DNA of 64,000 nt, from assembly GCF_000716545.1 (NCBI RefSeq), contig NZ_JNWZ01000015.1, forward strand, positions 124,001-188,000, read 5' to 3'. A program made the position numbers and the translations under genes. How positions within the stretch are numbered: position 1 is the stretch's first letter; each line of letters begins with the position of its first letter. Below the pieces are notes generated by a model, which saw nothing but the letters and a program-made list of their open reading frames with translations, made no database searches and was not told the origin of the DNA. This document shows, one piece after another, positions 1-64,000 of this stretch. Source of the stretch: Kitasatospora phosalacinea. GTDB lineage: Bacteria > Actinomycetota > Actinomycetes > Streptomycetales > Streptomycetaceae.

Positions 1-459
1 GGCCAGCCCGGCCAGCACCAGCAGCGGGTTCGCGGGGGTGCGCAGGTCGAGCAGGGCGGCGCCGCCGACGGCGAGGAGCAGGCACTGGAGCAACGCCAGC
101 GCGATCGAGGGGAAGGCGGTGCCGAGCAGGATCTCGGCGTCGGCGGCCTCGCCGGTGCGCAGCCGCTTCAGCACCAGTTCGTTGCGGCGGGCGGTGTAGG
201 CGGTGGTCAGGTTGGTGTAGACGACGACCAGCAGGACGACGCCCATCGAACTGGTGACGAGGTTGCCGTTCACGTCCATGCCGGGGGTGTGCTCGGCGGC
301 GGCCCGCAGGATCGAGCGGAGCGAGCCGACCAGCGCGAACGGCAGCACCAGGGCCAGGAACACCGCGGTGCGGTTGCGGCGCAGCAGGGTCGCTTCGGCG
401 CGGCCGAGGGCCGCCAGCCGGGAGAGCGGGGTGCGGGCGGGGGCGGCGGCGGTGGTCAT
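1..459 (-). CDS. ABC-2 type transporter permease, N-terminal part (cut by window edge)
   Basis: This is the first 153 codons of a multi-pass membrane permease that would form the export channel for the ATPase encoded just upstream. The start ATG (457-459) overlaps the ATPase stop in an ATGA arrangement, so the two are translationally coupled. After an Ala/Pro/Arg-rich cytoplasmic tail come hydrophobic segments near residues 33-50 and 74-85 and again after residue 115. A cytoplasmic loop containing YTARRNELVLKRLRTGE lies between them; this RR-ELVLKRL loop is typical of ABC-2 drug/lipid exporter permeases. The substrate cannot be inferred. The C-terminus lies outside the window. Confidence 0.85.
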   Translation of the reverse strand, partial: MTTAAAPARTPLSRLAALGRAEATLLRRNRTAVFLALVLPFALVGSLRSILRAAAEHTPGMDVNGNLVTSSMGVVLLVVVYTNLTTAYTARRNELVLKRLRTGEAADAEILLGTAFPSIALALLQCLLLAVGGAALLDLRTPANPLLVLAGLA

Positions 460-1445
460 GCGGCACGTCCGATCTGCGACGGGGCGGCGGGGGCGGCGGT
501 CGGGGCGGCGGACGCGGCGACGGCCAGGAAGGCCTCCTCCAGTGAGGCGCTGCGGGCGTCCAGCCGGGCCAGTTCGACCTGGTGGCGGGCGGCCCAGCCG
601 AGCAGTTCGGTGAGGGTGCCCTGCAGGTCGGGGGTGCGCAGCAGCACCCGGCGGCCGTCGAGCCCGACGGTGGTGCCGTGCAGCGGGGGCAGTTCGAGCG
701 CGGCGTGCGCGCCGGTGCGCTCGGGCAGTTCGAAGCCGATCCGGGCGGGGTGGGCGGCCAGCACCTCGGCGACGGTGCCGCCGGTGACCACCCGGCCGTG
801 GTGCATGATCGCCAGCCGGTCGGCCAGCTCCTCGGCCTCCTCCAGGTAGTGCGTGGTGAGCACCACCGTGGTGCCGGCCGCCCGCAGTTCGCGGATCAGC
901 CGCCAGACCGAGGCGCGGGCCTCCGGGTCCAGGCCGGTGGAGGGCTCGTCCAGGAACAGCACCTCGGGGCGGCCGAGCAGGGCCATCGCCAGGTCGAGCC
1001 GGCGGCGCTCGCCGCCGGACAGCTGCTTGACCCGCACCGTGCGCCGGGGCAGCAGGCCGACCAGGTCGAGCGCCTCGTCGACGGCCCGGGCGCCGGTGGT
1101 CAGGCCGGCCCAGCAGCGGCCGGTCTCGGCCAGGGTGAGCTCGCCGGGGAAGCCGCCCTCCTGGAGCATGATGCCGATCCTGGGCCGCAGCGCGGCCCGG
1201 TCCCGGCGCGGGTCGAGGCCGAGCACCCGGACCTCGCCGGCGCTGGGCCCGGCCAGGCCCTCCAGCACCTCCAGGGTGGAGGTCTTGCCCGCGCCGTTGG
1301 TGCCCAGCAGGGCGAACAGCTCGCCGGGGGCGACGTCGAGGTCCAGGCCGCGGACGGCCTCGAAGCCGTTCGCGCCGGACGGTCCGTAGCGGCGGTGCAG
1401 CCCGCGGGCCTCGACGGCGGGGCGGGGACGGCTGGTGTCGGTCAT
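456..1445 (-). CDS. ABC transporter ATP-binding protein (ABC-2 / drug exporter type)
   Basis: This 329-residue cytoplasmic ATPase would energise the permease that follows it with a 4-nt overlap. Visible motifs are Walker A GTNGAGKT (about residues 48-55), signature LSGGERRRL (142-150) and Walker B VLFLDEPSTGLDPEA (162-176), with TTHYLEEAEELADR as the H-loop region. The Walker A variant GTNGAGKT and the roughly 90-residue C-terminal extension after the nucleotide-binding domain are usual in DrrA/CcmA-like exporter ATPases. The ATG start at 1443-1445 has an Arg/Pro-rich leader. No regulator gene is adjacent within the window, so the exported compound is unknown. Confidence 0.93.
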   Translation of the reverse strand: MTDTSRPRPAVEARGLHRRYGPSGANGFEAVRGLDLDVAPGELFALLGTNGAGKTSTLEVLEGLAGPSAGEVRVLGLDPRRDRAALRPRIGIMLQEGGFPGELTLAETGRCWAGLTTGARAVDEALDLVGLLPRRTVRVKQLSGGERRRLDLAMALLGRPEVLFLDEPSTGLDPEARASVWRLIRELRAAGTTVVLTTHYLEEAEELADRLAIMHHGRVVTGGTVAEVLAAHPARIGFELPERTGAHAALELPPLHGTTVGLDGRRVLLRTPDLQGTLTELLGWAARHQVELARLDARSASLEEAFLAVAASAAPTAAPAAPSQIGRAA

Positions 1446-1580
1446 GGCTCCAGCCTCCCGGCGGCCGGGGCCCGCCAGTAGTGCGGACCGTCACCGGGCG
1501 CCGGTGCGGGCGCACGGGTGGGCGGTGACAAACGTCACCGGTGCCGCGCCGCCCGGCGCGGTGGTGCGGGCACGAACGCC

Positions 1581-1610
1581 GAAGGCCCCCCTCGGTGGAG
1601 GGGGGCCTTC
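1581..1610 (-). terminator. Perfect 13-bp hairpin downstream of the tRNA-Gly pair
   Basis: GAAGGCCCCCCTC and its exact complement flank a 4-nt loop (GGTG). The hairpin lies 8 nt past the 3' end of the promoter-distal tRNA, so it most likely terminates the tRNA transcript and insulates the ABC operon whose start is at 1445. There is no T-run, as is usual in streptomycetes. Confidence 0.8.
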
Positions 1611-1618
1611 GGCACTGG

Positions 1619-1691
1619 AGCGGACGACGAGATTCGAACTCGCGACCCTCACCTTGGCAAGGTGATGCTCTACCAACTGAGCCACGTCCGC
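1619..1691 (-). tRNA. tRNA-Gly (anticodon GCC), distal copy
   Basis: The 73-nt cloverleaf has acceptor strand GCGGACG paired with CGTCCGC, discriminator T, a D-arm GCTC..GAGC, anticodon stem TCACC/GGTGA around loop TTGCCAA (anticodon GCC) and T-arm GCGAG-TTCGAAT-CTCGT. CCA is not encoded. It is identical across the 73 nt to the copy at 1736-1808 and separated from it by 44 nt. Confidence 0.97.
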
Positions 1692-1735
1692 AGGATATGG
1701 AGTTGTACTGCACCAGTCTGTTCACGCTGACTGCG

Positions 1736-1808
1736 AGCGGACGACGAGATTCGAACTCGCGACCCTCACCTTGGCAAGGTGATGCTCTACCAACTGAGCC
1801 ACGTCCGC
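1736..1808 (-). tRNA. tRNA-Gly (anticodon GCC), proximal copy
   Basis: This gene has the same 73-nt sequence and fold as 1619-1691, with anticodon GCC in loop TTGCCAA. The two are probably co-transcribed leftward from a promoter in 1809-1970 and end at the 1581-1610 hairpin. Confidence 0.97.
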
Positions 1809-1971
1809 ACGGCGCCGGGCGCCGGCCGCCCCGCTCGGGTTCCCCCGGTTGCGGCGACGAGAATTACTCTACAACATCGATCGGCGTGCTCGCCCCACCC
1901 TTCTCCGGCGCCTTCCCCGGCGGCGTGGCCGGGGGAGGGCCGGCGGGCCCGCGACGGGCCCGGGGCGACGC

Positions 1972-2289
1972 TCAGTTGTTCTCGGCGAACGCCTCGTACA
2001 CGTGCTTGGGGATGCGGCCCCGGGCGGGCAGCTCGTGCCCGTTCGACTGGGCCCAGGCCCGCACGGCGGCCGGGTCCGGGGTGAGGGCGGTGCGGCGGAA
2101 GGACTTCCCGCTGCGGCTCTGCCGGCGGCCGGCGGCGACGAACGGTGCGAGGGCCTCCCGGAGCTTTTCCGCGTTGTCGGCGGACAGGTCGATCTCGTAC
2201 GACTTCCCGTCCACGCCGAAGTGAACGGTTTCCGCGGCGGTGCCGCCGTCCAGATCGTCGGAGAGCGTGACGACTACGCGCTGAGCCAT
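1972..2289 (-). CDS. lsr2: Lsr2-family nucleoid-associated protein / xenogeneic silencer
   Basis: This 105-residue DNA-bridging protein belongs to a family that binds AT-rich DNA and silences foreign or specialised-metabolite genes in actinobacteria. It starts MAQRVVVTLSDDLDGG, the typical beta-strand dimerisation domain. A Ser/Arg linker follows, then the C-terminal DNA-binding domain with PAAVRAWAQSNGHELPARGRIPKHV, including the AT-hook-like RGR. The ATG at 2287-2289 is chosen because Lsr2 proteins begin there and an AGAGGA ribosome site precedes it; longer in-frame upstream coding is not Lsr2-like. Streptomycetes usually carry two paralogs. The one beside purSQL is, as I recall, the one called LsrL, so this may be lsrL rather than the main lsr2. 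Confidence 0.95.
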   Translation of the reverse strand: MAQRVVVTLSDDLDGGTAAETVHFGVDGKSYEIDLSADNAEKLREALAPFVAAGRRQSRSGKSFRRTALTPDPAAVRAWAQSNGHELPARGRIPKHVYEAFAENN

Positions 2290-2735
2290 GGGTGTCAATC
2301 CTCTCGGGCAATTCGGCCGTCGGGGGTCTCGGATGCCCCGCCGGTCCGCTGGGCCGGGATCGCGGCATCCGCCGGCGGGCAGGGGAGCCCACGCCGAGAT
2401 GCGGCGCGTTCGGCTGCCGGTCGCCCTATTCTGCACCCGAAGGCCGGTGAAATCGTAGAGTTGGGGATTCCTTTTTTCGGGATATTCACGCTCTTCCCCC
2501 CGGCGCGGATACCCGGGTCGATACCCGGGCCGATACGGGTGCCGATAGCCGCCCGTTGCAGACGGGATTAAAGCGGCGAAATCGGATGCCCGGGAGGGGT
2601 GGCGGGGGCCCTGGACCCTTGGGGCGTAAGGGGTGTGGGTCTACGCGCGTTACCGCTGGTGGCCCGCAAGAGGGCCCCGGAGCCCAGGTAGTCTGGAGTT
2701 CCCCCGCCTTCACGCAATCACCACCGGGAGTGCCA
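2290..2735. promoter_or_regulatory. Divergent intergenic region between lsr2 and purS
   Basis: This is 446 bases without a convincing gene. It has an unusually AT-rich patch for this genome (about 2450-2490), which should hold the lsr2 promoter. A possible purS -10 element TAGTCT lies at 2689-2694. Lsr2 proteins bind AT-rich DNA, so autoregulation at the patch is plausible but not shown. Confidence 0.4.
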
Positions 2736-2993
2736 GTGGCACGCGTCGTAGTCGACGTCATGCTCAAGCCGGAGATCCTCGACCCGCAGGGACAGGCGGT
2801 GCAGCGCGCACTGCCGCGTCTCGGGTTCGCCGGGATCGCCGACGTCCGCCAGGGCAAGCGTTTCGAACTGGAGCTGGAGGGGCCGGTCGACGACGCCGCG
2901 CTCGCCCGCATCCGCGAGGCCGCCGAGACCTTCCTCGCCAACACCGTGATCGAGGACTTCACCGTCCGAGTCGAGGGCGAGGAGGGCAAGTGA
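2736..2993 (+). CDS. purS: Phosphoribosylformylglycinamidine synthase subunit PurS
   Basis: This 85-residue small subunit of the FGAM synthase complex (PurS-PurQ-PurL) acts in step four of de novo purine synthesis in the cytoplasm and is thought to help channel ammonia from PurQ to PurL. It starts at GTG 2736 ([19 protein letters not shown]) after GGGAG with 5-nt spacing; a further in-frame upstream stretch is Pro/Gly-rich and not PurS-like. The motifs [15 protein letters not shown] and [10 protein letters not shown] are family hallmarks. The stop overlaps the purQ start by GTGA, giving translational coupling. Confidence 0.96.
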
Positions 2994-3666
2994 CCACCCG
3001 AGTCGGCGTCGTCACTTTCCCCGGTTCCCTCGACGACCGCGACGCCCAGCGCGCGGTCCGCCTGGCCGGCGCCGAGCCGGTCGCCCTCTGGCACCGTGAC
3101 AAGGATCTCCACCAGGTCGACGCCGTCGTCCTGCCCGGCGGATTCTCTTACGGCGACTATCTGCGCTGCGGTGCCATCTCCCGCTTCTCCCCGGTGATGG
3201 ACACCGTCATCGAGCAGGCCAAGCTCGGAATGCCGGTCCTCGGTATCTGCAACGGCTTCCAGGTGCTGTGCGAATCGCACCTGCTGCCCGGCGCGCTCAC
3301 CCGGAACGACTCGCTGCACTTCATCTGCCGCGACCAGAAGCTCCGCATCGAGAACGCCTCCACCGCCTGGACCCGGGATTACTCGGCCGGCCAGGAAATC
3401 GTCGTTCCGCTCAAGAACGGCGAGGGCCGGTTCGTCGCCGACGGGCGCGTCCTCGACGAACTGGAGGCGGAGGGCCGCGTGGTGGCCCGCTACCTCGATC
3501 TGAACCCGAACGGTTCGTACCGCGACATCGCCGGCATCACCAACGCGGCCGGCAATGTCGTCGGCCTGATGCCGCACCCGGAGCACGCCGTGGAGCCGCT
3601 CACCGGTCCGACCACCGAGGGCCTGGGCTTCTTCACTTCCGTCCTGAAGCAGCTGGTGAACGCCTG

Positions 3667-3667
<1 letters not shown>
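2990..3667 (+). CDS. purQ: Phosphoribosylformylglycinamidine synthase, glutaminase subunit PurQ
   Basis: This 225-residue class-I glutamine amidotransferase supplies ammonia from glutamine to PurL. The nucleophile is Cys87 in [14 protein letters not shown] and the His/Glu of the triad are in [11 protein letters not shown] (about H196, E198). [19 protein letters not shown] forms the oxyanion/interface strand typical of PurQ. The GTG start (2990) is nested in the purS stop codon and the TGA stop overlaps purL ATG by one base, so all three subunits are coupled. The length is normal for the family. Confidence 0.97.
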
Positions 3668-5922
<2,255 letters not shown>

Positions 5923-5967
5923 CGGCGCGACCGACGCTCCGCCCGGCGGTTCGTCCGACGGTTCGTC

Positions 5968-6021
5968 AACCCCGCGGGGCGGGAGGTTCGGTACTTCCGG
6001 ACCGCCCGCCCCGCGGGTTTT
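5968..6021 (+). terminator. Rho-independent-type terminator after purSQL
   Basis: A long GC-rich stem (AACCCCGCGGGGCGGG paired with CCCGCCCCGCGGGTT, one extra C on the left arm) encloses an 18-nt loop and is followed by TTTT. The stem ends just before the start of the next gene at 6035. Confidence 0.8.
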
Positions 6022-6034
6022 GTACGCTGCGCTC

Positions 6035-6847
6035 ATGCCCACCGTGAAGCCCCGAACCTACGACCCGGTGAAGGTGCGCGCCGCACTCACCGGGCAGCTC
6101 GACGCGATCGCCGCCGCCGTCCGCGACCTGGACGACGCGCAACTCGCCCTACCCACCCGGCTCGGTGAGTGGCGGGTGCGCGAACTCGTCGCCCACCTCG
6201 GCATGGTGGCCAGCTGGGTGCCGCTGCACCTGCACGACCCGCTGCCGCCGCAGGCCCCGATCACCCCGCTGTACTGGGCCTCGAAGACCCGCACCGCGGC
6301 CGCCGCCATCAACTCCACCGCCGTCGAACTGGTCGCCGAGCAGTTCGCCGGGGACGCCGCCCAGGTCTCCGGTGAACTCGACCGGCAGATCGGCGAGTTG
6401 TGGAAGGCCCTGGACAGCGAGGAGGGCCGGGAGCCCGGCCGGATCATCCCGATGCGGTTCGGCCCGATGCCCCTGGCGGACTTCCTGGTCACCCGGCTGG
6501 TCGAGACCGTGGTGCACGCCGACGACCTGGCCGCCGCGCTCGGCATCGACCCCTTCCCGCACGACAAGTTCGCCCTGGCCTCCACCGCCCGGCTGCTCGC
6601 CGACGCCTTCGCCGTCCAGGTGCCGGGCGGCGCGGTCGAGTTGCGCATCCCCCCGTACGCGGTGGTGCAGGCCGTCGAGGGCCCCCGGCACACCCGCGGC
6701 ACCCCGCCCAACGTGGTGGAGACCGACCCGCTCACCTGGATCCGCCTCGCCACCGGCCGCCTCGCCTGGGCCGACGCCCTCGACACCGCGCTCACCGCCG
6801 GCGGCGAACGCAGCGACCTGTCCGGCTACCTGCCGGTGCTGGGCTGA
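6035..6847 (+). CDS. Maleylpyruvate isomerase / DinB-like mycothiol-dependent family protein
   Basis: This 270-residue cytoplasmic protein has the four-helix DinB/MDMPI fold. The N-terminal LTGQLDAIAAAVRDL and LPTRLGEWRVRELVAHLGMVASW is the typical metal-binding helix pair (WxVxELVAHL). A second conserved block, VTRLVETVVHADDLAAALG, carries another His. The C-terminus, with EVDPLTWIRLATGRLAW-like sequence (ETDPLTWIRLATGRLAWAD), resembles the SCP2/sterol-carrier module that accompanies these proteins. Members use mycothiol or act as thiol-dependent isomerases/transferases; the substrate here is unknown. The ATG at 6035 has no ribosome site but TACGCT sits 6 nt upstream, suggesting a leaderless mRNA. 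Its place downstream of purL is common in streptomycetes. Confidence 0.8.
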   Translation: MPTVKPRTYDPVKVRAALTGQLDAIAAAVRDLDDAQLALPTRLGEWRVRELVAHLGMVASWVPLHLHDPLPPQAPITPLYWASKTRTAAAAINSTAVELVAEQFAGDAAQVSGELDRQIGELWKALDSEEGREPGRIIPMRFGPMPLADFLVTRLVETVVHADDLAAALGIDPFPHDKFALASTARLLADAFAVQVPGGAVELRIPPYAVVQAVEGPRHTRGTPPNVVETDPLTWIRLATGRLAWADALDTALTAGGERSDLSGYLPVLG

Positions 6848-7070
6848 GGGCTGCTCGCCGTCGGCCAGGGCGGCGAGCGGCCCTCCGTGGAGTCGGACCA
6901 CCGCGCCGGACGCGTCGATCAGGCCGATCCCGCTGAGGAAGGCGCGGGCCCCGGGGTCGGTGACGGCCTCGGGCAGTTCCGCGGCGGGGACGCGGCGCGG
7001 GCCGTCGGCGCCGTAGACCTCCTCCGGTTCGAAGCGGCCGACGGGGCGGACCGGTGGCAGGGCGCGCGGA
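6848..7070 (-). pseudogene. Decayed N-terminal fragment of a SUKH-4-like immunity protein
   Basis: Reading leftward from a TGA at 7071-7073 there is an open frame containing VYGADGPRRVPAAELPEAVT and then DPGARAFLSGIGL. This closely follows the SUKH-4 N-terminal pattern (Arg-Val-Pro..LP..T..ptrrFL..vGLP). There is no start codon before it and the frame runs without a break into antisense of the gene at 6035-6847, so the C-terminal part is gone. It appears to be a 5'- and 3'-truncated relic. Another SUKH-like gene is intact at 9192-10058. The remaining bases to 7311 show nothing I can assign. Confidence 0.4.
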
Positions 7071-7311
7071 CGTCATATCGGCGGATTGGTGCGCGTCAAC
7101 GGGTCGATCTCCCCTGCCCGGAAAGGCCGTTGGGGCGGAAGCAGGCCGCACGGATCGTGACCGTCGAGTCGGCCTCCGGGAGGCCGGGGGCGGGGAGCGC
7201 CGCGTTCCGCCGCATCCCGTGAGCATCACCGTGCGGGTCTCGGAGCACTCGGCGGACTTGGTGTGCGCGGAGCTCTCGGTCATGCCGGTCGCAGTGTGGT
7301 CCGGGGCGGCC

Positions 7312-8202
7312 TCAGGGGGCGGACGGGCCGCTGAGGTACTTGCCGTCGGAGTCGTAGGGCCAGGCGTTGGCCACGCAGCCGTCGAGGCCGTAGATCTGCT
7401 GCATCATCGCGGGGGCGGGCTTGCCCGGACCGGGGCAGGTCTCGTGGCCGTGGCCGATCCGGTGACCGACCTCGTGGTTGATGATCAGCGCCCGGTAGTC
7501 GTCCAGGCTGCCGGAGAACTGGGGCGAACCGGTCAGCCAGCGCTTGGAGTTGACCACCACCTGCTTGCCGACGTCGCAGTTCACCTCGTTGTGGGTGTCG
7601 AGGCCGCCGGTCGCGCAGATCGCGTCCGCGGTGTCGGGGGAGGCGATCTTGACGGTGAAGTCGTAGCTGCCGGAGGAGACCGGTTGGAAGCTGTCGCGCT
7701 TGTCGGTGGTCCAGCTGCGCGGGTCGGACAGCACGGCGTGGACGGCGGTCGCGGCGGCGTCCGGGTCGATGCCGATGCCGTTCTCGACCTCCACCCGGTA
7801 GCGGCGCAGGACACCGCCGGTACCGACCCGGCCGCCGGTGGCGGTGGCGGTGGTGAAGCTGCCGCTGCCGTGGGCGACGATCTCCGGCTGCGTGCCGGAC
7901 GACTGGGCGCCGGAGGGCCGGGTGCCGGACGGCGGGTCGTCGGGGGGCGGCGGGCCGGGCTGCTCGGCGGTGGCCGAGGGCGCCGCGGCCGCGGTCGGCT
8001 CGGTCAGCGGCGGGACGGCCCGGGCCTGGGCGGTCGGGTCGCCGGTGGGCGGGTGCGAGGAGTCCTGGTCCAGGGCGACCAGCCCGGCGGCGCCGAGGAC
8101 GGCGAGCAGCGCGGTGCAGCCCACGGTGACGGCCAACCGGCGGCGGCGGGCGGACCGGCGCCGACGGGCGGACCGACGGCTGGGCCGGGAGGCTGCGCGC
8201 AT
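7312..8202 (-). CDS. DUF3152 secreted/membrane-anchored putative zinc metalloprotease
   Basis: This 296-residue protein has a strongly basic N-terminus followed by one membrane-spanning segment (LAVTVGCTALLAVLGAAGLVAL, about residues 23-44). A long Pro/Ala/Thr-rich extracellular linker leads to a C-terminal DUF3152 domain. The domain ends with HEVGHRIGHGHETCPGPG and MMQQIYGLDGC, a zincin-like HExxHxxGHGH metal site with Cys residues probably forming disulphides. A metzincin-type peptidase activity is therefore likely, but the substrate is unknown. The start at ATG 8202 is favoured by GAGGGAA upstream and by the signal-anchor; the open frame extends further upstream without signal-like sequence. 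Confidence 0.85.
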   Translation of the reverse strand: MRAASRPSRRSARRRRSARRRRLAVTVGCTALLAVLGAAGLVALDQDSSHPPTGDPTAQARAVPPLTEPTAAAAPSATAEQPGPPPPDDPPSGTRPSGAQSSGTQPEIVAHGSGSFTTATATGGRVGTGGVLRRYRVEVENGIGIDPDAAATAVHAVLSDPRSWTTDKRDSFQPVSSGSYDFTVKIASPDTADAICATGGLDTHNEVNCDVGKQVVVNSKRWLTGSPQFSGSLDDYRALIINHEVGHRIGHGHETCPGPGKPAPAMMQQIYGLDGCVANAWPYDSDGKYLSGPSAP

Positions 8203-8386
8203 CTGGACTTCCCTCGGGACGGCGGCGTGGCAGGTGGTGCGGATGGGCACGTCCGTGCGAACGTGCCGCACCGTGAACATACGCGGTATGGCTCCGTTCG
8301 GTTCCCGGAACCTTCCGATCCGGACGTGAAACACGGGTGGGCGGGGCCGGGGCCCCGCCCTGACCAAGGGCTCGGGTGCAGGGGGC

Positions 8387-9130
8387 TCAGGCGTGGATCC
8401 CGGCGACGAGGCGGGCCAGCACCCGACCGAGCGGCTCCCCGCTCAGCGTGCGCCCGCCACCGTCCGGCGGTTCCTGGCTGAGCAGCAGCACGAGGTCCCC
8501 GTCGCCCTTCACCGGGACGCGGGCGAGCGCGGCCAGCCCGCCGTCGGGGGTGACCAGCGGTGCGGCGCCGGGCGCGGGGCGCCGGTCGTAGACGGTGTGG
8601 ATCCCGTCGACCCGGAGTTGCCCGGCCGCCTGGGCCTTCGGCAGCATCAGGCTGACGCCGACGTCGTTCATCGGGACGGCCAGCAGGTCGAGCCTGACCG
8701 GGCCGCCGTCGACCGTCCAGACGCAGGTCACCCAGCCGGTGGGCGGCCTGCCGGGCACCGAGGCCATGGACGGCGGCGGCGTCATAGCGGACGGCCAGGG
8801 CTCCGGGGCGGTGGCCTCGGTGACCTCGCCGGTGGCGGGCTTGTCGTCCTCGGTGCCCGGAGTGGCGGTCAGGTCGACACCGGCGGCCTTGAGTGCGGCG
8901 GCGAGGTCCAGCCCGAACGGGCAGGTGCCGGAGCCTCCCTGGCCGAGCTGCTCCGCGGTGGAGCGGACCAGCGGGTAGGAGAGCGCGGCGTCGGTCCTGC
9001 CGTCGTCGGAGCGGTCGGAGCCGCCGGAGCAGGCGCCCGCGCCGAGCAGGACGGCCAGGGCGGCGGGCAGCGCGAGCAGGCGGCGGACGGTCGGGCGGAC
9101 GGCCGGGGCGGTTGCGCGGTGAGCGGTCAC
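8387..9130 (-). CDS. Putative secreted lipoprotein, unknown function
   Basis: This 247-residue protein carries a twin basic n-region, hydrophobic core LLALPAALAVLLGAGAC and a lipobox (GAGAC) followed by SGGSDRSDDGRT, indicating lipidation at Cys and anchoring outside the membrane. The mature part has conserved-looking CPF and VTCVW cysteines (probably one disulphide) and no recognised catalytic motif. It resembles the general class of actinobacterial DUF3558-like lipoproteins only loosely. The start is GTG 9130. It lies 184 bases from the DUF3152 gene on the same strand. Confidence 0.75.
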   Translation of the reverse strand: MTAHRATAPAVRPTVRRLLALPAALAVLLGAGACSGGSDRSDDGRTDAALSYPLVRSTAEQLGQGGSGTCPFGLDLAAALKAAGVDLTATPGTEDDKPATGEVTEATAPEPWPSAMTPPPSMASVPGRPPTGWVTCVWTVDGGPVRLDLLAVPMNDVGVSLMLPKAQAAGQLRVDGIHTVYDRRPAPGAAPLVTPDGGLAALARVPVKGDGDLVLLLSQEPPDGGGRTLSGEPLGRVLARLVAGIHA

Positions 9131-9191
9131 CGCACCAGGCTATTACCCTGCCGCGCAAGGAAGTTGAGGATCGGTCGGAAAACCGGGACGG

Positions 9192-10058
9192 TCAGCCGTT
9201 GCGGGCGGTCAGTGCTTCGGCGAGTTCGCGGATGCCGGCCTCGCGCTCGGCGGCGGAGTCGCCGTAGTCGAAGCTGTGGGTGAACTCGGCCTGCGGGAAG
9301 GTCTCGGCCATCCACACGCTGCAGTAGTGGCCGGGCATGAAGCAGGCCTGCAGCTCGGTGTAGACCTCCAGGACGTCCGCGGGCCGCGCGCCGCCCCCGG
9401 CCAGCCGGTACCAGAGGGCCTCTTCGGGATGCAGGGCGAGCGAGCCGTCGGCGGTGAGGATCTGCTCGCCGCCCCGCCCGTCGCGGACCTTGAACGCCGC
9501 GTAGCCCGGCACGCCGCGGGTGTGCCGGACGTCCTCCAGCACCCGGGGCCACCAGTTCTCGTCGCTCTCGAAGGCCCGCAGGTCGGTGGTGCGCAGTCGG
9601 CTCTCGACCGAGCCGAACAGCGCGAAGACCTCCTGCGGCTGCTCGGCGGCGGCCAGCCGGCGCAGCGCGCCGTCGAGTTCGGCGAGCGAGTCGAGGAAGG
9701 CCGCGAGGCTGCCGTTGACCGGGATCGGGCGCTCCCGGAAGGCGAGGAAGACCGCCCACACCCGGCCGACCGGGTCGACGCACAGCTCGGCACCGCGGTC
9801 GGTGCCCAGGCGGGCCCAGCGGTCCTCGCCGCCGGTCGGCGCGGGGAGCCCCCGCTGCCTGGCGAAGTCGGCCAGCGCCGGGGCGTCGTCCGCCTCGGTG
9901 GCGAAGTACGGGCCGACCTGGACGGGGAGACCGCATCCGGCGAGCAGGTCGGCCGCCTCGGCGGGGAGGGCGGTCGCCGCGAGGGCCGCCGCCGGGAGGC
10001 GGCGCAGGCCGCCGGGGCCGAACTGGTCGAGCAGGCGCCGGGAGAGTTCTGCGGTCAT
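9192..10058 (-). CDS. SUKH-4 family immunity-like protein
   Basis: This 288-residue cytoplasmic protein has an N-terminal SUKH-like strand/helix pattern (LRRLPAAAL.., ADLLAGCGLPVQVGPYF) followed by a second domain with GYAAFKVRDGRGGEQILTADGS. It ends in a conserved C-terminal block CFMPGHYCSVWMAETFPQAE..HSFDYG, which recurs in actinobacterial SUKH-4 proteins and neighbouring deaminase-related proteins. SUKH proteins neutralise polymorphic toxins. No toxin gene is beside it, so it is an orphan immunity gene or has another binding role. The start is ATG 10058; a second SUKH-like relic is at 6848-7070. Confidence 0.7.
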   Translation of the reverse strand: MTAELSRRLLDQFGPGGLRRLPAAALAATALPAEAADLLAGCGLPVQVGPYFATEADDAPALADFARQRGLPAPTGGEDRWARLGTDRGAELCVDPVGRVWAVFLAFRERPIPVNGSLAAFLDSLAELDGALRRLAAAEQPQEVFALFGSVESRLRTTDLRAFESDENWWPRVLEDVRHTRGVPGYAAFKVRDGRGGEQILTADGSLALHPEEALWYRLAGGGARPADVLEVYTELQACFMPGHYCSVWMAETFPQAEFTHSFDYGDSAAEREAGIRELAEALTARNG

Positions 10059-10377
10059 GCGGGAAGCCTACCGGTGCGGGGACGGACGAGACGGGGACGG
10101 ACGAGGCGCGGCCGGGCGACGCGGACGGACCAGACCGGGCGCCCTCCGGCAGGCCGGCCAGACCGTCCAGGTCGTCCAGGCACGGGTCGGGGCGCGCCCC
10201 GGGGGTCCGGAGGATCTCGTCCTCGGCGAACACCGACCCGAGCGACCCGTGCGCCACCTGCGGTGCCGTCCGGCGCGGCGCGGCGGTTCGGACGGAGGTC
10301 CGCCACGACGCCACCACCGGGACGGCGACGGGCCGCCCCCGTGCGGGGGCGGCCCGTCCGCTCGGGCGGGTGCGGTC
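10059..10377. other. Intergenic region with terminator hairpin
   Basis: This is 319 bases with no reliable gene. A minus-strand open stretch from GTG 10317 has a protein-like piece (VFAEDEILRTPGARPDP) but no ribosome site and no family I recognise. The terminator at 10328-10357 occupies the right part. Confidence 0.3.
10328..10357 (-). terminator. Perfect 13-bp hairpin after the DUF3151 gene
   Basis: ACGGGCCGCCCCC pairs exactly with GGGGGCGGCCCGT around loop GTGC. It lies 21 nt downstream of the stop codon at 10378. Confidence 0.75.
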
Positions 10378-10803
10378 CTAGTGCTCCTGCTTGAGGACCG
10401 TGTACGCCTCGGCGCTGCTGTCCTTCAGGAACTGCCAGCAGCGGGCTTCCTCCTCGGTCTCCTTGATCGCCCCGGCGGCCCGGGCGAGCGCCGCCAGGCA
10501 GCGCAGGAAGCCGCGGTTGCCGCGGTGCTCCCACGGCACCGGGCCGTGGCCCTTCCAGCCGTTGCGGCGCAGCGCGTCCAGGCCGCGGTGGTAGCCGGTG
10601 CGGGCGTAGGCGTAGGACTCCACCGTCCGCCCGGCCGCGAACGCGTCGTCCGCGAGCATGGCCCAGGCCAGGCAGAACGCCGGGTACTCGGCCGCCACCT
10701 GGGTCGGCGAGGCCGACTCCTCGGCGAGCATCCGGTACGGGTGCTCCTCCTCCGGCAGGAGGGTCGGCCCGGGGCCGTCAAGAAGGTTCTTGTGCGTCTC
10801 CAT
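10378..10803 (-). CDS. DUF3151 family protein
   Basis: This 141-residue cytoplasmic protein of unknown function is conserved across actinobacteria. It starts METHKNLLDGPGPTLLPEEE, then AAEYPAFCLAWAMLADDAF, AYARTGYHRGLDALRRNGWKG and the C-terminal CWQFLKDSS. The all-helical pattern and length match DUF3151. ATG 10803 is used because the family begins with this segment; the upstream in-frame sequence is Arg/Ala-rich and out of character. It lies just downstream of fba on the same strand, as often seen in streptomycetes. Confidence 0.9.
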   Translation of the reverse strand: METHKNLLDGPGPTLLPEEEHPYRMLAEESASPTQVAAEYPAFCLAWAMLADDAFAAGRTVESYAYARTGYHRGLDALRRNGWKGHGPVPWEHRGNRGFLRCLAALARAAGAIKETEEEARCWQFLKDSSAEAYTVLKQEH

Positions 10804-10921
10804 GGTGTGCCAGTCTGCCACCCGGAACGGCCGGACCGACCACGGCCGTCGGGAGGGACGGGCCCGGGCGGGCGGATTCCGGGCCGTGCGCGCCCGCATC
10901 GGGGCGGCCCGGACACGGAGA

Positions 10922-10957
10922 CGCCCCCGCACCCCGGGGAGGCCGGGGGCGGGGGCG
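10922..10957 (-). terminator. Hairpin downstream of fba
   Basis: CGCCCCCGC and GCGGGGGCG form a 9-bp perfect stem around an 18-nt partly self-complementary loop. It starts 18 nt past the fba stop codon. Confidence 0.65.
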
Positions 10958-10974
10958 CCGTCGCGGGCGGGGCC

Positions 10975-11997
10975 CTACTTCATGCGCTTGCCGGCCGAGC
11001 GCAGCTGCTGCGCGGCCTCGGTGACGCGGTGGGCCATGCCGGCCTCGGCCAGCTTGCCCCAGGTGCGCGGGTCGTAGGTGTTCTTCTTGCCGACCTCGCC
11101 GTCGACCTTCAGCACGCCGTCGTAGTTGCGGAACACGTGGTCCACGACGGGGCGGGTGAAGGCGTACTGGGTGTCGGTGTCGAGGTTCATCTTGACCACG
11201 CCGTTCTCCAGCGCGGTCAGGATCTCCTGCTCGGTGGAGCCGGAGCCGCCGTGGAAGACGAAGTCGAACGGGTCCTGCTTGCCGTACTTCGCGCCGATCT
11301 CGGCCTGCAGGTCGGCGAGCAGCTCCGGACGCAGCACCACGTTGCCCGGCTTGTACACGCCGTGCACGTTGCCGAACGAGGCGGCCAGCAGGTAGCGGCC
11401 CTTCTCGCCCAGGCCGAGCGCCTCGGCGGTGCGGACCGCGTCGGCCACGGTGGTGTAGAGCTCGTCGTTGATCTCGTGGGTGACGCCGTCCTCCTCGCCG
11501 CCGGTCGGGGTGATCTCGACCTCGAGGATGATCTTGGCGGCGGCGGCCTGGGCCAGCAGCTCCTGGCCGATGGCCAGGTTGTCGGCCAGCGTCTCGGCCG
11601 AGCCGTCCCACATGTGCGACTGGAACAGCGGCTCCTCGCCGCGGGCGACGCGCTCGGCGGAGATCGCCAGCAGCGGGCGCACGTAGCCGTCCAGCTTGTC
11701 CTTCGGGCAGTGGTCGGTGTGCAGCGCCACGGTGATGTCGTACTTGGCCGCGACGATGTGCGCGAACTCGGCCAGCGCGACCGCGCCGGTCACCATGTCC
11801 TTGTTGTACTGGCCGCCCAGGAACTCCGCACCACCCGTGGAGATCTGGACGATGCCGTCGCTCTCGGCCTCGGCGAAGCCGCGCAGCGCGGCGTGCAGGG
11901 TCTGCGTCGAGGTGACGTTGATGGCCGGGTAGGCGAACTTGCCTGCCTTGGCCCGGTCGAGCATCTCGTTGTAGGCCTCGGGAGTTGCGATGGGCAT
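10975..11997 (-). CDS. fba: Class II fructose-bisphosphate aldolase
   Basis: This 340-residue zinc-dependent aldolase interconverts fructose-1,6-bisphosphate with DHAP and glyceraldehyde-3-phosphate in glycolysis/gluconeogenesis. Metal ligands and catalytic residues are visible in VALHTDHCPKDKLDG (H-x-D-H-C), the ILEVEITPTGGEEDGV segment, GNVHGVYKPGNVVL and FHGGSGSTEQEI. NLDTDTQYAFTRPV contributes phosphate binding. The start ATG 11997 (MPIATPEAYNEMLDRAKAGKF) has AGGAG upstream; the open frame extends further upstream only as noise. The length matches actinobacterial class IIA enzymes. Confidence 0.98.
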   Translation of the reverse strand: MPIATPEAYNEMLDRAKAGKFAYPAINVTSTQTLHAALRGFAEAESDGIVQISTGGAEFLGGQYNKDMVTGAVALAEFAHIVAAKYDITVALHTDHCPKDKLDGYVRPLLAISAERVARGEEPLFQSHMWDGSAETLADNLAIGQELLAQAAAAKIILEVEITPTGGEEDGVTHEINDELYTTVADAVRTAEALGLGEKGRYLLAASFGNVHGVYKPGNVVLRPELLADLQAEIGAKYGKQDPFDFVFHGGSGSTEQEILTALENGVVKMNLDTDTQYAFTRPVVDHVFRNYDGVLKVDGEVGKKNTYDPRTWGKLAEAGMAHRVTEAAQQLRSAGKRMK

Positions 11998-12297
11998 GCG
12001 GATCCGCTCCTGTCGGTGTGGGGCGATCGGACGACGCTGTCCGAAGGCTCGATACGCCTGTGGTTCACGACATCGGCGCGGTACGAGCGAAGAGGGTGGT
12101 AGCTCGACCGCGGGCCGGACACCTCGGCCATCTTCCCAGACTCCCCCCGCGGACACACCCAGCGGCCCGCCACTTGGGACGGGCCACCGCCCGGGGCACC
12201 CGCGAGGCCGCCCGGGCGCTCTCGGCGGGGCCCTGCCGGCGGCGCCGGACGACCGCCTGACAAGGCTTCGCGGAGCAGTACGGGCTATCCTGCGCGC
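11998..12297. other. Divergent promoter region, fba / dedA
   Basis: This is 300 bases without a gene, carrying the leftward fba promoter and, at 12285-12290, TATCCT placed 7 nt before the dedA GTG, the spacing of a leaderless promoter -10 element. No other structure was seen. Confidence 0.4.
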
Positions 12298-13023
12298 GTG
12301 GAACACATCCAGCTCGCCGTCAACGTCCTTGACGCCAAATCGCTCGTCGCCTCCGTCGGCGCCATCGGGATCCTGGCGATCATCTTCGCCGAGACCGGCC
12401 TGCTGGTCGGGTTCTTCTTCCCCGGTGACTCGCTGCTCATCCTGGCCGGTGTCGCCGCCTCCAGCGCCGCCGAGAAGGTGCTCGGCCCCGGCACCCAGAT
12501 GAACATCGCCCTGCTGCTGATCGGCGCGCCGGTCTGCGCCGTCGTCGGCGCCCAGCTCGGGCACCTGCTCGGCCGGAAGGTCGGCCCGCGGATGTTCGAC
12601 AAGCCGAACTCGAAGATCCTGCGGCCCGAGTACGTGGCGAAGGCCGAGGAGTACTTCGAGAAGTTCGGCCCGGCCAAGGCCGTGGTGATGGCCCGCTTCA
12701 TCCCGATCGTGCGGACCTTCCTGAACCCGGTCGCCGGCACCCTGCAGATGCCCGCCAGGACCTTCTTCGTCTGGAACGTCGTGGGCGCGGTGCTGTGGAC
12801 CGAGACCATGCTGCTGATCGGCTACTTCACCGGCGACCAGCTCGCCCCGGTGATCGACAAGTACCTGCTGCCCGCGATGGCGCTGATCATCCTGATCTCG
12901 GTCTCGCCGATCTTCGTCGAGGTGATCCGCGAGCGGAGGAAGAAGAAGGCCGCCGCGGCCGCCGGCGGCACCGCCGCGCAGGAGGGCGAGCCGGTCACCA
13001 GCGGCCGCCACCGCAAGGGCTGA
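12298..13023 (+). CDS. DedA-family membrane protein
   Basis: This 241-residue polytopic inner-membrane protein belongs to a family now linked to phospholipid/undecaprenyl-phosphate flipping and envelope homeostasis. Signatures are ETGLLVGFFFPGDSLLILAG (E and G-D in the re-entrant loop), the FDKPNSKILRPEYVAKAEEYFEKFG loop and ARFIPIVRTFLNPVAGTLQM with the conserved R-F-x-P-x-x-R. About four to five hydrophobic segments end in a Lys/Arg-rich cytoplasmic tail. The start is GTG 12298, probably leaderless. It is convergent with pyrE, with a hairpin between them. Confidence 0.94.
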   Translation: MEHIQLAVNVLDAKSLVASVGAIGILAIIFAETGLLVGFFFPGDSLLILAGVAASSAAEKVLGPGTQMNIALLLIGAPVCAVVGAQLGHLLGRKVGPRMFDKPNSKILRPEYVAKAEEYFEKFGPAKAVVMARFIPIVRTFLNPVAGTLQMPARTFFVWNVVGAVLWTETMLLIGYFTGDQLAPVIDKYLLPAMALIILISVSPIFVEVIRERRKKKAAAAAGGTAAQEGEPVTSGRHRKG

Positions 13024-13045
13024 GCCGACGCCCGTCAGACCGCGC

Positions 13046-13081
13046 GAGGGCCCCGACCACCACCAGGTGGCCGGGGCCCTC
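13046..13081. terminator. Bidirectional terminator between dedA and pyrE
   Basis: GAGGGCCCCG pairs perfectly with CGGGGCCCTC around a 16-nt loop that can extend the stem further. It separates two convergent genes. Confidence 0.8.
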
Positions 13082-13103
13082 GCCGTTGCCCCGTCGCCCC
13101 GTC

Positions 13104-13117
13104 GTTCCACGTGGAAC
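13104..13117. promoter_or_regulatory. parS-like 14-bp palindrome (GTTCCACGTGGAAC)
   Basis: This is a perfect inverted repeat in the dedA-pyrE intergenic gap. The streptomycete ParB site parS is GTTTCACGTGAAAC, so this differs only at the symmetric third base pair on each side. parS sites cluster in the oriC-proximal core, where fba, pyrE and dnaK also lie in Streptomyces. The position outside any gene and the perfect symmetry support a functional site. Confidence 0.65.
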
Positions 13118-13136
13118 ACGGGACGCGGAGCCGGGG

Positions 13137-13673
13137 TCACAGACCCAGGTCGTCCAGGGTGTACGCGGTGACGTACGGCAGGCCCGCCTCGGCGATGGCC
13201 GGGGCCGCGCCGCGCTCCACGATCACCGCGACGCCGACCACCTCGGCGCCCGCCTCGCGCAGCGCCTCGACCGCGGTCAGCACCGAGCCGCCGGTGGTCG
13301 AGGTGTCCTCCACCGCCAGCACCCGGCGGCCCTTCACGTCCGGGCCCTCGATCCGGCGCTGCAGGCCGTGCGCCTTGCCCGCCTTGCGGACCACGAAGGC
13401 GTCCAGCTTGCGGCCGCGGGCCGCCGCCGCGTGCAGCATCGCCGCGGCCACCGGGTCGGCGCCCAGGGTCAGGCCGCCCACCGCGTCGAACTCCAGGTCC
13501 GCGGCCGCGTCCAGCATCACCTTGCCGACCAGCGGCGCCGCCTCGGCGTCCAGGGTGATCCGACGCAGGTCGACGTAGTAGTCGGCCTCCCGGCCGGAGG
13601 AGAGGGTGACCTTGCCGTGCACGACGGCCTTGTCCTTGATCTGCGCCAGCAGGGCGTCGCGGTCGTTGCTCAT
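13137..13673 (-). CDS. pyrE: Orotate phosphoribosyltransferase
   Basis: This 178-residue cytoplasmic enzyme forms OMP from orotate and PRPP in pyrimidine synthesis. The PRPP-binding motif is RRVLAVEDTSTTGGSVLTA (about residues 116-134). The N-terminal KVTLSSGREADYYVDLRRITL is the orotate/loop signature. The start ATG 13673 is preceded by a purine-poor sequence, but the family N-terminus matches. It lies divergent from nothing and is followed by the convergent dedA gene. The order next to the SRPBCC gene suggests separate or loosely joined transcription (31-nt gap). Confidence 0.97.
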   Translation of the reverse strand: MSNDRDALLAQIKDKAVVHGKVTLSSGREADYYVDLRRITLDAEAAPLVGKVMLDAAADLEFDAVGGLTLGADPVAAAMLHAAAARGRKLDAFVVRKAGKAHGLQRRIEGPDVKGRRVLAVEDTSTTGGSVLTAVEALREAGAEVVGVAVIVERGAAPAIAEAGLPYVTAYTLDDLGL

Positions 13674-13704
13674 GGGCAGCCAGTTTAGGGGGCCGCCGAG
13701 CGGC

Positions 13705-14595
13705 TCAGCGCCGCCGCAGGGCCCGGACCAGCACCACCGCGCCGCCGATCAGCGCGACCCCGCCGCCGATCATCCACGGCAGCGCGCTGCGCTCGCCGTG
13801 CGCGCCGGGCAGCAGCGACGGCTCCGCGCCGCCCCAGCGGGAGGCGGCCCGGGCCCGGGCGCTGTGGGCGGGCGGGGCGGGTGCGTACCGGCCGTGCGGC
13901 GGGGCGTGGTCGACCTCCTCGGCGGAGCGGCCGACGATGCTGCGCCGCACCGGGGCGCCCTCCTGGTCGTAGCCGGGCTCCGGGCGCGGGGCGGCGGGCA
14001 CCGGGGCGGGCAGGTCGTCCGCGTCGTCGAAGGAGATCAGGTCGGACAGGTCGTCGTCCAGGTCCTGGCCGCGGTCGCGGTCGTCCAGGAAGACCACGGT
14101 GGCGCCGTCCGCCGGGTCGCCGTCCTCGCCGTCCTCCTCGCCGCCGTCGCGCCCCTCGGGTCCGGAGAGCTCGGCGACCAGCGCCGCCACCGCCCGGTCG
14201 ATCAGCCGGCGGCCGGTGGACTCCAGCGCCTCGGCCTCGAAACCGGCCAGCCGCCCGGAGGCGGACAGGCCGGCGGTGAACCGGATCGCGGTCTCGCCGG
14301 TGCGCTCCTCCAGGACGATCCGCAGCTCGGCGGCGACCGGGGCCGCGCCGCGGATCTCCTCGCCGCCCAGCCGCAGCGCGAGCGCGCCGTCCCGCCAGCC
14401 GTCCAGCGTCAGCCGGCCGGCGAAGGTGATGGTCGATCCGGCGATCCGGATCCTGAGCCGGCTGTCCGCCCCCGCGGGCGCGGACGCCGACGCGACCGCG
14501 CTCAGCCCCGGCACGCAGCGGGCCACCAGCTCGCGGTCCACCAGCGCCTCCCGGACCACCTCGGCGGGCACCGGGACGACAACCTCATGCTCCAT
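13705..14595 (-). CDS. SRPBCC (CoxG-like) domain protein with C-terminal membrane anchor
   Basis: This 296-residue protein begins MEHEVVVPVPAEVVREALVDRELVARCVPGL, the CoxG/START-like helix-grip domain (about residues 1-145) that binds hydrophobic ligands. An acidic, Pro-rich disordered linker and a terminal transmembrane segment (WMIGGGVALIGGAVVLV, about 271-290) with a basic tail RALRRR follow. It is therefore probably a tail-anchored cytoplasmic protein. The ligand is unknown. ATG 14595 is chosen as it starts the conserved domain; the open frame runs upstream without homology. Confidence 0.85.
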   Translation of the reverse strand: MEHEVVVPVPAEVVREALVDRELVARCVPGLSAVASASAPAGADSRLRIRIAGSTITFAGRLTLDGWRDGALALRLGGEEIRGAAPVAAELRIVLEERTGETAIRFTAGLSASGRLAGFEAEALESTGRRLIDRAVAALVAELSGPEGRDGGEEDGEDGDPADGATVVFLDDRDRGQDLDDDLSDLISFDDADDLPAPVPAAPRPEPGYDQEGAPVRRSIVGRSAEEVDHAPPHGRYAPAPPAHSARARAASRWGGAEPSLLPGAHGERSALPWMIGGGVALIGGAVVLVRALRRR

Positions 14596-14744
14596 ACCGG
14601 CGAGCCTACCGACCGGCCGCCGTCGTGCCGAGCCCTCCACGCGAAGCCGGGCCGACCAACCTGCCAATGGACGCACCGGGCCCCGCGGCCGGCCGCCCCC
14701 GCCGCCCCGCGCCCGGGCCGAACTGCCCGGTGGAACAGGCCCTT

Positions 14745-16454
14745 TCAGGGGCCGAGCAGGGTGTGCGGCGGCGGCAGCGGGGACGGGCGGCGGGCCGCCA
14801 GCCGGCTCTCGGAGGCCCGCAGCGCGGTCACGGTGAGCGAGCGCGGGGCCGGCACGTCCGGCGACAGGTCCAGCACGGGGGCGGTGCGGGCGGCCAGCAG
14901 GAACGCCGGGACCGGGTCCGGGCGCCCGCACTCCGCGGCCGCCGGGCCGCCGCCCTGGTACGCCACCGCCGCCAGGCCCGCCGCGTCCAGGCCGGACTCG
15001 GCCGTCCACAGCCCGCCGTCCGGCCCGCCGACCCGGGCCGCAAGCCGGCCCGCCGGGGCGAGCCGGCCGGCGGCCAGGCCGAAGAACTCGCGGGAGCGGT
15101 ACTTGCCGTCCGCGGCGGAGCCGTCCAGGTCCGAGACGATCACGTCGAAGCGGCCCCCGGCGCTCCGCAGCCAGCCCATCGGCTCGGCCACGACCAGCCG
15201 CACCCGCGGGTCGTCGAAGGCGTGCCCGGTGAGCGCGGCGAGCGCGGCGTCCCGGCGGGCCAGCGCGGGCAGGGCCTGGTCCCGCTCGACCACCAGCACG
15301 CTGCGCACCGCCGGGTGGCGCAGCACCTCGCGCAGCGCCAGACCGTCGCCGCCGCCCAGCACCAGCACCCGCCCGCTCGGCCCGGCGGCCAGCGCGGGGC
15401 GCACCAGCGCCTCGTGGTCGCGGTACTCACCGGGGCCGCAGACCGCCAGCCGGCCGTCCAGGAACAGTTCCAGCGGCGGCCCGGTGCGCTGGGCGGGCAC
15501 CCGGGGCGCGCCGTCGCCGGCGCCCGCGGCGCTCCCCGCCTCCGCCGGGCCGCCGGTCAGCACGATCTCCTGGTAGCGGCTCTGGGCGGCGAACCGGATC
15601 GGGCCGCCGTACAGCGCGTGCCGGGCGGCGCGCTCGATCGCGCCGGTGCAGGCGGCGGCCAGCGCGAGCAGGGCGAGCACCAGGCCGCAGCCCGTCCACA
15701 GCAGCAGCCGGGTGCGCGGGGCGGGCTCGGAGCGGAACAGCCAGAGCACCACCACGGCGCCCGCCACCGCGTTCACCGCGCCGGTCAGCAGCGCACCCGC
15801 GGTCTGGCCGAGGGCGGGCAGCAGCACGAACGGGAAGGCCAGTCCACCGATCAGCGCGCCCACGTAGTCGGCGGCGAACAGGTCGGCCACGGCGCGGCCG
15901 GCGTGCTCCCGGCGGATCCGCTGGATCAGCGTCATCAGCAGCGGGATCTCCGCGCCGATCAGCAGGCCGATCAGCACGGTCGCGGCGATCAGCGCCACCA
16001 GGGTGGCGCGCGGCTGGTGCAGCCAGGCCCAGCCGCAGTACAGGGCGAGCGCGGACAGGCCGCCGGTCAGCGACAGCGCGTACTCGACCAGGGCGAAGGA
16101 GGTGGCCGGGCGACGGGTGAGGCGCTTGGCGAGCAGCGAGCCGACGCCCATCGCGAACACCATCACCGACAGCACCACGGAGGTCTGGGTGACCGAGTCG
16201 CCCAGCAGGTAGCCGCCGAGGGCGACCAGTTCGAGTTCGTACACCAGGCCGCAGGCCGCGCAGACGAACGCGGCCAACAGGACCAGCACGCGGGCCGGAC
16301 GGGGGGCCATGGCCAGCGGTGCGGCGCAGCCGGCCCGGACCGCGCCGCCGGGGCCCGCGGCGCGGGGGGCGGTGGGCCGGGGGGCGGCCGCGGGCGGGGG
16401 CGCGGTGGCGTCCGGACCCGGCTGCGCGGGCCGTCCGACCGGGTGGTTGATCAT
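14745..16454 (-). CDS. Membrane-bound polyamine aminopropyltransferase (spermidine synthase-like)
   Basis: This 569-residue fusion has an N-terminal multi-pass membrane region (about residues 50-280, including VLVLLAAFVCAACGLVYELEL) and a C-terminal spermidine-synthase Rossmann domain. The latter shows the S-adenosyl binding LVLGGGDGLALREVLRHP and SDLDGSAADGKYRSREFF near the catalytic Asp loop. Soluble SpeE lacks the membrane half; this integral form is widespread in actinobacteria and its true product is uncertain. The first 45 residues are Pro/Ala-rich. It is transcribed after the DUF2617 gene with a 79-nt gap, an arrangement conserved in streptomycetes. Confidence 0.92.
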   Translation of the reverse strand: MINHPVGRPAQPGPDATAPPPAAAPRPTAPRAAGPGGAVRAGCAAPLAMAPRPARVLVLLAAFVCAACGLVYELELVALGGYLLGDSVTQTSVVLSVMVFAMGVGSLLAKRLTRRPATSFALVEYALSLTGGLSALALYCGWAWLHQPRATLVALIAATVLIGLLIGAEIPLLMTLIQRIRREHAGRAVADLFAADYVGALIGGLAFPFVLLPALGQTAGALLTGAVNAVAGAVVVLWLFRSEPAPRTRLLLWTGCGLVLALLALAAACTGAIERAARHALYGGPIRFAAQSRYQEIVLTGGPAEAGSAAGAGDGAPRVPAQRTGPPLELFLDGRLAVCGPGEYRDHEALVRPALAAGPSGRVLVLGGGDGLALREVLRHPAVRSVLVVERDQALPALARRDAALAALTGHAFDDPRVRLVVAEPMGWLRSAGGRFDVIVSDLDGSAADGKYRSREFFGLAAGRLAPAGRLAARVGGPDGGLWTAESGLDAAGLAAVAYQGGGPAAAECGRPDPVPAFLLAARTAPVLDLSPDVPAPRSLTVTALRASESRLAARRPSPLPPPHTLLGP

Positions 16455-16533
16455 GAATGAACGCTAGGCGAGAGTCCAGGTGAATGGCTGCACCCATCCG
16501 GGGGACAGGGCGGGGTGCCGGGTTGACGTCGGC

Positions 16534-17148
16534 TCACCATCCGACCTGCGCCTGGGCGTCCGCGGTGGTCGTCGCCACCGCGTCCCCGGCGGCCCGGTCG
16601 GTTTGGGGCCGGCCGGTGCCGGGCAGCGAGAGCGAGGAACGGGTGCACACCAGTCGGCCCTCCTGCGGGTAGGCGTGCCACGTCCGCCAGTGCACCCGGC
16701 GGTCGTCGCAGTGCGCGACCAGCGCGGTGAAGGCGCTCGGGTCGCCCGGGAAGACCCCGGCCAGCGCCCGCGGGTGCCCCTCGACCAGGGCCAGCAGCTC
16801 CTGTGCCCGGGCCTCGAACACGTACGGCGGCAGCTCCTCGATCCGGGCCGCGAACTCGTACTCCCAGCCGGCCACCCGCTCGGCCACCCGGGCGGGCAGC
16901 GGGGTGCGGCGGCCCGGCAGGCAGGCCACCGTCTCCAGGCAGTCGCCCGGCCCGGCGGCCAGCACCACCTGGTGCGAGGCGCCCAGCAGCCGCAGCTGGA
17001 GGGTGCCCCGGAGGCCGCCCGGGACACCGCAGGCGCCGTCGAGTCTGAGGTCGCGGACGGCCAGCGCGGGCAGCGGTTCGCCGCCCAGCTGCCAGGCCAG
17101 GTCGCCGGCGCGGGTGTCCGTGTAGGAGGTCTGCAAGGTGGTGAGCAT
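16534..17148 (-). CDS. DUF2617 family protein
   Basis: This 204-residue soluble protein of unknown role is seen mostly in actinobacteria. Characteristic segments are LAWQLGGEPLPALAVRDLRL, a Cys-containing ETVACLPG loop and VHWRTWHAYPQEGRLVCTRS. The partnership with the following membrane-bound spermidine-synthase-like gene suggests a shared process. The start is ATG 17148. The last about 20 residues are low complexity (TTTADAQ). Confidence 0.85.
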   Translation of the reverse strand: MLTTLQTSYTDTRAGDLAWQLGGEPLPALAVRDLRLDGACGVPGGLRGTLQLRLLGASHQVVLAAGPGDCLETVACLPGRRTPLPARVAERVAGWEYEFAARIEELPPYVFEARAQELLALVEGHPRALAGVFPGDPSAFTALVAHCDDRRVHWRTWHAYPQEGRLVCTRSSLSLPGTGRPQTDRAAGDAVATTTADAQAQVGW

Positions 17149-17654
17149 GCTCGGCTCCGCGTTTCAGCTCCGTGCGCGCCCCCGGTGCGACCGGAGTCCG
17201 CCCTCATCCGTGAGGCTGTTCGAGACTGTCCGATCCGGGGCGCGGCCGACCGTGGAAGGAGGGATTCCGGCTGGAGATTCAGCAGCAGAGAAGCACGAAT
17301 TCTCCGGGTCCGTCGGGGATTTACCCATGTTTGGCACTCATTCACCGTTCTGAGGCCTGTGTCCGACTGGGTGTGATCGGTCCCGGGTTGCACTCTGCCC
17401 GCCGCGCGCCCTCGCGCTGGTGGCACAGGCCGTGCACGCCGGTAGCGCGCCCGCCGCGCGCCCGCGTGCGTCCCCGATCGGCCGCCCCGCCGACCGCCGA
17501 CAGGGGATGGCTTCCAGGTTCGTATGCGACCCGACTGGTCGGCGCGGAGGAGCGGGCCGGTCTCCAGGGGCCCGGCGTCCCGCACCGCGGCACGGACGGG
17601 TCGATCCGCCCCGAACTCCCGTGCCGCAGTGGGTCGGTGGCGCCGCGTCGGCCG
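17149..17654. other. 506-base gene-free interval
   Basis: This interval lies between the leftward DUF2617 gene and the end of the leftward aminotransferase. Small open frames on both strands are Arg/Pro-rich with no ribosome site or recognisable domain. It should contain the DUF2617 promoter; no strong hairpin or dyad was noticed. Confidence 0.3.
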
Positions 17655-18824
17655 TCAGCCGGTGCGCAGGGCGTGCAGCCGGGAGACGGCCTCTTCCAGC
17701 ACGTCGGTCTTCTTGCAGAAGGCGAAGCGGACCTGGGCGCGGCCGGCCTCGGTGTCGTCGTAGAAGACGGCGTTGGGGATGGCGACCACCCCGCAGCGTT
17801 CGGGGAGGGCGCGGCAGAACTCGATGCCGTCCTTCTCGCCGAGGGGGGTGATGTCGGTGGTGATGAAGTACGTGCCCTGGGGTTCGAAGACCCGGAAGCC
17901 GGCCTCGGCCAGCCCGGCGGCCAGCAGGTCGCGCTTGCGGTGCAGGTCGGCGCGGAAGTCGGCGTAGTAGCTGTCGGGGAGCCGGAGGGCCTCGGCGACG
18001 GCGTACTGGAACGGGCCGGCGCTGACGTAGGTCAGGTACTGCTTGGCGGTGCGGACGGCGGCCACCAGTTCGGGGGTGCCGGTGACCCAGCCGACCTTCC
18101 AGCCGGTGAAGGAGAAGGTCTTGCCGGCCGAGGAGATGGCGACGGTGCGTTCGCGCATGCCGGGCAGGGCGGCGAGCGGGTGGTGGGCGCCGGCGAAGAC
18201 CAGGTGCTCGTAGACCTCGTCGGTGACGACCAACAGGTCGTGTTCGACGGCGAGTTCGGCGATGGCGCCGAGTTCCTCGGGGGTGAGGACGGTGCCGGTC
18301 GGGTTGTGCGGGGTGTTGACCAGCAGCAGCCGGGTGCGCGGCGTGATCAGCGAGCGCAGCTCGTCCAGGTCGGGGCGGAAGGAAGGAGCGCGCAGGGTCA
18401 GCGGGACGCGCGTGGCGCCGGCCATCGCGATGCAGGCGGCGTACGAGTCGTAGAACGGTTCGAAGGCGATCACCTCGTCGCCGGGCTCCAGCAGGGCGAG
18501 CAGCGCGGCGGCGATCGCCTCGGTGGCGCCGGCGGTGACCAGCACCTCGGTGTCGGGGTCGTACGACAGGCCGTAGAAGCGCTGCTGGTGCTCGGCGACG
18601 GCGGCCCGCAGTTCGGGGATGCCGGGGCCGGGCGGGTACTGGTTGCCGCGCCCGTCCAGCACGGCGCGGGCGGCGGCCTCGGCGATCTCGCGGGGGCCGT
18701 CGGTGTCGGGGAAGCCCTGCCCGAGGTTGATCGAACCGGTGGCGGTGGCCAGGGCCGACATCTCCGCGAAGATCGTGGTTCCCATGCCCGCCAGACTGCG
18801 GTTCAGCAGCGGCCTCGTGCTCAT
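17655..18824 (-). CDS. Class I/II PLP-dependent aminotransferase
   Basis: This 389-residue cytoplasmic aminotransferase has the PLP-lysine motif ISSAGKTFSFTGWKVGW, the carboxylate/PLP site NTPHNPTGTVLTPEEL and DEVYEHLVF. The sequence style (NLGQGFPDTDGP, NQYPPGPGIPELR) places it with kynurenine/glutamine-transaminase-like or DapC-like enzymes; specificity cannot be set from sequence alone. ATG 18824 is favoured by GAGGAG 6-10 nt upstream. Confidence 0.93.
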   Translation of the reverse strand: MSTRPLLNRSLAGMGTTIFAEMSALATATGSINLGQGFPDTDGPREIAEAAARAVLDGRGNQYPPGPGIPELRAAVAEHQQRFYGLSYDPDTEVLVTAGATEAIAAALLALLEPGDEVIAFEPFYDSYAACIAMAGATRVPLTLRAPSFRPDLDELRSLITPRTRLLLVNTPHNPTGTVLTPEELGAIAELAVEHDLLVVTDEVYEHLVFAGAHHPLAALPGMRERTVAISSAGKTFSFTGWKVGWVTGTPELVAAVRTAKQYLTYVSAGPFQYAVAEALRLPDSYYADFRADLHRKRDLLAAGLAEAGFRVFEPQGTYFITTDITPLGEKDGIEFCRALPERCGVVAIPNAVFYDDTEAGRAQVRFAFCKKTDVLEEAVSRLHALRTG

Positions 18825-18951
18825 CGGTGGCTCCTCGCGAACGGTGGTGGGGCCCATCATCCAGCGGCGCGCGGCGGACGCCAAGGGGCCTCCGTGCGGG
18901 ACGGCCCGGAGGGGCGGACGGCCGTGGACCCGGAGCCGGCGCACCACGGCG

Positions 18952-18992
18952 ACGGGCCCGCCGTCCGCGCGTCGCGCGGGGGGCGGGCCCGT
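18952..18992 (-). terminator. Terminator hairpin after the YbjN-domain gene
   Basis: ACGGGCCCGCC and GGCGGGCCCGT are exact complements enclosing a 19-nt loop that can form a second small CGCG stem. It lies 23 nt beyond the stop at 19015. Confidence 0.7.
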
Positions 18993-19014
18993 TCGGGCGG
19001 TGCGGGGGAGGAGC

Positions 19015-19572
19015 TCAGGCCTCGTCGGCCGGGCCGTCCTCGTCGGCGGCGGCGTCCTCGGTCTTGCCGTCGCCGAGCTGCTCGACCATCCACTGCTCGA
19101 AGCCGACCGCGGCCTGCGTCCAGTTGGCGGTGGTGCCGACGAAGTACTCCAGGTTGACGCCGTTGCCGACGATCATCTGGGACTCACCGATCAGCCGGAC
19201 CACGCCGTCGTCGTGGGTGTGGGTGTAGACCTTGGGCCACAGGGTCTCGCGGTTCCACTCGTCGATCAGCGCGAGGATCTCGGGCTTCTGCTCCAGCGGG
19301 AACGGGCGGTCGTAGAACGCCCGGACCGCGAACAGCTCCTTGTGGTCGCCGCGGAACATGTAGTAGACGCGGAAGTTCTCCCAGGGGGCGGTGAGGTCGC
19401 CCTCCTCGTCCACCACGTGCTTGAGCTGCATCTGGTCGAGCAGCTGGGCCACCAGGTTCTGGTCCGGGACGATCACCGGCGGCGGCCCGGCCGGAGCGCC
19501 ACCGGGCTGGCCGCCGCCCTGCGGCGGCTGCGGCAGACCGAAGGACGGGATGGACGACGGGTCGATGCTCAC
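19015..19572 (-). CDS. YbjN-domain (bacterial sensory transduction-like) protein
   Basis: This 185-residue protein has a Pro/Gly-rich N-terminus (residues 1-40) and a YbjN fold with VVDEEGDLTAPWENFRVYYMF, DEWNRETLWPKVYTHTHDDG and the acidic C-terminal tail. YbjN proteins resemble type-III secretion chaperones and are linked to stress responses; the function here is unknown. GTG 19572 (MSIDPSSIPSFG) is preferred over an ATG 21 codons upstream because AAAGGGA lies 10 nt before it. Confidence 0.82.
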   Translation of the reverse strand: MSIDPSSIPSFGLPQPPQGGGQPGGAPAGPPPVIVPDQNLVAQLLDQMQLKHVVDEEGDLTAPWENFRVYYMFRGDHKELFAVRAFYDRPFPLEQKPEILALIDEWNRETLWPKVYTHTHDDGVVRLIGESQMIVGNGVNLEYFVGTTANWTQAAVGFEQWMVEQLGDGKTEDAAADEDGPADEA

Positions 19573-20034
19573 GGGGGTGTCCCTTTCACGGTGCACGGTC
19601 GGCTGCCGATGGGGGGCCGCCTTTCCTGTCTCCATCCTGCCTCATTCGGGGCCCGCGGCACAGGGTGTACCCCGGCGCGTGATCATGTCCCTGCAAGCCG
19701 TGCCGCCCGGGCCGGCGCGGCCGCCCGCGCCCCCCGGGCCGGGCCCGGGCCGGACGGTGGTCCAGCGGCCCGGCCCGGCCGGGGAGTTGCACGGCGGGAA
19801 AGGGCCGTTGGCATCCGACCGGACCCGTCCCGGGCCGGGCCGCGGGGGCGCGCCGGCGCCCCGGGGCGTTCGGCTGCCCGGGGGGCACGGGCGGGGGTAC
19901 GGGCGGGGGCACGGGCGGGTACGCGGGGCTTCCACGCCGCCCGGGCGGGGCGGGCCACCGGCGGTGCCCCGGGCGGGGCGCACCCGCCGACGGACGGCGC
20001 CGGGAGGGAGCCCCGGTGCCGCCCGTCGGCGGCG
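19573..20034. other. Gene-free interval with G-rich tandem repeat
   Basis: This is 462 bases. At 19883-19926 about three copies of a 12-mer GGG(c/t)ACGGGCGG occur, giving many G-triplets on the plus strand. No credible gene was found; open frames are Pro/Ala/Arg simple-composition noise. The YbjN promoter should lie at the left end. Confidence 0.35.
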
Positions 20035-22638
<2,604 letters not shown>

Positions 22639-22699
22639 TGCGGGCGTACCCCTCTCGTCTCGGGACTGGTACCAAGCTGCCGACTACAGCATGCACTAA

Positions 22700-22720
22700 G
22701 TTGAGTCTATTCCGCTCAGG
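22700..22720 (-). promoter_or_regulatory. HAIR element (HspR operator) at the clpB promoter
   Basis: On the plus strand, half-sites GTTGAGT and GCTCAGG are separated by 7 nt, against the known HAIR consensus CTTGAGT-N7-ACTCAAG. Reading toward clpB, a promoter with -35 TTGAAC (22726-22731), a 16-nt spacer and -10 TAGACT (22704-22709) overlaps it, so HspR bound here would block polymerase. HspR itself is encoded at 33584-34123. Confidence 0.8.
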
Positions 22721-22727
22721 TTTTGGT

Positions 22728-23654
22728 TCAAGCCCTCCGGGGCTTCGGTGCGACGACCGCCCGGGTCAGCCCCAGCAGCTCGCGGGCTGGCCCGGCCGGA
22801 CGCTGGCCGGACGGCCAGACCGCGCGCAGCGGGCGCTGCAGCTCCAGGCCGTCCAGCGGCACCGCCACCAGTCGGCGGGTGGCCAGCTCCTCCTTCACCG
22901 CCAGCTCGCTCAGGCACACCGGGCCCGCGCCGGTCATCGCGGCCGCCTTCAGCGCCGTCGAGGAGGCCAGCTCCAGCCGGGGCGCGGCCGGGCCGCCGTA
23001 CGGGGCGAGCGCCTCCTCCAGCACCTCCCGGGTGCCGGAGCCGACCTCGCGCAGCACCAGCGGGGTGGCGGCCAGTTCGGCGCCGGTCACCGGGGCGCGG
23101 CGGCGGGCCCAGCGGTGCTCGGGGGAGACCACCACCACCAGCCGGTCGGCGGCCACCACCGCGCCGGACAGGCCGGGCGGGGTGGAGGTGCCCTCGACGA
23201 AGCCCAGGTCGGCCTCGCCGGCCAGCACCTGGGCGGCCACGTCGTGCGAGTTGGCGGTGCGCAGGGTGACGGCGGTGCCCGGGCTGGCCTCGTTCAGGGC
23301 CAGCAGCCAGCCGGGCATCAGGTACTCGGCGACGGTCAGGCTGGCCACCACCCGCAGCCGGGCGTCCCGGCGGCCGCGCAGCGCATCGATCCCGGCGTCC
23401 AGCGCCTGCGCCGCCTCCACCACCTGCCGGGCCCACTCGACCACCAGCCGGCCCGCCTCGGTGGGCCGGGAGCCGCGCGGCGAGCGCTCCAGCAGCGGCA
23501 CCCCGATCTGCCGTTCCATGCCCTTGATCCGGGCGCTGGCGGCGGGCTGGCTGACGCCCAGTTCGGCGGCGGCCCGCCCGACGCTGCCCAGCCGGGCCAC
23601 GGCGAGCAGCAGCTCCAGGGCGCCGAGTTCCGGGACGTGCGGGGAGAGGGCCAT
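22728..23654 (-). CDS. LysR-family transcriptional regulator
   Basis: This 308-residue regulator has an N-terminal winged helix (ELLLAVARLGSVGRAAAELGVSQPAASARIKGMERQIG, about residues 13-48; Q and S recognition helix), a linker helix and a periplasmic-binding-like effector domain (about 90-295). It is divergent from the TDT-family exporter gene 70 bp away, the usual layout for a LysR protein controlling its neighbour. ATG 23654 overlaps the operator-like repeats described separately. Its 3' end contains the clpB promoter. Confidence 0.92.
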   Translation of the reverse strand: MALSPHVPELGALELLLAVARLGSVGRAAAELGVSQPAASARIKGMERQIGVPLLERSPRGSRPTEAGRLVVEWARQVVEAAQALDAGIDALRGRRDARLRVVASLTVAEYLMPGWLLALNEASPGTAVTLRTANSHDVAAQVLAGEADLGFVEGTSTPPGLSGAVVAADRLVVVVSPEHRWARRRAPVTGAELAATPLVLREVGSGTREVLEEALAPYGGPAAPRLELASSTALKAAAMTGAGPVCLSELAVKEELATRRLVAVPLDGLELQRPLRAVWPSGQRPAGPARELLGLTRAVVAPKPRRA

Positions 23655-23677
23655 AGGCCCAGGCTATGTCCTCATAG
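23653..23677. promoter_or_regulatory. LysR-box-like repeats in the lysR/TDT divergent promoter
   Basis: ATAG-N7-CTAT at 23653-23667 fits the T-N11-A LysR box, and CTATG-TCCT-CATAG at 23664-23677 overlaps it. The first overlaps the lysR start, consistent with autoregulation plus control of the exporter at 23725. Confidence 0.5.
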
Positions 23678-23724
23678 CGGACGGCCCGCTACCCGCGTCC
23701 CCGGCGGCGGCGGAGGGTGGGGCC

Positions 23725-24825
23725 ATGGCAACCCTCCTCGCGCCGCGCGCCGCCCTGCGCGGCCTCGACCTCTCCCGGCTCGGCCCCAACTGGTACGCCA
23801 CCGTGATGGGCACCGCGATCACCGGCAACGCCGCCGCCGCCCTGCCGGTGGAGCTGCCCGGGCGGACGGCCTTCGCCGAGGCGCTCTGGACGCTCTCGCT
23901 GCTGATGCTGGCCGCCCTGCTGGCCGGCCGCGCCGTCCACCTGGCCCGGCACCGCGAGCAGGCCCGGCACACCCTGCTGGAGGACCCGTCCGCCGCCGTC
24001 TTCTACGGCTGCCCGCCGATGGCCCTGCTGGCCGTGGGCCACGGCGCGCTGACCGTCGGCACCCCGCTGCTCGGCGACCGGCCCGCCCTCGCGCTGGACG
24101 CGCTGCTGTGGACGGTCGGCACGGCGTACGCGCTGGTGGTGGCCGCCGGGCTGCCGTACCTGATGATCACCCGGCACCGGCTGTCCGCGCTGGAGGCCAA
24201 CCCGACCTGGCTGCTGCCGGTGGTCGCCCCGATGGTGGCCGCCGCGTGCGGCCCCGCGCTCGTCCCGCACCTGCCGGAGGGGGCGGCCCGGCAGGCGGTG
24301 CTGTACGGCTGCGCGGCGATGCTCGGCGCCAGCCTGCTGGCCACCCTGGCGCTGCTGCCGGTGGTGCTCGGCGGGCTGCTGCACAGCAAGCTGCCCGTCC
24401 TGGCGCTCACCCCCTCGCTGTTCCTGGTGCTCGGGCCGCTCGGCCAGTCCACCACCGCCGTGCAGAAGTTCGCCGACGCCGTCCCGCTCGCCCTCCCCGG
24501 CGCCGGTCCGGGGGCGGTGGCGGTCGCCCGCGGGCTGGCCGAGGTGTACGGCGTGGCGGTGACGGGATTCGCCCTGCTCTGGCTGGCGGTGGCACTGGCC
24601 GCCAACCTGCGGGCACTGCGGGCCGGAATGCCGTTCGCGATGACCTGGTGGGCCGCCACCTTCCCGGTCGGAACGCTCGTCACCGGCGCGACCGGACTCG
24701 CCGCCCACACCGGATTCGCCGGATTCACCGCGCTCGCCGCCGCGCTCTACCTGCTGCTGTTCGCCGCCTGGGCGGTGGCGCTGGTGCGCACCGCGGCCGG
24801 CCTCCGGGCGGGCCGCCTGCTGTGA
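23725..24825 (+). CDS. TDT (tellurite-resistance/dicarboxylate transporter) family protein
   Basis: This 366-residue membrane protein has about ten hydrophobic helices and the family start RLGPNWYATVMGTAITGNAAAALP. The TDT/SLAC1 group includes sulphite exporters, malate transporters and TehA anion channels; the pairing with a CysB-like LysR regulator favours sulphite or a related anion, by inference. ATG 23725 follows GAGGGTGGGG. No soluble domain is fused. Confidence 0.87.
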   Translation: MATLLAPRAALRGLDLSRLGPNWYATVMGTAITGNAAAALPVELPGRTAFAEALWTLSLLMLAALLAGRAVHLARHREQARHTLLEDPSAAVFYGCPPMALLAVGHGALTVGTPLLGDRPALALDALLWTVGTAYALVVAAGLPYLMITRHRLSALEANPTWLLPVVAPMVAAACGPALVPHLPEGAARQAVLYGCAAMLGASLLATLALLPVVLGGLLHSKLPVLALTPSLFLVLGPLGQSTTAVQKFADAVPLALPGAGPGAVAVARGLAEVYGVAVTGFALLWLAVALAANLRALRAGMPFAMTWWAATFPVGTLVTGATGLAAHTGFAGFTALAAALYLLLFAAWAVALVRTAAGLRAGRLL

Positions 24826-25502
24826 ACTGGACGTATGCCGCACCGGGGAGGGGTCGGCCGGGGTCGGCGGGGTGCTGCCGGGTCGGTTCGCGGGCGGCCG
24901 TTATTCGGCGCGGCGCATTCCGGATCGGTGGATTCGGCGGAGGATTGTCGAATTCCGGGGGAGGTGGGTGACATTCCGGTCCAGGGTGACGCCACCGGCC
25001 CGCACGCCCCCTCCGCCGCTTTCCGAATGTATGTTCGGTGGAGGGGGGCAATGCGGCGGAAGCGGGATTCCGGGCGCCGCGCCGAGGCGTTTGCTGCATG
25101 TTCCTGCACTTGCGGGAACCTGCAGCCGGGGAGCACTTGTTCGGAGTCCGTCCCGCTGTGAGGGTGTAGTCACGCCAGGTCGTCCGGGGCAGCCGCAGCC
25201 CGAGTCGGCGACTTGCTCTTCGCGTGGGGGCGACAGGTGCGTTCGTATCTGCGCAACGGGGGGAAGAGCACCGGCCGGCACGCCACGTGTGGTGGTGGCT
25301 GCCGCAGCCGGATCGGTGAGGCGTTGCTGCTCCGCCTCCCCGAAGCGCCATGACGCTGGCGTGACACGAGCGGGTCCTCCGGGATCCGGGTGCCCACGGC
25401 ACCCGCCCCGGGGGACGCGCCCGTAACCGCGGGTGACTCCCGCCGTCGGACCGGACGGCCCTGCTGGGATCATCATCCGCAAACGGAGGAACACGGCAGG
25501 GA
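24826..25502. promoter_or_regulatory. Long gene-free region upstream of the regulator array
   Basis: This is 677 bases, relatively AT-richer than its surroundings, with no convincing gene. It contains a 34-bp interrupted dyad at 25093-25126 (GCTGCA-n-GTTCC, 10-nt spacer, GGAAC-n-TGCAGC), which could be an operator or RNA hairpin. GGAGGA at 25485-25490 and AGGGAG at 25498-25503 precede the first array gene. It is the only space available for the array promoter. Confidence 0.5.
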
Positions 25503-26603
25503 GTGCTCGACGTGGCAGCGGACCACCCGAAGTCCGAACCGGACACCGCACCGTCCCACCCGGACGGCGGGCCCTCGGACCGGAGCACCGCACCGTCCCA
25601 CCAGGACGGCGGACCGCTCGACCCGGACACCGGCCTGCCCGAGGAGGACGCCACCCGGCTCTACCTGGCCGTCCTCGCCGCCGGCGGCCGGATGCCGTTC
25701 GGCGCGCCGCCCGCGCTCGGCCCCGGCCTCACCCCCCAACGCCAACAGGCCCTGCTGGAACAGCTGGTGGGGGTCGGACTGCTCCTGCCCAACCGGATCG
25801 ACGGCTGCTACGTCGCGGTCAGCCCGCGCTCCGTCGCCGAACGCCTCGGCGCCGACCTGCGCTCCCGCGCCACCCGCCTGCTGCTCGACGCCGGCCGGCT
25901 GCCCGCCGCCCTCGACCCGCTCGCCCGCGCCTACGACGCCGTCCCCCGGCCCGCCGACCGGACCAGACGGACCGTCTACCTCGACAGCCGGGAGGACATC
26001 CGGCTGCGGCTCGCCCAACTGGTCTCCGACTGCCGCCTCGAACTGCTCAGCGCCCAACCCGGCCTGCGGCCCCCCGCCGTCCTCGAACTCGCCCACGCCC
26101 AGGACCGGCGGATGCTCGACCGGGGCGCCACCCTGCGCGCCCTCTACCAGCCCGTCGCGCTCAGCGAGGACAGCGCCGTCCGGCACGCCGCCTCGATGAC
26201 CGAGCACGGCGCCCAACTGCGCGTCCTGGACGAGCCGTTCCGCCGCCTGATCGTCATCGACCGGCGGACCGCCGTCATCCCCGCCGCCGAGGACCACAGC
26301 CGCGCCGCCTTCGTCGAGGACCCCGCCGCGATCGCCTACCTGGTGGCCGGCTTCGAACGCGACTGGGCCCGCGCCGAACAGGTCCACTGGCACCGCCTCG
26401 ACACCCGCAGCCTCACCCGCACCATCACCGACCGGGTCGGCCGCCTGCTCGCCCAGGGCCTCACCCAGCGCGCCGTCGCCACCCGCCTCGGCCTGTCCGA
26501 ACGCACCGTGGCCGGCCACATCTCCCGCCTGCGCGACCTGTACGGCGCCGGGACCCTGTTCCAGCTCGGCTGGCTGATGAGAGGCGGCGGCGGACGTGGC
26601 TGA
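25503..26603 (+). CDS. Array regulator 1: PLD-like sensor + LuxR-type HTH
   Basis: This 366-residue regulator is the first of six tandem paralogs. It has a Pro/Asp/Ser leader with a duplicated 14-residue unit (two 42-bp repeats at 25544-25627) and a winged-helix-like segment (DATRLYLAVLAAGGRMPFG). A PLD-like C-half without an HKD catalytic motif follows (RGATLRALYQPVALSEDS, RVLDEPFRRLIVIDRRTAVIPA). The C-terminal HTH is GLTQRAVATRLGLSERTVAGHI with terminal LFQLGWLMRG. Similar TrmB-like/LuxR proteins are common in Streptomyces as single genes. GTG 25503 is used; GTG 25512, 8 nt after AGGGAG, is an equal candidate. It overlaps the next gene by 8 nt. Confidence 0.85.
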   Translation: MLDVAADHPKSEPDTAPSHPDGGPSDRSTAPSHQDGGPLDPDTGLPEEDATRLYLAVLAAGGRMPFGAPPALGPGLTPQRQQALLEQLVGVGLLLPNRIDGCYVAVSPRSVAERLGADLRSRATRLLLDAGRLPAALDPLARAYDAVPRPADRTRRTVYLDSREDIRLRLAQLVSDCRLELLSAQPGLRPPAVLELAHAQDRRMLDRGATLRALYQPVALSEDSAVRHAASMTEHGAQLRVLDEPFRRLIVIDRRTAVIPAAEDHSRAAFVEDPAAIAYLVAGFERDWARAEQVHWHRLDTRSLTRTITDRVGRLLAQGLTQRAVATRLGLSERTVAGHISRLRDLYGAGTLFQLGWLMRGGGGRG

Positions 26604-27663
26604 CCCGACCCCGATCCCCGCGCCCGCCGCGGTCCCGGTGCCCGCCGCGCTGTCCGCCCCCGCCGTACTGCCCGCCCCCGCCGTACTGCCCGCCCCCGTC
26701 GTGCTGCCCGAGTGCGGGCCGATAGACGAACGGGCCTGGCGCCTCTACCTGGACGTCCTCGAAGCCGGCGGCCGGATCACGGCCGAGGCCGTCCCCGCCC
26801 GTGAGCCGCTCGCCGAACTGCTGCGCACCGGCCTGCTGGTGCCCGACGGCATGGACGCCTCCTACCTGGCCGTCAACCCCAGGTTCGTCGCCGACACCCT
26901 CGGCGCCGCGATGAACGCCGAAGCCGCCCGCCTGCTCAACCGGGCCGAGCGGCTGACCGCCGACCTCGACCCGCTGATCGCCGCCTACGACAGCGTGCCC
27001 CGCACGGCCGAGCCGGGCTCCGCCGGCACCCAGGTCACCGGACGCGAGCACGTCCGCCAGCGGATCGCCCAACTCGGCGCCGCCTGCCGGGAAGAGGCCC
27101 TGACCGCCCAGCCCGGAACCACCGGGCCCGCCGCCCTGGAACTGTCCCTGCGCCAGGAACTCCCGGTCCTGCGCCGAGGCTGCCGGATCCTCACCCTCTA
27201 CCAGCCGGCCGCACTCGCCGAGCCCGCCGTGATCCGCTACGCCGCGACCGTCACCAAGGCCGGCGGCGAGGTCCGGCTGCTCGACGAGCCCTTCCAGCGC
27301 ACCCTGGTCTTCGACCGCGCCACCGCCGTGGTGCCGGCCTCCGACGACCTCGACCGGGCCGCGGTGATCTCCGACCCCGCCACCGTGTCGATGATCGTCG
27401 CCAACTTCGACCGCGACTGGGACCGGGCCGAACGCGTCTGCTGGAACAGCCTGCTGGAGAGCGCCCCCACCCGGGCCGCCGCCGCCGACCGGGTCGGCCG
27501 CCTGCTCGCCCAGGGCCTCACCCAGAAGGCCATCGCCGCCCGCCTCGGCCTGTCCGAACGCACCGTGGCCGGCCACATCTCCCGCCTGCGCGACCGCTAC
27601 GGCGCCGACACGCTGTTCCAACTCGGCTGGCTGATGCGGAGGGGCGGCGAGCACGATGCCTGA
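26596..27663 (+). CDS. Array regulator 2: PLD-like sensor + LuxR-type HTH
   Basis: This 355-residue paralog of its neighbours starts at GTG 26596 inside the 3' end of gene 1 (8-nt overlap). The first about 38 residues are a Pro-Ala-Val repeat (APAVLP twice, then APVVLP), probably a flexible leader. Then come the winged-helix block (ERAWRLYLDVLEAGGRITAE), the PLD-like block (RILTLYQPAALAEPAVIRYA, RLLDEPFQRTLVFDRATAVVPA) and HTH GLTQKAIAARLGLSERTVAGHI. The 3' HTH-coding DNA is almost identical to that of gene 1, suggesting recent duplication or gene conversion. Confidence 0.85.
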   Translation: MADPTPIPAPAAVPVPAALSAPAVLPAPAVLPAPVVLPECGPIDERAWRLYLDVLEAGGRITAEAVPAREPLAELLRTGLLVPDGMDASYLAVNPRFVADTLGAAMNAEAARLLNRAERLTADLDPLIAAYDSVPRTAEPGSAGTQVTGREHVRQRIAQLGAACREEALTAQPGTTGPAALELSLRQELPVLRRGCRILTLYQPAALAEPAVIRYAATVTKAGGEVRLLDEPFQRTLVFDRATAVVPASDDLDRAAVISDPATVSMIVANFDRDWDRAERVCWNSLLESAPTRAAAADRVGRLLAQGLTQKAIAARLGLSERTVAGHISRLRDRYGADTLFQLGWLMRRGGEHDA

Positions 27664-28624
27664 CACCCCACCGGCCACCACCGCCCCGGCCCCGCCGTAC
27701 GCGGCGCCGAACGAGGCGGAGAAGGCGCTGTACCTGTCCGTGTTGCGGGCGGGCCGGGCCTCGTTGCGGGAGGTGATGGAGCAGGACGCGGCCTCGGCCG
27801 CCCGGCTGCTGGAGATCGGCCTGCTGAGCCGGTACGCCTACCAGGAGTGGGTGGTGGCGATGAACCCGCGCGTCGCCACCGCGAAGCTGGCCGCCGCGCT
27901 CCGGGAGGGCGCCGGTGACCTGCTGTCCCGTGCCGACAGCTCCGGCGACGGCCTCGGCGAACTGGCCGACTCGTACGACGCCGCCCAGCAGCGCACCCAC
28001 ATCGCCCACGTGTTCGGGCAGGACCGGATCCAGCAGCGGCTGCTGGCGATCGAGTCCGACCACTGGGACGAGGCGATGGCCGCCCAACCCGGCCCGCGCG
28101 CGCCCGAGTTCCTGACCGAGAACCCCCGGATCCGAGCCGCGCTCGCCCGTGGCGCGACCGCCGACATCCTGTACCAGCCGGTCACCCGGCGGACCCCGCA
28201 CACCGTCGCCTACGCGGCGGCGGCCACCGACTGGGGCATGCGGCTGCGCGTCCTCGACGAGCCGTTCGCCCGCATGATGATCTTCGACCGCCGAATCGCC
28301 GTCATCGCCACCGCCGGGGACAACCGCAGCGGCGCCGCGTTCATCGAGGACCGCGCCGTGGTCGACCACCTGGTCAAGCTGTTCCAACGGGACTGGGAGC
28401 GGGCCGTCCGCGTGCCGTGGTTCGACGAGGTGGGCCGGGAGCTGCCGGAAGTGCTGAGCCGGGTGGGTGAGTTGCTCGCAGCGGGCCTGACCCAGAAGGC
28501 GGTCGCCTCCCGCCTGTCGCTGTCCGAGCGGACGGTGGCCGGGCACATCGCCCGGCTGCGCGAGCGCTACGACGCCGAGACGCTGTTCCAGCTCGGCTGG
28601 CTGATGCGGGACGGGGCCCGGTGA
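27656..28624 (+). CDS. Array regulator 3: PLD-like sensor + LuxR-type HTH
   Basis: This 322-residue paralog starts at ATG 27656, overlapping gene 2 by 8 nt. A short Pro/Ala/Thr leader is followed by NEAEKALYLSVLRAGRASLREVMEQD (winged-helix part), ILYQPVTRRTPHTVAYAAAATDWG and RVLDEPFARMMIFDRRIAVIAT (sensor), and GLTQKAVASRLSLSERTVAGHI (HTH). The conserved MEQD element shared with genes 5 and 6 suggests genes 3-6 form a subgroup distinct from 1-2. It overlaps gene 4 by GTGA. Confidence 0.85.
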   Translation: MPDTPPATTAPAPPYAAPNEAEKALYLSVLRAGRASLREVMEQDAASAARLLEIGLLSRYAYQEWVVAMNPRVATAKLAAALREGAGDLLSRADSSGDGLGELADSYDAAQQRTHIAHVFGQDRIQQRLLAIESDHWDEAMAAQPGPRAPEFLTENPRIRAALARGATADILYQPVTRRTPHTVAYAAAATDWGMRLRVLDEPFARMMIFDRRIAVIATAGDNRSGAAFIEDRAVVDHLVKLFQRDWERAVRVPWFDEVGRELPEVLSRVGELLAAGLTQKAVASRLSLSERTVAGHIARLRERYDAETLFQLGWLMRDGAR

Positions 28625-29166
28625 ACAGCCTGCTGAACGACGACGCCCGCCGGCTCTACCGCGAGATCCTCGGCCGGGGCGGCCGGGTGATGTTCCGTGA
28701 GTCGATGCAGCGCGCCCCTGACGCCACTCGGCGTCTGATCGACCTCGGTCTACTGGTGCACTTCGGGAGGGAGGAGTCACTGACGGCCGTCAACCCGCGT
28801 GCGGTCGCCGCCCGGCCCGGCGGTGCCCGCCCCACGCGGATCCTGCGAGAGACCCTGGTCCGCGACCGGCGGTCCCTCGCGGCCGGGATCTCCCTGCGCA
28901 CCCTCTACCGGCCCGGTGTGCTCACGCACCGCCCCACCGTCTCGTACGCGGCTTCCGCGACCAGGGCGGGCGAGTGCTTCCGGGTCCTGGACGAGCCGTT
29001 CCTGCGGATGCTGGTCTTCGACCGCAAGGTCGCCGTCATTCCCGCCGCGCACGGTGACAGCAGCGCCGTGTTCGTCGAGGACCCGGCGCTCGTCGCCCTG
29101 CTGCGCGAGCACCACGGCGCCGAGTCGCTCTTCCAACTCGGCTGGCTGATGCGCGGAGGAAGCTGA
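28621..29166 (+). CDS. Array regulator 4: shortened paralog lacking the HTH
   Basis: This 181-residue paralog begins at GTG 28621 (overlap GTGA with gene 3). It keeps the winged-helix block (DDARRLYREILGRGGRVMFRES) and sensor block (LRTLYRPGVLTHRPTVSYAA, RVLDEPFLRMLVFDRKVAVIPA). Relative to its neighbours it lacks about 80 residues of the middle helical region and, after DPALVALLREHHG, about 65 residues containing the entire LSERTVAGHI helix-turn-helix, rejoining at ESLFQLGWLMRG. Both deletions keep the frame and the ribosome site for gene 5 is intact. It may be a sensor-only partner or a decaying copy. Confidence 0.75.
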   Translation: MNSLLNDDARRLYREILGRGGRVMFRESMQRAPDATRRLIDLGLLVHFGREESLTAVNPRAVAARPGGARPTRILRETLVRDRRSLAAGISLRTLYRPGVLTHRPTVSYAASATRAGECFRVLDEPFLRMLVFDRKVAVIPAAHGDSSAVFVEDPALVALLREHHGAESLFQLGWLMRGGS

Positions 29167-29167
29167 G

Positions 29168-30178
29168 ATGACGCTCCGGCTGCCCAACGAGGCCGAGCGC
29201 GCCCTGTACCGCGAAGTCGTCGCGCAGGGCGGGATGGTGCTGCTCCGCGAGGCGATGGAGCAGGACCCGGACGCCACCCTCGGGCTGATCGGGCTCGGGC
29301 TGCTGCTCCACCACGACCACGGGGAGATGCTGACGGCCGCTCACCCCGGGTCGCTCGGCGAGCGGTTGAGCGCCGAACTGCGCAGCTCGGCCACGGAGAA
29401 GCTGCTGGCGGCCGAGCACGCCGCGACCCGGCTGGAGGACCTGGTGCAGGCGTACGACGCCATCGCGCGCCGCGGCCGTTCGGCGCGGCCGCTGCAACTG
29501 GTGGCGGGACCGCAGATCTCGCACCACATCGCCCGGATCGAGTCCGAGATGCGCGAGGAGACGCTGGCGTCCCAGCCCGGTGGGGCCCGGCCGGTCCACG
29601 GCATGCAGCAGACCAGGGTGCGCTCGCTGGGCTTCCTGGCGAAGGGCATCGGACTGCGCTCGATCTACCAACCGGGTGCGCTCCTCGACCCGCCCACCGT
29701 CTCGTACGCGGCCGAACTCACCGCCGCGGGAGAGCGGTTCAGGGTCCTGGACGAGCCGTTCCGGCGGATGGTGATCTTCGACCGGCGGGCCGCGGTGGTC
29801 TCGGCGGCCCCGGACGACCGCCAGGCGGTGCTGGTGGAGGACCCGGCGGTGCTGGCCGTCCTGGTGGGCCTGTTCGAGCGCGACTGGGCGCGGGCCGAGC
29901 GGGTCGACTGGCAGGCGCTGGCCGGGGGCCCCCGGGAGACCGGCGTCCCGCCGGAGCTGACCGGCCTGCTCGCGGCGGGCCTGACCCAGCGGGCGATCGC
30001 CTCCCGACTGGGCATCTCCGAGCGGACGGTGGCCGGGCACATCGCCCGGCTGCGGGAGTTCTACGATGCGGAGACCCTGTTCCAGCTCGGCTGGCAGCTG
30101 CGGGGGGCGTCCGAACGACCCGCCGTACCGCTGGGGGAGGACCCGGGTCGGACGGCCGAGGAGGAGTGGGACCTGTGA
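29168..30178 (+). CDS. Array regulator 5: PLD-like sensor + LuxR-type HTH
   Basis: This 336-residue paralog has ATG 29168 preceded by GGAGGAAG and one base after the gene 4 stop. It shows PNEAERALYREVVAQGGMVL and REAMEQDPDA (N-terminal block), the helical LEDLVQAYDAIARRG, then LRSIYQPGALLDPPTVSYAA and RVLDEPFRRMVIFDRRAAVV (sensor) and GLTQRAIASRLGISERTVAGHI (HTH). An acidic 25-residue tail ends EEEWDL. It overlaps gene 6 by GTGA. Confidence 0.85.
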   Translation: MTLRLPNEAERALYREVVAQGGMVLLREAMEQDPDATLGLIGLGLLLHHDHGEMLTAAHPGSLGERLSAELRSSATEKLLAAEHAATRLEDLVQAYDAIARRGRSARPLQLVAGPQISHHIARIESEMREETLASQPGGARPVHGMQQTRVRSLGFLAKGIGLRSIYQPGALLDPPTVSYAAELTAAGERFRVLDEPFRRMVIFDRRAAVVSAAPDDRQAVLVEDPAVLAVLVGLFERDWARAERVDWQALAGGPRETGVPPELTGLLAAGLTQRAIASRLGISERTVAGHIARLREFYDAETLFQLGWQLRGASERPAVPLGEDPGRTAEEEWDL

Positions 30179-31167
30179 GCGAGCCGAACGGAGCCGCCCT
30201 GCCGAGCGAGTCGGAGCGGCGGCTGTACCAGCAGGTCCTGGAGCAGGGCGGGCGGGTGTCGTTCCGCGAGGCGGTCGAGCAGGACCCGACCGGGGTGCTG
30301 CGGCTGATGGAGCTCGGCCTGCTGGCGCACGACGCCGCCGAGCAGGTGCTGACGGCGGTCAACCCGCGCGCGGTCAGCGACCGGATCAGTGCCGAGCTGC
30401 GCGCCGAGGGCACCCGGATGCTGCTGCGCGCCGAGGAGATGCCGACGCTGCTGGAGGACCTCACCCACGCCTACGACGCGACCCCGCGCCGGGCCGACCG
30501 CTCCAGCGTGGTGCAGCACGTCGACCGGACCGAGCAGATCCGGCACCGCGTCCTGCAGTTGGCGAGCGAGGCGTACGAGGAGGAGCTGTCCCTGCACCCG
30601 GGTGGGGCCGGGCCGGCCGATCTGCTGGAGGAGGCGCTGGAGCGCACCCGGCGCTTCCTGGAGCGCGGGGCGACCATCCGCACCGTCTACGAGCCGACCG
30701 CGCTGCTGGACGAGACGACGGTCCGCTGGGCGGAGAGGGTCACCGGTTGGGGAGGCCGGTTCCGCACCTTGAGCGAACCCTTCAGCAGGATGTTGATCTT
30801 CGACCGCCGGATCGCCGTCGTTCCGGCGTCGGCCGACAATTCGAGTGCCGCGTTCATCGAGGACCCGGCGGTGGTCTCGTTCCTGGTCGCCGCCTTCGAG
30901 CGGGACTGGGAGCGGGCCGAACGGATCCAGTGGCGCTCCGCCGAGCACGAGGGCGAGAGCGTGGTGCCGGTCCACGAACAGGTGGGCCGACTGCTCGCCC
31001 AGGGCCTGACCCAGAAGACCATCGCCTCCCGGCTGGGCCTCGGCGAGCGCACCGTCGCCGCGCACATCTCGCGACTGCGCGAACTCCACGACGCGGAGAC
31101 CCTGTTCCAGCTGGGCTGGCAGATGCGGGGAGCCGGGGAACCGCGTGACGGGGGCGCGGGCGACTGA
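30175..31167 (+). CDS. Array regulator 6: PLD-like sensor + LuxR-type HTH
   Basis: This 330-residue last operon member starts at GTG 30175, chosen over GTG 30166 because GAGGAG lies 8 nt upstream and the GTGA overlap with gene 5 repeats the operon style. Blocks are SESERRLYQQVLEQGGRVSF, FREAVEQDPTGV, LTAVNPRAVSDRISAELR, IRTVYEPTALLDETTV, RTLSEPFSRMLIFDRRIAVV and HTH GLTQKTIASRLGLGERTVAAHI. The HTH is slightly divergent (GERTVAAH). It ends 7 bp from the convergent gene at 31175 with no terminator visible between them. Confidence 0.85.
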   Translation: MSEPNGAALPSESERRLYQQVLEQGGRVSFREAVEQDPTGVLRLMELGLLAHDAAEQVLTAVNPRAVSDRISAELRAEGTRMLLRAEEMPTLLEDLTHAYDATPRRADRSSVVQHVDRTEQIRHRVLQLASEAYEEELSLHPGGAGPADLLEEALERTRRFLERGATIRTVYEPTALLDETTVRWAERVTGWGGRFRTLSEPFSRMLIFDRRIAVVPASADNSSAAFIEDPAVVSFLVAAFERDWERAERIQWRSAEHEGESVVPVHEQVGRLLAQGLTQKTIASRLGLGERTVAAHISRLRELHDAETLFQLGWQMRGAGEPRDGGAGD

Positions 31168-31174
31168 CGCGCGG

Positions 31175-31783
31175 TCAGCCGGTGGCGATCTCCGGGGACC
31201 AGAAGCCGTACGGGCCGGCGTGCTCGCGGCGCGGCCGCGGGAACTGGTCGCCGGGCGCGGTCCAGAAGCCGCCGCGCAGCGACAGCGCCATCCCGGCCCA
31301 GTCCAGCGCGGTCTCCACGGTGTGGTGCAGCGCCTCCTGCGACCAGGTGTCGTCGAAGACCAGCGGCAGCACCGGCGCGACCTGCTCGATGGTCGCGATC
31401 AGCGGGTTGTGCGTGATCGCCTCGTCCACCAGCAGCACGATCGGCTTGCGCAGCGCCGAAGCCCAGCCGAGCTCCAGGCTCACCCCGGCCGACAGCGGCG
31501 CACCGACGTACGCGAACACCAGGTCCGCGCTCTGCATCGCCCGGAAGTCGGAGGGCACCCGCTGTTCCGGCGCCCGTCCCGCCACCGTCCACGCGTCACT
31601 GTGGTGCGCGCTGTACACCGCGGCCCCGCTGTCCAGCAGCGTGCTCCGCAACGTGGTCAGCCTGGTCCGGCTCGCCAACGTCACCACACTGTCCGCCGGC
31701 CCGGTCAGCCGCATCAGCGGCGCGGCCAGGAAGACCCGTGCGCGGCGCCCTTCGGCGCGGTGCTGCAGGTGGTGCTCACTCAT
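31175..31783 (-). CDS. Nucleoside 2-deoxyribosyltransferase-like protein
   Basis: This 202-residue cytoplasmic protein has the NDT-type Rossmann-like fold: ARVFLAAPLMRLTG at the start, RAMQSADLVFAYVGAPLSAGVSLELGWA (conserved Asp and the Glu of the G-x-x-x-E-x-G-x-A motif) and LRKPIVLLVDE. These proteins cleave or exchange N-glycosidic bonds of nucleosides or related nucleotides. Many actinobacterial homologues sit in signalling or biosynthetic loci with unknown substrates. ATG 31783 follows GGAG with 5-nt spacing; in-frame upstream sequence is not domain-like. It lies between the regulator array and the secreted peptide gene, possibly part of the same system. Confidence 0.75.
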   Translation of the reverse strand: MSEHHLQHRAEGRRARVFLAAPLMRLTGPADSVVTLASRTRLTTLRSTLLDSGAAVYSAHHSDAWTVAGRAPEQRVPSDFRAMQSADLVFAYVGAPLSAGVSLELGWASALRKPIVLLVDEAITHNPLIATIEQVAPVLPLVFDDTWSQEALHHTVETALDWAGMALSLRGGFWTAPGDQFPRPRREHAGPYGFWSPEIATG

Positions 31784-32183
31784 GTCGACTCCGGGGGTGT
31801 GGTGAATCGGCCACTGCCGCCACGTGTCCGCGTTCGCCGGAACGGTGGGTGGGAAGCCCGAAGATTGCCGCACTCCGGGTTCGGTGGCCGTGATGGACGT
31901 GCTGATTCTGCTTCTGCCGTTACGACTAGCTGATCGTCCATCGCCGGGTGTCAACGAGTCCACTGGCGCACGGTGTCATCTGGCTGCCTGGCGGATAGAT
32001 GACACCCGGCCGCACCCGCTTCCCCGCCTGCGCCGACATGCTCATTTCATCGACTGGATCACTGTGGCAGTCGGGGCGGGGTGACGCCAAGGCACTTGGT
32101 AGGGAATCATATGTAGAAAATCGGTGCGGCCATCGTTCGTAGGGGCGGTGCTCGCGGTGGGTTTGTCCGAAAGGAGTGGTGTT
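31784..32183. promoter_or_regulatory. Control region between NDT-like gene and secreted peptide
   Basis: This is 400 bases with several dyads. A perfect 10-bp inverted repeat GGTGTCATCT / AGATGACACC has a 15-nt spacer (31972-32006), and a further GGTGTCA half-site lies at about 31947-31953. CCAAG-GCA-CTTGG at 32087-32099 is followed by an AT-rich stretch (32104-32122) that could hold the peptide -10 region. No gene was seen here. Confidence 0.5.
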
Positions 32184-32336
32184 GTGTTGAAGGCCCGTCG
32201 TATCCTGATATCGGCTGTTCTTCTGAGTGTCGCTGTGTTCCTCGGGGCCAGCGCGGCGAGCGCGGACTCTCACCCGCAGACCGCCAAGACCGCTGTGTCA
32301 TCGATCGCCGCAGTGAGCATGGACAGCGCCTGGTAG
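32184..32336 (+). CDS. Small secreted peptide precursor (50 aa, C-terminus SMDSAW)
   Basis: The start GTG 32184 (TTG 32187 is possible) follows a strong AAGGAG with 7-nt spacing. The product starts MLKARRILISAVLLSVAVFL, a classical signal peptide (basic n-region, hydrophobic core), with an AxA-type cleavage site after ASAASA around residue 27. That leaves about 23 residues ending VSMDSAW. There is no Cys for disulphides, no lipobox and no lantibiotic-like core. Size and form match secreted signal-peptide precursors. It converges on regulator 7 with a 28-bp gap. No family is recognised; a role as a signal read by the paralogous regulators is inference. Confidence 0.7.
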   Translation: MLKARRILISAVLLSVAVFLGASAASADSHPQTAKTAVSSIAAVSMDSAW

Positions 32337-32364
32337 GACTCCCGGCGGCAGGGGGTCGTCGGGC

Positions 32365-33366
32365 TCAGTTCGCCGGCCCCTCCGCCCGGGCGATCTTCCA
32401 TCCGAGTTGGAAGAGCGTCTCCACTCCGTATTCCTCGCGCATCTCGGCGATGTGGCGGGCGAGAGTGCGTTCGCTGAGCCCGAGGCGCCGGGCGATCGTG
32501 CGGTGGGCGATGCCCTCCAGCATCATGCGGACGATCTGCTTGCGCATGCTGGAAACCACCTGCGGCGGTATTTCGTGGTCGCCGGTGAAGGGGATGGCGC
32601 GTTCCCACTGGCTGTTGAACACGCTGATGATGTAACTGATGACGGCATCGTCCCGGACGAAAGCCGCGCGGTCGCGGTCCTGCCCGTCCCCGGTGGTGAT
32701 GACGGCGACCTTCCGGTCGATCACGATCAGCTTCGCGAAGGCCTCGTCCAGTGTTCTCACCTGGCAACCTCCCTGGGTCACCGCGTGGACGTAGTTGATC
32801 GTGGGATTCGAATAGCGCGCGCTCGGCTGGTAGATCGTCCTGATGGTTCCGCCGCGCTCCACGAATTCCAGATCGCGGGCGATCGCTATTTTGATGTCGT
32901 CCTCACCGCGTCCGCCGCCGGGTTGGGCGGTGAGCATTTCGTGCGAGGCGCCGGCCATGATCGCCGACAGGCTCTCATTGATGCTCCAGCGGCCTTGGAG
33001 GTACTCGACGGTTCCGCCGGATTCGGGATGAACGATGTGGTCCTGGTATTCCTGGTGGAGTTCCAGTAGGAGTTGACTGGTCGCGATGGAGCGCTGGAGG
33101 ATTTTAGCGGCCTCGAGCTGGAAGCCGAGCGTCATGGTTTCGGCCAGCTGTTGCGGGTCCTTTACCGCGTACGTCCCCGGCAGGCCGATCTCGGGCTGCA
33201 GCAGTCCGAGGTCCAACAACTCCTGCAGCGCGGGTTCCTCTCCACCGGCGGGAAGGGGACGGCGCCCGGCCAGCCTCCCCCCGTTCTGCACGGCCTGGCT
33301 GTAGAGGGACCTGGCCTCCACGGAAAGGCCGGGGGCCGCGACGGGGTTCCTTCGCTCAGTGCTCAT
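32365..33366 (-). CDS. Array regulator 7 (stand-alone): PLD-like sensor + LuxR-type HTH
   Basis: This 333-residue paralog lies on the opposite strand, facing the peptide gene. Blocks are SVEARSLYSQAVQNGGRLAG, IRTIYQPSARYSNPTINYV, RTLDEAFAKLIVIDRKVAVI and HTH HRTIARRLGLSERTLARHI, ending LFQLGWKIA. It is more divergent than array members 1-6 and has lower GC, more varied codons. ATG 33366 is chosen because AAGGAG lies 8 nt before it; an ATG two codons upstream is too close to that site. Its pairing with the peptide suggests it is the best candidate for a cognate receptor. Confidence 0.85.
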   Translation of the reverse strand: MSTERRNPVAAPGLSVEARSLYSQAVQNGGRLAGRRPLPAGGEEPALQELLDLGLLQPEIGLPGTYAVKDPQQLAETMTLGFQLEAAKILQRSIATSQLLLELHQEYQDHIVHPESGGTVEYLQGRWSINESLSAIMAGASHEMLTAQPGGGRGEDDIKIAIARDLEFVERGGTIRTIYQPSARYSNPTINYVHAVTQGGCQVRTLDEAFAKLIVIDRKVAVITTGDGQDRDRAAFVRDDAVISYIISVFNSQWERAIPFTGDHEIPPQVVSSMRKQIVRMMLEGIAHRTIARRLGLSERTLARHIAEMREEYGVETLFQLGWKIARAEGPAN

Positions 33367-33522
33367 GTTCATGACTCCTTGCCTGAGCTGGGGCCTTTCG
33401 GCGGAGTTGACGCGCACCTTCCGGCCCGCATCATAGGGCGAAGGCTCCTCCACTCCCCCCCGGATTACCGGACTGCGGACGGGCTCGCGGCACTTCCGGA
33501 AAAGAACTTTGGCAGGACGACG

Positions 33523-33565
33523 ACGCCGCCGACACCCCCCGAACGGTAGGGGGTGCCGGCGGCGT
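33523..33565 (-). terminator. Terminator after the dnaK operon (hspR 3' end)
   Basis: ACGCCGCC-GACACCCC pairs with GGGGTGC-CGGCGGCGT with a single mismatch, around the loop CCGAACGGTA-like sequence. It sits 19 bases downstream of the hspR stop and separates it from regulator 7. Confidence 0.75.
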
Positions 33566-33583
33566 GGTGCTTTTCGGCCGCGC

Positions 33584-34123
33584 TCAGCGCTTGGGCCGCC
33601 ACACCACCAGTGCGCTGGACTGCTGGACCTGCTGGTAGGGCACCAGGTCGCGGCGGTAGGAGGCGTGGACGGCGGCCTCGCGCTGCTGGAGGGTGGCGGC
33701 GGCGCCCTCCAGGGCGTCGACGAGTTCGGCGACCCGGGACTGCAGGGCGGCCACCTGGTTCTCCAGCTCGATGATGCGCTTGATTCCGGCCAGGTTGATG
33801 CCCTCGTCCTGGGAGAGCCGCTGGACCTCGCGCAGCTGCTGGATGTCCCGGGCGGAGTACCGGCGGCCGCGACCGGCCGTGCGGTCGGGGCTGACCAGGC
33901 CGAGGCGGTCGTACTGGCGGAGGGTCTGCGGGTGCAGGCCGGAGAGCTCGGCGGCGACGGAGATGACGTAGACCGGGGTGTCCTCGGTGAGGACGTACGG
34001 CGGGGCGGCGGCGCGCGGGCGGCCGCCGCCGGGCAGGCCCTCGCCGAGCCCGGGACCGGGGCCGATCCGGCCGGTGACGCCGGGGCCCTCGCCGCCGTGG
34101 GGACTGTCGGGGTGGGGACTCAT
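33584..34123 (-). CDS. hspR: Heat-shock repressor HspR (MerR family)
   Basis: This 179-residue autorepressor of the dnaK operon and clpB binds HAIR elements, with DnaK acting as co-repressor in Streptomyces. The MerR winged helix is VYVISVAAELSGLHPQTLRQYDRLGLVSPDRTAGRGRRYS (about residues 50-90), followed by a coiled-coil dimerisation helix (IKRIIELENQVAALQSRVAEL). A Gly/Pro-rich 45-residue N-terminal leader is longer than in many homologues. ATG 34123 lies 7 nt past the dnaJ stop. Matching HAIR sites are at 22700, 37881 and 37933. Confidence 0.96.
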   Translation of the reverse strand: MSPHPDSPHGGEGPGVTGRIGPGPGLGEGLPGGGRPRAAAPPYVLTEDTPVYVISVAAELSGLHPQTLRQYDRLGLVSPDRTAGRGRRYSARDIQQLREVQRLSQDEGINLAGIKRIIELENQVAALQSRVAELVDALEGAAATLQQREAAVHASYRRDLVPYQQVQQSSALVVWRPKR

Positions 34124-34130
34124 CGGGATC

Positions 34131-35282
34131 TCACGCTCCCTCCGCCGCCTTGAACAGGGCGGCTCGCGGGTCGTCCGAGGCGGTGGCCTCGCGGTACTGC
34201 TCCAGTGCGGTCAGCGCGTCTCCGGTGACGTGCCTGGGCACCGTGACCTCCACGGTGACCAGCAGGTCGCCGCGGGTGCCGTCCTTGCGGGTGGCGCCCT
34301 TGCCCCGGGCCCGCATGGTCAGGCCGTTGGCGCTGCCGGGCGGCAGCTTGAGCTTCACGGCCGGGCCGTTCAGGGTCGGCACCTCGATGGTGCCGCCGAG
34401 CGCGGCTTCGGGGAAGCTCACCGGCACGGTCACGGTGAGGTTGTCGCCCTTGCGCCCGAACACCGGGTGCGCGTCGACGTGCACGGTGACGTAGAGGTCT
34501 CCGGGCTGGCCGCCGCGCTCGCCCTGGGCGCCCTTGCCCTTGAGCCTGATCCGCTGGCCGTCCTGCACCCCGGCCGGGATGCGGACCTGCATGGTGCGGG
34601 CGGAGGAGGCCCGGCCGCTGCCGTGGCAGACGGTGCACGGGTCGTCGACGATCATGCCGCGGCCCTTGCAGTCCCGGCAGGGCTCGGAGAGCGCGAAGGC
34701 GCCCTGGCCGCGGCTGACGGTGCCGGCGCCGACGCAGGTCGGACAGACCCGCGGGGTGGTGCCGGCCTTGGCGCCCGTCCCGGCGCAGGCGCGGCAGGCG
34801 GCCTGGGAGGTCATCCGCAGCGGCACGGTCGCGCCGTCCACGGCCTCCTCGAAGTTCAGCGTGACCTCGGTCTCGACGTCCGCCCCGCGGCGCGGCTGCG
34901 CGGTCTGCCGGCCGCCGCGGTTGAACAGGCCGCCGAACACGTCGCCGATGCCGCCGCCGCCCGTGCCGCCCCCGCCGTTGAACAGGTCTCCGAAGTCGAA
35001 GCCGCCGGCCGCGCCGCCCGCCCCGCCGGGGCGGAAGCCGCCGCCCGCGAACAGCGAGCGGGCCTCGTCGTACTCCTTGCGGCGCTTCTCGTCGGAGAGC
35101 ACGTCGTAGGCCTCGGAGATGTCCTTGAACCGCTCCTCGGCCTTGGTGTCGCCCTTGTTCGCGTCCGGGTGGAACTCGCGGGCCAGCTTGCGGTAGGTCT
35201 TCTTGATCTCGGCGGCGGTGGCGTCCTTGGGCACGCCGAGGACCTTGTAGTAGTCCTTCTCCACGTAGTCCTTAGCGCTCAT
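34131..35282 (-). CDS. dnaJ: Co-chaperone DnaJ
   Basis: This 383-residue type-I J protein stimulates DnaK ATPase. The J domain has HPD at residues 38-40 (LAREFHPDANKGD), followed by a Gly/Phe-rich region (about 75-120). Four zinc-finger CxxCxGxG repeats (CRACAGTG, CPTCVGAG, CRDCKGRG, CTVCHGSG) and the C-terminal substrate-binding domains follow. It is the third gene of the dnaK operon, separated from grpE by 136 nt containing a long stem-loop. Confidence 0.98.
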   Translation of the reverse strand: MSAKDYVEKDYYKVLGVPKDATAAEIKKTYRKLAREFHPDANKGDTKAEERFKDISEAYDVLSDEKRRKEYDEARSLFAGGGFRPGGAGGAAGGFDFGDLFNGGGGTGGGGIGDVFGGLFNRGGRQTAQPRRGADVETEVTLNFEEAVDGATVPLRMTSQAACRACAGTGAKAGTTPRVCPTCVGAGTVSRGQGAFALSEPCRDCKGRGMIVDDPCTVCHGSGRASSARTMQVRIPAGVQDGQRIRLKGKGAQGERGGQPGDLYVTVHVDAHPVFGRKGDNLTVTVPVSFPEAALGGTIEVPTLNGPAVKLKLPPGSANGLTMRARGKGATRKDGTRGDLLVTVEVTVPRHVTGDALTALEQYREATASDDPRAALFKAAEGA

Positions 35283-35356
35283 GGCCTTTGACCGCCACCT
35301 CCCGGAATCCCGAAGTTCTGTTGCGAAGCGACACCGCGGTGCGGGGCCGTGATACG

Positions 35357-35405
35357 GCGCTGCGGAGCCGGCCGTCGTACTGGACGACGTACGACTCCGC
35401 AGCGC
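35357..35405. promoter_or_regulatory. Long two-tier hairpin between grpE and dnaJ
   Basis: The outer stem GCGCTGCGGAG / CTCCGCAGCGC is a perfect 11 bp and the inner stem CGTCGT / ACGACG closes a 5-nt loop. There is no T-run. It may partially terminate transcription or act as an mRNA processing/stability element that sets dnaJ-hspR levels relative to dnaK-grpE. Confidence 0.6.
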
Positions 35406-35418
35406 ACGGGGACTCTAC

Positions 35419-36005
35419 TCAGCTGTCGGACGAACCGTCACCCTGGTCGTCGTCCGGCTCGCCGGTGGTCTGGGTGCCCGGCTGGGGCTCCGCGACCGCG
35501 ACCATCGCCGGGCGGATGATCCGCTCGCCGATCCGGTACCCGGGCTGGAGGATCTGCACGCAGGTGTCCTCTGTCACGTCCGACGAGTAGCTGTGCATCA
35601 GCGCCTCGTGGATCGTCGGGTCGAAGGGCTCGCCCTCCTTGCCGAACTGCTGCAGCCCGAGCTTGGCGACGACCGTCTCCAGCGACTCGGCGACCGACTT
35701 GAAACCGCCCGTCACCTCGCCGTGCTCGCGGGCCCGGCCGATGTCGTCCAGCACCGGGATCAGCGACTCCAGGATGCTGGAGACCGCGATCTCCCGGACG
35801 GTGGCCCGGTCGCGCTCGACCCGCTTGCGGTAGTTCTGGTACTCGGCCTGGAGCCGCTGCAGGTCGGCGGTGCGCTCGCCGGCCTCGCGCTTGGCGGCGG
35901 CCAGTTCGTCGGCACCCGCACCCGCGACGGCCTCCTCGGCTGCCTTGAGCACGGCCTCCTCGGCGGCGGAGTCGTCGCCGGGCTGCTCGCCCTGCGGCTT
36001 CTCCG

Positions 36006-36009
<4 letters not shown>
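35419..36009 (-). CDS. grpE: Nucleotide exchange factor GrpE
   Basis: This 196-residue dimer releases ADP from DnaK. The acidic N-terminus and long coiled coil (residues about 35-90, with [19 protein letters not shown]) lead into the beta-wing domain ([44 protein letters not shown]). The C-terminus is acidic. Start ATG 36009 overlaps the dnaK stop (ATGA). Confidence 0.98.
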
Positions 36010-37859
<1,850 letters not shown>

Positions 37860-37880
37860 CGTGAATACCTCCGAGGAGAA

Positions 37881-37901
37881 GTTGAGCAGTACGGGCTCAA
37901 G
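37881..37901 (-). promoter_or_regulatory. HAIR element 1 upstream of dnaK
   Basis: GTTGAGC-N7-GCTCAAG matches the HspR consensus CTTGAGT-N7-ACTCAAG in 11 of 14 positions. It sits immediately downstream of a promoter with -35 TTGACG (37923-37928), a 17-nt spacer and -10 CATCCT (37900-37905), so it would block initiation or clearance. Confidence 0.88.
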
Positions 37902-37932
37902 GATGCACGAACCGTCCGGCGGCGTCAACAGC

Positions 37933-37953
37933 TTTGAGCCAGTCGCGCTCAAC
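37933..37953 (-). promoter_or_regulatory. HAIR element 2 upstream of dnaK
   Basis: TTTGAGC-N7-GCTCAAC lies just upstream of the -35 element. A third half-site nearby makes GCGCTCA-N7-TGAGCGC (37945-37965), sharing the inner half-site, so several HspR dimers may bind. Multiple HAIRs are typical of streptomycete dnaK promoters. Confidence 0.8.
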
Positions 37954-38170
37954 TTTACTGAGCGCTTATGTCGCCGGGCTCGTGGCGGCTCCGCCGGACG
38001 GGTGAGTCTGGGCTTAGTGACTGCCGCCATACCTTGAACATCTTCTGGCCGGGTGTTAACGCGCGGTAATCTCCGGACGCGTCGACCCTGCAAGTTACCG
38101 CCCAGTACACTCTGGGGAGACCGGGAAGACTGGGAAAGCCCCGGACATAGCCGCTGGAGACGGAGAGCCG

Positions 38171-40384
38171 ATGCAGCTAGCAGCGATCGTCATCTCGCTG
38201 GTCACCTTCGTGATCGGCACCGCGCTCGCCGCCAGGGCGGCGCTGTACATCTACCGGGTGGTGCGCACCGGCTCCGCCGACGCCACCCGCTTCGGGCAGC
38301 CCGCGCAACGGGCCGCCACCCTGGTCAAGGAGTTCCTCGGCCACACCCGGATGAACCGCTGGGGCGTCGTCGGCGTCGCCCACTGGTTCGTCGCGGTCGG
38401 CTTCTTCTCGCTGGTGCTCACCCTGGTGAACGCCTTCGGGCAGCTCTTCGACGCCGAGTTCGTGCTCCCGGTGATCGGCCACTGGCTGCCGTGGAACGTC
38501 TTCGTCGAACTGATCGGCACCCTCACCACCCTGGGCATCCTCACCCTGATGGTGATCCGCCTGCTCAGCCTGCCCTCCCGGGCCGGCCGCAAGTCCCGGT
38601 TCGCCGGCTCGATCGCCTGGCAGGCCTTCTACGTCGAGTACACGATCCTCGGCATCGGCCTGTGCATCATGATGCTGCGCGGCCTGGAGGGCGCCCTGGA
38701 GGGCGTCGACTCCTACGACCCGGCCTACCTGGTCTCGTACCCGATCGCCGCCGCCTTCCACGGCACCGCGCACGGCACCCTGGTCAACCTGGTCTACCTG
38801 TTCGCGATGCTGAAGATCTGCATCTCCTTCGCCTGGGCGATCACCATCGGCGTCAACCCCTCGATGGGCGTCGCCTGGCACCGCTTCCTGGCGTTCTTCA
38901 ACATCTACTTCAAGCGCGAGGACGACGGCTCCACCGCGCTCGGCGCGCTGCGCCCGATGACCTCGGGCGGCGAACCGATCGACTTCGAGGACCCGGCGGA
39001 CGACGCGGTGTTCGGCGTCTCCCAGGTCGAGCACTTCTCCTGGAAGGGCATCCTCGACTTCTCCACCTGCACCGAGTGCGGCCGCTGCCAGTCGCAGTGC
39101 CCCGCCTGGAACACCGGCAAGCCGCTGTCGCCCAAGCTGCTGATCATGAGCCTGCGCGAGCACGCCTTCGCCAAGGCGCCCTACCTGCTGGCCGGCGGCG
39201 GCAAGTCCGTGGAGGGCGAGGAGAAGGCCACCGCCGAACAGCTGGCCGGCGTCCCCGCCGCCGCCCTGGCCGAGGCCGAGCGCCCGCTGGTCGGCACCGC
39301 GGAGGAGAACGGCGTCATCGACCCGGACGTGCTGTGGTCCTGCACCACCTGCGGCGCCTGCGTCGAGCAGTGCCCGGTCGACATCGAGCACATCGACCAC
39401 ATCGTCGACATGCGCCGCTACCAGGTGATGATCGAGAGCAGCTTCCCGACCGAGGCCGGGACGATGCTCAAGAACCTGGAGAACAAGGGCAACCCGTGGG
39501 GCCTGGCCACCAAGGCGCGCCTGGACTGGGTCAAGGAGCTGAAGAAGGAGACCGGCATCGAGGTGCCGGTGATCGGCGAGGACATCGACCCCGCCGAGGT
39601 CGAGTACCTCTACTGGGTCGGCTGCGCCGGCGCCCTGGAGGACCGGGCCAAGAAGACCACCAAGGCCTTCGCCGAACTGCTGCACACCGCGGGCGTGAAG
39701 TTCGCGATCCTCGGCAAGGAGGAGACCTGCACCGGTGACTCCCCGCGCCGCCTGGGCAACGAGTTCCTGTTCCAGATGCTCGGCGCGCAGAACGTCGAGA
39801 CCCTGAACGCCGCGCTGGAGGACGCCCCCACCAAGCGGATCGTCGCCACCTGCCCGCACTGCTTCAACACCATCGCCAACGAGTACCCGCAGCTCGGCGG
39901 CCACTTCGAGGTCATCCACCACACCCAGCTGCTCCAGCACCTGATCGACGAGGGCAAGCTGCTGCCGGTGAACCCGGTGGAGGGCCTGATCACCTACCAC
40001 GACCCGTGCTACCTCGGCCGGCACAACAAGGTCTACACCCCGCCCCGCGAGATCATCGGCAGGGTGCCCGGCCTGCGCAACGAGGAGATGCACCGCCACA
40101 AGGAGCGCGGCTTCTGCTGCGGCGCCGGCGGCGCCCGGATGTGGATGGAGGAGCGGATCGGCAAGCGGATCAACACCGAGCGGGTCGACGAGGCGCTGTC
40201 GCTCAACCCCGACATCGTCTCCACCGCCTGCCCGTTCTGCCTGGTGATGCTCTCCGACTCGGTCAACGGCAAGAAGAACGAGGGCGCGGCCAAGGAGCAC
40301 CTGAAGGTGGTCGACGTGGCCCAGCTGCTGCTGGAGTCGGTCAAGGCCGTCCCGACCGCCGAGGCCGAGCCGGTCGACGCCTGA
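38171..40384 (+). CDS. Membrane (Fe-S)-binding oxidoreductase
   Basis: This 737-residue fusion has an N-terminal membrane region with about five or six helices (residues 1-250, NarI/DUF3483-like, with several His that could ligate haem). It is followed by two 4Fe-4S ferredoxin motifs ([12 protein letters not shown], about 300-311; [12 protein letters not shown], about 391-402). Two CCG cysteine-rich domains follow (one around residue 480-560, one with [18 protein letters not shown] near 645). The architecture is of the HdrD/GlpC-like 'heterodisulfide reductase-related' class common in actinobacteria; electron partners are unknown. ATG 38171 follows GGAGA. It is divergent from dnaK across 311 nt. 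Confidence 0.93.
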
Positions 40385-40777
40385 CGCCCGTTCAACCCGC
40401 TTGCCCCATCCGGACCCCGGGTGCCCGTCGCGGCCCCGGGGTCCGCCCCCGTCCGGCCGCCCGCGGGGCCGGGCAGCGGCCGGACGGCGGCCGGAACGGG
40501 CGCGCACGGCGCGGGCGGGGGCGTCCTCGCACCCGCGGACAGAGCCACTGCGGAGCGTTCCCGGCGGGCCGACGTCACCGGATGTGCCGATTCGTACACC
40601 GGATCGACCTGGGCGGTGGCGCTCGGACGCTGTTCGGGCAAATAGAGTATGCGGCGGAGCCAGGGAGAGTACTGGCTCCGTCGAGGGGCGTGTCATGCTG
40701 CCTCGACCAGTTCACCGAGCGAGCACACCGGACCCTGTCGTGCCGGGCCGCCGGAATTCGACCACGGGAGACATCAC
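40385..40777. other. Gene-free interval upstream of the nucleotidyltransferase
   Basis: This is 393 bases. A short AT-richer patch CAAATAGAGTATG around 40637-40650 could include a -10 element (TAGAGT), and GGGAG at 40766-40770 is the ribosome site. No gene or strong dyad was seen. Confidence 0.35.
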
Positions 40778-41926
40778 ATGACCCAGGCGATCATGTTGGT
40801 CGGCGGCAAGGGCACCCGACTCCGCCCGCTGACCACCCACACGCCGAAGCCGATGCTGCCCGTGGCGGGCGTCCCCTTCATCGCCCACCAGCTGGCCCGG
40901 GCCGCCGCGGCCGGCGTCACCCGCGTCGTGCTCGCCACCTCGTACCTCGCCGACGTGTTCGTCGACCACTTCCAGGACGGCAGCCCGTACGGCATCGAGC
41001 TGGTCTACCTCACCGAGGAGGAGCCGCTGGGCACCGGCGGCGCGATCCGCAACGCCGCCTCCGGCCTGACCTGCGGCCCGGACGAGCCGGTGCTGGTCTT
41101 CAACGGCGACATCCTCTCCGGCCTGGACATCGCCGCCCTGCGCGACGGGCACCGCGACTCCGGCGCCGACGTCACCCTGCACCTCACCCGGGTGGCCGAC
41201 CCGCGCGCCTTCGGTCTCGTCCCGACCGACCAGGAGGGCCGGGTGCTCGCCTTCCTGGAGAAGCCCGAGACGCCCGAGCAGATCGTCACCGACCAGATCA
41301 ACGCGGGCTGCTACGTCTTCACCCGTTCGGTCATCGACCGCATCCCGGCCAGCCGCGAGGTTTCGGTCGAGCGCGAGACCTTCCCCGAGCTGCTGGCCAC
41401 CGGCGCGCTGCTGCGCGGCGTCGTCGACACCTCGTACTGGCTGGACCTGGGCACCCCCGGCGCGTTCGTCCGCGGCTCCGCCGACCTGGTGCTCGGCAAG
41501 GTCGACTCCCCGGCCGTCCCCGGCCCCACCGGCGAGGCCCTGCTGCTGCCCGGCTCGGCCGTCGACCCGGCCGCCGTGCTGGGCTCCGGCACCGTCGTCT
41601 CCAAGGGCGCGGAGATCGCCGCCGGCGCCATCGTCGAGGGCAGCGTGGTGCTGCCGGGCGCCCGGATCAAGGCCGGTGCGTACATCAAGGACTCCATCGT
41701 CGGCGCCTACGCCGAGATCGGTGAGCGCTGCTCGCTGGACGGCGTGGTGATCGGCGACGGCGCCGTCCTGGAGGCCGAGAACGAGCTCCCCAACGGCCTG
41801 CGGATCGCCTGCGGCACCCGGCTCCCGGTCGGCGCCGTGCGGCTGTCGGCCGGCCCCGGCGGCTGCGAGGCCGGCCTGAGCAACGCCGCCGCGGTGCACG
41901 CGCCCGGCGCCCGCGTCAACGGCTGA
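40778..41926 (+). CDS. manC: Nucleotidyltransferase, probable mannose-1-phosphate guanylyltransferase
   Basis: This 382-residue cytoplasmic sugar-nucleotide enzyme has an N-terminal NTP_transferase domain: MLVGGKGTRLRPLTTHTPKPMLPVAG (G-G-x-G-T-R-L-x-P-L-T and KPM), FNGDILSG (metal Asp) and FLEKPETP. A left-handed beta-helix of hexapeptide-like repeats follows (AAVLGSGTVVSKGAEIAAGAIVEGS and on). Actinobacterial proteins of this layout supply GDP-mannose for polyprenyl-phosphomannose and glycoprotein/glycolipid synthesis; GlmU- or RfbA-like specificity is less likely. ATG 40778 follows GGGAG. The symbol is a best guess. Confidence 0.85.
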   Translation: MTQAIMLVGGKGTRLRPLTTHTPKPMLPVAGVPFIAHQLARAAAAGVTRVVLATSYLADVFVDHFQDGSPYGIELVYLTEEEPLGTGGAIRNAASGLTCGPDEPVLVFNGDILSGLDIAALRDGHRDSGADVTLHLTRVADPRAFGLVPTDQEGRVLAFLEKPETPEQIVTDQINAGCYVFTRSVIDRIPASREVSVERETFPELLATGALLRGVVDTSYWLDLGTPGAFVRGSADLVLGKVDSPAVPGPTGEALLLPGSAVDPAAVLGSGTVVSKGAEIAAGAIVEGSVVLPGARIKAGAYIKDSIVGAYAEIGERCSLDGVVIGDGAVLEAENELPNGLRIACGTRLPVGAVRLSAGPGGCEAGLSNAAAVHAPGARVNG

Positions 41927-42041
41927 CCACCGCGCGGAGCCCCCGGCGGGGCCGGACCGCAGCGTCACAGGACGGCTGCAATCCGGCCCCGCCGCCATGA
42001 TCACCCGACGGTGGGTCAGCCCTTGCGGGTACCGTCGAAGC

Positions 42042-43061
42042 GTGGCTGGCAATCGACACGACGACGGACGGGGCGCCGACCCCCGGCACGACTGGTCCGC
42101 GCCCCGACCGGGCGCCCACCGGGGCGGCCCGCACCAGGGCGTGCCCACCGGCGCCCCCGAGTACTTCACCGCCCCGCTCCCCGGCCGCCCCGATGCGCCC
42201 GGGCCCGGCGACCAGCCCGGCCACACCAGGGCCTTCACGCTCGGCGAGCAGCCCTACGGCGACCAGCCGTACCCGTACGGCGGCCAGGACGGCCACGGCG
42301 GCCACCCGGGCCACGGCGACGGGTACGGCGGCTACGGGTACGACCAAGCCGGGTATGAGCAGGCCGGGTACGAGCAGGCCGGGTACGGGCCCGAGGGCCA
42401 CGGCCAGGGCGGCTACGAGGGCTACGACGGCTACCGGCCGGACGCCTACGACCCGGGGCCGGTGGACAACGTCGCCGTCTACCGGGCCGGCGGCCAGGCC
42501 GCGCCGCACGCCGGCGGGCCCCGGCTGCCCTGGCGGCAGCTGCTGGTCGGGATCTACCGCAGCCCCAGCGCCACCTTCGACCGGATGCGCGACCACCAGG
42601 TGTGGCTGCCCGCGCTGTGCGTGTCGCTGCTGTACGGCGTGCTCGCGGTGTTCGCCATCGACTCCACCTACGACCAGGTGGTGCACTCCACCTTCGCGGT
42701 CGCGCTGTGGGCGATCGGCGGCGCCGCGCTCGGCTTCACGCTGGCCGGCGGGGTGCTCTCCGCGGTGACGTACGCCCTGGCCCGGCAGTCCGGCGGCGAC
42801 GGCCCCTGGCAGTCCACGGTCGGCCTGGCCGCGCTGATCAGCTGGACCACCGACGCCCCGCGGCTGCTGCTCGCGCTCTTCCTGCCGGTCGGCAACCCCG
42901 TCGTGCAGGCGGTCGGCTGGGCGACCTGGGTCGGCTGCGCGGTGCTGCTCACCATCATGGTGCGCCGGATCCACGACCTGCCCTGGGGCAAGGCGGCCGG
43001 CGCGGCCGCGGTGCAACTGCTGGCGCTGCTGGTGCTGATCAAGCTGCCCACCCTGGGCTGA
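42042..43061 (+). CDS. Yip1-domain membrane protein with Gly/Tyr-rich N-terminal tail
   Basis: This 339-residue protein has about 150 residues of low-complexity Gly/Tyr/His/Pro tail, including the pentad repeat YEQAG/YDQAG. A Yip1-type membrane domain with five hydrophobic segments (after WRQLLVGIYRSPSATFDRMRDHQVWLPAL) follows. The YIP1 family has unclear function in bacteria. GTG 42042 is chosen because TACCGT lies 6 nt upstream, consistent with a leaderless transcript; an ATG 15 codons upstream lacks a ribosome site. Confidence 0.82.
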   Translation: MAGNRHDDGRGADPRHDWSAPRPGAHRGGPHQGVPTGAPEYFTAPLPGRPDAPGPGDQPGHTRAFTLGEQPYGDQPYPYGGQDGHGGHPGHGDGYGGYGYDQAGYEQAGYEQAGYGPEGHGQGGYEGYDGYRPDAYDPGPVDNVAVYRAGGQAAPHAGGPRLPWRQLLVGIYRSPSATFDRMRDHQVWLPALCVSLLYGVLAVFAIDSTYDQVVHSTFAVALWAIGGAALGFTLAGGVLSAVTYALARQSGGDGPWQSTVGLAALISWTTDAPRLLLALFLPVGNPVVQAVGWATWVGCAVLLTIMVRRIHDLPWGKAAGAAAVQLLALLVLIKLPTLG

Positions 43062-43161
43062 GGCCCCGCCCGGTCCGCCCCCGGGCGGGGACGGGCCGCC
43101 CGTCCGGGTTTGTAGGGTGAGGTGGTTCCGCCCACCCTCGCATCCCGTCCGGAGCCCGCGC

Positions 43162-44055
43162 ATGAGCCTGCCCACCACCCACGTCAGCTTCCCGGCCGGG
43201 GCGGTGACCGGACAGTCGCCCGTCCTCGCCGTGCACGCCCTCCCCGACGGCCGCACCGCGGTGGTCACCGAGGCCACCCCGTTCCACCCCGTCGACCACA
43301 CCTGGCCGGACCAGCCCGCCGACCACGGCACGCTCACCGTCGACGGCGCCGCCCACCCCGTCGTCGACTGCCTCACCGGTGCGGCCGGGCCCGCCGGCGA
43401 GTTCGCGGTCGGCGCCGACATCCCGGTCCGGCGCGGCGACGAGGACTGGACCTGGCTGGTGCTGCACGTGCTGCCCGCCGGCGCGCTCGGCCCCGACGCC
43501 GTCGGACGCACCGCGCACCTCGCCGTCGACGCCGAACGCCGCGCCCGGCTCTCCGCCGCGCACACCGGCTGCCACCTGCTCGCGCTCGCCCTGAACGCCG
43601 CGCTCGCCCCGCGCTGGCGCAAGGACCCGGGCCGCGCCGACGCCCTCGGCCACCCCGACTTCGACAGCCTCGCCATGGACAGCTCGGTGATGGACACCGC
43701 CGCCAGCACCGACACCTACCGGATCGGCAAGTCCCTGAAGAAGAAGGGCTTCACCGTCGACGCCACCGACGCCCTCCCGGCCCTCGCCGACGCCCTCCCC
43801 GCCCTCGCCGCGGACGTCAACGCCCGGCTCGCCGCCTGGGTCGCCGCCGACGCCCCGGTCCGGATCGACACCCCCGGCCCCGGCCTCACCGCCCGCCGCC
43901 GCTGGCACACCGACCTCCCCGAGGGATCCGCCGACATCGCGTGCGGCGGCACCCACCTCCACCACCTCGGCGAACTCAGCGCGCTCCGCACCGAGCTGGC
44001 CCTCTCCGCGGACGGCACCGAACTCACCGCCGTCACCACGCCCGTCCGCGCCTGA
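43162..44055 (+). CDS. AlaX-like alanyl-tRNA editing domain metal-dependent hydrolase
   Basis: This 297-residue stand-alone protein is related to the AlaRS/ThrRS second additional domain. The zinc motif is split as HTGCHLLALAL (about residues 133-143, H-x-x-x-H) and CGGTHLHHLGEL (about 261-272, C-x-x-x-H). These correspond to the HxxxH and CxxxH metal sites that hydrolyse Ser- or Gly-tRNA(Ala). The N-terminal half is beta-rich. Substrate tRNA is not certain. ATG 43162 is preceded by GGAG. Confidence 0.82.
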   Translation: MSLPTTHVSFPAGAVTGQSPVLAVHALPDGRTAVVTEATPFHPVDHTWPDQPADHGTLTVDGAAHPVVDCLTGAAGPAGEFAVGADIPVRRGDEDWTWLVLHVLPAGALGPDAVGRTAHLAVDAERRARLSAAHTGCHLLALALNAALAPRWRKDPGRADALGHPDFDSLAMDSSVMDTAASTDTYRIGKSLKKKGFTVDATDALPALADALPALAADVNARLAAWVAADAPVRIDTPGPGLTARRRWHTDLPEGSADIACGGTHLHHLGELSALRTELALSADGTELTAVTTPVRA

Positions 44056-44121
44056 CCCCGCTCCCGGCCGCTCCCGGCCCCCTCCGGCCCTCCCGCGCCC
44101 GCAACCCGCAGCGGGCGCGGC

Positions 44122-44155
44122 GAGGGCCGGCCCCGGACAACCGGGACCGGCCCTC
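44122..44155. terminator. Bidirectional terminator between the AlaX-like gene and dcd
   Basis: GAGGGCCGG-CCCCGG and its near-perfect complement CCGGGA-CCGGCCCTC enclose the 4-nt loop ACAA. It lies between convergent genes. Confidence 0.8.
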
Positions 44156-44176
44156 GACGCCGCACTCCGTCCGGGA

Positions 44177-44752
44177 TCAGATCTCGGTGCGGTGGAAGTT
44201 CAGGTGCGAGCGGGACGGCGTCGGGCCGCGCTGCCCCTGGTAGCGCGAGCCGTAGCGCTCCGAACCGTAGGGGTGCTCGGCCGGCGAGGACAGCCGGAAC
44301 AGGCACAGCTGCCCGATCTTCATCCCCGGGTACAGCTTGATCGGCAGCGTCGCCACGTTCGACAGCTCCAGCGTCACGTGCCCGTTGAACCCCGGGTCGA
44401 TGAAGCCCGCCGTCGAGTGCGTCAGCAGCCCGAGCCGGCCCAGGCTCGACTTGCCCTCCAGCCGGGAGGCCACGTCGTTCGGCAGCGTGATCATCTCGTA
44501 GGTGGACGCCAGCACGAACTCGCCCGGGTGCAGGATGAACGCCTCGTCCCCCTCCGGCTCGACCAGCCGGGTCAGGTCCGGCTGCTCCTCGGCGGGGTCG
44601 ATGTGCGGATAGCGGTGGTTCTCGAAGACCCGGAAGAACCGGTCCAGTCGGACGTCGATGCTCGACGGCTGGACCATCGACGGCTCGAACGGGTCGATCA
44701 CGACCCGCCCCTTGTCGATCTCGGCACGGATGTCGTTGTCGGAGAGCAGCAC
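44177..44752 (-). CDS. dcd: dCTP deaminase
   Basis: This 191-residue homotrimer makes dUTP from dCTP for thymidylate synthesis. Visible are [66 protein letters not shown] (nucleotide site with the catalytic Glu in the following strand) and [20 protein letters not shown] 44752 gives exactly the usual 191 residues; TACGCT lies 6 nt upstream, so the mRNA is probably leaderless. Confidence 0.97.
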
Positions 44753-44823
44753 GCCCCGAGCGTACGTGCCACGGGGCGGACGCCCCAAAAGCGCCCGCCC
44801 CGTGGACCACTCCCGCCGACCGG

Positions 44824-45045
44824 CTACGCCAGCGACTCCACCGCCACCAGCCGCAGCCCGCGCGCCAGTTCGTCCGCCGAAAGCTCCGAAACGTCCGCCG
44901 GTACCGAACTCCGCAACCGCCCGCACCTCGGGCACCGCAACAACCGCCCCGGCCCCAGCCGCCCCGCCTGCAAGTGCTGCATCGGGAACGCCGCCGTACT
45001 GAAAACGTGCCCCTCGGCACAACGAACCACGGTGCGCTGCTCCAT
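44824..45045 (-). CDS. Small zinc-ribbon-like protein
   Basis: This 73-residue protein starts [20 protein letters not shown], with C-x2-GH and a later [11 protein letters not shown], giving Cys/His and CxxC pairs able to bind one zinc. The rest is helical ([15 protein letters not shown]). It probably mediates protein or nucleic-acid contact; no specific function is recognised. ATG 45045 is used; stop TAG. Confidence 0.65.
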
Positions 45046-45200
45046 CGGTCCCCTTCCCACACTGTCGCCGACAGCGTCACATTAGGGGACTCCCGGGCAC
45101 CGCCCACCCAGGCTCGCCGCCACCCGGAACCTGTGCTCACCACCCCGCACCATGGGGTACAGTGGTCCTTGATCGGGCCGTCACTGACGGGCCGTCAGAT

Positions 45201-45271
45201 GCGGGTGTAGTTTAATGGTAGAACATGAGCTTCCCAAGCTTAGAGCGCGAGTTCGATTCTCGTCACCCGCT
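45201..45271 (+). tRNA. tRNA-Gly (anticodon CCC)
   Basis: The 71-nt cloverleaf has acceptor GCGGGTG / CACCCGC with discriminator T, anticodon stem TGAGC/GCTTA around TTCCCAA (anticodon CCC), and T-arm GCGAG-TTCGATT-CTCGT. A perfect terminator follows 7 nt later. It is the third Gly tRNA of the window and reads GGG codons. Confidence 0.97.
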
Positions 45272-45278
45272 CCGCATC

Positions 45279-45310
45279 GAAAGCCGCAGGTCATCCGACC
45301 TGCGGCTTTC
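45279..45310 (+). terminator. Terminator of tRNA-Gly(CCC)
   Basis: GAAAGCCGCAGGTC pairs perfectly (14 bp) with GACCTGCGGCTTTC around loop ATCC, followed by GCGTTT. Confidence 0.88.
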
Positions 45311-45460
45311 GCGTTTCCCGGGGCGACCGGCGGGTCCGGTTCCCGCAGTACTTCGACTTCCCGCAGTACTTCGACGCTCCCGTTGCGGGCGGCAACCCGG
45401 CGGGGCGGCCGGGTGTTTCCGGGGAGGGGGCAACTGGTGCGTCAGGACGCGGTGTCGGGG

Positions 45461-46714
45461 TCAGATGGGACGGTCCGGGACGCGGGGGAGGGTGCGGACC
45501 GGGCGGGTGAGCAGGAGGGCGAGCGGGGTCAGGAGGGCCACCACGATGCCGGTCGCGAGCACCCGGGAGGTGCCGAAGGCGTGGGCGGCGGGGCCGGCCA
45601 GGGCGGAGCCGAGGGGGTAGAGGCCGACCGACCCGGCGACCTCGTAGGCGTGGACGCGGTTGAGCACCTCGCCGGGCACCTGGGTCTGGACGGCGGTGGA
45701 CCACATCACGCCCCAGACGCCGATGCCGGCGCCGACCAGCACCTGGGCGGCGGCGAGCACCCAGACCGGGGCGTGCAGCAGGACGGCGAGCGGGTAGAGC
45801 GGGTAGGCGAACATGGCGACCGCACCGGCGGCGAGGGGGCGGCGCGGCTTGTAGCGGATGGCGAGCAGCCCGCCGGCCACCGTCCCCGCGCCGAGGGCGC
45901 AGTTGACCAGGCCGAACGCGGCGGGGCCGTGCGCGGGCACCACGATGCCCGCGGCCAGCGAGAGCTGCGGCCCCCAGGAGAGGACGGCGTAGACCATCCA
46001 GATCAGGATGACGCTCCACAGCCAGCTGCGGGAGCGGAACTCCCGCCAGCCGACCCCCAGGTCGTGCCGGAACGAGTGCCCCGCGGGCGGCGCCGGGACG
46101 CGGCCCAGGCGCAGCGCGAACAGGCAGGCCGCGCTGGTGGCGTGAGCGAGCGCGGACAGCGCCATCACCCAGCCGGTGGAGCCGAAGCCGACCAGCACGC
46201 CGGCCAGCGCGGGCCCGCCGAGACCGGTGAGCGCCTCCGAGGTGCGCAGCACGCCGTTGGCGCCCTGCACGTCGCGGGCGACCAGCGGGACGGTCGAGGC
46301 CGCGCCGGGCTGGAACAGGGCGTTGGCGGTGCCCGCCACCGCGAGCAGGGCGTACAGCTGCCAGAGCCGGTCGACGCCGTGCAGGAACAGGACGGCCAGC
46401 AGGACGTGCGCGGTCAGGTTGGCCAGGTCCGCGACGATCATCATCCGGCGGGCGGTGAACCGGTCGGCGAGGACGCCGCCGAACAGGACCAGGCCCGCGA
46501 ACGGGGCGACCAGGAAGGCCATCGCGTAGCCCGCGGTGTCCAGGCCGTGCCCGGCCGAGAGCAGCCCGGCCGAGACGGCGACCGGGAGCATCGACCAGCT
46601 GAGCAGGCCGGCGCTGCGGGCGGTGAAGTAGCGGCGGAAGTCGCGGGACCAGATGGCTGGTCCGGGGGCGGCCGCGGTCGCGGGCGCCGGGCGGTCGGTC
46701 AGGCCGGAGGGCAC
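45461..46714 (-). CDS. MFS transporter
   Basis: This 417-residue membrane protein has about 11-12 hydrophobic helices. The cytoplasmic loop FGGVLADRFTARRMMIVADL matches MFS motif A (G-x-x-x-D-R-x-x-R-R). The sequence resembles the enterobactin-exporter/MFS_3 type of drug or siderophore exporters (ALFQPGAASTVPLVARDVQGANGV). The start GTG 46714 lies within the 3' end of the upstream PPOX-type gene (16-nt overlap), so the two are co-expressed. The substrate is unknown. Confidence 0.9.
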   Translation of the reverse strand: MPSGLTDRPAPATAAAPGPAIWSRDFRRYFTARSAGLLSWSMLPVAVSAGLLSAGHGLDTAGYAMAFLVAPFAGLVLFGGVLADRFTARRMMIVADLANLTAHVLLAVLFLHGVDRLWQLYALLAVAGTANALFQPGAASTVPLVARDVQGANGVLRTSEALTGLGGPALAGVLVGFGSTGWVMALSALAHATSAACLFALRLGRVPAPPAGHSFRHDLGVGWREFRSRSWLWSVILIWMVYAVLSWGPQLSLAAGIVVPAHGPAAFGLVNCALGAGTVAGGLLAIRYKPRRPLAAGAVAMFAYPLYPLAVLLHAPVWVLAAAQVLVGAGIGVWGVMWSTAVQTQVPGEVLNRVHAYEVAGSVGLYPLGSALAGPAAHAFGTSRVLATGIVVALLTPLALLLTRPVRTLPRVPDRPI

Positions 46715-47382
46715 GGCGGGTCAGTCCTTCGCGGGGAGGAGGGGCGGGCGCCGGTGGTGGTGGCGGCGAGTTCGGCGCGCAGCAGGGCGTTCTCCCGCTC
46801 CAGCCGGGCCAGCCGGTCGCGGATCGGGTCCAGGGCGTCGGCGAGTTCGCGTTCGGTGAAGCGCGGGGTGATGTGGTTGGGGCAGTTCCAGGCGTGCGCC
46901 TCGACGCGGACGGTGACGAGCTGTTCGACCCGGCCGTCGGTGCGCGGGGTGGCGAGCCGTTCGGCGAGGGCCGGGTCCTGGTCGGCGGGGACGGCGGTGG
47001 CCCGGCCGAAGACCTTGAGCCGGGCCTGCCGGGCGTGGTCGAGGAAGAACAGGGCGACCCGGCCGTCCCCGCCGCGCAGGTTGCCGGTGGTGAGGTACTG
47101 CCGGTTGCCGCGCACGTCGAGGTAGCCGAGGGTGTGCGGGTCCAGGACGTGGACGAAGCCGGGCGGGCCGCCGCGGTGCTGGATGTACGGCCAGCCGTCC
47201 TCGTTGACCGTCGCGAACAGGAAGCCGTCGAGCCCCCGCACGAAGGCGGTCTCGGCGGCGCCGAGCGGTTCGGGCCCGTCGTCGGGCGCGCGCAGTCGGC
47301 GCTCGGCCGCGGCGGCGCTGCCCATCTCCTGCTGGACGCGGCGTACGGAGGGCGTGTACGCGAGTCGGTCGTAGCGGCTCAA
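46699..47382 (-). CDS. Pyridoxamine 5'-phosphate oxidase-family FMN-binding protein
   Basis: This 227-residue protein has a split-barrel flavin-binding fold: FLFATVNEDGWPYIQHRGGPPGFVHVLD, NRQYLTTGNLRGGDGRVALFFLD and RATAV, then a C-terminal helical tail with a coiled coil (RDRLARLERENALLRAEL). Such proteins are FMN- or F420-linked oxidoreductases of unknown substrate. TTG 47382 is chosen because AGAGGTG precedes it at a fitting distance; GTG 47424 is an alternative. It overlaps the MFS gene. Confidence 0.8.
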   Translation of the reverse strand: MSRYDRLAYTPSVRRVQQEMGSAAAAERRLRAPDDGPEPLGAAETAFVRGLDGFLFATVNEDGWPYIQHRGGPPGFVHVLDPHTLGYLDVRGNRQYLTTGNLRGGDGRVALFFLDHARQARLKVFGRATAVPADQDPALAERLATPRTDGRVEQLVTVRVEAHAWNCPNHITPRFTERELADALDPIRDRLARLERENALLRAELAATTTGARPSSPRRTDPPCPPA

Positions 47383-47539
47383 GGCGTCACCTCTGGAGGT
47401 CGGGTGCGGGTGGGGTGCGACCACCGTAAGGAGCCGGGCTGTGCGATCGGCCGGAGCGGAACCAGAAGCAGGGCGGGGTCCTGCAACCCGGCTGAGCTGG
47501 GACGATGCGGCGGAGCGGAAGTTTCGTGGAACTTCCGGG

Positions 47540-50500
47540 TCAGCGCGGCGGGGTTCCGCCCGCCTCCCGGGCGATCCGCAGCGCCTCCCGGCGGTGCCGG
47601 ACGGCGTCGGCGTCGGCCCCGAGGGCGGCGGCGGCGAGGGCGAGGACGAGACGGGTCCTGGCCTCGCCCGGGCGGTGGCCGGTGGTCCGGTGCAGGGCGA
47701 GCGCGTCGGCGCCGAGGGCCAAGGCGGTGTGCGGCTCGCAGAGCCGGACGTGGACGCGGGCCAGGACGGTGAGCGCGTCGCCTTCGAGCATCCGGTACTC
47801 GGCGTCGCGGGCGAGGGCCCGGGCGCGTTCGGCGGTGCGCAGTGCGGCCGGCGGATCGGTTCCGAGCCGGGCGGCGGCCAGGCCGGCCAGGGCGGCGGCC
47901 TGCGGGTGCCGGTCGCCCGAAGCCTCGGCCGACCGCAGTGCCTCGTGGTACGCGGTGGCCGCCTCGGCGGGGCGCCGGGCGCGCAAGTGTGCTGCGGCGA
48001 GGGCGAGTTGCGCGTTGGCCTCCAACGCCCGGCTGCGCCCGGCCCGGGCGGCGGCGAGCGCGCTGTGGGCGAGTAGCCGCCCGGTGGCGTGGTCGCCGAG
48101 GTCGGTGTGGGCGCAGGAGAGGCAGCTCAGCGCGACGGCCTCGCTGAACCGGTTGCGGTGCTGCCGGTGCACCGGCAGCGTCCCGCCGATCTCCCGGATC
48201 GCCTCGCCCGGCCGTCCGAGCGCCCGCTGCACGACGGCCAGGTTGGTCCGGGCGATGGCCTCCCGGTCGCTCGCGCCGCCGCTGAAGCCGTCGGGGCCGC
48301 CGGAGCCGCCGGAGCCGCTGAAGCCGTCGGGGCCGCCGGAGCCGCCGGAGCCGCTGAAGCCGTCGGGGCCGGTGATGTCGTCGGGGTGCGGGCCGCCGCG
48401 CCGCCCGGCGAGGACGAGCGGGGCCGGGTGGGGCGTCGCCTCGCTCCCGGGCGCCGGGCGTCGCGTGCCGCAGACCCGGGCGGCGGCCTCGTCCAGCTGC
48501 TGCCGGTCGATCGGTCGGCCGGTGTCGCCCGGACGCCCGGCATCGACCAATTGATCACCGACAGTCTGCTGGTCGACGCCGGGCAGTGGATCGACGTCGA
48601 CCACCGCCGGTTCGCCGCGCTCCGCCGCCAGCCCCGCCGCGTACGGGTGGAGCAGGCCGGGCAGCCGGTGGTGGCCGGGGGGATCCTCCCGGACGAGGTG
48701 GGCGTCGGCCAGGCGGGCCAGCAGGGCGGCGGCCCCGGCGGGGTCGGTGGCGAGTGTGCCGACGGCGAGCGCGGTGGCGGCGTCGGTGGTGAGGCCGGTG
48801 GCGGGGGCCCGGCCGAGGAGGCGGAACATCCGGCGGGCGGGGGCGGACAGGGCGCGGTAGGAGCGGTCGAAGGCGGCGCGCAGGCCGGTGCTCGGGTCGT
48901 CGGCGAGGTCGAGTCGGGCGAGCAGCCCGGCGTCGGGGCGGGCGGGTGCGTAGTCGGCGAGCGCGGTGGTGCGGGTGGTCAGGTGGGCGGCGGCGAGGCG
49001 CAGGGCCAGGGGGAGGCCGCCGCAGGCCCGGACGAGGCGGCGGGCGGCGGCCGGTTCGGCGGCGACCCGGTCGGGGCCGAGGACGGTGCCGAGCAGCAGG
49101 ACGCCCTCGGCCGGGTCGAGCGCGTCGAGGGTGAGGCGGCGGGCGCCGTCGCCGGCGAGCAGGCCGGTGAGCCGGGTGCGGCCGGTGACCAGGACGGCGC
49201 AGCCGGGGGCGCCGGGGAGCAGCGGGCGGACCTGTTCGGCGTCGCGGGCGTCGTCGAGGAGGACCAGCAGGCGGCGGTCGGCGAGCAGGGTGCGGTAGAG
49301 CGCGGCGGCCTCGTCCGGGTCGGCGGGCAGCCGGTCGGGCGGCGTGCCGAGGGCGCGCAGGAAGCGGGCCAGGACCTCGTCCGGGTGCGGGGCGGGCCGG
49401 TCGGAGTGGCCGCGCAGGTCGGCGAAGAGCTGTCCGTCCGGGAAGCGGTCGCGGTGCCGGTGCGCCCAGTGCGCGGCGAGGGCGCTCTTGCCGGTGCCGG
49501 GCGGGCCGACCACCACGAGGAGCGGCGGGCGGGCGGCCGGGTCGCCGGGGTGGCCCGGGCCGGCCGGCAGCAGCGCGTCGAGCTCGCCCAGCTGCCGCTG
49601 CCGTCCGACGAACCTCCCGGTGGTCGGCGGGAGTTGGGCCGGCCTCGGAGGGGTGGCGGGGGCGCCGGGGGACGTGGAGGCGGTGCCGAGGGCGCGCGGG
49701 GCGGCCGGCCCGGCACCGGAGGAGGGGCCCGGCCGGCCGCGCAGGACGCGCAGGTGGGCGTCGTGGAGTTCGGGGCCGGGGGCGACGCCGAGTTCCTCGT
49801 CGAGCCGGGCGCGCAGCAGGGCGTAGGTGTCGAGGGCGGCGGCCTGGCGGCCGCTCGCGGCGAGGGTGAGGATCAGCCGGGCGTGCAGCCCCTCGTGCAG
49901 GGGTTCGGTGTGGGCCAGTTCCCGCAGCAGCGGGACGGAGTGGTCGGGGCGGCGCAGCAGCAGGGCGGTGTCGGCGTGCAGCAGGGCGGCGCGGATCCGG
50001 CGCTCGTTGGCGGCGACCGCGGCGGGGTGCCGGCGCAGGGCCGGGTCGGCGTCGGCGAGGACGGGGCCGCGCCAGTGGCGCAGGGCGCGGGTGAGGTCCT
50101 GGTGGGCGGCGTCCGGGTCGGGGGCGTGCCACAGGCAGGTGGTGCGGGTCAGCAGGTCGTCGAACCGGCCGAGGTCGGTGCGGTGCCGGGGCAGGCCGAG
50201 CCGGTAGCCGGTGGGGGTGCGGACCACGCCGGCCGCGGGGTCGTCCGGGTCGTCGGGGCTGAGCAGGCGGCGCAGCCGGCTGACGTGGGTGTGGACCAGG
50301 CTCTGCTGCGAGTCGGGCGGGCCGGCCGGCCACAGGGTGTCGGTGATCTCCTGCCGGGTGGCGGCGGCGGGGTGGGTGAGCGCGAGCAGTCCGAGCAGGC
50401 GGCGCAGGGTGGGGCTGCCGATCGGGACGGTGGCGCGGTCGCGGCGCAGCAGCAGCGGGCCGAGCAGCAGCAGCGCGGTGCGCCCGGCCCCGGGGTCGCG

Positions 50501-50749
50501 GTCGTCGCCGGTGGCGGCGGCGCGCAGCGCGGCGGCCTGGCCGGTGGTCAGGCCGAGCGCGTCGGCGAGCCGCCGGACGGTGCGCTCGCGCGGCCGCCGG
50601 ACCCGGTCGTGTTCGAGGTCGCGCAGGGCCCGGGCGCTGAGTCCGGCCCGGGCGGCGGCGGCCTGCTGGCTGATCCCGGCGCGGGTGCGCAGTTCGCGCA
50701 GCAGCGGGCCGAAGGCGGACGGGTCGCCGTCCGTCCCGTGCTCCGTCAT
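47540..50749 (-). CDS. AfsR-like regulator: XRE HTH + SARP/BTAD + NB-ARC + TPR
   Basis: This 1069-residue STAND-type regulator carries several domains. An N-terminal XRE helix-turn-helix ([26 protein letters not shown], about 24-50) is followed by an OmpR-like winged helix (about 90-178) and a BTAD domain (about 185-335). An NB-ARC ATPase with P-loop [14 protein letters not shown] (about 395-408) and Walker [12 protein letters not shown] follows, then C-terminal TPR-like helices. A 12-residue unit [12 protein letters not shown] is repeated about 2.5 times at the NB-ARC/TPR junction (DNA 48281-48370). It is divergent from the flavin monooxygenase gene, so it is a likely pathway regulator. ATG 50749. 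Confidence 0.9.
48281..48370. repeat. 36-bp in-frame tandem repeat within the AfsR-like gene
   Basis: Two exact 36-bp copies (48281-48316, 48317-48352) and an 18-bp partial (48353-48370) encode a Gly/Ser-rich linker. Slippage could change linker length between strains. Confidence 0.9.
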
Positions 50750-50853
50750 GCCGCCCCCTCGCTCCCGGACGATCAGTGTGGGCTCGGCCCGCCGCCCCCG
50801 GCAAGGCGGTCGGGACGGGCCGGGGCCGGTCGAAGTGGCGCGCGGAGCCCGGA

Positions 50854-50872
50854 AGGTGTCCAGAAGACACCT
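50854..50872. promoter_or_regulatory. Perfect dyad AGGTGTC-N5-GACACCT in the AfsR-like/FMO divergent promoter
   Basis: The 7-bp half-sites are exact inverted copies with a 5-nt spacer, 77 bp upstream of the FMO start and 105 bp from the regulator start. It is well placed as an operator for either gene. Confidence 0.55.
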
Positions 50873-50948
50873 GGGAAGGCATGTGAAGGCTGCATATGCT
50901 GAGGCGTCAAGATCGCTGGGGGAGCGGTCGGTTCGCTATCGACACTGC

Positions 50949-52250
50949 ATGGAGGCCGTGGTGACTGTCTGTGTGATCGGTGCGGGTCTGTCCGGTCTGG
51001 CGGCGGCGTACGCGCTGCACGAGGCCGGGTTGGACTTCGTGTGCCTGGAGAAGTCCCCTGGCGTGGGCGGCATCTGGCGGCGGTCGGCGGCCGGCGAGCC
51101 CGGTCCGGCGTACCGGGCGCTGCACCTGAACAGCGCCCGCCAGCTGACCTGCTTCGAGGACTTCCCGATGGGGGAGGACATGCCGCTGTACCCGAGCCAC
51201 CGTGACATGGCGGCGTACCTCGCGGAGTTCGCCGAGTGGGCGGGCCTGCTGCCGCACGTGGAGTTCCGCACCGAGGTGGTGTCGGTTCGGCAGGACGGCG
51301 CCGGGGCCTGGACGGTGGTCAGCCGGGACGGGCGCGGCGCGGAGTCCGTCCGGACCTTCGAGCAGGTGGTGGTGGCGGCGGGGCACCACGACGTGCCGCT
51401 GCTGCCCGATCCGCTGCCGCCGGGCTCGGAGACGTTCACCGGGCGGATGCTGCACTCGATGGACTACGTGGACGGCGCCGAGTTCGCCGGCCGGCGGGTG
51501 GTCGTGGTGGGGCTGGGCGCCTCGGCGGTGGACATCGCCTCGGACGTGTCGCGGCACGCCGAGCGCACGGTGCTCTCGGCGCGCAACGGCCAGCACATAG
51601 TGCCCAAGCAGCTGTTCGGCATGTCGGTGGACCTGATCGCGGCGGCGCCGTGGTTCAGCTCCAAGTCGCTGACGGAGCAGCAGGACTTCATCGACGAGGC
51701 GCTGCGGGTGGCGCGCGGCCCGCTGTCCGGGTACGGCCTGCCGGAGCCGCCGAACCGGATCTTCCAGTCGCCGGTGACGGTCTCGGACGAGATCCTGCCG
51801 CGGATCCGGCAGGGCGCGGTGCGGCCGCGTCCGGGGATCGAGTCGCTGTCCGGGGCGTCGGTCCGCTTCACGGACGGGAGCACGGAGGAGGCGGACGCGA
51901 TCGTGTTCTGCACCGGGTTCGGCTGGCGGATGCCCTTCCTGGAGGCGGACCACCCGGCGGGCGGGCAGGGCCCGGTGCGGCTGTACCGGCGGGTGGTGGA
52001 CCCGGACCGGCCGGGGCTGTACTTCCTGGGTCTGATCCGCCCGGTGGGGTCGATCACCAGGCTGGTGGAGGCGCAGGCGCGCTGGGTGGTGCGGCTGGTC
52101 AGGGGCGAGTCGGTGCTGCCGGCCGCGGACGTGATGCACAAGGAGGTCGACGGCTTCCTGGAGGGCATCGACCGCCGGTACGGGCTGTCGGCGGGTGCCT
52201 CGGTGCACGTCGACGTGAACGGCTACCTGGGCCAGTTGGCACAGGCCTAG
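50949..52250 (+). CDS. FMO-type flavin monooxygenase (probable prenyl-tryptophan aldoxime-forming)
   Basis: This 433-residue enzyme binds FAD ([20 protein letters not shown], residues 8-27) and NADPH ([16 protein letters not shown]). It carries the FMO fingerprint [14 protein letters not shown] (F-x-G-x-x-x-H-x-x-x-Y). It converges on a DMATS-type prenyltransferase gene. The homologous S. coelicolor pair (SCO7467 prenyltransferase, SCO7468 FMO) was shown to prenylate L-tryptophan at C5 and oxidise the product to an acetaldoxime, leading to a nitrile. The same chemistry is therefore likely here, though substrate is inferred from context. ATG 50949; GTG 50958 is an alternative. Confidence 0.88.
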
Positions 52251-52387
52251 GCCCTGGGCCGCAGCGGGAGGATCGTCGGGATGCCCGTGGTACAGGGGGA
52301 CACGGGTCTCCTTCGGCAGCTGCGGCCGTCACCGGGAACGCGGCGGGCGTGCGGTCGGTGCTCGGTCAGCGGTCGGTCACCGGCCGG

Positions 52388-53620
52388 TCAGCGGGCGGGC
52401 CGCGGTCCGGCCGGCCGCCCGTTGGGCCGGCGGACCCGGTACGCCTCGGAGGACAGGTACGCGGTCAGCCGGGGGGCGTGGCCCTGCTGGTGGACCATGG
52501 CCAGGTAGGCGATCAGGCCGACGCCGTCCTCCAGCCGACGCGGGGTGAGGGCCCCCAGGGCGTCGCGGAGCAGGTCGGGGAGGATCCCGTACCGGGGCAG
52601 CAGGCGTTCGGCGCGGCCGAGCACCTCGTGGTCGTCGCGGGCGTAGTCGCGGACCGGGACGTGCAGGGTGAAGCCGCTGGGACGGTCCGCCGCCGGGTCG
52701 GTGAAGGAGTGGCAGGCGAGCACGGGGCGGCGGTCGAAGACGCCGTCCCGTCCGGCGGGCAGTCCGGCGGCGGTGTGCAGGAAGGCCTCGGCCTCGGCGG
52801 GCGCGGGGCCGTCGGCCATCCGGTTGAGCGCGCCGACGGCGGAGGCCCGCAGCCGGTGGTGGGCGGTGTACACCTTCAGCCGGGGGGCGGCCCAGTCGCC
52901 GAGGTCGAGTGCGAACAGCAGCAGTCGGTCGGCGGGCGGCAGGCTGTCGTACGCCCGGTGGTGGCCGAGCCGGCGCAGCGCCTCGCGCACGGTGGCTCCG
53001 GCCCGGTCGGGGCCGGCCGCGGCGGGGTTGAGGTAGGCCTTCATCCGGGGGGTGCCGCCGGGGGTCAGTTCCAGGGTGATCCAGAGCGCGAAGTCCCCCT
53101 GTGGGTCGTCGGGCAGGAAGAGGTCCTGGACCAGGTCGAGCTGTTCGGTGGAGATGCCCCAGCGCCGGGCGAGTCCGTGCAGGGCGCGCAGGCCGAGCCG
53201 GCTGCTCTCGGCCAGGGTGCCGAAGCCGCTGGAGGGCTCGAACAGGACCCGCAGCGAGGGGGCGGCCCCGGGGGAGAAGGAGAGCGAGAACTCGACGGGG
53301 GTGTGGTCGTCGGAGAGGAAGGTCGGGGCGGCGGGCGGCAGGTCGAGCGAGCGGCGCACCACGGGGCCGAGCGCGTCGGTCAGGGCACGGGCGTAACCGG
53401 CGGAGACGCCCGAGTCCAGGCCCACCAGTTCGCACAGCGACAGCAGTTGACGACCGGTGTGACTTCCGACGGTCCGTCCGGAATGTGCGGGAGCCAACAG
53501 AGATGTCCCCCGGCCCTGGGGCCGGGGGACATCGGTGCGGCGGAGGCGGCCGTCGGGCACGGCGGGCCCGGGGAGGAGCGGGCTGCGGGTCTCGGCGGCG
53601 TCTCTGGATATGTGGTCCAC
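52388..53620 (-). CDS. DMATS-type aromatic (indole) prenyltransferase
   Basis: This 410-residue ABBA-fold enzyme transfers a dimethylallyl group from DMAPP to an aromatic substrate, probably tryptophan. Characteristic segments are TPVEFSLSFSPGAAPSLRVLFEP, PRMKAYLNPAAAG, APRLKVYTAHHRLRA and APRLTAYLSSEAYRV, supplying the Arg/Lys/Tyr diphosphate shield of bacterial DMATS enzymes. GTG 53620 is chosen because AGGAGGGTGTC lies right before it; ATG codons further upstream lack a ribosome site. It faces the FMO gene (137-nt gap) and lies next to the conservon P450. Confidence 0.9.
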   Translation of the reverse strand: MDHISRDAAETRSPLLPGPAVPDGRLRRTDVPRPQGRGTSLLAPAHSGRTVGSHTGRQLLSLCELVGLDSGVSAGYARALTDALGPVVRRSLDLPPAAPTFLSDDHTPVEFSLSFSPGAAPSLRVLFEPSSGFGTLAESSRLGLRALHGLARRWGISTEQLDLVQDLFLPDDPQGDFALWITLELTPGGTPRMKAYLNPAAAGPDRAGATVREALRRLGHHRAYDSLPPADRLLLFALDLGDWAAPRLKVYTAHHRLRASAVGALNRMADGPAPAEAEAFLHTAAGLPAGRDGVFDRRPVLACHSFTDPAADRPSGFTLHVPVRDYARDDHEVLGRAERLLPRYGILPDLLRDALGALTPRRLEDGVGLIAYLAMVHQQGHAPRLTAYLSSEAYRVRRPNGRPAGPRPAR

Positions 53621-53737
53621 GACACCCTCCTGTTCTCCGGTCATCGGCGCCATGGCATATGGCGCAGGCATTCGCGGTGATTACCCGGGTTTATCAGGGT
53701 TCATGCCGGAATCACGGCCGCATAAATGTTGTGAAGG

Positions 53738-55060
53738 TCACCTGCCCAACCAGTTGAGGAACTGGCTCCAACGCCCTCCCTTGGCGCCCGGCTGCTGGGC
53801 CTGGGTCGGCTGGGCGGCCTCGGCGGACTGCGGGCGCTGGGCGGCGGCCTGCGGGGTGAACCGGACGGGCAGCGAGACCAGGGCGCGGTTGAACGGGCCG
53901 GGACGCCAGTTCAGGGTCTCCTCGGGGACGGCCAGTTCGATGTCCGGCAGCTGGTTGAGCAGGTTCTCCAGCGAGGTCATGGCGATCTGCCGGGCCGGGT
54001 CCTTGGACGGGCAGGCGTGCGGACCGGCGCTCCAGGCCAGGTGCGCGCGGCTGCTGGCGCGCCGCTCGGCGGCCAGGATCGGGCTGCTGTTGGCGGCGGC
54101 GTAACTGACCATCAGCAGGTCGCCCGCGTGGACCTTCTGGCCGGCGAACTCCCCGTCGGCGACGGGGTAGTGCGGGCCGAGGTTGGTGATCGGCGGGTTC
54201 TCCCACAGGGTGTCGTCGATCGCCTCGTCGATCAGGCCGCCCTGGTGCGCGTAGGCGTCGTGGGTGAGCAGCCGGTGCAGGGTGTTGCCGAGCAGGTTGC
54301 CGAGCGGTTCGACGCCGGCGCCCAGCAGCAGCGTGAGCTGGTGGACCATCTCCTCGTCGGTGAGCTGGGAGTGGTGCTGCAGCAGCCAGGAGGTGACGTC
54401 CTCGCCGGGACGGCTGCGCTTGAGCGCGATCAGCTCGCCGATCGCGCCGAACGCCACCTGGGCGGCCTTCTCGGCGTTGATGCCGTCGAACATGCCGGAG
54501 ATGCCGAACATCACCCGGTCGCCGATGTCGGCGGGGCAGCCGAACAGCTCGTTGAAGACGAACAGCGGCAGCTGCTTGGCGTAGGAGCTCAGCAGGTCGG
54601 CGGAGCCGCGGTAGCCGAACTGGGCGATCAGGAAGTCGGAGACCTGCCGGGTGCTGCGGGCCAGTCGGCGCTGGTCGATCCGGGCCATGCAGTCGGTGAT
54701 GGCCTGGCGCAGCCGCAGGTGCTCGACGCCGTCCGAGAACAGGGCGTTCGGGCGGTGCAGCAGCAGCTGCAGCACGGGGCTGTTGGCCGGGATCCGGCCC
54801 TCGTTGAGGTCCCGCCAGCGCCGGGCGTCCCGGCGGTAGGCGGTCGGGTCCTGCAGCAGCTGCAGGGCGGCCGAGTACTCGGTGACCAGGGTGGCGTTCA
54901 CCCCGGGGGCGAGTTCGACCGGAGCGGTCGGTCCGTAGTGCCGCAGGTAGTCGTAGTACGACTGCGGGTCCGCGGCGAACTCGGCCCCGTACAGCGGCAC
55001 TCGGCCGCCGTGGGCCGGGCACCCGGGCGGGGGCACCGGGGCGGGGGAGTGAGTGTCCAT
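53738..55060 (-). CDS. cvnE: Conservon-associated cytochrome P450 (CYP157-like, no ExxR)
   Basis: This 440-residue P450 is the last gene of the conservon. The haem-ligand loop is WSAGPHACPSKDPARQIA (Cys ligand). The I-helix LLLGAGVEPLGNLLGN lacks the usual acid-Thr pair. The K-helix reads EAIDDTLWENPP where ExxR is expected, so the normally invariant Arg is missing. CYP157 enzymes, known in conservons, likewise lack ExxR and have a -LW ending there. The C-terminal tail is Gln/Ala-rich. It may act on the prenyl-indole product or be a signalling partner. ATG 55060; 15-nt gap after cvnD. Confidence 0.88.
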   Translation of the reverse strand: MDTHSPAPVPPPGCPAHGGRVPLYGAEFAADPQSYYDYLRHYGPTAPVELAPGVNATLVTEYSAALQLLQDPTAYRRDARRWRDLNEGRIPANSPVLQLLLHRPNALFSDGVEHLRLRQAITDCMARIDQRRLARSTRQVSDFLIAQFGYRGSADLLSSYAKQLPLFVFNELFGCPADIGDRVMFGISGMFDGINAEKAAQVAFGAIGELIALKRSRPGEDVTSWLLQHHSQLTDEEMVHQLTLLLGAGVEPLGNLLGNTLHRLLTHDAYAHQGGLIDEAIDDTLWENPPITNLGPHYPVADGEFAGQKVHAGDLLMVSYAAANSSPILAAERRASSRAHLAWSAGPHACPSKDPARQIAMTSLENLLNQLPDIELAVPEETLNWRPGPFNRALVSLPVRFTPQAAAQRPQSAEAAQPTQAQQPGAKGGRWSQFLNWLGR

Positions 55061-55075
55061 GGCTGCGTGTTGCTC

Positions 55076-55687
55076 CTAGCTGGCGCGGTCCAGCAAATAG
55101 CGGACGAGAGTGGTGAGTGCGGCGGCCGACGACTGCTCGTTGCGTGCGTCGCAGGTGACGACCGGGGTTTCGTCGAGCAGGTCGAGTGCCTCCCGCAGCG
55201 CCCTCTCGGCGCGCTCCGGGTTGCCGTCGAAGTGGTTGACCGCGATGGCGTAGTCCAGCCCGTACTGCTCGATCAGGTCGATGACGGGGAAGGAGTCGGC
55301 GAGTCGCTCGGGGTCGACCAGGATCAGTGCGCCGAGGGCGCCGCGGGCCATGTCCTCCCACATCTGGACGAAGCGGGTCTGGCCGGGGGTGCCGAACAGG
55401 TACAGCACCACGCGATCGCTGAGGGTGAGGCGGCCGAAGTCCAGGGCCACTGTGGTGGTGGTCTTGCCCCGGACGCCCTTGAGGTCGTCGACGGCCTCGG
55501 CCGCCTGGGTCATGGTCTCTTCGGTCGACAGCGGCTCGATCTCGGAGATCGAGCCGATGAAGGTGGTCTTGCCGACCGCGAAGTGGCCGACGACGAGGAT
55601 CTTCACGGCGGTCTGGGTGGCGCCGTCCGCGACGTAGGCGTCGGTCGTCAGGCCGCGCCGGTCACCCGAACTTGCGGTGGAGCCCAT
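55076..55687 (-). CDS. cvnD: Conservon GTP-binding protein (CvnD)
   Basis: This 203-residue Ras-like GTPase resembles MglA/eukaryotic small G proteins. The P-loop is VGHFAVGKTTFIG, with switch-II-like LFGTPGQTRFVQMWE and base motif VNHFDG (N-x-x-D-like). It is thought to work with CvnA-C in a membrane-associated complex resembling G-protein signalling. ATG 55687 overlaps the DUF742 gene by 26 nt. Confidence 0.95.
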   Translation of the reverse strand: MGSTASSGDRRGLTTDAYVADGATQTAVKILVVGHFAVGKTTFIGSISEIEPLSTEETMTQAAEAVDDLKGVRGKTTTTVALDFGRLTLSDRVVLYLFGTPGQTRFVQMWEDMARGALGALILVDPERLADSFPVIDLIEQYGLDYAIAVNHFDGNPERAERALREALDLLDETPVVTCDARNEQSSAAALTTLVRYLLDRAS

Positions 55688-56042
55688 TGAGCACCTCCTC
55701 CAGAAGTTCCTTGTCGGCGTTCCGGGCCCTCGGGACCGGCGGACGGGTCATCAGGTGACCGCTCTCGGTGAGCGAGGCCAGCACGATGCGGACCACGCCC
55801 AGCGGGAGCCGGGTGTGGCCCGCCACCTCGGCGACCGACAGGTAGCCGGCCGAGCAGATGTCGAGCAGCCGCTGCTCCTCCGGCGTGAGCCGGTTGAGCC
55901 GTCGGCCCTCCTCCGGGGTGGCGGTGACCAGGGTGATCAGGGACAGCTGCTGCTCGTCGGGCAGCTCGCGCCCCTTGGTGATGATGTAGGCGCGGACTAA
56001 ATCCGCCGGCTCGAACTCGAAGTCCTCGCCGCCCGCCCTCAC
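55662..56042 (-). CDS. cvnC: Conservon DUF742 protein (CvnC)
   Basis: This 126-residue protein has a winged-helix-like DUF742 fold: VRAYIITKGRELP, SAGYLSVAEVAGHTRLPLGVVRIVLASLTESGHLMTR and the terminal LLEEVLNGLHRKFG. It is found only with CvnB/CvnD in conservons. GTG 56042 overlaps the roadblock gene stop by 4 nt. Confidence 0.94.
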   Translation of the reverse strand: MRAGGEDFEFEPADLVRAYIITKGRELPDEQQLSLITLVTATPEEGRRLNRLTPEEQRLLDICSAGYLSVAEVAGHTRLPLGVVRIVLASLTESGHLMTRPPVPRARNADKELLEEVLNGLHRKFG

Positions 56043-56440
56043 CGGCGGGCCCCGAGGTCCTCGCGGGGCGGCGCGGCGAGGAACTTGCCGAGCTGGCCCA
56101 CGAGCTGCTGCATCCGGAAGGTGATGTCCTGCATGTCGACGTCCGGCAGCGCGGAGACGCCCAGGTAGGCCCCGTCACCGGCGGAGATCAGGAACACCCA
56201 GCCGCCGTCGAATTCGACCAGGGTCTGCTGCCAGCGCTGGGTCGGGTTGTCACAGAAGAAGCCGAGCGAGCGGCTGAGCGACTGCACGCCGCTCATCGCG
56301 GCGGCCACCCGGTCCGCGTTGTCCTTGTCGATGTCCCTGGTGCGGGCCATCAGCAGGCCGTCGGCGGAGATCAGGACCGCGTGCAGGGCCCCCGGGATCT
56401 CCAGAGCGCTGTCGAGCATCCAAGACAGATCGTCGTTCAC
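56039..56440 (-). CDS. cvnB: Conservon roadblock/LC7 protein (CvnB)
   Basis: This 133-residue roadblock-domain protein (SWMLDSALEIPGALHAVLISADGLLMARTRDI, GWVFLISAGDGAYLGV) resembles MglB, the GTPase-activating partner of MglA, and is thought to act on CvnD. GTG 56440 overlaps the CvnA stop by 4 nt. Confidence 0.95.
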   Translation of the reverse strand: MNDDLSWMLDSALEIPGALHAVLISADGLLMARTRDIDKDNADRVAAAMSGVQSLSRSLGFFCDNPTQRWQQTLVEFDGGWVFLISAGDGAYLGVSALPDVDMQDITFRMQQLVGQLGKFLAAPPREDLGARR

Positions 56441-57684
56441 GAGAACTCATGCCCTTCACTGCTTGCACCGCGGGTGCTGGTCGTCTGGTCCTCGTCGTCC
56501 CGCTGGGTGGCGCGACCGGACCGGGTGCCGCGCTGGAAAGCCCCCAGGATCGCCGCGGTCTGCTCCCCGGAACGGGAGGCGGGTGCGCCGTGAGGGGCGG
56601 TTTCGGTCGTCGGGACGATCGCCATCGGCCGCTTGCGGCGGCGGATCGGCAGCCCGTCCTCGGTGGAGCCGTACGACTCGGGTGCCGGGGGAGGGACCGC
56701 TGCGGGCAGCGCGGCCGGCTGCGCTGCCGGACGCGACACGGGTGCGGGCGCCGGGGCCTGGACGGCCGGCTGTGCGCCGGGGCGGGGGGCCGCGGCGGCG
56801 GGCACCGGGACGCGCCGCTCCGGCACGGCGGTCAGCAGTTCGTGCGGCAGCAGCAGCACGGAGCGGACACCGCCGTACGGGGAGGAGGAGTCCACCGAGA
56901 CCTCGAAGCCGAAGCGCTCGGCGAGCACGCCGATCACGGCGTGGCCGAACTGCGGCGGGTTGCCGAGACCGCCGACGCCGGTGACCCGGTCGGTGGACAG
57001 CAGCCGTTCGGCGCGGGCCCGTTCCTCGTCGTTCATGCCGACGCCGGCGTCGTCCACCACGATCACCACACCCTTGGGCACGGTGCGGATGTTGATCTCC
57101 ACCACGGTGTCGGGGCTGGAGTAGGACGTCGCGTTGTCGAGCAGCTCGGCCAGCGCCAGGGCGACCGGCTCCACCGCGCGGCTGGAGACGCCGAAGTCCA
57201 CCTGGGAGAGGATCTCCACCCGGCGGTAGTGGCGGATACGGCCCTGGGCGGAGCGCACCACGTCGTACACCGAGGCGATGTCGCGGTGGCGGCCGAGCCA
57301 GCCGCCGCACAGGACGGCGATGGACTGGGCGCGGCGGCCGAACTGCGAGTTGGTGTGGTCGACCTCCAGCAGGTCCTGGAGGATCGCCGACTCGCCGTAC
57401 TTCACCTGGAGCCGGGAGAGGATCAACTGCTGTTCCGCGGCGAGGCCCTGGAGTGTCCGCATGGCGGACTTCAATACCGTTTTGGTTGCCTCGTCGGCTT
57501 GCTCCTGAGCGGAGGCGACCGACTGCGTATAGTGGTGTTCCAGGTCGGTGTAGTGCTCCCGGAGCCCGCTGATCTCCTGCCGGAGTGCCGCGGATGCCTT
57601 GCGCTGGCGGACCACGACGAGGACCGCGGCGGCCAGGACGAGGAAGAGAACCCAGAGCAACGGGTCCGCTGTGTATTTCGTCAT
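56437..57684 (-). CDS. cvnA: Conservon membrane histidine-kinase-like protein (CvnA)
   Basis: This 415-residue protein has one N-terminal membrane helix (LLWVLFLVLAAAVLVVV, about 9-25), a coiled coil, and a HATPase_c domain with N-box ELLDNATSYSSPDT, G1 VVDDAGVGM and G2 GLGNPPQFGHAVIG. A disordered Pro/Ala-rich tail follows. It lacks a classical extracellular sensor, as usual for conservon kinases. It heads cvnA-B-C-D-E, all overlapping or closely spaced. ATG 57684. Confidence 0.93.
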   Translation of the reverse strand: MTKYTADPLLWVLFLVLAAAVLVVVRQRKASAALRQEISGLREHYTDLEHHYTQSVASAQEQADEATKTVLKSAMRTLQGLAAEQQLILSRLQVKYGESAILQDLLEVDHTNSQFGRRAQSIAVLCGGWLGRHRDIASVYDVVRSAQGRIRHYRRVEILSQVDFGVSSRAVEPVALALAELLDNATSYSSPDTVVEINIRTVPKGVVIVVDDAGVGMNDEERARAERLLSTDRVTGVGGLGNPPQFGHAVIGVLAERFGFEVSVDSSSPYGGVRSVLLLPHELLTAVPERRVPVPAAAAPRPGAQPAVQAPAPAPVSRPAAQPAALPAAVPPPAPESYGSTEDGLPIRRRKRPMAIVPTTETAPHGAPASRSGEQTAAILGAFQRGTRSGRATQRDDEDQTTSTRGASSEGHEFS

Positions 57685-58047
57685 AAGACTCTCTTCAGGC
57701 GACTGGCGGCCGACTGCTGAATCCCCGTCATCGCAGGGTGAACCCGCCGCTCCCCCAAGCGGGATGATCGTATCATCGGGCGAACGGGTGAACGATCGTC
57801 CACTTTGATGTGAAGATCCGTCTCCTACCGGGTGGACGCGGGTAGTTGGAACCCCAGGTCAGTGCCCTGATCCTGCGTCAGCCGGGTTCGCGGCGGGCCG
57901 CTCCGGCCCGCGCACCGCCTCCCACCGGGCCGTTTACCACAGGGCGGGGCGGGATGCGGGAACGACGCGCCAGGTCCGCGGTTTTCCGGCGAAACGTCGG
58001 TCGGCGACCCCCCGGGCCTGCTAGGCGGGGGTGCGGCGGGAAGAACG
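57685..58047. promoter_or_regulatory. Conservon promoter region with dyad
   Basis: This is 363 bases with no gene. It has a palindrome GATGAT-CGT-ATCATC at 57763-57777, 79 bp upstream of cvnA, overlapping a possible leftward -10 (TACGAT, 57767-57772), and a nearby GAACGATCGTCC. The part near 57870-58047 shows no feature. Confidence 0.45.
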
Positions 58048-58371
58048 TCACACCGCGCAATGCCCCGTCCATCCGCGGACACCCGGCGGTACCCGCGGGT
58101 GGGCGTCGGACACCAGGTCTCCACGGAATCCGACGCCTGCGCGCACCGCGCCCAGCGCGTCCAGCACCTCGCACGCGGCCCTGCCGTCGCTGCGCGCCAC
58201 GATGGTGAGGACCGGCTTGGTGGCGGTGGCGCCGGACTTGTGCGGGCACTGGCCGGGCCGGGCGATGCTCGCGTCGTCGTGCGGGCCGAACAGCCGGTGG
58301 GCGCCCATGCCGATCGCGCCGAGGCCCACCGCGACCACGGTCAGGACCTGCCGTGGCCGCCGGCGCGGCAC
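58048..58371 (-). CDS. Small membrane-anchored or exported protein, possibly frameshifted at 5' end
   Basis: This 107-residue product from GTG 58371 starts with PRRRPRQ, then the hydrophobic LTVVAVGLGAIGMGA, then a hydrophilic part with three Cys (CPHKSG, AACEVL, GHCAV). An alternative start in a different frame, GTG 58405, gives the typical leader MYAPPGGYG before running out of homology, which could mean a one-base frameshift joins them. Function is unknown. There is no clear ribosome site for either start. Confidence 0.45.
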   Translation of the reverse strand: MPRRRPRQVLTVVAVGLGAIGMGAHRLFGPHDDASIARPGQCPHKSGATATKPVLTIVARSDGRAACEVLDALGAVRAGVGFRGDLVSDAHPRVPPGVRGWTGHCAV

Positions 58372-58433
58372 GGCGCGCCCCGTAGCCGCCTGGGGGCGCG
58401 TACACGATCGGCCGGTCGGTCGCTGACGCGGAG

Positions 58434-59054
58434 TCAGCCCGCAGGCCGGTCCACGGTGTCCGGCCCGGCCAGCAGGAACGGCCGCAGGCCCCGCTCCAGC
58501 AGGGCGGTGCGCCAGGCGGTGCGGGCGTCGGCGACCAGCCGCCGGCGGTCCGGGGCGCCCGGCGGGTCGGCGCGCCGCCAGGCGGCGGTCAGCAGCAGGC
58601 CGATCAGCCCGGTCAGCGCGCCGGCCACCGCGACGGCGACGGTGGTCCAGGCGGCGGTGCGCAGCGGCGCGGTGAGTCCGACGTGCGGCCGGGACAGGCC
58701 GAGGACGGCGCCGAGCAGGAAGAACACGGCGGCGGCGCTGCCGCTGACGACCGGCACCACCAGGGCCAGCGCCCCCAGCCAGCCGGTCAGCCGCTCGCCC
58801 GGGGCGGCGCGCCGGGCCGGCGGTTCCGGCTCGGCCTCCCGCAGTCGGCGGTAGGCCAGGTACTCCGGCCCGGCGGCGGCCAGGATCCGGGCCGAGTGCT
58901 GCCGGGCCAGCGTCCGCAGCCGGGCGGCCCGCCCCGGGTCGTCGGCCAGGGCCAGTGCGGCCCGCACCACCGGATCGGCCAGGGCCCGGCCGAGGACGTA
59001 CTCGAAGTCGGCCCGGTCCTGCCGGGTGGGGCCGTCACCGGTGTGCTGGTCCAT
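58434..59054 (-). CDS. Hypothetical membrane protein
   Basis: This 206-residue protein has a cytoplasmic helical N-terminus (FEYVLGRALADPVVRAALALADD), two hydrophobic segments (LGALALVVPVVSGSAAAVFFLLGAVL about 92-117; AAWTTVAVAVAGALTGLIGLLL about 133-154) and a basic C-terminal helix. No domain is recognised. ATG 59054. It lies 73 nt after the LCP gene on the same strand, possibly co-transcribed. Confidence 0.65.
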   Translation of the reverse strand: MDQHTGDGPTRQDRADFEYVLGRALADPVVRAALALADDPGRAARLRTLARQHSARILAAAGPEYLAYRRLREAEPEPPARRAAPGERLTGWLGALALVVPVVSGSAAAVFFLLGAVLGLSRPHVGLTAPLRTAAWTTVAVAVAGALTGLIGLLLTAAWRRADPPGAPDRRRLVADARTAWRTALLERGLRPFLLAGPDTVDRPAG

Positions 59055-59127
59055 CGCCGTTGTCCCCCGTGAGTGGCGGCGTGCTCGTACGGGTGCGCGG
59101 TTCGGTCGCGGGCTCCGGTCGCGGGCC

Positions 59128-60657
59128 TCAGCCGTAGGTGAGGTCGGAACAGGCGTCGTCGTCGGCGGAGCGGGCCTGGCTGACGCTGGTGGGCAGCGGG
59201 CCGGCGGGCACCGGCGGGGCGGCGGTGGTGCCGCCGCCGGCGGCGTAGTCGGCGCCCAGGGTGAGCGCGACCCCGGCCCGGCGGCCGGGCTGCAGGACGG
59301 CGCCGGGGAACAGCGCGGCGACCTTCTCGGCCTGGGCCTTCTCGCCGGGCCCGTACTCGACCAGGGTGCCGCGGTGGGTGCGGGAGGCGGCGTTGGCCCG
59401 GCCGGTGGCGGTGAAGCCGGAGCCCTCCAGCGCCTCGGCGGCCCGGGTGGTCAGCCCGGGGGTGTCGGTGCCGTTGTAGACGGCGACCTCGATGCCGGCA
59501 CCGTCGGTCCGCGGCGTCGCGGCGGACGCCGAGCCGGAGGCGGTGGGGCCCGGCTCGGCGGAGGGGCCGTCGGCGGGCGGGGCGGAGGCGTCCTGCCCGT
59601 CCAGGGTGCGGTCGCTGCGGAGCGCGGCCCACAGCTGGTCGACGTCGGGGTGCACCAGGGCGACGCGTTCGCCCTGGTAGCGCCAGGGCACGGTGAGGAA
59701 CTTGATGTCGTGCAGGTCGACGTTCTTGAGCGACACGGCGAAGTCGATCAGCTTCGCGGCCGAGCCCAGGCCCTGGTCCACGGTGAGCGCCTTGGTGGCG
59801 GCGTCGGCCAGCGGCAGCAGCGCGGTGGGGTCCATGCCCTGCGACTTGACCTGCTTGATCAGCGAGGAGAGGAAGGCCTGCTGCCGCTTGGTGCGGCCGA
59901 TGTCGGAGCCGTCGCCGAGACCGTGCCGGATCCGGACGTAGTCGAGCGCGGCCTGGCCGGAGATGGTCTGGTGCCCGGCCCTGAACAGCTCCTTGCCGCG
60001 GTGCCCGAGGTTGGGGTCGAGGTCGCCCTCGTAGACGTCCTCGGGCAGGCAGACGTCGACGCCGCCGACGGCCTTGGTCATGTCGGCGAAGCCCTGGAAG
60101 TTGACCACCACGGTGTGGTCGATCCGCAGTCCGGTGAGCTTCTCCACGGTGTTCTGGGTGCAGGCCGGGTTGCCCTGCTCGGTGTCGCCGACCGAGAAGG
60201 CACTGTTGAACATGGCGCTGGGCCGGCCCTTGGTCCAGGTCTTGTCCGGCAGCATGCAGGGCGGGATCTCGACCAGCGAGTCGCGCGGGATGGACACCCC
60301 GACGGCGTGCCTGTGGTCGGCGTAGACGTGCAGCAGGATCGCGGTGTCCGAGCGGGCTCCCCCGTCCTCGCCGCCGCCGAGGTCCTTGTTGGCGCCGTCG
60401 CGCGAGTCGGAGCCGATCAGCAGCAGGTTGACGGGGGTGCGTCCCTGGGCGTCGGCGCTCGCGGCGGCGGGGCGGTCCCTGCTGACGCCGTCCTGGCCGA
60501 AGGTGCTCAGGTTGCCGTTCAGCCGGTAGTAGACCAGGCCGCCGGCCAGGACGGCCAGCGAGACCGTGCCCGCGGTCGTCCACAGGGCGATCCGCCGCGT
60601 CCGGTGGCCCCGGCCCCGCGTGCCGCCGTCACCGCCCTTCGCCCTGCCTGCGGACAT
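59128..60657 (-). CDS. LytR-CpsA-Psr (LCP) family glycopolymer ligase with LytR_C domain
   Basis: This 509-residue protein has a basic cytoplasmic N-terminus, one signal-anchor helix (IALWTTAGTVSLAVLAGGLVYY, about 23-44) and an extracellular LCP catalytic domain (about 75-330). The domain has NLLLIGSDSRDGANKDL, RSDTAILLHVYADH, SIPRDSLVEIP (R-D) and YVRIRHGLGDGSDIGRTKRQQAFL (Arg residues for pyrophosphate). A Pro/Ala/Ser linker and a C-terminal LytR_C domain (AGIEVAVYNGTDTPGLTTRAAEAL) follow. LCP enzymes attach teichoic/teichuronic-type polymers to peptidoglycan. ATG 60657. Confidence 0.95.
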   Translation of the reverse strand: MSAGRAKGGDGGTRGRGHRTRRIALWTTAGTVSLAVLAGGLVYYRLNGNLSTFGQDGVSRDRPAAASADAQGRTPVNLLLIGSDSRDGANKDLGGGEDGGARSDTAILLHVYADHRHAVGVSIPRDSLVEIPPCMLPDKTWTKGRPSAMFNSAFSVGDTEQGNPACTQNTVEKLTGLRIDHTVVVNFQGFADMTKAVGGVDVCLPEDVYEGDLDPNLGHRGKELFRAGHQTISGQAALDYVRIRHGLGDGSDIGRTKRQQAFLSSLIKQVKSQGMDPTALLPLADAATKALTVDQGLGSAAKLIDFAVSLKNVDLHDIKFLTVPWRYQGERVALVHPDVDQLWAALRSDRTLDGQDASAPPADGPSAEPGPTASGSASAATPRTDGAGIEVAVYNGTDTPGLTTRAAEALEGSGFTATGRANAASRTHRGTLVEYGPGEKAQAEKVAALFPGAVLQPGRRAGVALTLGADYAAGGGTTAAPPVPAGPLPTSVSQARSADDDACSDLTYG

Positions 60658-60687
60658 GGCGCCCCCTCACCCGTTGCCGTCGGCCGA

Positions 60688-60709
60688 ACTTCTACATGGC
60701 TGTAGAAGT
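60688..60709. promoter_or_regulatory. Perfect dyad ACTTCTACA-TGGC-TGTAGAAGT upstream of the LCP gene
   Basis: The 9-bp half-sites are exact inverted copies with a 4-nt spacer, 31 bp upstream of the LCP start codon. TACA-n4-TGTA cores resemble sites of BlaI/MecI/CopY-type winged-helix repressors, but no such gene is in the window. Confidence 0.65.
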
Positions 60710-60921
60710 CGAGCGAAGCATACAAACCCGGCCGGACGAAGTCACACCCGCGCGCGACCGACCGACCGGGCGGAGGGAGCCGGCTGCCCGCGGGCGGCGG
60801 GCGGGGTTCCGGGCGGGCGCGGTGGTCGACGCGTCGGCGGGCGGGCCGGAAGTCGACGGGGCGGGCGGGTGCGGGCACCCCGGAACGGCGGATCCCCCGT
60901 CGGCCGGGGCCGGGCGGGGGA

Positions 60922-61149
60922 TCAGTGGGTGCGGAGCAGTCCCAGGTGGACCACGGTGACCTGGGCCAGGTCCAGGTCGGCGTCGCGGCGGTGCCTGCGG
61001 GCCTCGGCCGATTCGGCGCGCTCGATCGCCTCGCGGCGGGCGTCCTCCTCCTCGGCGGCGTCCACGATGAACAGGTGGCGGCCGGAACGGACCTCGTTGG
61101 CGTGTGGAATCTCGACGCACCAGCGATGGCGGCTCTGGGTGGCGTTCAT
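60922..61149 (-). CDS. Small hypothetical protein (75 aa)
   Basis: This 75-residue protein starts MNATQSRHRWCVEIPHANEV, with an alpha-beta pattern and a strongly charged helix (EEEDARREAIERAESAEARRHRR). It has no recognised family. AGAGGAAGG precedes ATG 61149 and a good promoter (-35 TTGACG 61236-61241, 18-nt spacer, -10 TATGGT 61212-61217) supports it as a real, separately expressed gene. Confidence 0.65.
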   Translation of the reverse strand: MNATQSRHRWCVEIPHANEVRSGRHLFIVDAAEEEDARREAIERAESAEARRHRRDADLDLAQVTVVHLGLLRTH

Positions 61150-61211
61150 CGGCCTTCCTCTCCCGGCGCGTCCCACGTACCGGCGTATGAGGTGCTACTG
61201 CTCTGCCCTAG

Positions 61212-61241
61212 ACCATAGGTATAGGCCAATTCGTCCGTCAA
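61212..61241 (-). promoter_or_regulatory. Sigma70-type promoter for the 75-aa gene
   Basis: TTGACG and TATGGT are separated by 18 nt, reading leftward. It shares the 163-bp gap with the ROK gene start; CCGTT-C-AACGG at 61267-61277 is a candidate operator between them. Confidence 0.6.
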
Positions 61242-61312
61242 GAGGACGAGCAGACTGTCAAATAATCCGTTCAACGGTGAAAATGGGCCGGGAGTCCGCT
61301 ACCGTTCCGTGC

Positions 61313-62512
61313 ATGACAGCCCCCGCCACCTCGGCCCCCTCGGCCCGACGCCTGCGCACCCGGGCCGCGCTGCTCGCCGTCCTCGGCGAACACGGCACGC
61401 TCAGCCGCGCCGAGATCAGCCGGCTCACCGGGCTCTCCCGCTCCGCCGTCAGCAGCGCCGTCACCGACCTGCTCGACGAAGGGCTCGTCAGCGAGACCAC
61501 CGCTCCCACCGCCGCCGACCTCGCCCGTCCCGCCGGACGGGGCCGCCGCGCCGCCGCCGTCACCCTGCGCCGCGCCCACGCCCTGGTGCTCGCCTTCGAC
61601 TTCGGCCACACCCACGTCACCGCCGCCGTCGCCGACACCGCCGGCACCGTCCTCGGCGAGGCCACCGCCCACCTCGACGTCGACAACCACCCGCGCGAAG
61701 TCCTCGACGCCGCCCGGATCCTCGCCGACCGGGCCCTCGGCGCCGCCGGACACCGGCTCGAGGAGATCACCGCCATCGCCGCCGGCATCCCCGGCGCCCT
61801 CGACACCCGCACCAACGTGGTCCGCGCCCCCTCCACCCTCTCCCAGTGGATCGGCATGGACCCCGCCGCCGAACTCGGCCGGGTCTTCGACCGCCCCGTC
61901 ACCGTCGGCAACGACGCCGAGATGGGCGCCCGCGGCGAACGCGCCTACGGCACCGGCCGCACCGTCAACGACCTCGTCTACGTCAAGGCCTCCACCGGCA
62001 TCGGCGCCGGACTCCTGCTCGACGGGCGGATCTACCGCGGCGCCAGCGGCATCTCCGGCGAGATCGGCCACATCCAGCTCCCCGACACCGGCACCTGGTG
62101 CCGCTGCGGCAACCGCGGCTGCCTGGAGTCGGTCGCCTCCATCGTCGAGGTCCGCCGCCGCCTGGTCCACGTCCTCGCCCCCGGCGCCCGCCCCGACGAA
62201 GCCGTCGACCTCCCGCCGCTCGACCACCTCGCCGACGTCCCCGCCGCCGCCCGCGTCATCGGCGAGGCCGGGCGCACCATCGGCCGCGTCCTCGCCGACC
62301 TGGTCAACTGCCTCAACCCCGCCGCCATCATCATCGGCGGCGAACTCGGCCAGGCCGGTGCGCCCCTCGTCCACGGCATCCGCGAATCCGTCGACCGCTA
62401 CGCCCAACCCGCCGTCGCCGAAGCGGTGGACATCCGGGCCAGCCGCCTCGGCCTGCGCTCCGAGCTCTACGGCGCGATCGACGCGGCCGTCGCCATCGCC
62501 ACCACCCGCTGA
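61313..62512 (+). CDS. ROK-family transcriptional regulator / sugar kinase-like protein
   Basis: This 399-residue protein has an N-terminal winged helix (RAALLAVLGEHGTLSRAEISRLTGLSRSAVSSAVTDLLDEGLV, about 16-58) and a ROK domain with FDFGHTHVTAAVAD (phosphate-1), GVGIPGA-like AGIPGALDT, KASTGIGAGLLLDG and GEIGHIQ. The zinc site TWCRCGNRGCLES follows, as in NagC/XylR-type repressors. It therefore likely senses a sugar. ATG 61313 with TACCGT 7 nt upstream suggests a leaderless mRNA. The target operon is not evident nearby. Confidence 0.92.
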   Translation: MTAPATSAPSARRLRTRAALLAVLGEHGTLSRAEISRLTGLSRSAVSSAVTDLLDEGLVSETTAPTAADLARPAGRGRRAAAVTLRRAHALVLAFDFGHTHVTAAVADTAGTVLGEATAHLDVDNHPREVLDAARILADRALGAAGHRLEEITAIAAGIPGALDTRTNVVRAPSTLSQWIGMDPAAELGRVFDRPVTVGNDAEMGARGERAYGTGRTVNDLVYVKASTGIGAGLLLDGRIYRGASGISGEIGHIQLPDTGTWCRCGNRGCLESVASIVEVRRRLVHVLAPGARPDEAVDLPPLDHLADVPAAARVIGEAGRTIGRVLADLVNCLNPAAIIIGGELGQAGAPLVHGIRESVDRYAQPAVAEAVDIRASRLGLRSELYGAIDAAVAIATTR

Positions 62513-62674
62513 GCCCCGGCCGACAGCCGTCGGGGCGACGGGACGGGAGGCCCGCCGAGCCACCCGCCGCACGGCGGAACCCCGGACGGTGCGACCGCTG
62601 CGCGGGCCCGGGCAGGAGAACGCCGGGCGCCGCCGCGTGGCGGCCTTCCGGCCCGCGGTCCGTGCCGGGTGAAT

Positions 62675-62706
62675 GCCGTCAGCCGTCAGCCGTCAGCCGT
62701 CAGCCG
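62675..62706. repeat. Heptamer tandem repeat (GCCGTCA x4)
   Basis: Four exact copies of GCCGTCA plus GCCG, in the 217-bp gap between the convergent ROK and sigma-factor genes. Simple-sequence slippage is likely; no hairpin was noticed. Confidence 0.85.
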
Positions 62707-62729
62707 CCGGCCGGCCGCATCCCGGTGGC

Positions 62730-63971
62730 TCACCGCGGGTGCCTGGCCCGGTCCGTGAGGTAGCGGCGTTCCGGGAGGCTGGGGGCGAGGGCCGCCGCGC
62801 GGCGGAAGGCCTCGGTCGCGGCCGGGGAGTCGCCGCTGCGCAGCAGCAGCTCGGCGCGGACCGCGTGGTAGCGGTGGTGGCGCGACAACTCGCTTTCCAG
62901 TGCGGCGAGTTCCCTCAGGGCGAGCTCGGGGCCGCGGACTTCGGCCACGGCCACCACCCGGCTCAGCGCGGCCATCGGGCCGGGGGCCACCCGCAGCAGC
63001 AGGTCGTACAGCGCCAGGATCTGCGGCCAGTCGGTCGCCGCGACGTCCGGCGCCTCGTCGTGCAGGGCCGCGATCGCCGCCTGCAACTGGTACGGCCCGA
63101 CCCGGCCGGCCGGGAGGGCGCGTTCGACCAGGGCGGTGCCCTCCGCGATCGCCGCCGCGTCCCAGCGGCCGCGGTCCTGTTCCGGCAGCGGCACCAGCTC
63201 GCCGTCCGGGCCGGTGCGGGCCGGGCGCCGGGCGTCGGTGAGCAGCATCAGCGCCAGCAGGCCCATCGCCTCGGCGTCGTCGGGCAGCAGCCGGTGCAGC
63301 AGCCTGGTCAGCCGGATCGCCTCGTCGGAGAGCCGGGTGACGGTCAGGTCGTCGCCCCCGGTGGACGTGTATCCCTCGTTGAAGACGAGGTACAGCACCT
63401 GCAGCACCTCGCGCAGCCGCCCGTCCCGCTCGTCCGGGCCGGGCAGCGCGAACGGCAGGTCCGAGGAGCGGATGGCCTGCTTGGCCCGGCTGATCCGCTG
63501 CGCCATGGTCGCCTCCGGGACGAGGAACGCCGCCGCGATCTGCGCGGTGCTCAGGCCGCCCACCGCGCGCAGCGTCAGCGCGACCCGGCTCGGCGCGGTC
63601 AGCGCCGGGTGGCAGCACAGGAACAGCAGTGCCAGCGAGTCGTCCCGGTCGGCGTCGGGCCCGGCATCGGCCGGGCGGCCCAGCAGCTCGGACTGCGGCG
63701 TCGCCAGGAACAGCCGCTCCTCGCGCTCGCGCCGCGCCCGGTCGGCCCGCACCAGGTCGACCAGCCGGCGCGAGGCCACCGTCACCAGCCAGCCGCGCGG
63801 GTTCTCCGGCCGTCCGTCCCGGGGCCACTGCTCGGCCGCGGCGAGCAGCGCCTCCTGCACCGCGTCCTCGCAGGCGTCGAACGCCCCGGAGTGGCGCCGC
63901 AGCAGCGCCGCCAGGACCTGCGGCGCGAGTTCGCGCAGCAGGCCCTGGTCGGTGCGGGCGGTCGGGCTCAC
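62730..63971 (-). CDS. ECF sigma factor of the ECF42 (DUF6596) type
   Basis: This 413-residue RNA polymerase sigma factor has sigma-2 (about 25-90, DACEDAVQEALLAAAEQW and NPRGWLVTVASRRLVDLVRADRARR) and sigma-4 (about 110-165, SLALLFLCCHPALTAPSRVALTLRAVGGLSTAQIAAAFLVPEATMAQRISRAK). A long C-terminal helical/TPR-like extension (DUF6596, starting near EVLQVLYLVFNEGYTSTGGDDL) is characteristic of ECF42, which lacks an anti-sigma and is controlled with YCII/DGPF proteins. GTG 63971 overlaps the upstream stop (GTGA), favouring this start over GTG 63995. Confidence 0.93.
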   Translation of the reverse strand: MSPTARTDQGLLRELAPQVLAALLRRHSGAFDACEDAVQEALLAAAEQWPRDGRPENPRGWLVTVASRRLVDLVRADRARREREERLFLATPQSELLGRPADAGPDADRDDSLALLFLCCHPALTAPSRVALTLRAVGGLSTAQIAAAFLVPEATMAQRISRAKQAIRSSDLPFALPGPDERDGRLREVLQVLYLVFNEGYTSTGGDDLTVTRLSDEAIRLTRLLHRLLPDDAEAMGLLALMLLTDARRPARTGPDGELVPLPEQDRGRWDAAAIAEGTALVERALPAGRVGPYQLQAAIAALHDEAPDVAATDWPQILALYDLLLRVAPGPMAALSRVVAVAEVRGPELALRELAALESELSRHHRYHAVRAELLLRSGDSPAATEAFRRAAALAPSLPERRYLTDRARHPR

Positions 63972-64000
63972 TCGGCCTCGTGCAGGATCGGCCACAGCTC
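63968..64000 (-). CDS. 3' end of a YCII/DGPF-type gene (cut by window edge)
   Basis: Only the last ten codons (ELWPILHEAE) and TGA are present. The GTGA overlap with an ECF42 sigma gene is the standard layout in which a YCII-related (DGPF) protein precedes the sigma factor, so identity is inferred from context. Confidence 0.5.
   Translation of the reverse strand, partial: ELWPILHEAE

What the first reader, a model, noticed from the sequence alone, without database searches (positions are those of the whole stretch)
25503..33366. Seven-member array of paralogous PLD-like/LuxR-type regulators around a secreted peptide gene
Six paralogs form one operon with 8-, 8-, 4-nt overlaps, a 1-nt gap and a 4-nt overlap, and a seventh faces a small secreted peptide. 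Each shares a winged-helix block, a non-catalytic PLD-like sensor block (xLYQPxxL, RVLDEPFxRMxIFDRRxAVI) and an HTH (LSERTVAGHI). Single copies are common in Streptomyces, but I know of no six-gene tandem operon of them. The sensor halves differ while HTHs are conserved, as expected if several receptors read different ligands and act on the same sites, or if they form hetero-oligomers. I infer a multi-receptor peptide-sensing system.
Basis: partly seen in the sequence, partly recalled or inferred. Interest (0 to 1): 0.88.

Follow-up and report, generated by a model that had tools for sequence, protein, structure and literature searches.

The report
Streptomyces peptide-signal locus with receptor array
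Beside the heat-shock genes of Kitasatospora and Streptomyces lies a conserved locus that seems to make a tiny secreted peptide signal (ending in Asp-x-x-Trp, often repeated) together with a family of regulators, one of which has evolved in step with the peptide, so it may be an unrecognised cell-to-cell signalling system of antibiotic-producing bacteria.

Summary
The array is real: six tandem paralogues plus a convergent seventh (g7), with the stated spacings, although g4 lacks the linker and the HTH. It is not unique. All 54 distinct Kitasatospora-type loci examined have one g7 and 1-8 further copies beside hspR-dnaJ; related loci sit in the same niche in Streptomyces. The decisive feature is the peptide. 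All 54 loci (2 of 910 control intervals) and all 85 Streptomyces loci with a conserved promoter palindrome encode a secreted-type propeptide with D-x-x-W motifs, 1-20 copies. The two variable residues mostly agree inside a propeptide (0.82; 0.97) but differ between loci (0.13; 0.24), as in pherotypes. In Kitasatospora the motif covaries with g7 beyond species distance (0 of 999 permutations), mostly in its PLD-like domain, and not with the two array positions tested. Long palindromes precede the peptide (54 of 54) and the array (45 of 54) and are nearly unique per genome. Best reading: a short secreted peptide read by a TrmB/PLD-like LuxR-HTH regulator controlling its own locus; it works like RRNPP pheromone systems with another receptor fold. 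Mature peptide, uptake, binding and output are inferred. The probable S. coelicolor counterpart, SCO3664, gives >50-fold more actinorhodin when disrupted. No description was found in the papers searched.

The parts
25093..25126 (.). Op-A: 34-bp near-palindrome GCTGCATGTTCCTGCACTTGCGGGAACCTGCAGC upstream of the array; candidate operator
   Evidence: PWM hit 410 bp before g1; found before the first full array copy in 45 of 54 loci, elsewhere in the locus in 7 more, absent in 2; 0 hits in the reversed loci; one site in G000
25503..26603 (+). g1, array paralogue 366 aa
26596..27663 (+). g2, array paralogue 355 aa, GerE/LuxR HTH above cut-off
27656..28624 (+). g3, array paralogue 322 aa
28621..29166 (+). 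g4, shortened paralogue 181 aa without linker and without HTH (reading frame open)
   Evidence: no Pfam or NCBIfam match; gaps in A1; three split matches
29168..30178 (+). g5, array paralogue 336 aa
30175..31167 (+). g6, array paralogue about 330 aa (first possible start 30166)
31175..31963 (-). nucleoside 2-deoxyribosyltransferase-like ORF (probable start near 31783), divergent from the peptide gene
   Evidence: Nuc_deoxyrib_tr E 3e-6, 27.8 bits, just under the 28.8 cut-off; homologous ORF in 54 of 54 loci
31974..32004 (.). Op-P: 31-bp nested palindrome TGTCATCT-N3-TGCCTGGC-N4-AGATGACA between the NDT-like gene and the peptide gene; candidate operator
   Evidence: 54 of 54 loci; 0 of 2,347,477 reversed bases above score 13; one site in G000
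32184..32336 (+). propeptide, 50 aa: signal peptide-like start, one degenerate repeat (DSHP), intact C-terminal DSAW
   Evidence: propeptides in the same place in 54 of 54 loci, 2 of 910 control intervals
32365..33366 (-). g7, candidate cognate receptor-regulator, 333 aa (TrmB/PLD-like sensor plus LuxR-type HTH)
   Evidence: exactly one per locus in 54 of 54; covaries with peptide motif; model and fold

Best explanation
A peptide-signalling locus. Step 1 (gene seen, expression inferred): a small propeptide with a Sec-type signal is made and exported. Step 2 (inferred): proteases free a short peptide built on D-x-x-W, often from several tandem copies; the two middle residues define the strain's type. 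Step 3 (inferred): the peptide re-enters through an oligopeptide permease. Step 4 (covariation shown, binding inferred): it is bound by the PLD-like, TrmB-type domain of g7, which lacks the catalytic motif. Step 5 (palindromes shown, which protein binds which is inferred): g7 acts through its LuxR-type HTH, perhaps also its N-terminal winged helix, at Op-P and so controls the peptide gene and the divergent NDT-like gene; the array proteins, whose HTHs are alike but differ from that of g7, act at Op-A and control their own operon. The array is a fast-evolving, duplicating side arm (1-8 copies, some decaying), possibly modulators or partners of g7. In Streptomyces the simpler form has the peptide and one regulator sharing a divergent promoter with one palindrome.
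Against: No transcript, peptide, uptake or binding data. The partial correlations are small (0.15-0.23). In g7 the N part (0.116) and HTH (0.127) also correlate, not only the PLD-like part (0.191). In Streptomyces R1 and R3 are not separated on their common set (n=38: 0.163, 14 of 499, and 0.150, 18 of 499), and HspR, the control, also has 1 and 3 columns with z>5 there. The nearly unique palindromes suggest a purely local regulon, which leaves the cellular output unclear. Only 27 of 54 Kitasatospora-type propeptides have two or more motifs, and the window's own has one intact motif. 20 of 80 Streptomyces genomes lack the palindrome at one mismatch and were not followed. The Op-P matrix was built from 17 sites of these same loci and the Op-A matrix was refined on them, so only the genome-wide scans and reversed controls are independent.
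Confidence: 0.6

Rival explanations
1. The secreted repeats are an antimicrobial, toxin-like or RiPP-like product (repeated cores released by proteolysis) and the regulators merely control its production.
For: Repeated short cores behind a secretion signal also occur in ribosomal peptide products (recalled); variation of the core between strains would fit arms-race evolution.
Against: Between array and g7 there are only 1.1-2.0 kb, occupied by the NDT-like ORF and the propeptide gene, with no room for a typical modification-export-immunity set; the rest of the intervals was not annotated systematically. Covariation of the core with a cytoplasmic-type regulator is not expected of a product acting on others.
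Confidence: 0.13
2. One reading: the array members are several receptors for different ligands, or hetero-oligomer partners, acting on the same sites.
For: Sensor parts differ more than HTHs among the five full copies (0.62/0.54 against 0.24); one shared Op-A before the array in 45 of 54 loci; copy number 1-8.
Against: First and last array copies do not covary with the local peptide; array copy number does not follow the number of peptide repeats (Spearman -0.11, p 0.42); higher divergence outside the HTH is the rule in regulators. Other array positions and foreign ligands were not tested.
Confidence: 0.12
3. Ordinary duplicating regulators with a neighbouring secreted peptide of another role (for example envelope or secretion-stress function tied to the chaperone genes clpB and dnaK); the covariation is residual phylogeny.
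For: The niche is conserved: hspR on the g7 side in 54 of 54 loci, clpB on the array side in the 49 of 54 whose stretch shows it; correlations are modest; duplicates decay (short members in 4 of 54 loci).
Against: The two array positions tested, of the same protein family and the same locus, do not show the covariation; near-identical repeats inside and different motifs between propeptides; regulator-peptide pairs also lie away from the chaperones (L195, L204, L208).
Confidence: 0.15

Closest known systems
RRNPP/RRNPPA peptide pheromone systems (Rap-Phr, NprR, PlcR, PrgX, Rgg/ComR, AimR) of Bacillota
   Same: Small exported propeptide next to the gene of a cytoplasmic-type regulator; short core, sometimes in tandem copies (PMC11343458 and PMC10075063: search listings and starts of abstracts only); strain-specific types (recalled).
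   Different: Receptor is not TPR-based: TrmB/PLD-like sensor with LuxR-type HTH; core is D-x-x-W; host is Streptomycetaceae; uptake route unknown.
TrmB/TrmBL regulators of archaea (5bpd, 3qph, 2f5t)
   Different: Known TrmB ligands are sugars (recalled; the title of 2f5t names a sugar-binding domain); a C-terminal LuxR HTH or a linked peptide is not known to me there (recalled, not searched).
SCO3664-SCO3666 of Streptomyces coelicolor (LuxR-family genes of unknown ligand)
   Same: Lengths 327 and 394 aa of SCO3665/SCO3666 (PMC3282765, one passage with its table) equal those of the adjacent members in L183 (first-start ORFs); insertion in SCO3664 raises actinorhodin >50-fold (PMC6585502, passages).
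   Different: Equivalence rests on gene order and lengths, not on sequence from a named S. coelicolor record; the passages read do not mention a peptide.

Membership tests
RRNPP/RRNPPA pheromone receptors | TPR repeat peptide-binding domain | tested here: not met
   No TPR match in Pfam (E up to 0.1) for any of the seven; the best-modelled domain of g7 is PLD-like
RRNPP/RRNPPA pheromone receptors | adjacent small secreted propeptide with short core | tested here: met
   54 of 54 and 85 of 85 loci; secretion judged from sequence only
RRNPP/RRNPPA pheromone receptors | mature peptide imported and bound in the cytoplasm | not testable with these tools
   needs peptidomics, permease mutants and binding assays
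TrmB-type regulators (PLD-like sensor) | PLD-like fold without catalytic HKD | tested here: met
TrmB-type regulators | N-terminal winged helix of the family | tested here: inconclusive
   no Pfam hit at the N-terminus; TrmBL2 alignment covers model residues 39-288 with rmsd 18.9
LuxR/NarL-type regulators (GerE HTH) | GerE HTH at the C-terminus above the Pfam cut-off | tested here: inconclusive
   g2, g3, g5, g6 above 23.5 bits; g1 and g7 23.2, just below; g4 none
LuxI/LuxR acyl-homoserine-lactone systems | autoinducer-binding domain and LuxI synthase | tested here: inconclusive
   no autoinducer-binding domain among the Pfam matches of the seven; LuxI itself was not searched for

The most novel reading that the evidence does not exclude
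A family-wide peptide language of Streptomycetaceae: a 4-6 residue pheromone D-x-x-W(x) whose two middle residues encode dozens of strain types, read by a new class of pheromone receptor (TrmB/PLD-like with LuxR HTH) and gating antibiotic production; the 1-8 array paralogues are a variable set of receptors or decoys that read the types of other strains (eavesdropping), which is why they do not covary with the strain's own peptide.
Probability: 0.2. Interest if true: 0.95.

Novelty: new variant of a known kind. Interest (0 to 1): 0.85.

Why it matters
As far as I know (recalled), Streptomyces signalling is described through gamma-butyrolactones and related small molecules, and an imported oligopeptide signal has been postulated from the BldK permease (passages of PMC11303876) without an agreed gene (recalled). 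A conserved peptide gene with a candidate receptor, candidate operators and a probable known mutant phenotype (actinorhodin up more than 50-fold) makes peptide signalling in antibiotic producers directly testable with synthetic peptides, offers a possible switch for silent antibiotic clusters, and would add a new receptor fold to peptide quorum sensing.

Tried and rejected
'Unique six-gene operon': rejected, genus-wide. 'All members intact regulators': rejected for g4. Array size following the number of peptide repeats: no relation. A link to the BldK signal by mass: the core DTIWS of L183 is 620.28 Da and SDTIWS 707.31; the 655 Da I recall for that signal fits neither, so no claim is made. 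Known RNA element in the locus: no Rfam match at gathering score in 22000-36000. Defence-system reading: the few PADLOC hits are weak (best E 4e-5) and mostly at the HTH. A regulon beyond the locus: the pattern scans show no second strong site outside the locus; only weak 2-mismatch Op-P sites in G014 and G019. Distant paralogues elsewhere in the own genome (7 loci, about 1.5 kb each side): no convincing propeptide; the one motif-bearing ORF (L015) looks like a chance out-of-frame ORF. Prior description: nothing found in searches; the library lacks most subscription papers and all preprints. Not done: the covariation test over every array position, 3D clustering of covarying residues (no coordinates given), a second structure model, the remaining 26 Streptomyces handles.

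Rows dropped: L130 and L136 (no g7) before the 54; 77 loci were reduced to 54 by identical g7 ends; 2 of 54 before the Mantel test (first or last array copy under 250 aa); L192 (no palindrome) before the 85; Streptomyces tests used only loci with a full-length regulator and HspR in range (55 and 41 of 85). The first filter missed the peptide in 3 of 37 loci; these were found by hand, and the wider filter finds all. Hits under 100 bits were left out of copy counts.
Full report
What is there. I call that genus Kitasatospora and the other large genus of the family (g23) Streptomyces; the latter rests on named peptide hits and on one contig length equal to a S. hawaiiensis record. Between clpB (20035-22638, minus) and hspR-dnaJ-grpE-dnaK (33584-38093, minus), identified by NCBIfam, stand a LysR-type gene, an unassigned ORF, six tandem paralogues g1-g6, an NDT-like ORF, a small propeptide gene and the convergent paralogue g7. 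g4 lacks the linker and the HTH. g7 probably starts at 33366, since its Met30 is nearly invariant.

Not unique. In 37 of 37 genomes of the genus there is one g7 and 1-8 further copies on the opposite strand. With 40 of the 42 named loci added and duplicates removed there are 54 loci, each with exactly one g7; hspR lies on the g7 side in 54 of 54, clpB on the array side in the 49 whose stretch shows it, and the array lies left of g7 in 53; in L138 (Streptacidiphilus) the single other copy is on the hspR side. Full-length array copies number 1 (12 loci), 2 (16), 3 (10), 4 (3), 5 (5), 6 (5), 7 (2) and 8 (1). In the Streptomyces loci the same interval holds 1-4 related genes.

The peptide. In 54 of 54 loci a propeptide of 47-138 aa with a signal-peptide-like start lies beside the 3' end of g7 and carries 1-6 copies of D-x-x-W (two or more in 27), mostly at the very C-terminus. 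The same finder gave 2 hits in 910 control intervals, and 0 of 910 against 49 of 54 for a C-terminal motif. In Streptomyces 85 of 85 loci with the divergent palindrome have a propeptide, with D, E or N in the first place and up to 20 motifs; 25 of these loci were chosen by the regulator gene and 60 by the palindrome. That finder hits 14 of 830 control intervals; an exactly repeated motif is in 70 of 85 against 0 of 830. Within one propeptide the two variable residues agree in 0.818 (Kitasatospora, 74 pairs) and 0.967 (Streptomyces, 648 pairs) of comparisons; between loci 0.133 (1431 pairs) and 0.238 (3570). The window keeps one intact motif, DSAW; where close relatives have a first copy (DSYW or DSHW) it reads DSHP. 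A profile search finds 385 related proteins among 7993 candidates scored; the 120 listed have no Pfam domain and bear names such as hypothetical, uncharacterized or (putative) secreted protein, two also 5'-nucleotidase.

Which protein goes with the peptide. After removing species distance (DnaJ and HspR), motif distance correlates with g7 distance (0.18, 0 of 999 permutations) but not with the last (0.036, 143) or first array copy (-0.014, 660), n=52. By region of g7: PLD-like 0.191 (0 of 499), HTH 0.127 (0), N part 0.116 (1). Alignment columns with z>5 for the first and second variable residue: g7 25 and 22, of which 20 and 13 lie in the PLD-like region, with residue 173 at the top of both lists; last array copy 0 and 1 (its best 7.3); first 1 and 1; DnaJ and HspR reach at most 4.8 in the residue tests and 6.5 for residue classes. 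In Streptomyces the divergent regulator R1 gives 0.225 (0 of 499, n=55) and the convergent R3 0.084 (64 of 499, n=41), but on the 38 loci that have both the two are alike (0.163 and 0.150), and HspR itself has 1 and 3 columns above z 5. So the second genus repeats the link between peptide and regulators without singling out one of them.

Candidate operators. Op-P, TGTCATCT-N3-TGCCTGGCA-N3-AGATGACR, sits upstream of the peptide gene in 54 of 54 loci, in 34 with its start 118-150 bp before the peptide start, in 10 as two copies; 0 of 2,347,477 reversed bases reach score 13. In 23 of 23 genomes of the genus it is found there and, two weak 2-mismatch sites apart, nowhere else; in 0 of 14 genomes of other genera. 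Op-A lies before the first full array copy in 45 of 54 loci and elsewhere in the locus in 7 more; 19 of 19 genomes of the genus have it, 0 of 12 others. Streptomyces have one palindrome, TCCTG-N6-CAGGAACATGATGC, in the divergent promoter of peptide and R1: exactly once in 60 of 80 genomes, none in the other 20 at one mismatch, 0 in controls; in an earlier set 15 of 20 genomes at up to 3 mismatches. Op-P is nested, with an outer and an inner dyad; a dimer with two DNA-binding domains per chain would fit this, which is inference. Among the five full array copies the HTHs differ by 0.24 on average, from g7 by 0.51, which fits two operators; which protein binds which is not shown.

Function. PMC3282765 lists SCO3665 (327 aa) and SCO3666 (394 aa) as LuxR-family genes (one passage). 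In L183 adjacent members have the same lengths, 327 and 394, with a 345-aa member next to them divergent from the peptide, so SCO3664 is probably that member; the numbering of clpB and hspR in S. coelicolor is recalled. Insertions in SCO3664 raised actinorhodin more than 50-fold (PMC6585502 passages). SCO2686, another LuxR-family gene in the first paper's table, is listed in PMC6585502 as a down-modulator too; its membership was not tested.

Reading. The sum is best explained by a secreted oligopeptide signal with strain types, read by g7 (Kitasatospora) or by R1 and its neighbours (Streptomyces), and controlling its own locus. It works like RRNPP systems but fails their defining TPR feature. 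The array remains the least explained part: it duplicates and decays, has its own operator, and its first and last members do not track the local peptide. Receptors for foreign types, decoys or partners of g7 are all open.

Noticed in passing
window about 25130-25340; upstream of arrays in other loci: Conserved leader-like sequence between Op-A and g1: GAGGCGTTGCTGCTCCGCCTC (hairpin GAGGCG-N9-CGCCTC in 41 of 54 loci) and words of TTGCTCTTC and GGGGGGAAGAG in 35-37 of 54; possibly a structured 5' leader. No Rfam family matches.
   Followed up: partly
31175-31963: NDT-like (nucleoside 2-deoxyribosyltransferase-like) ORF sits in 54 of 54 Kitasatospora-type loci, divergent from the peptide across Op-P, but was seen in none of the 25 Streptomyces loci with the palindrome listed; it may be the output enzyme of the system.
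   Followed up: partly
   Followed up: partly
L230: Propeptide with 20 counted D-x-x-W motifs, most of them DTKW, an extreme repeat expansion.
   Followed up: no
L198, L199; L223, L251, L253, L262; L172, L174, L191, L258, L184, L217: Streptomyces propeptides in which the first motif residue is E (EPTW, EISW) or N (NSSW, NTSW, NTVW) instead of D.
   Followed up: no
G014:C5:630609-630639, G019:C1:701127-701157: Weak (2-mismatch) Op-P-like sites outside the locus; possible extra targets, neighbours not read.
   Followed up: no
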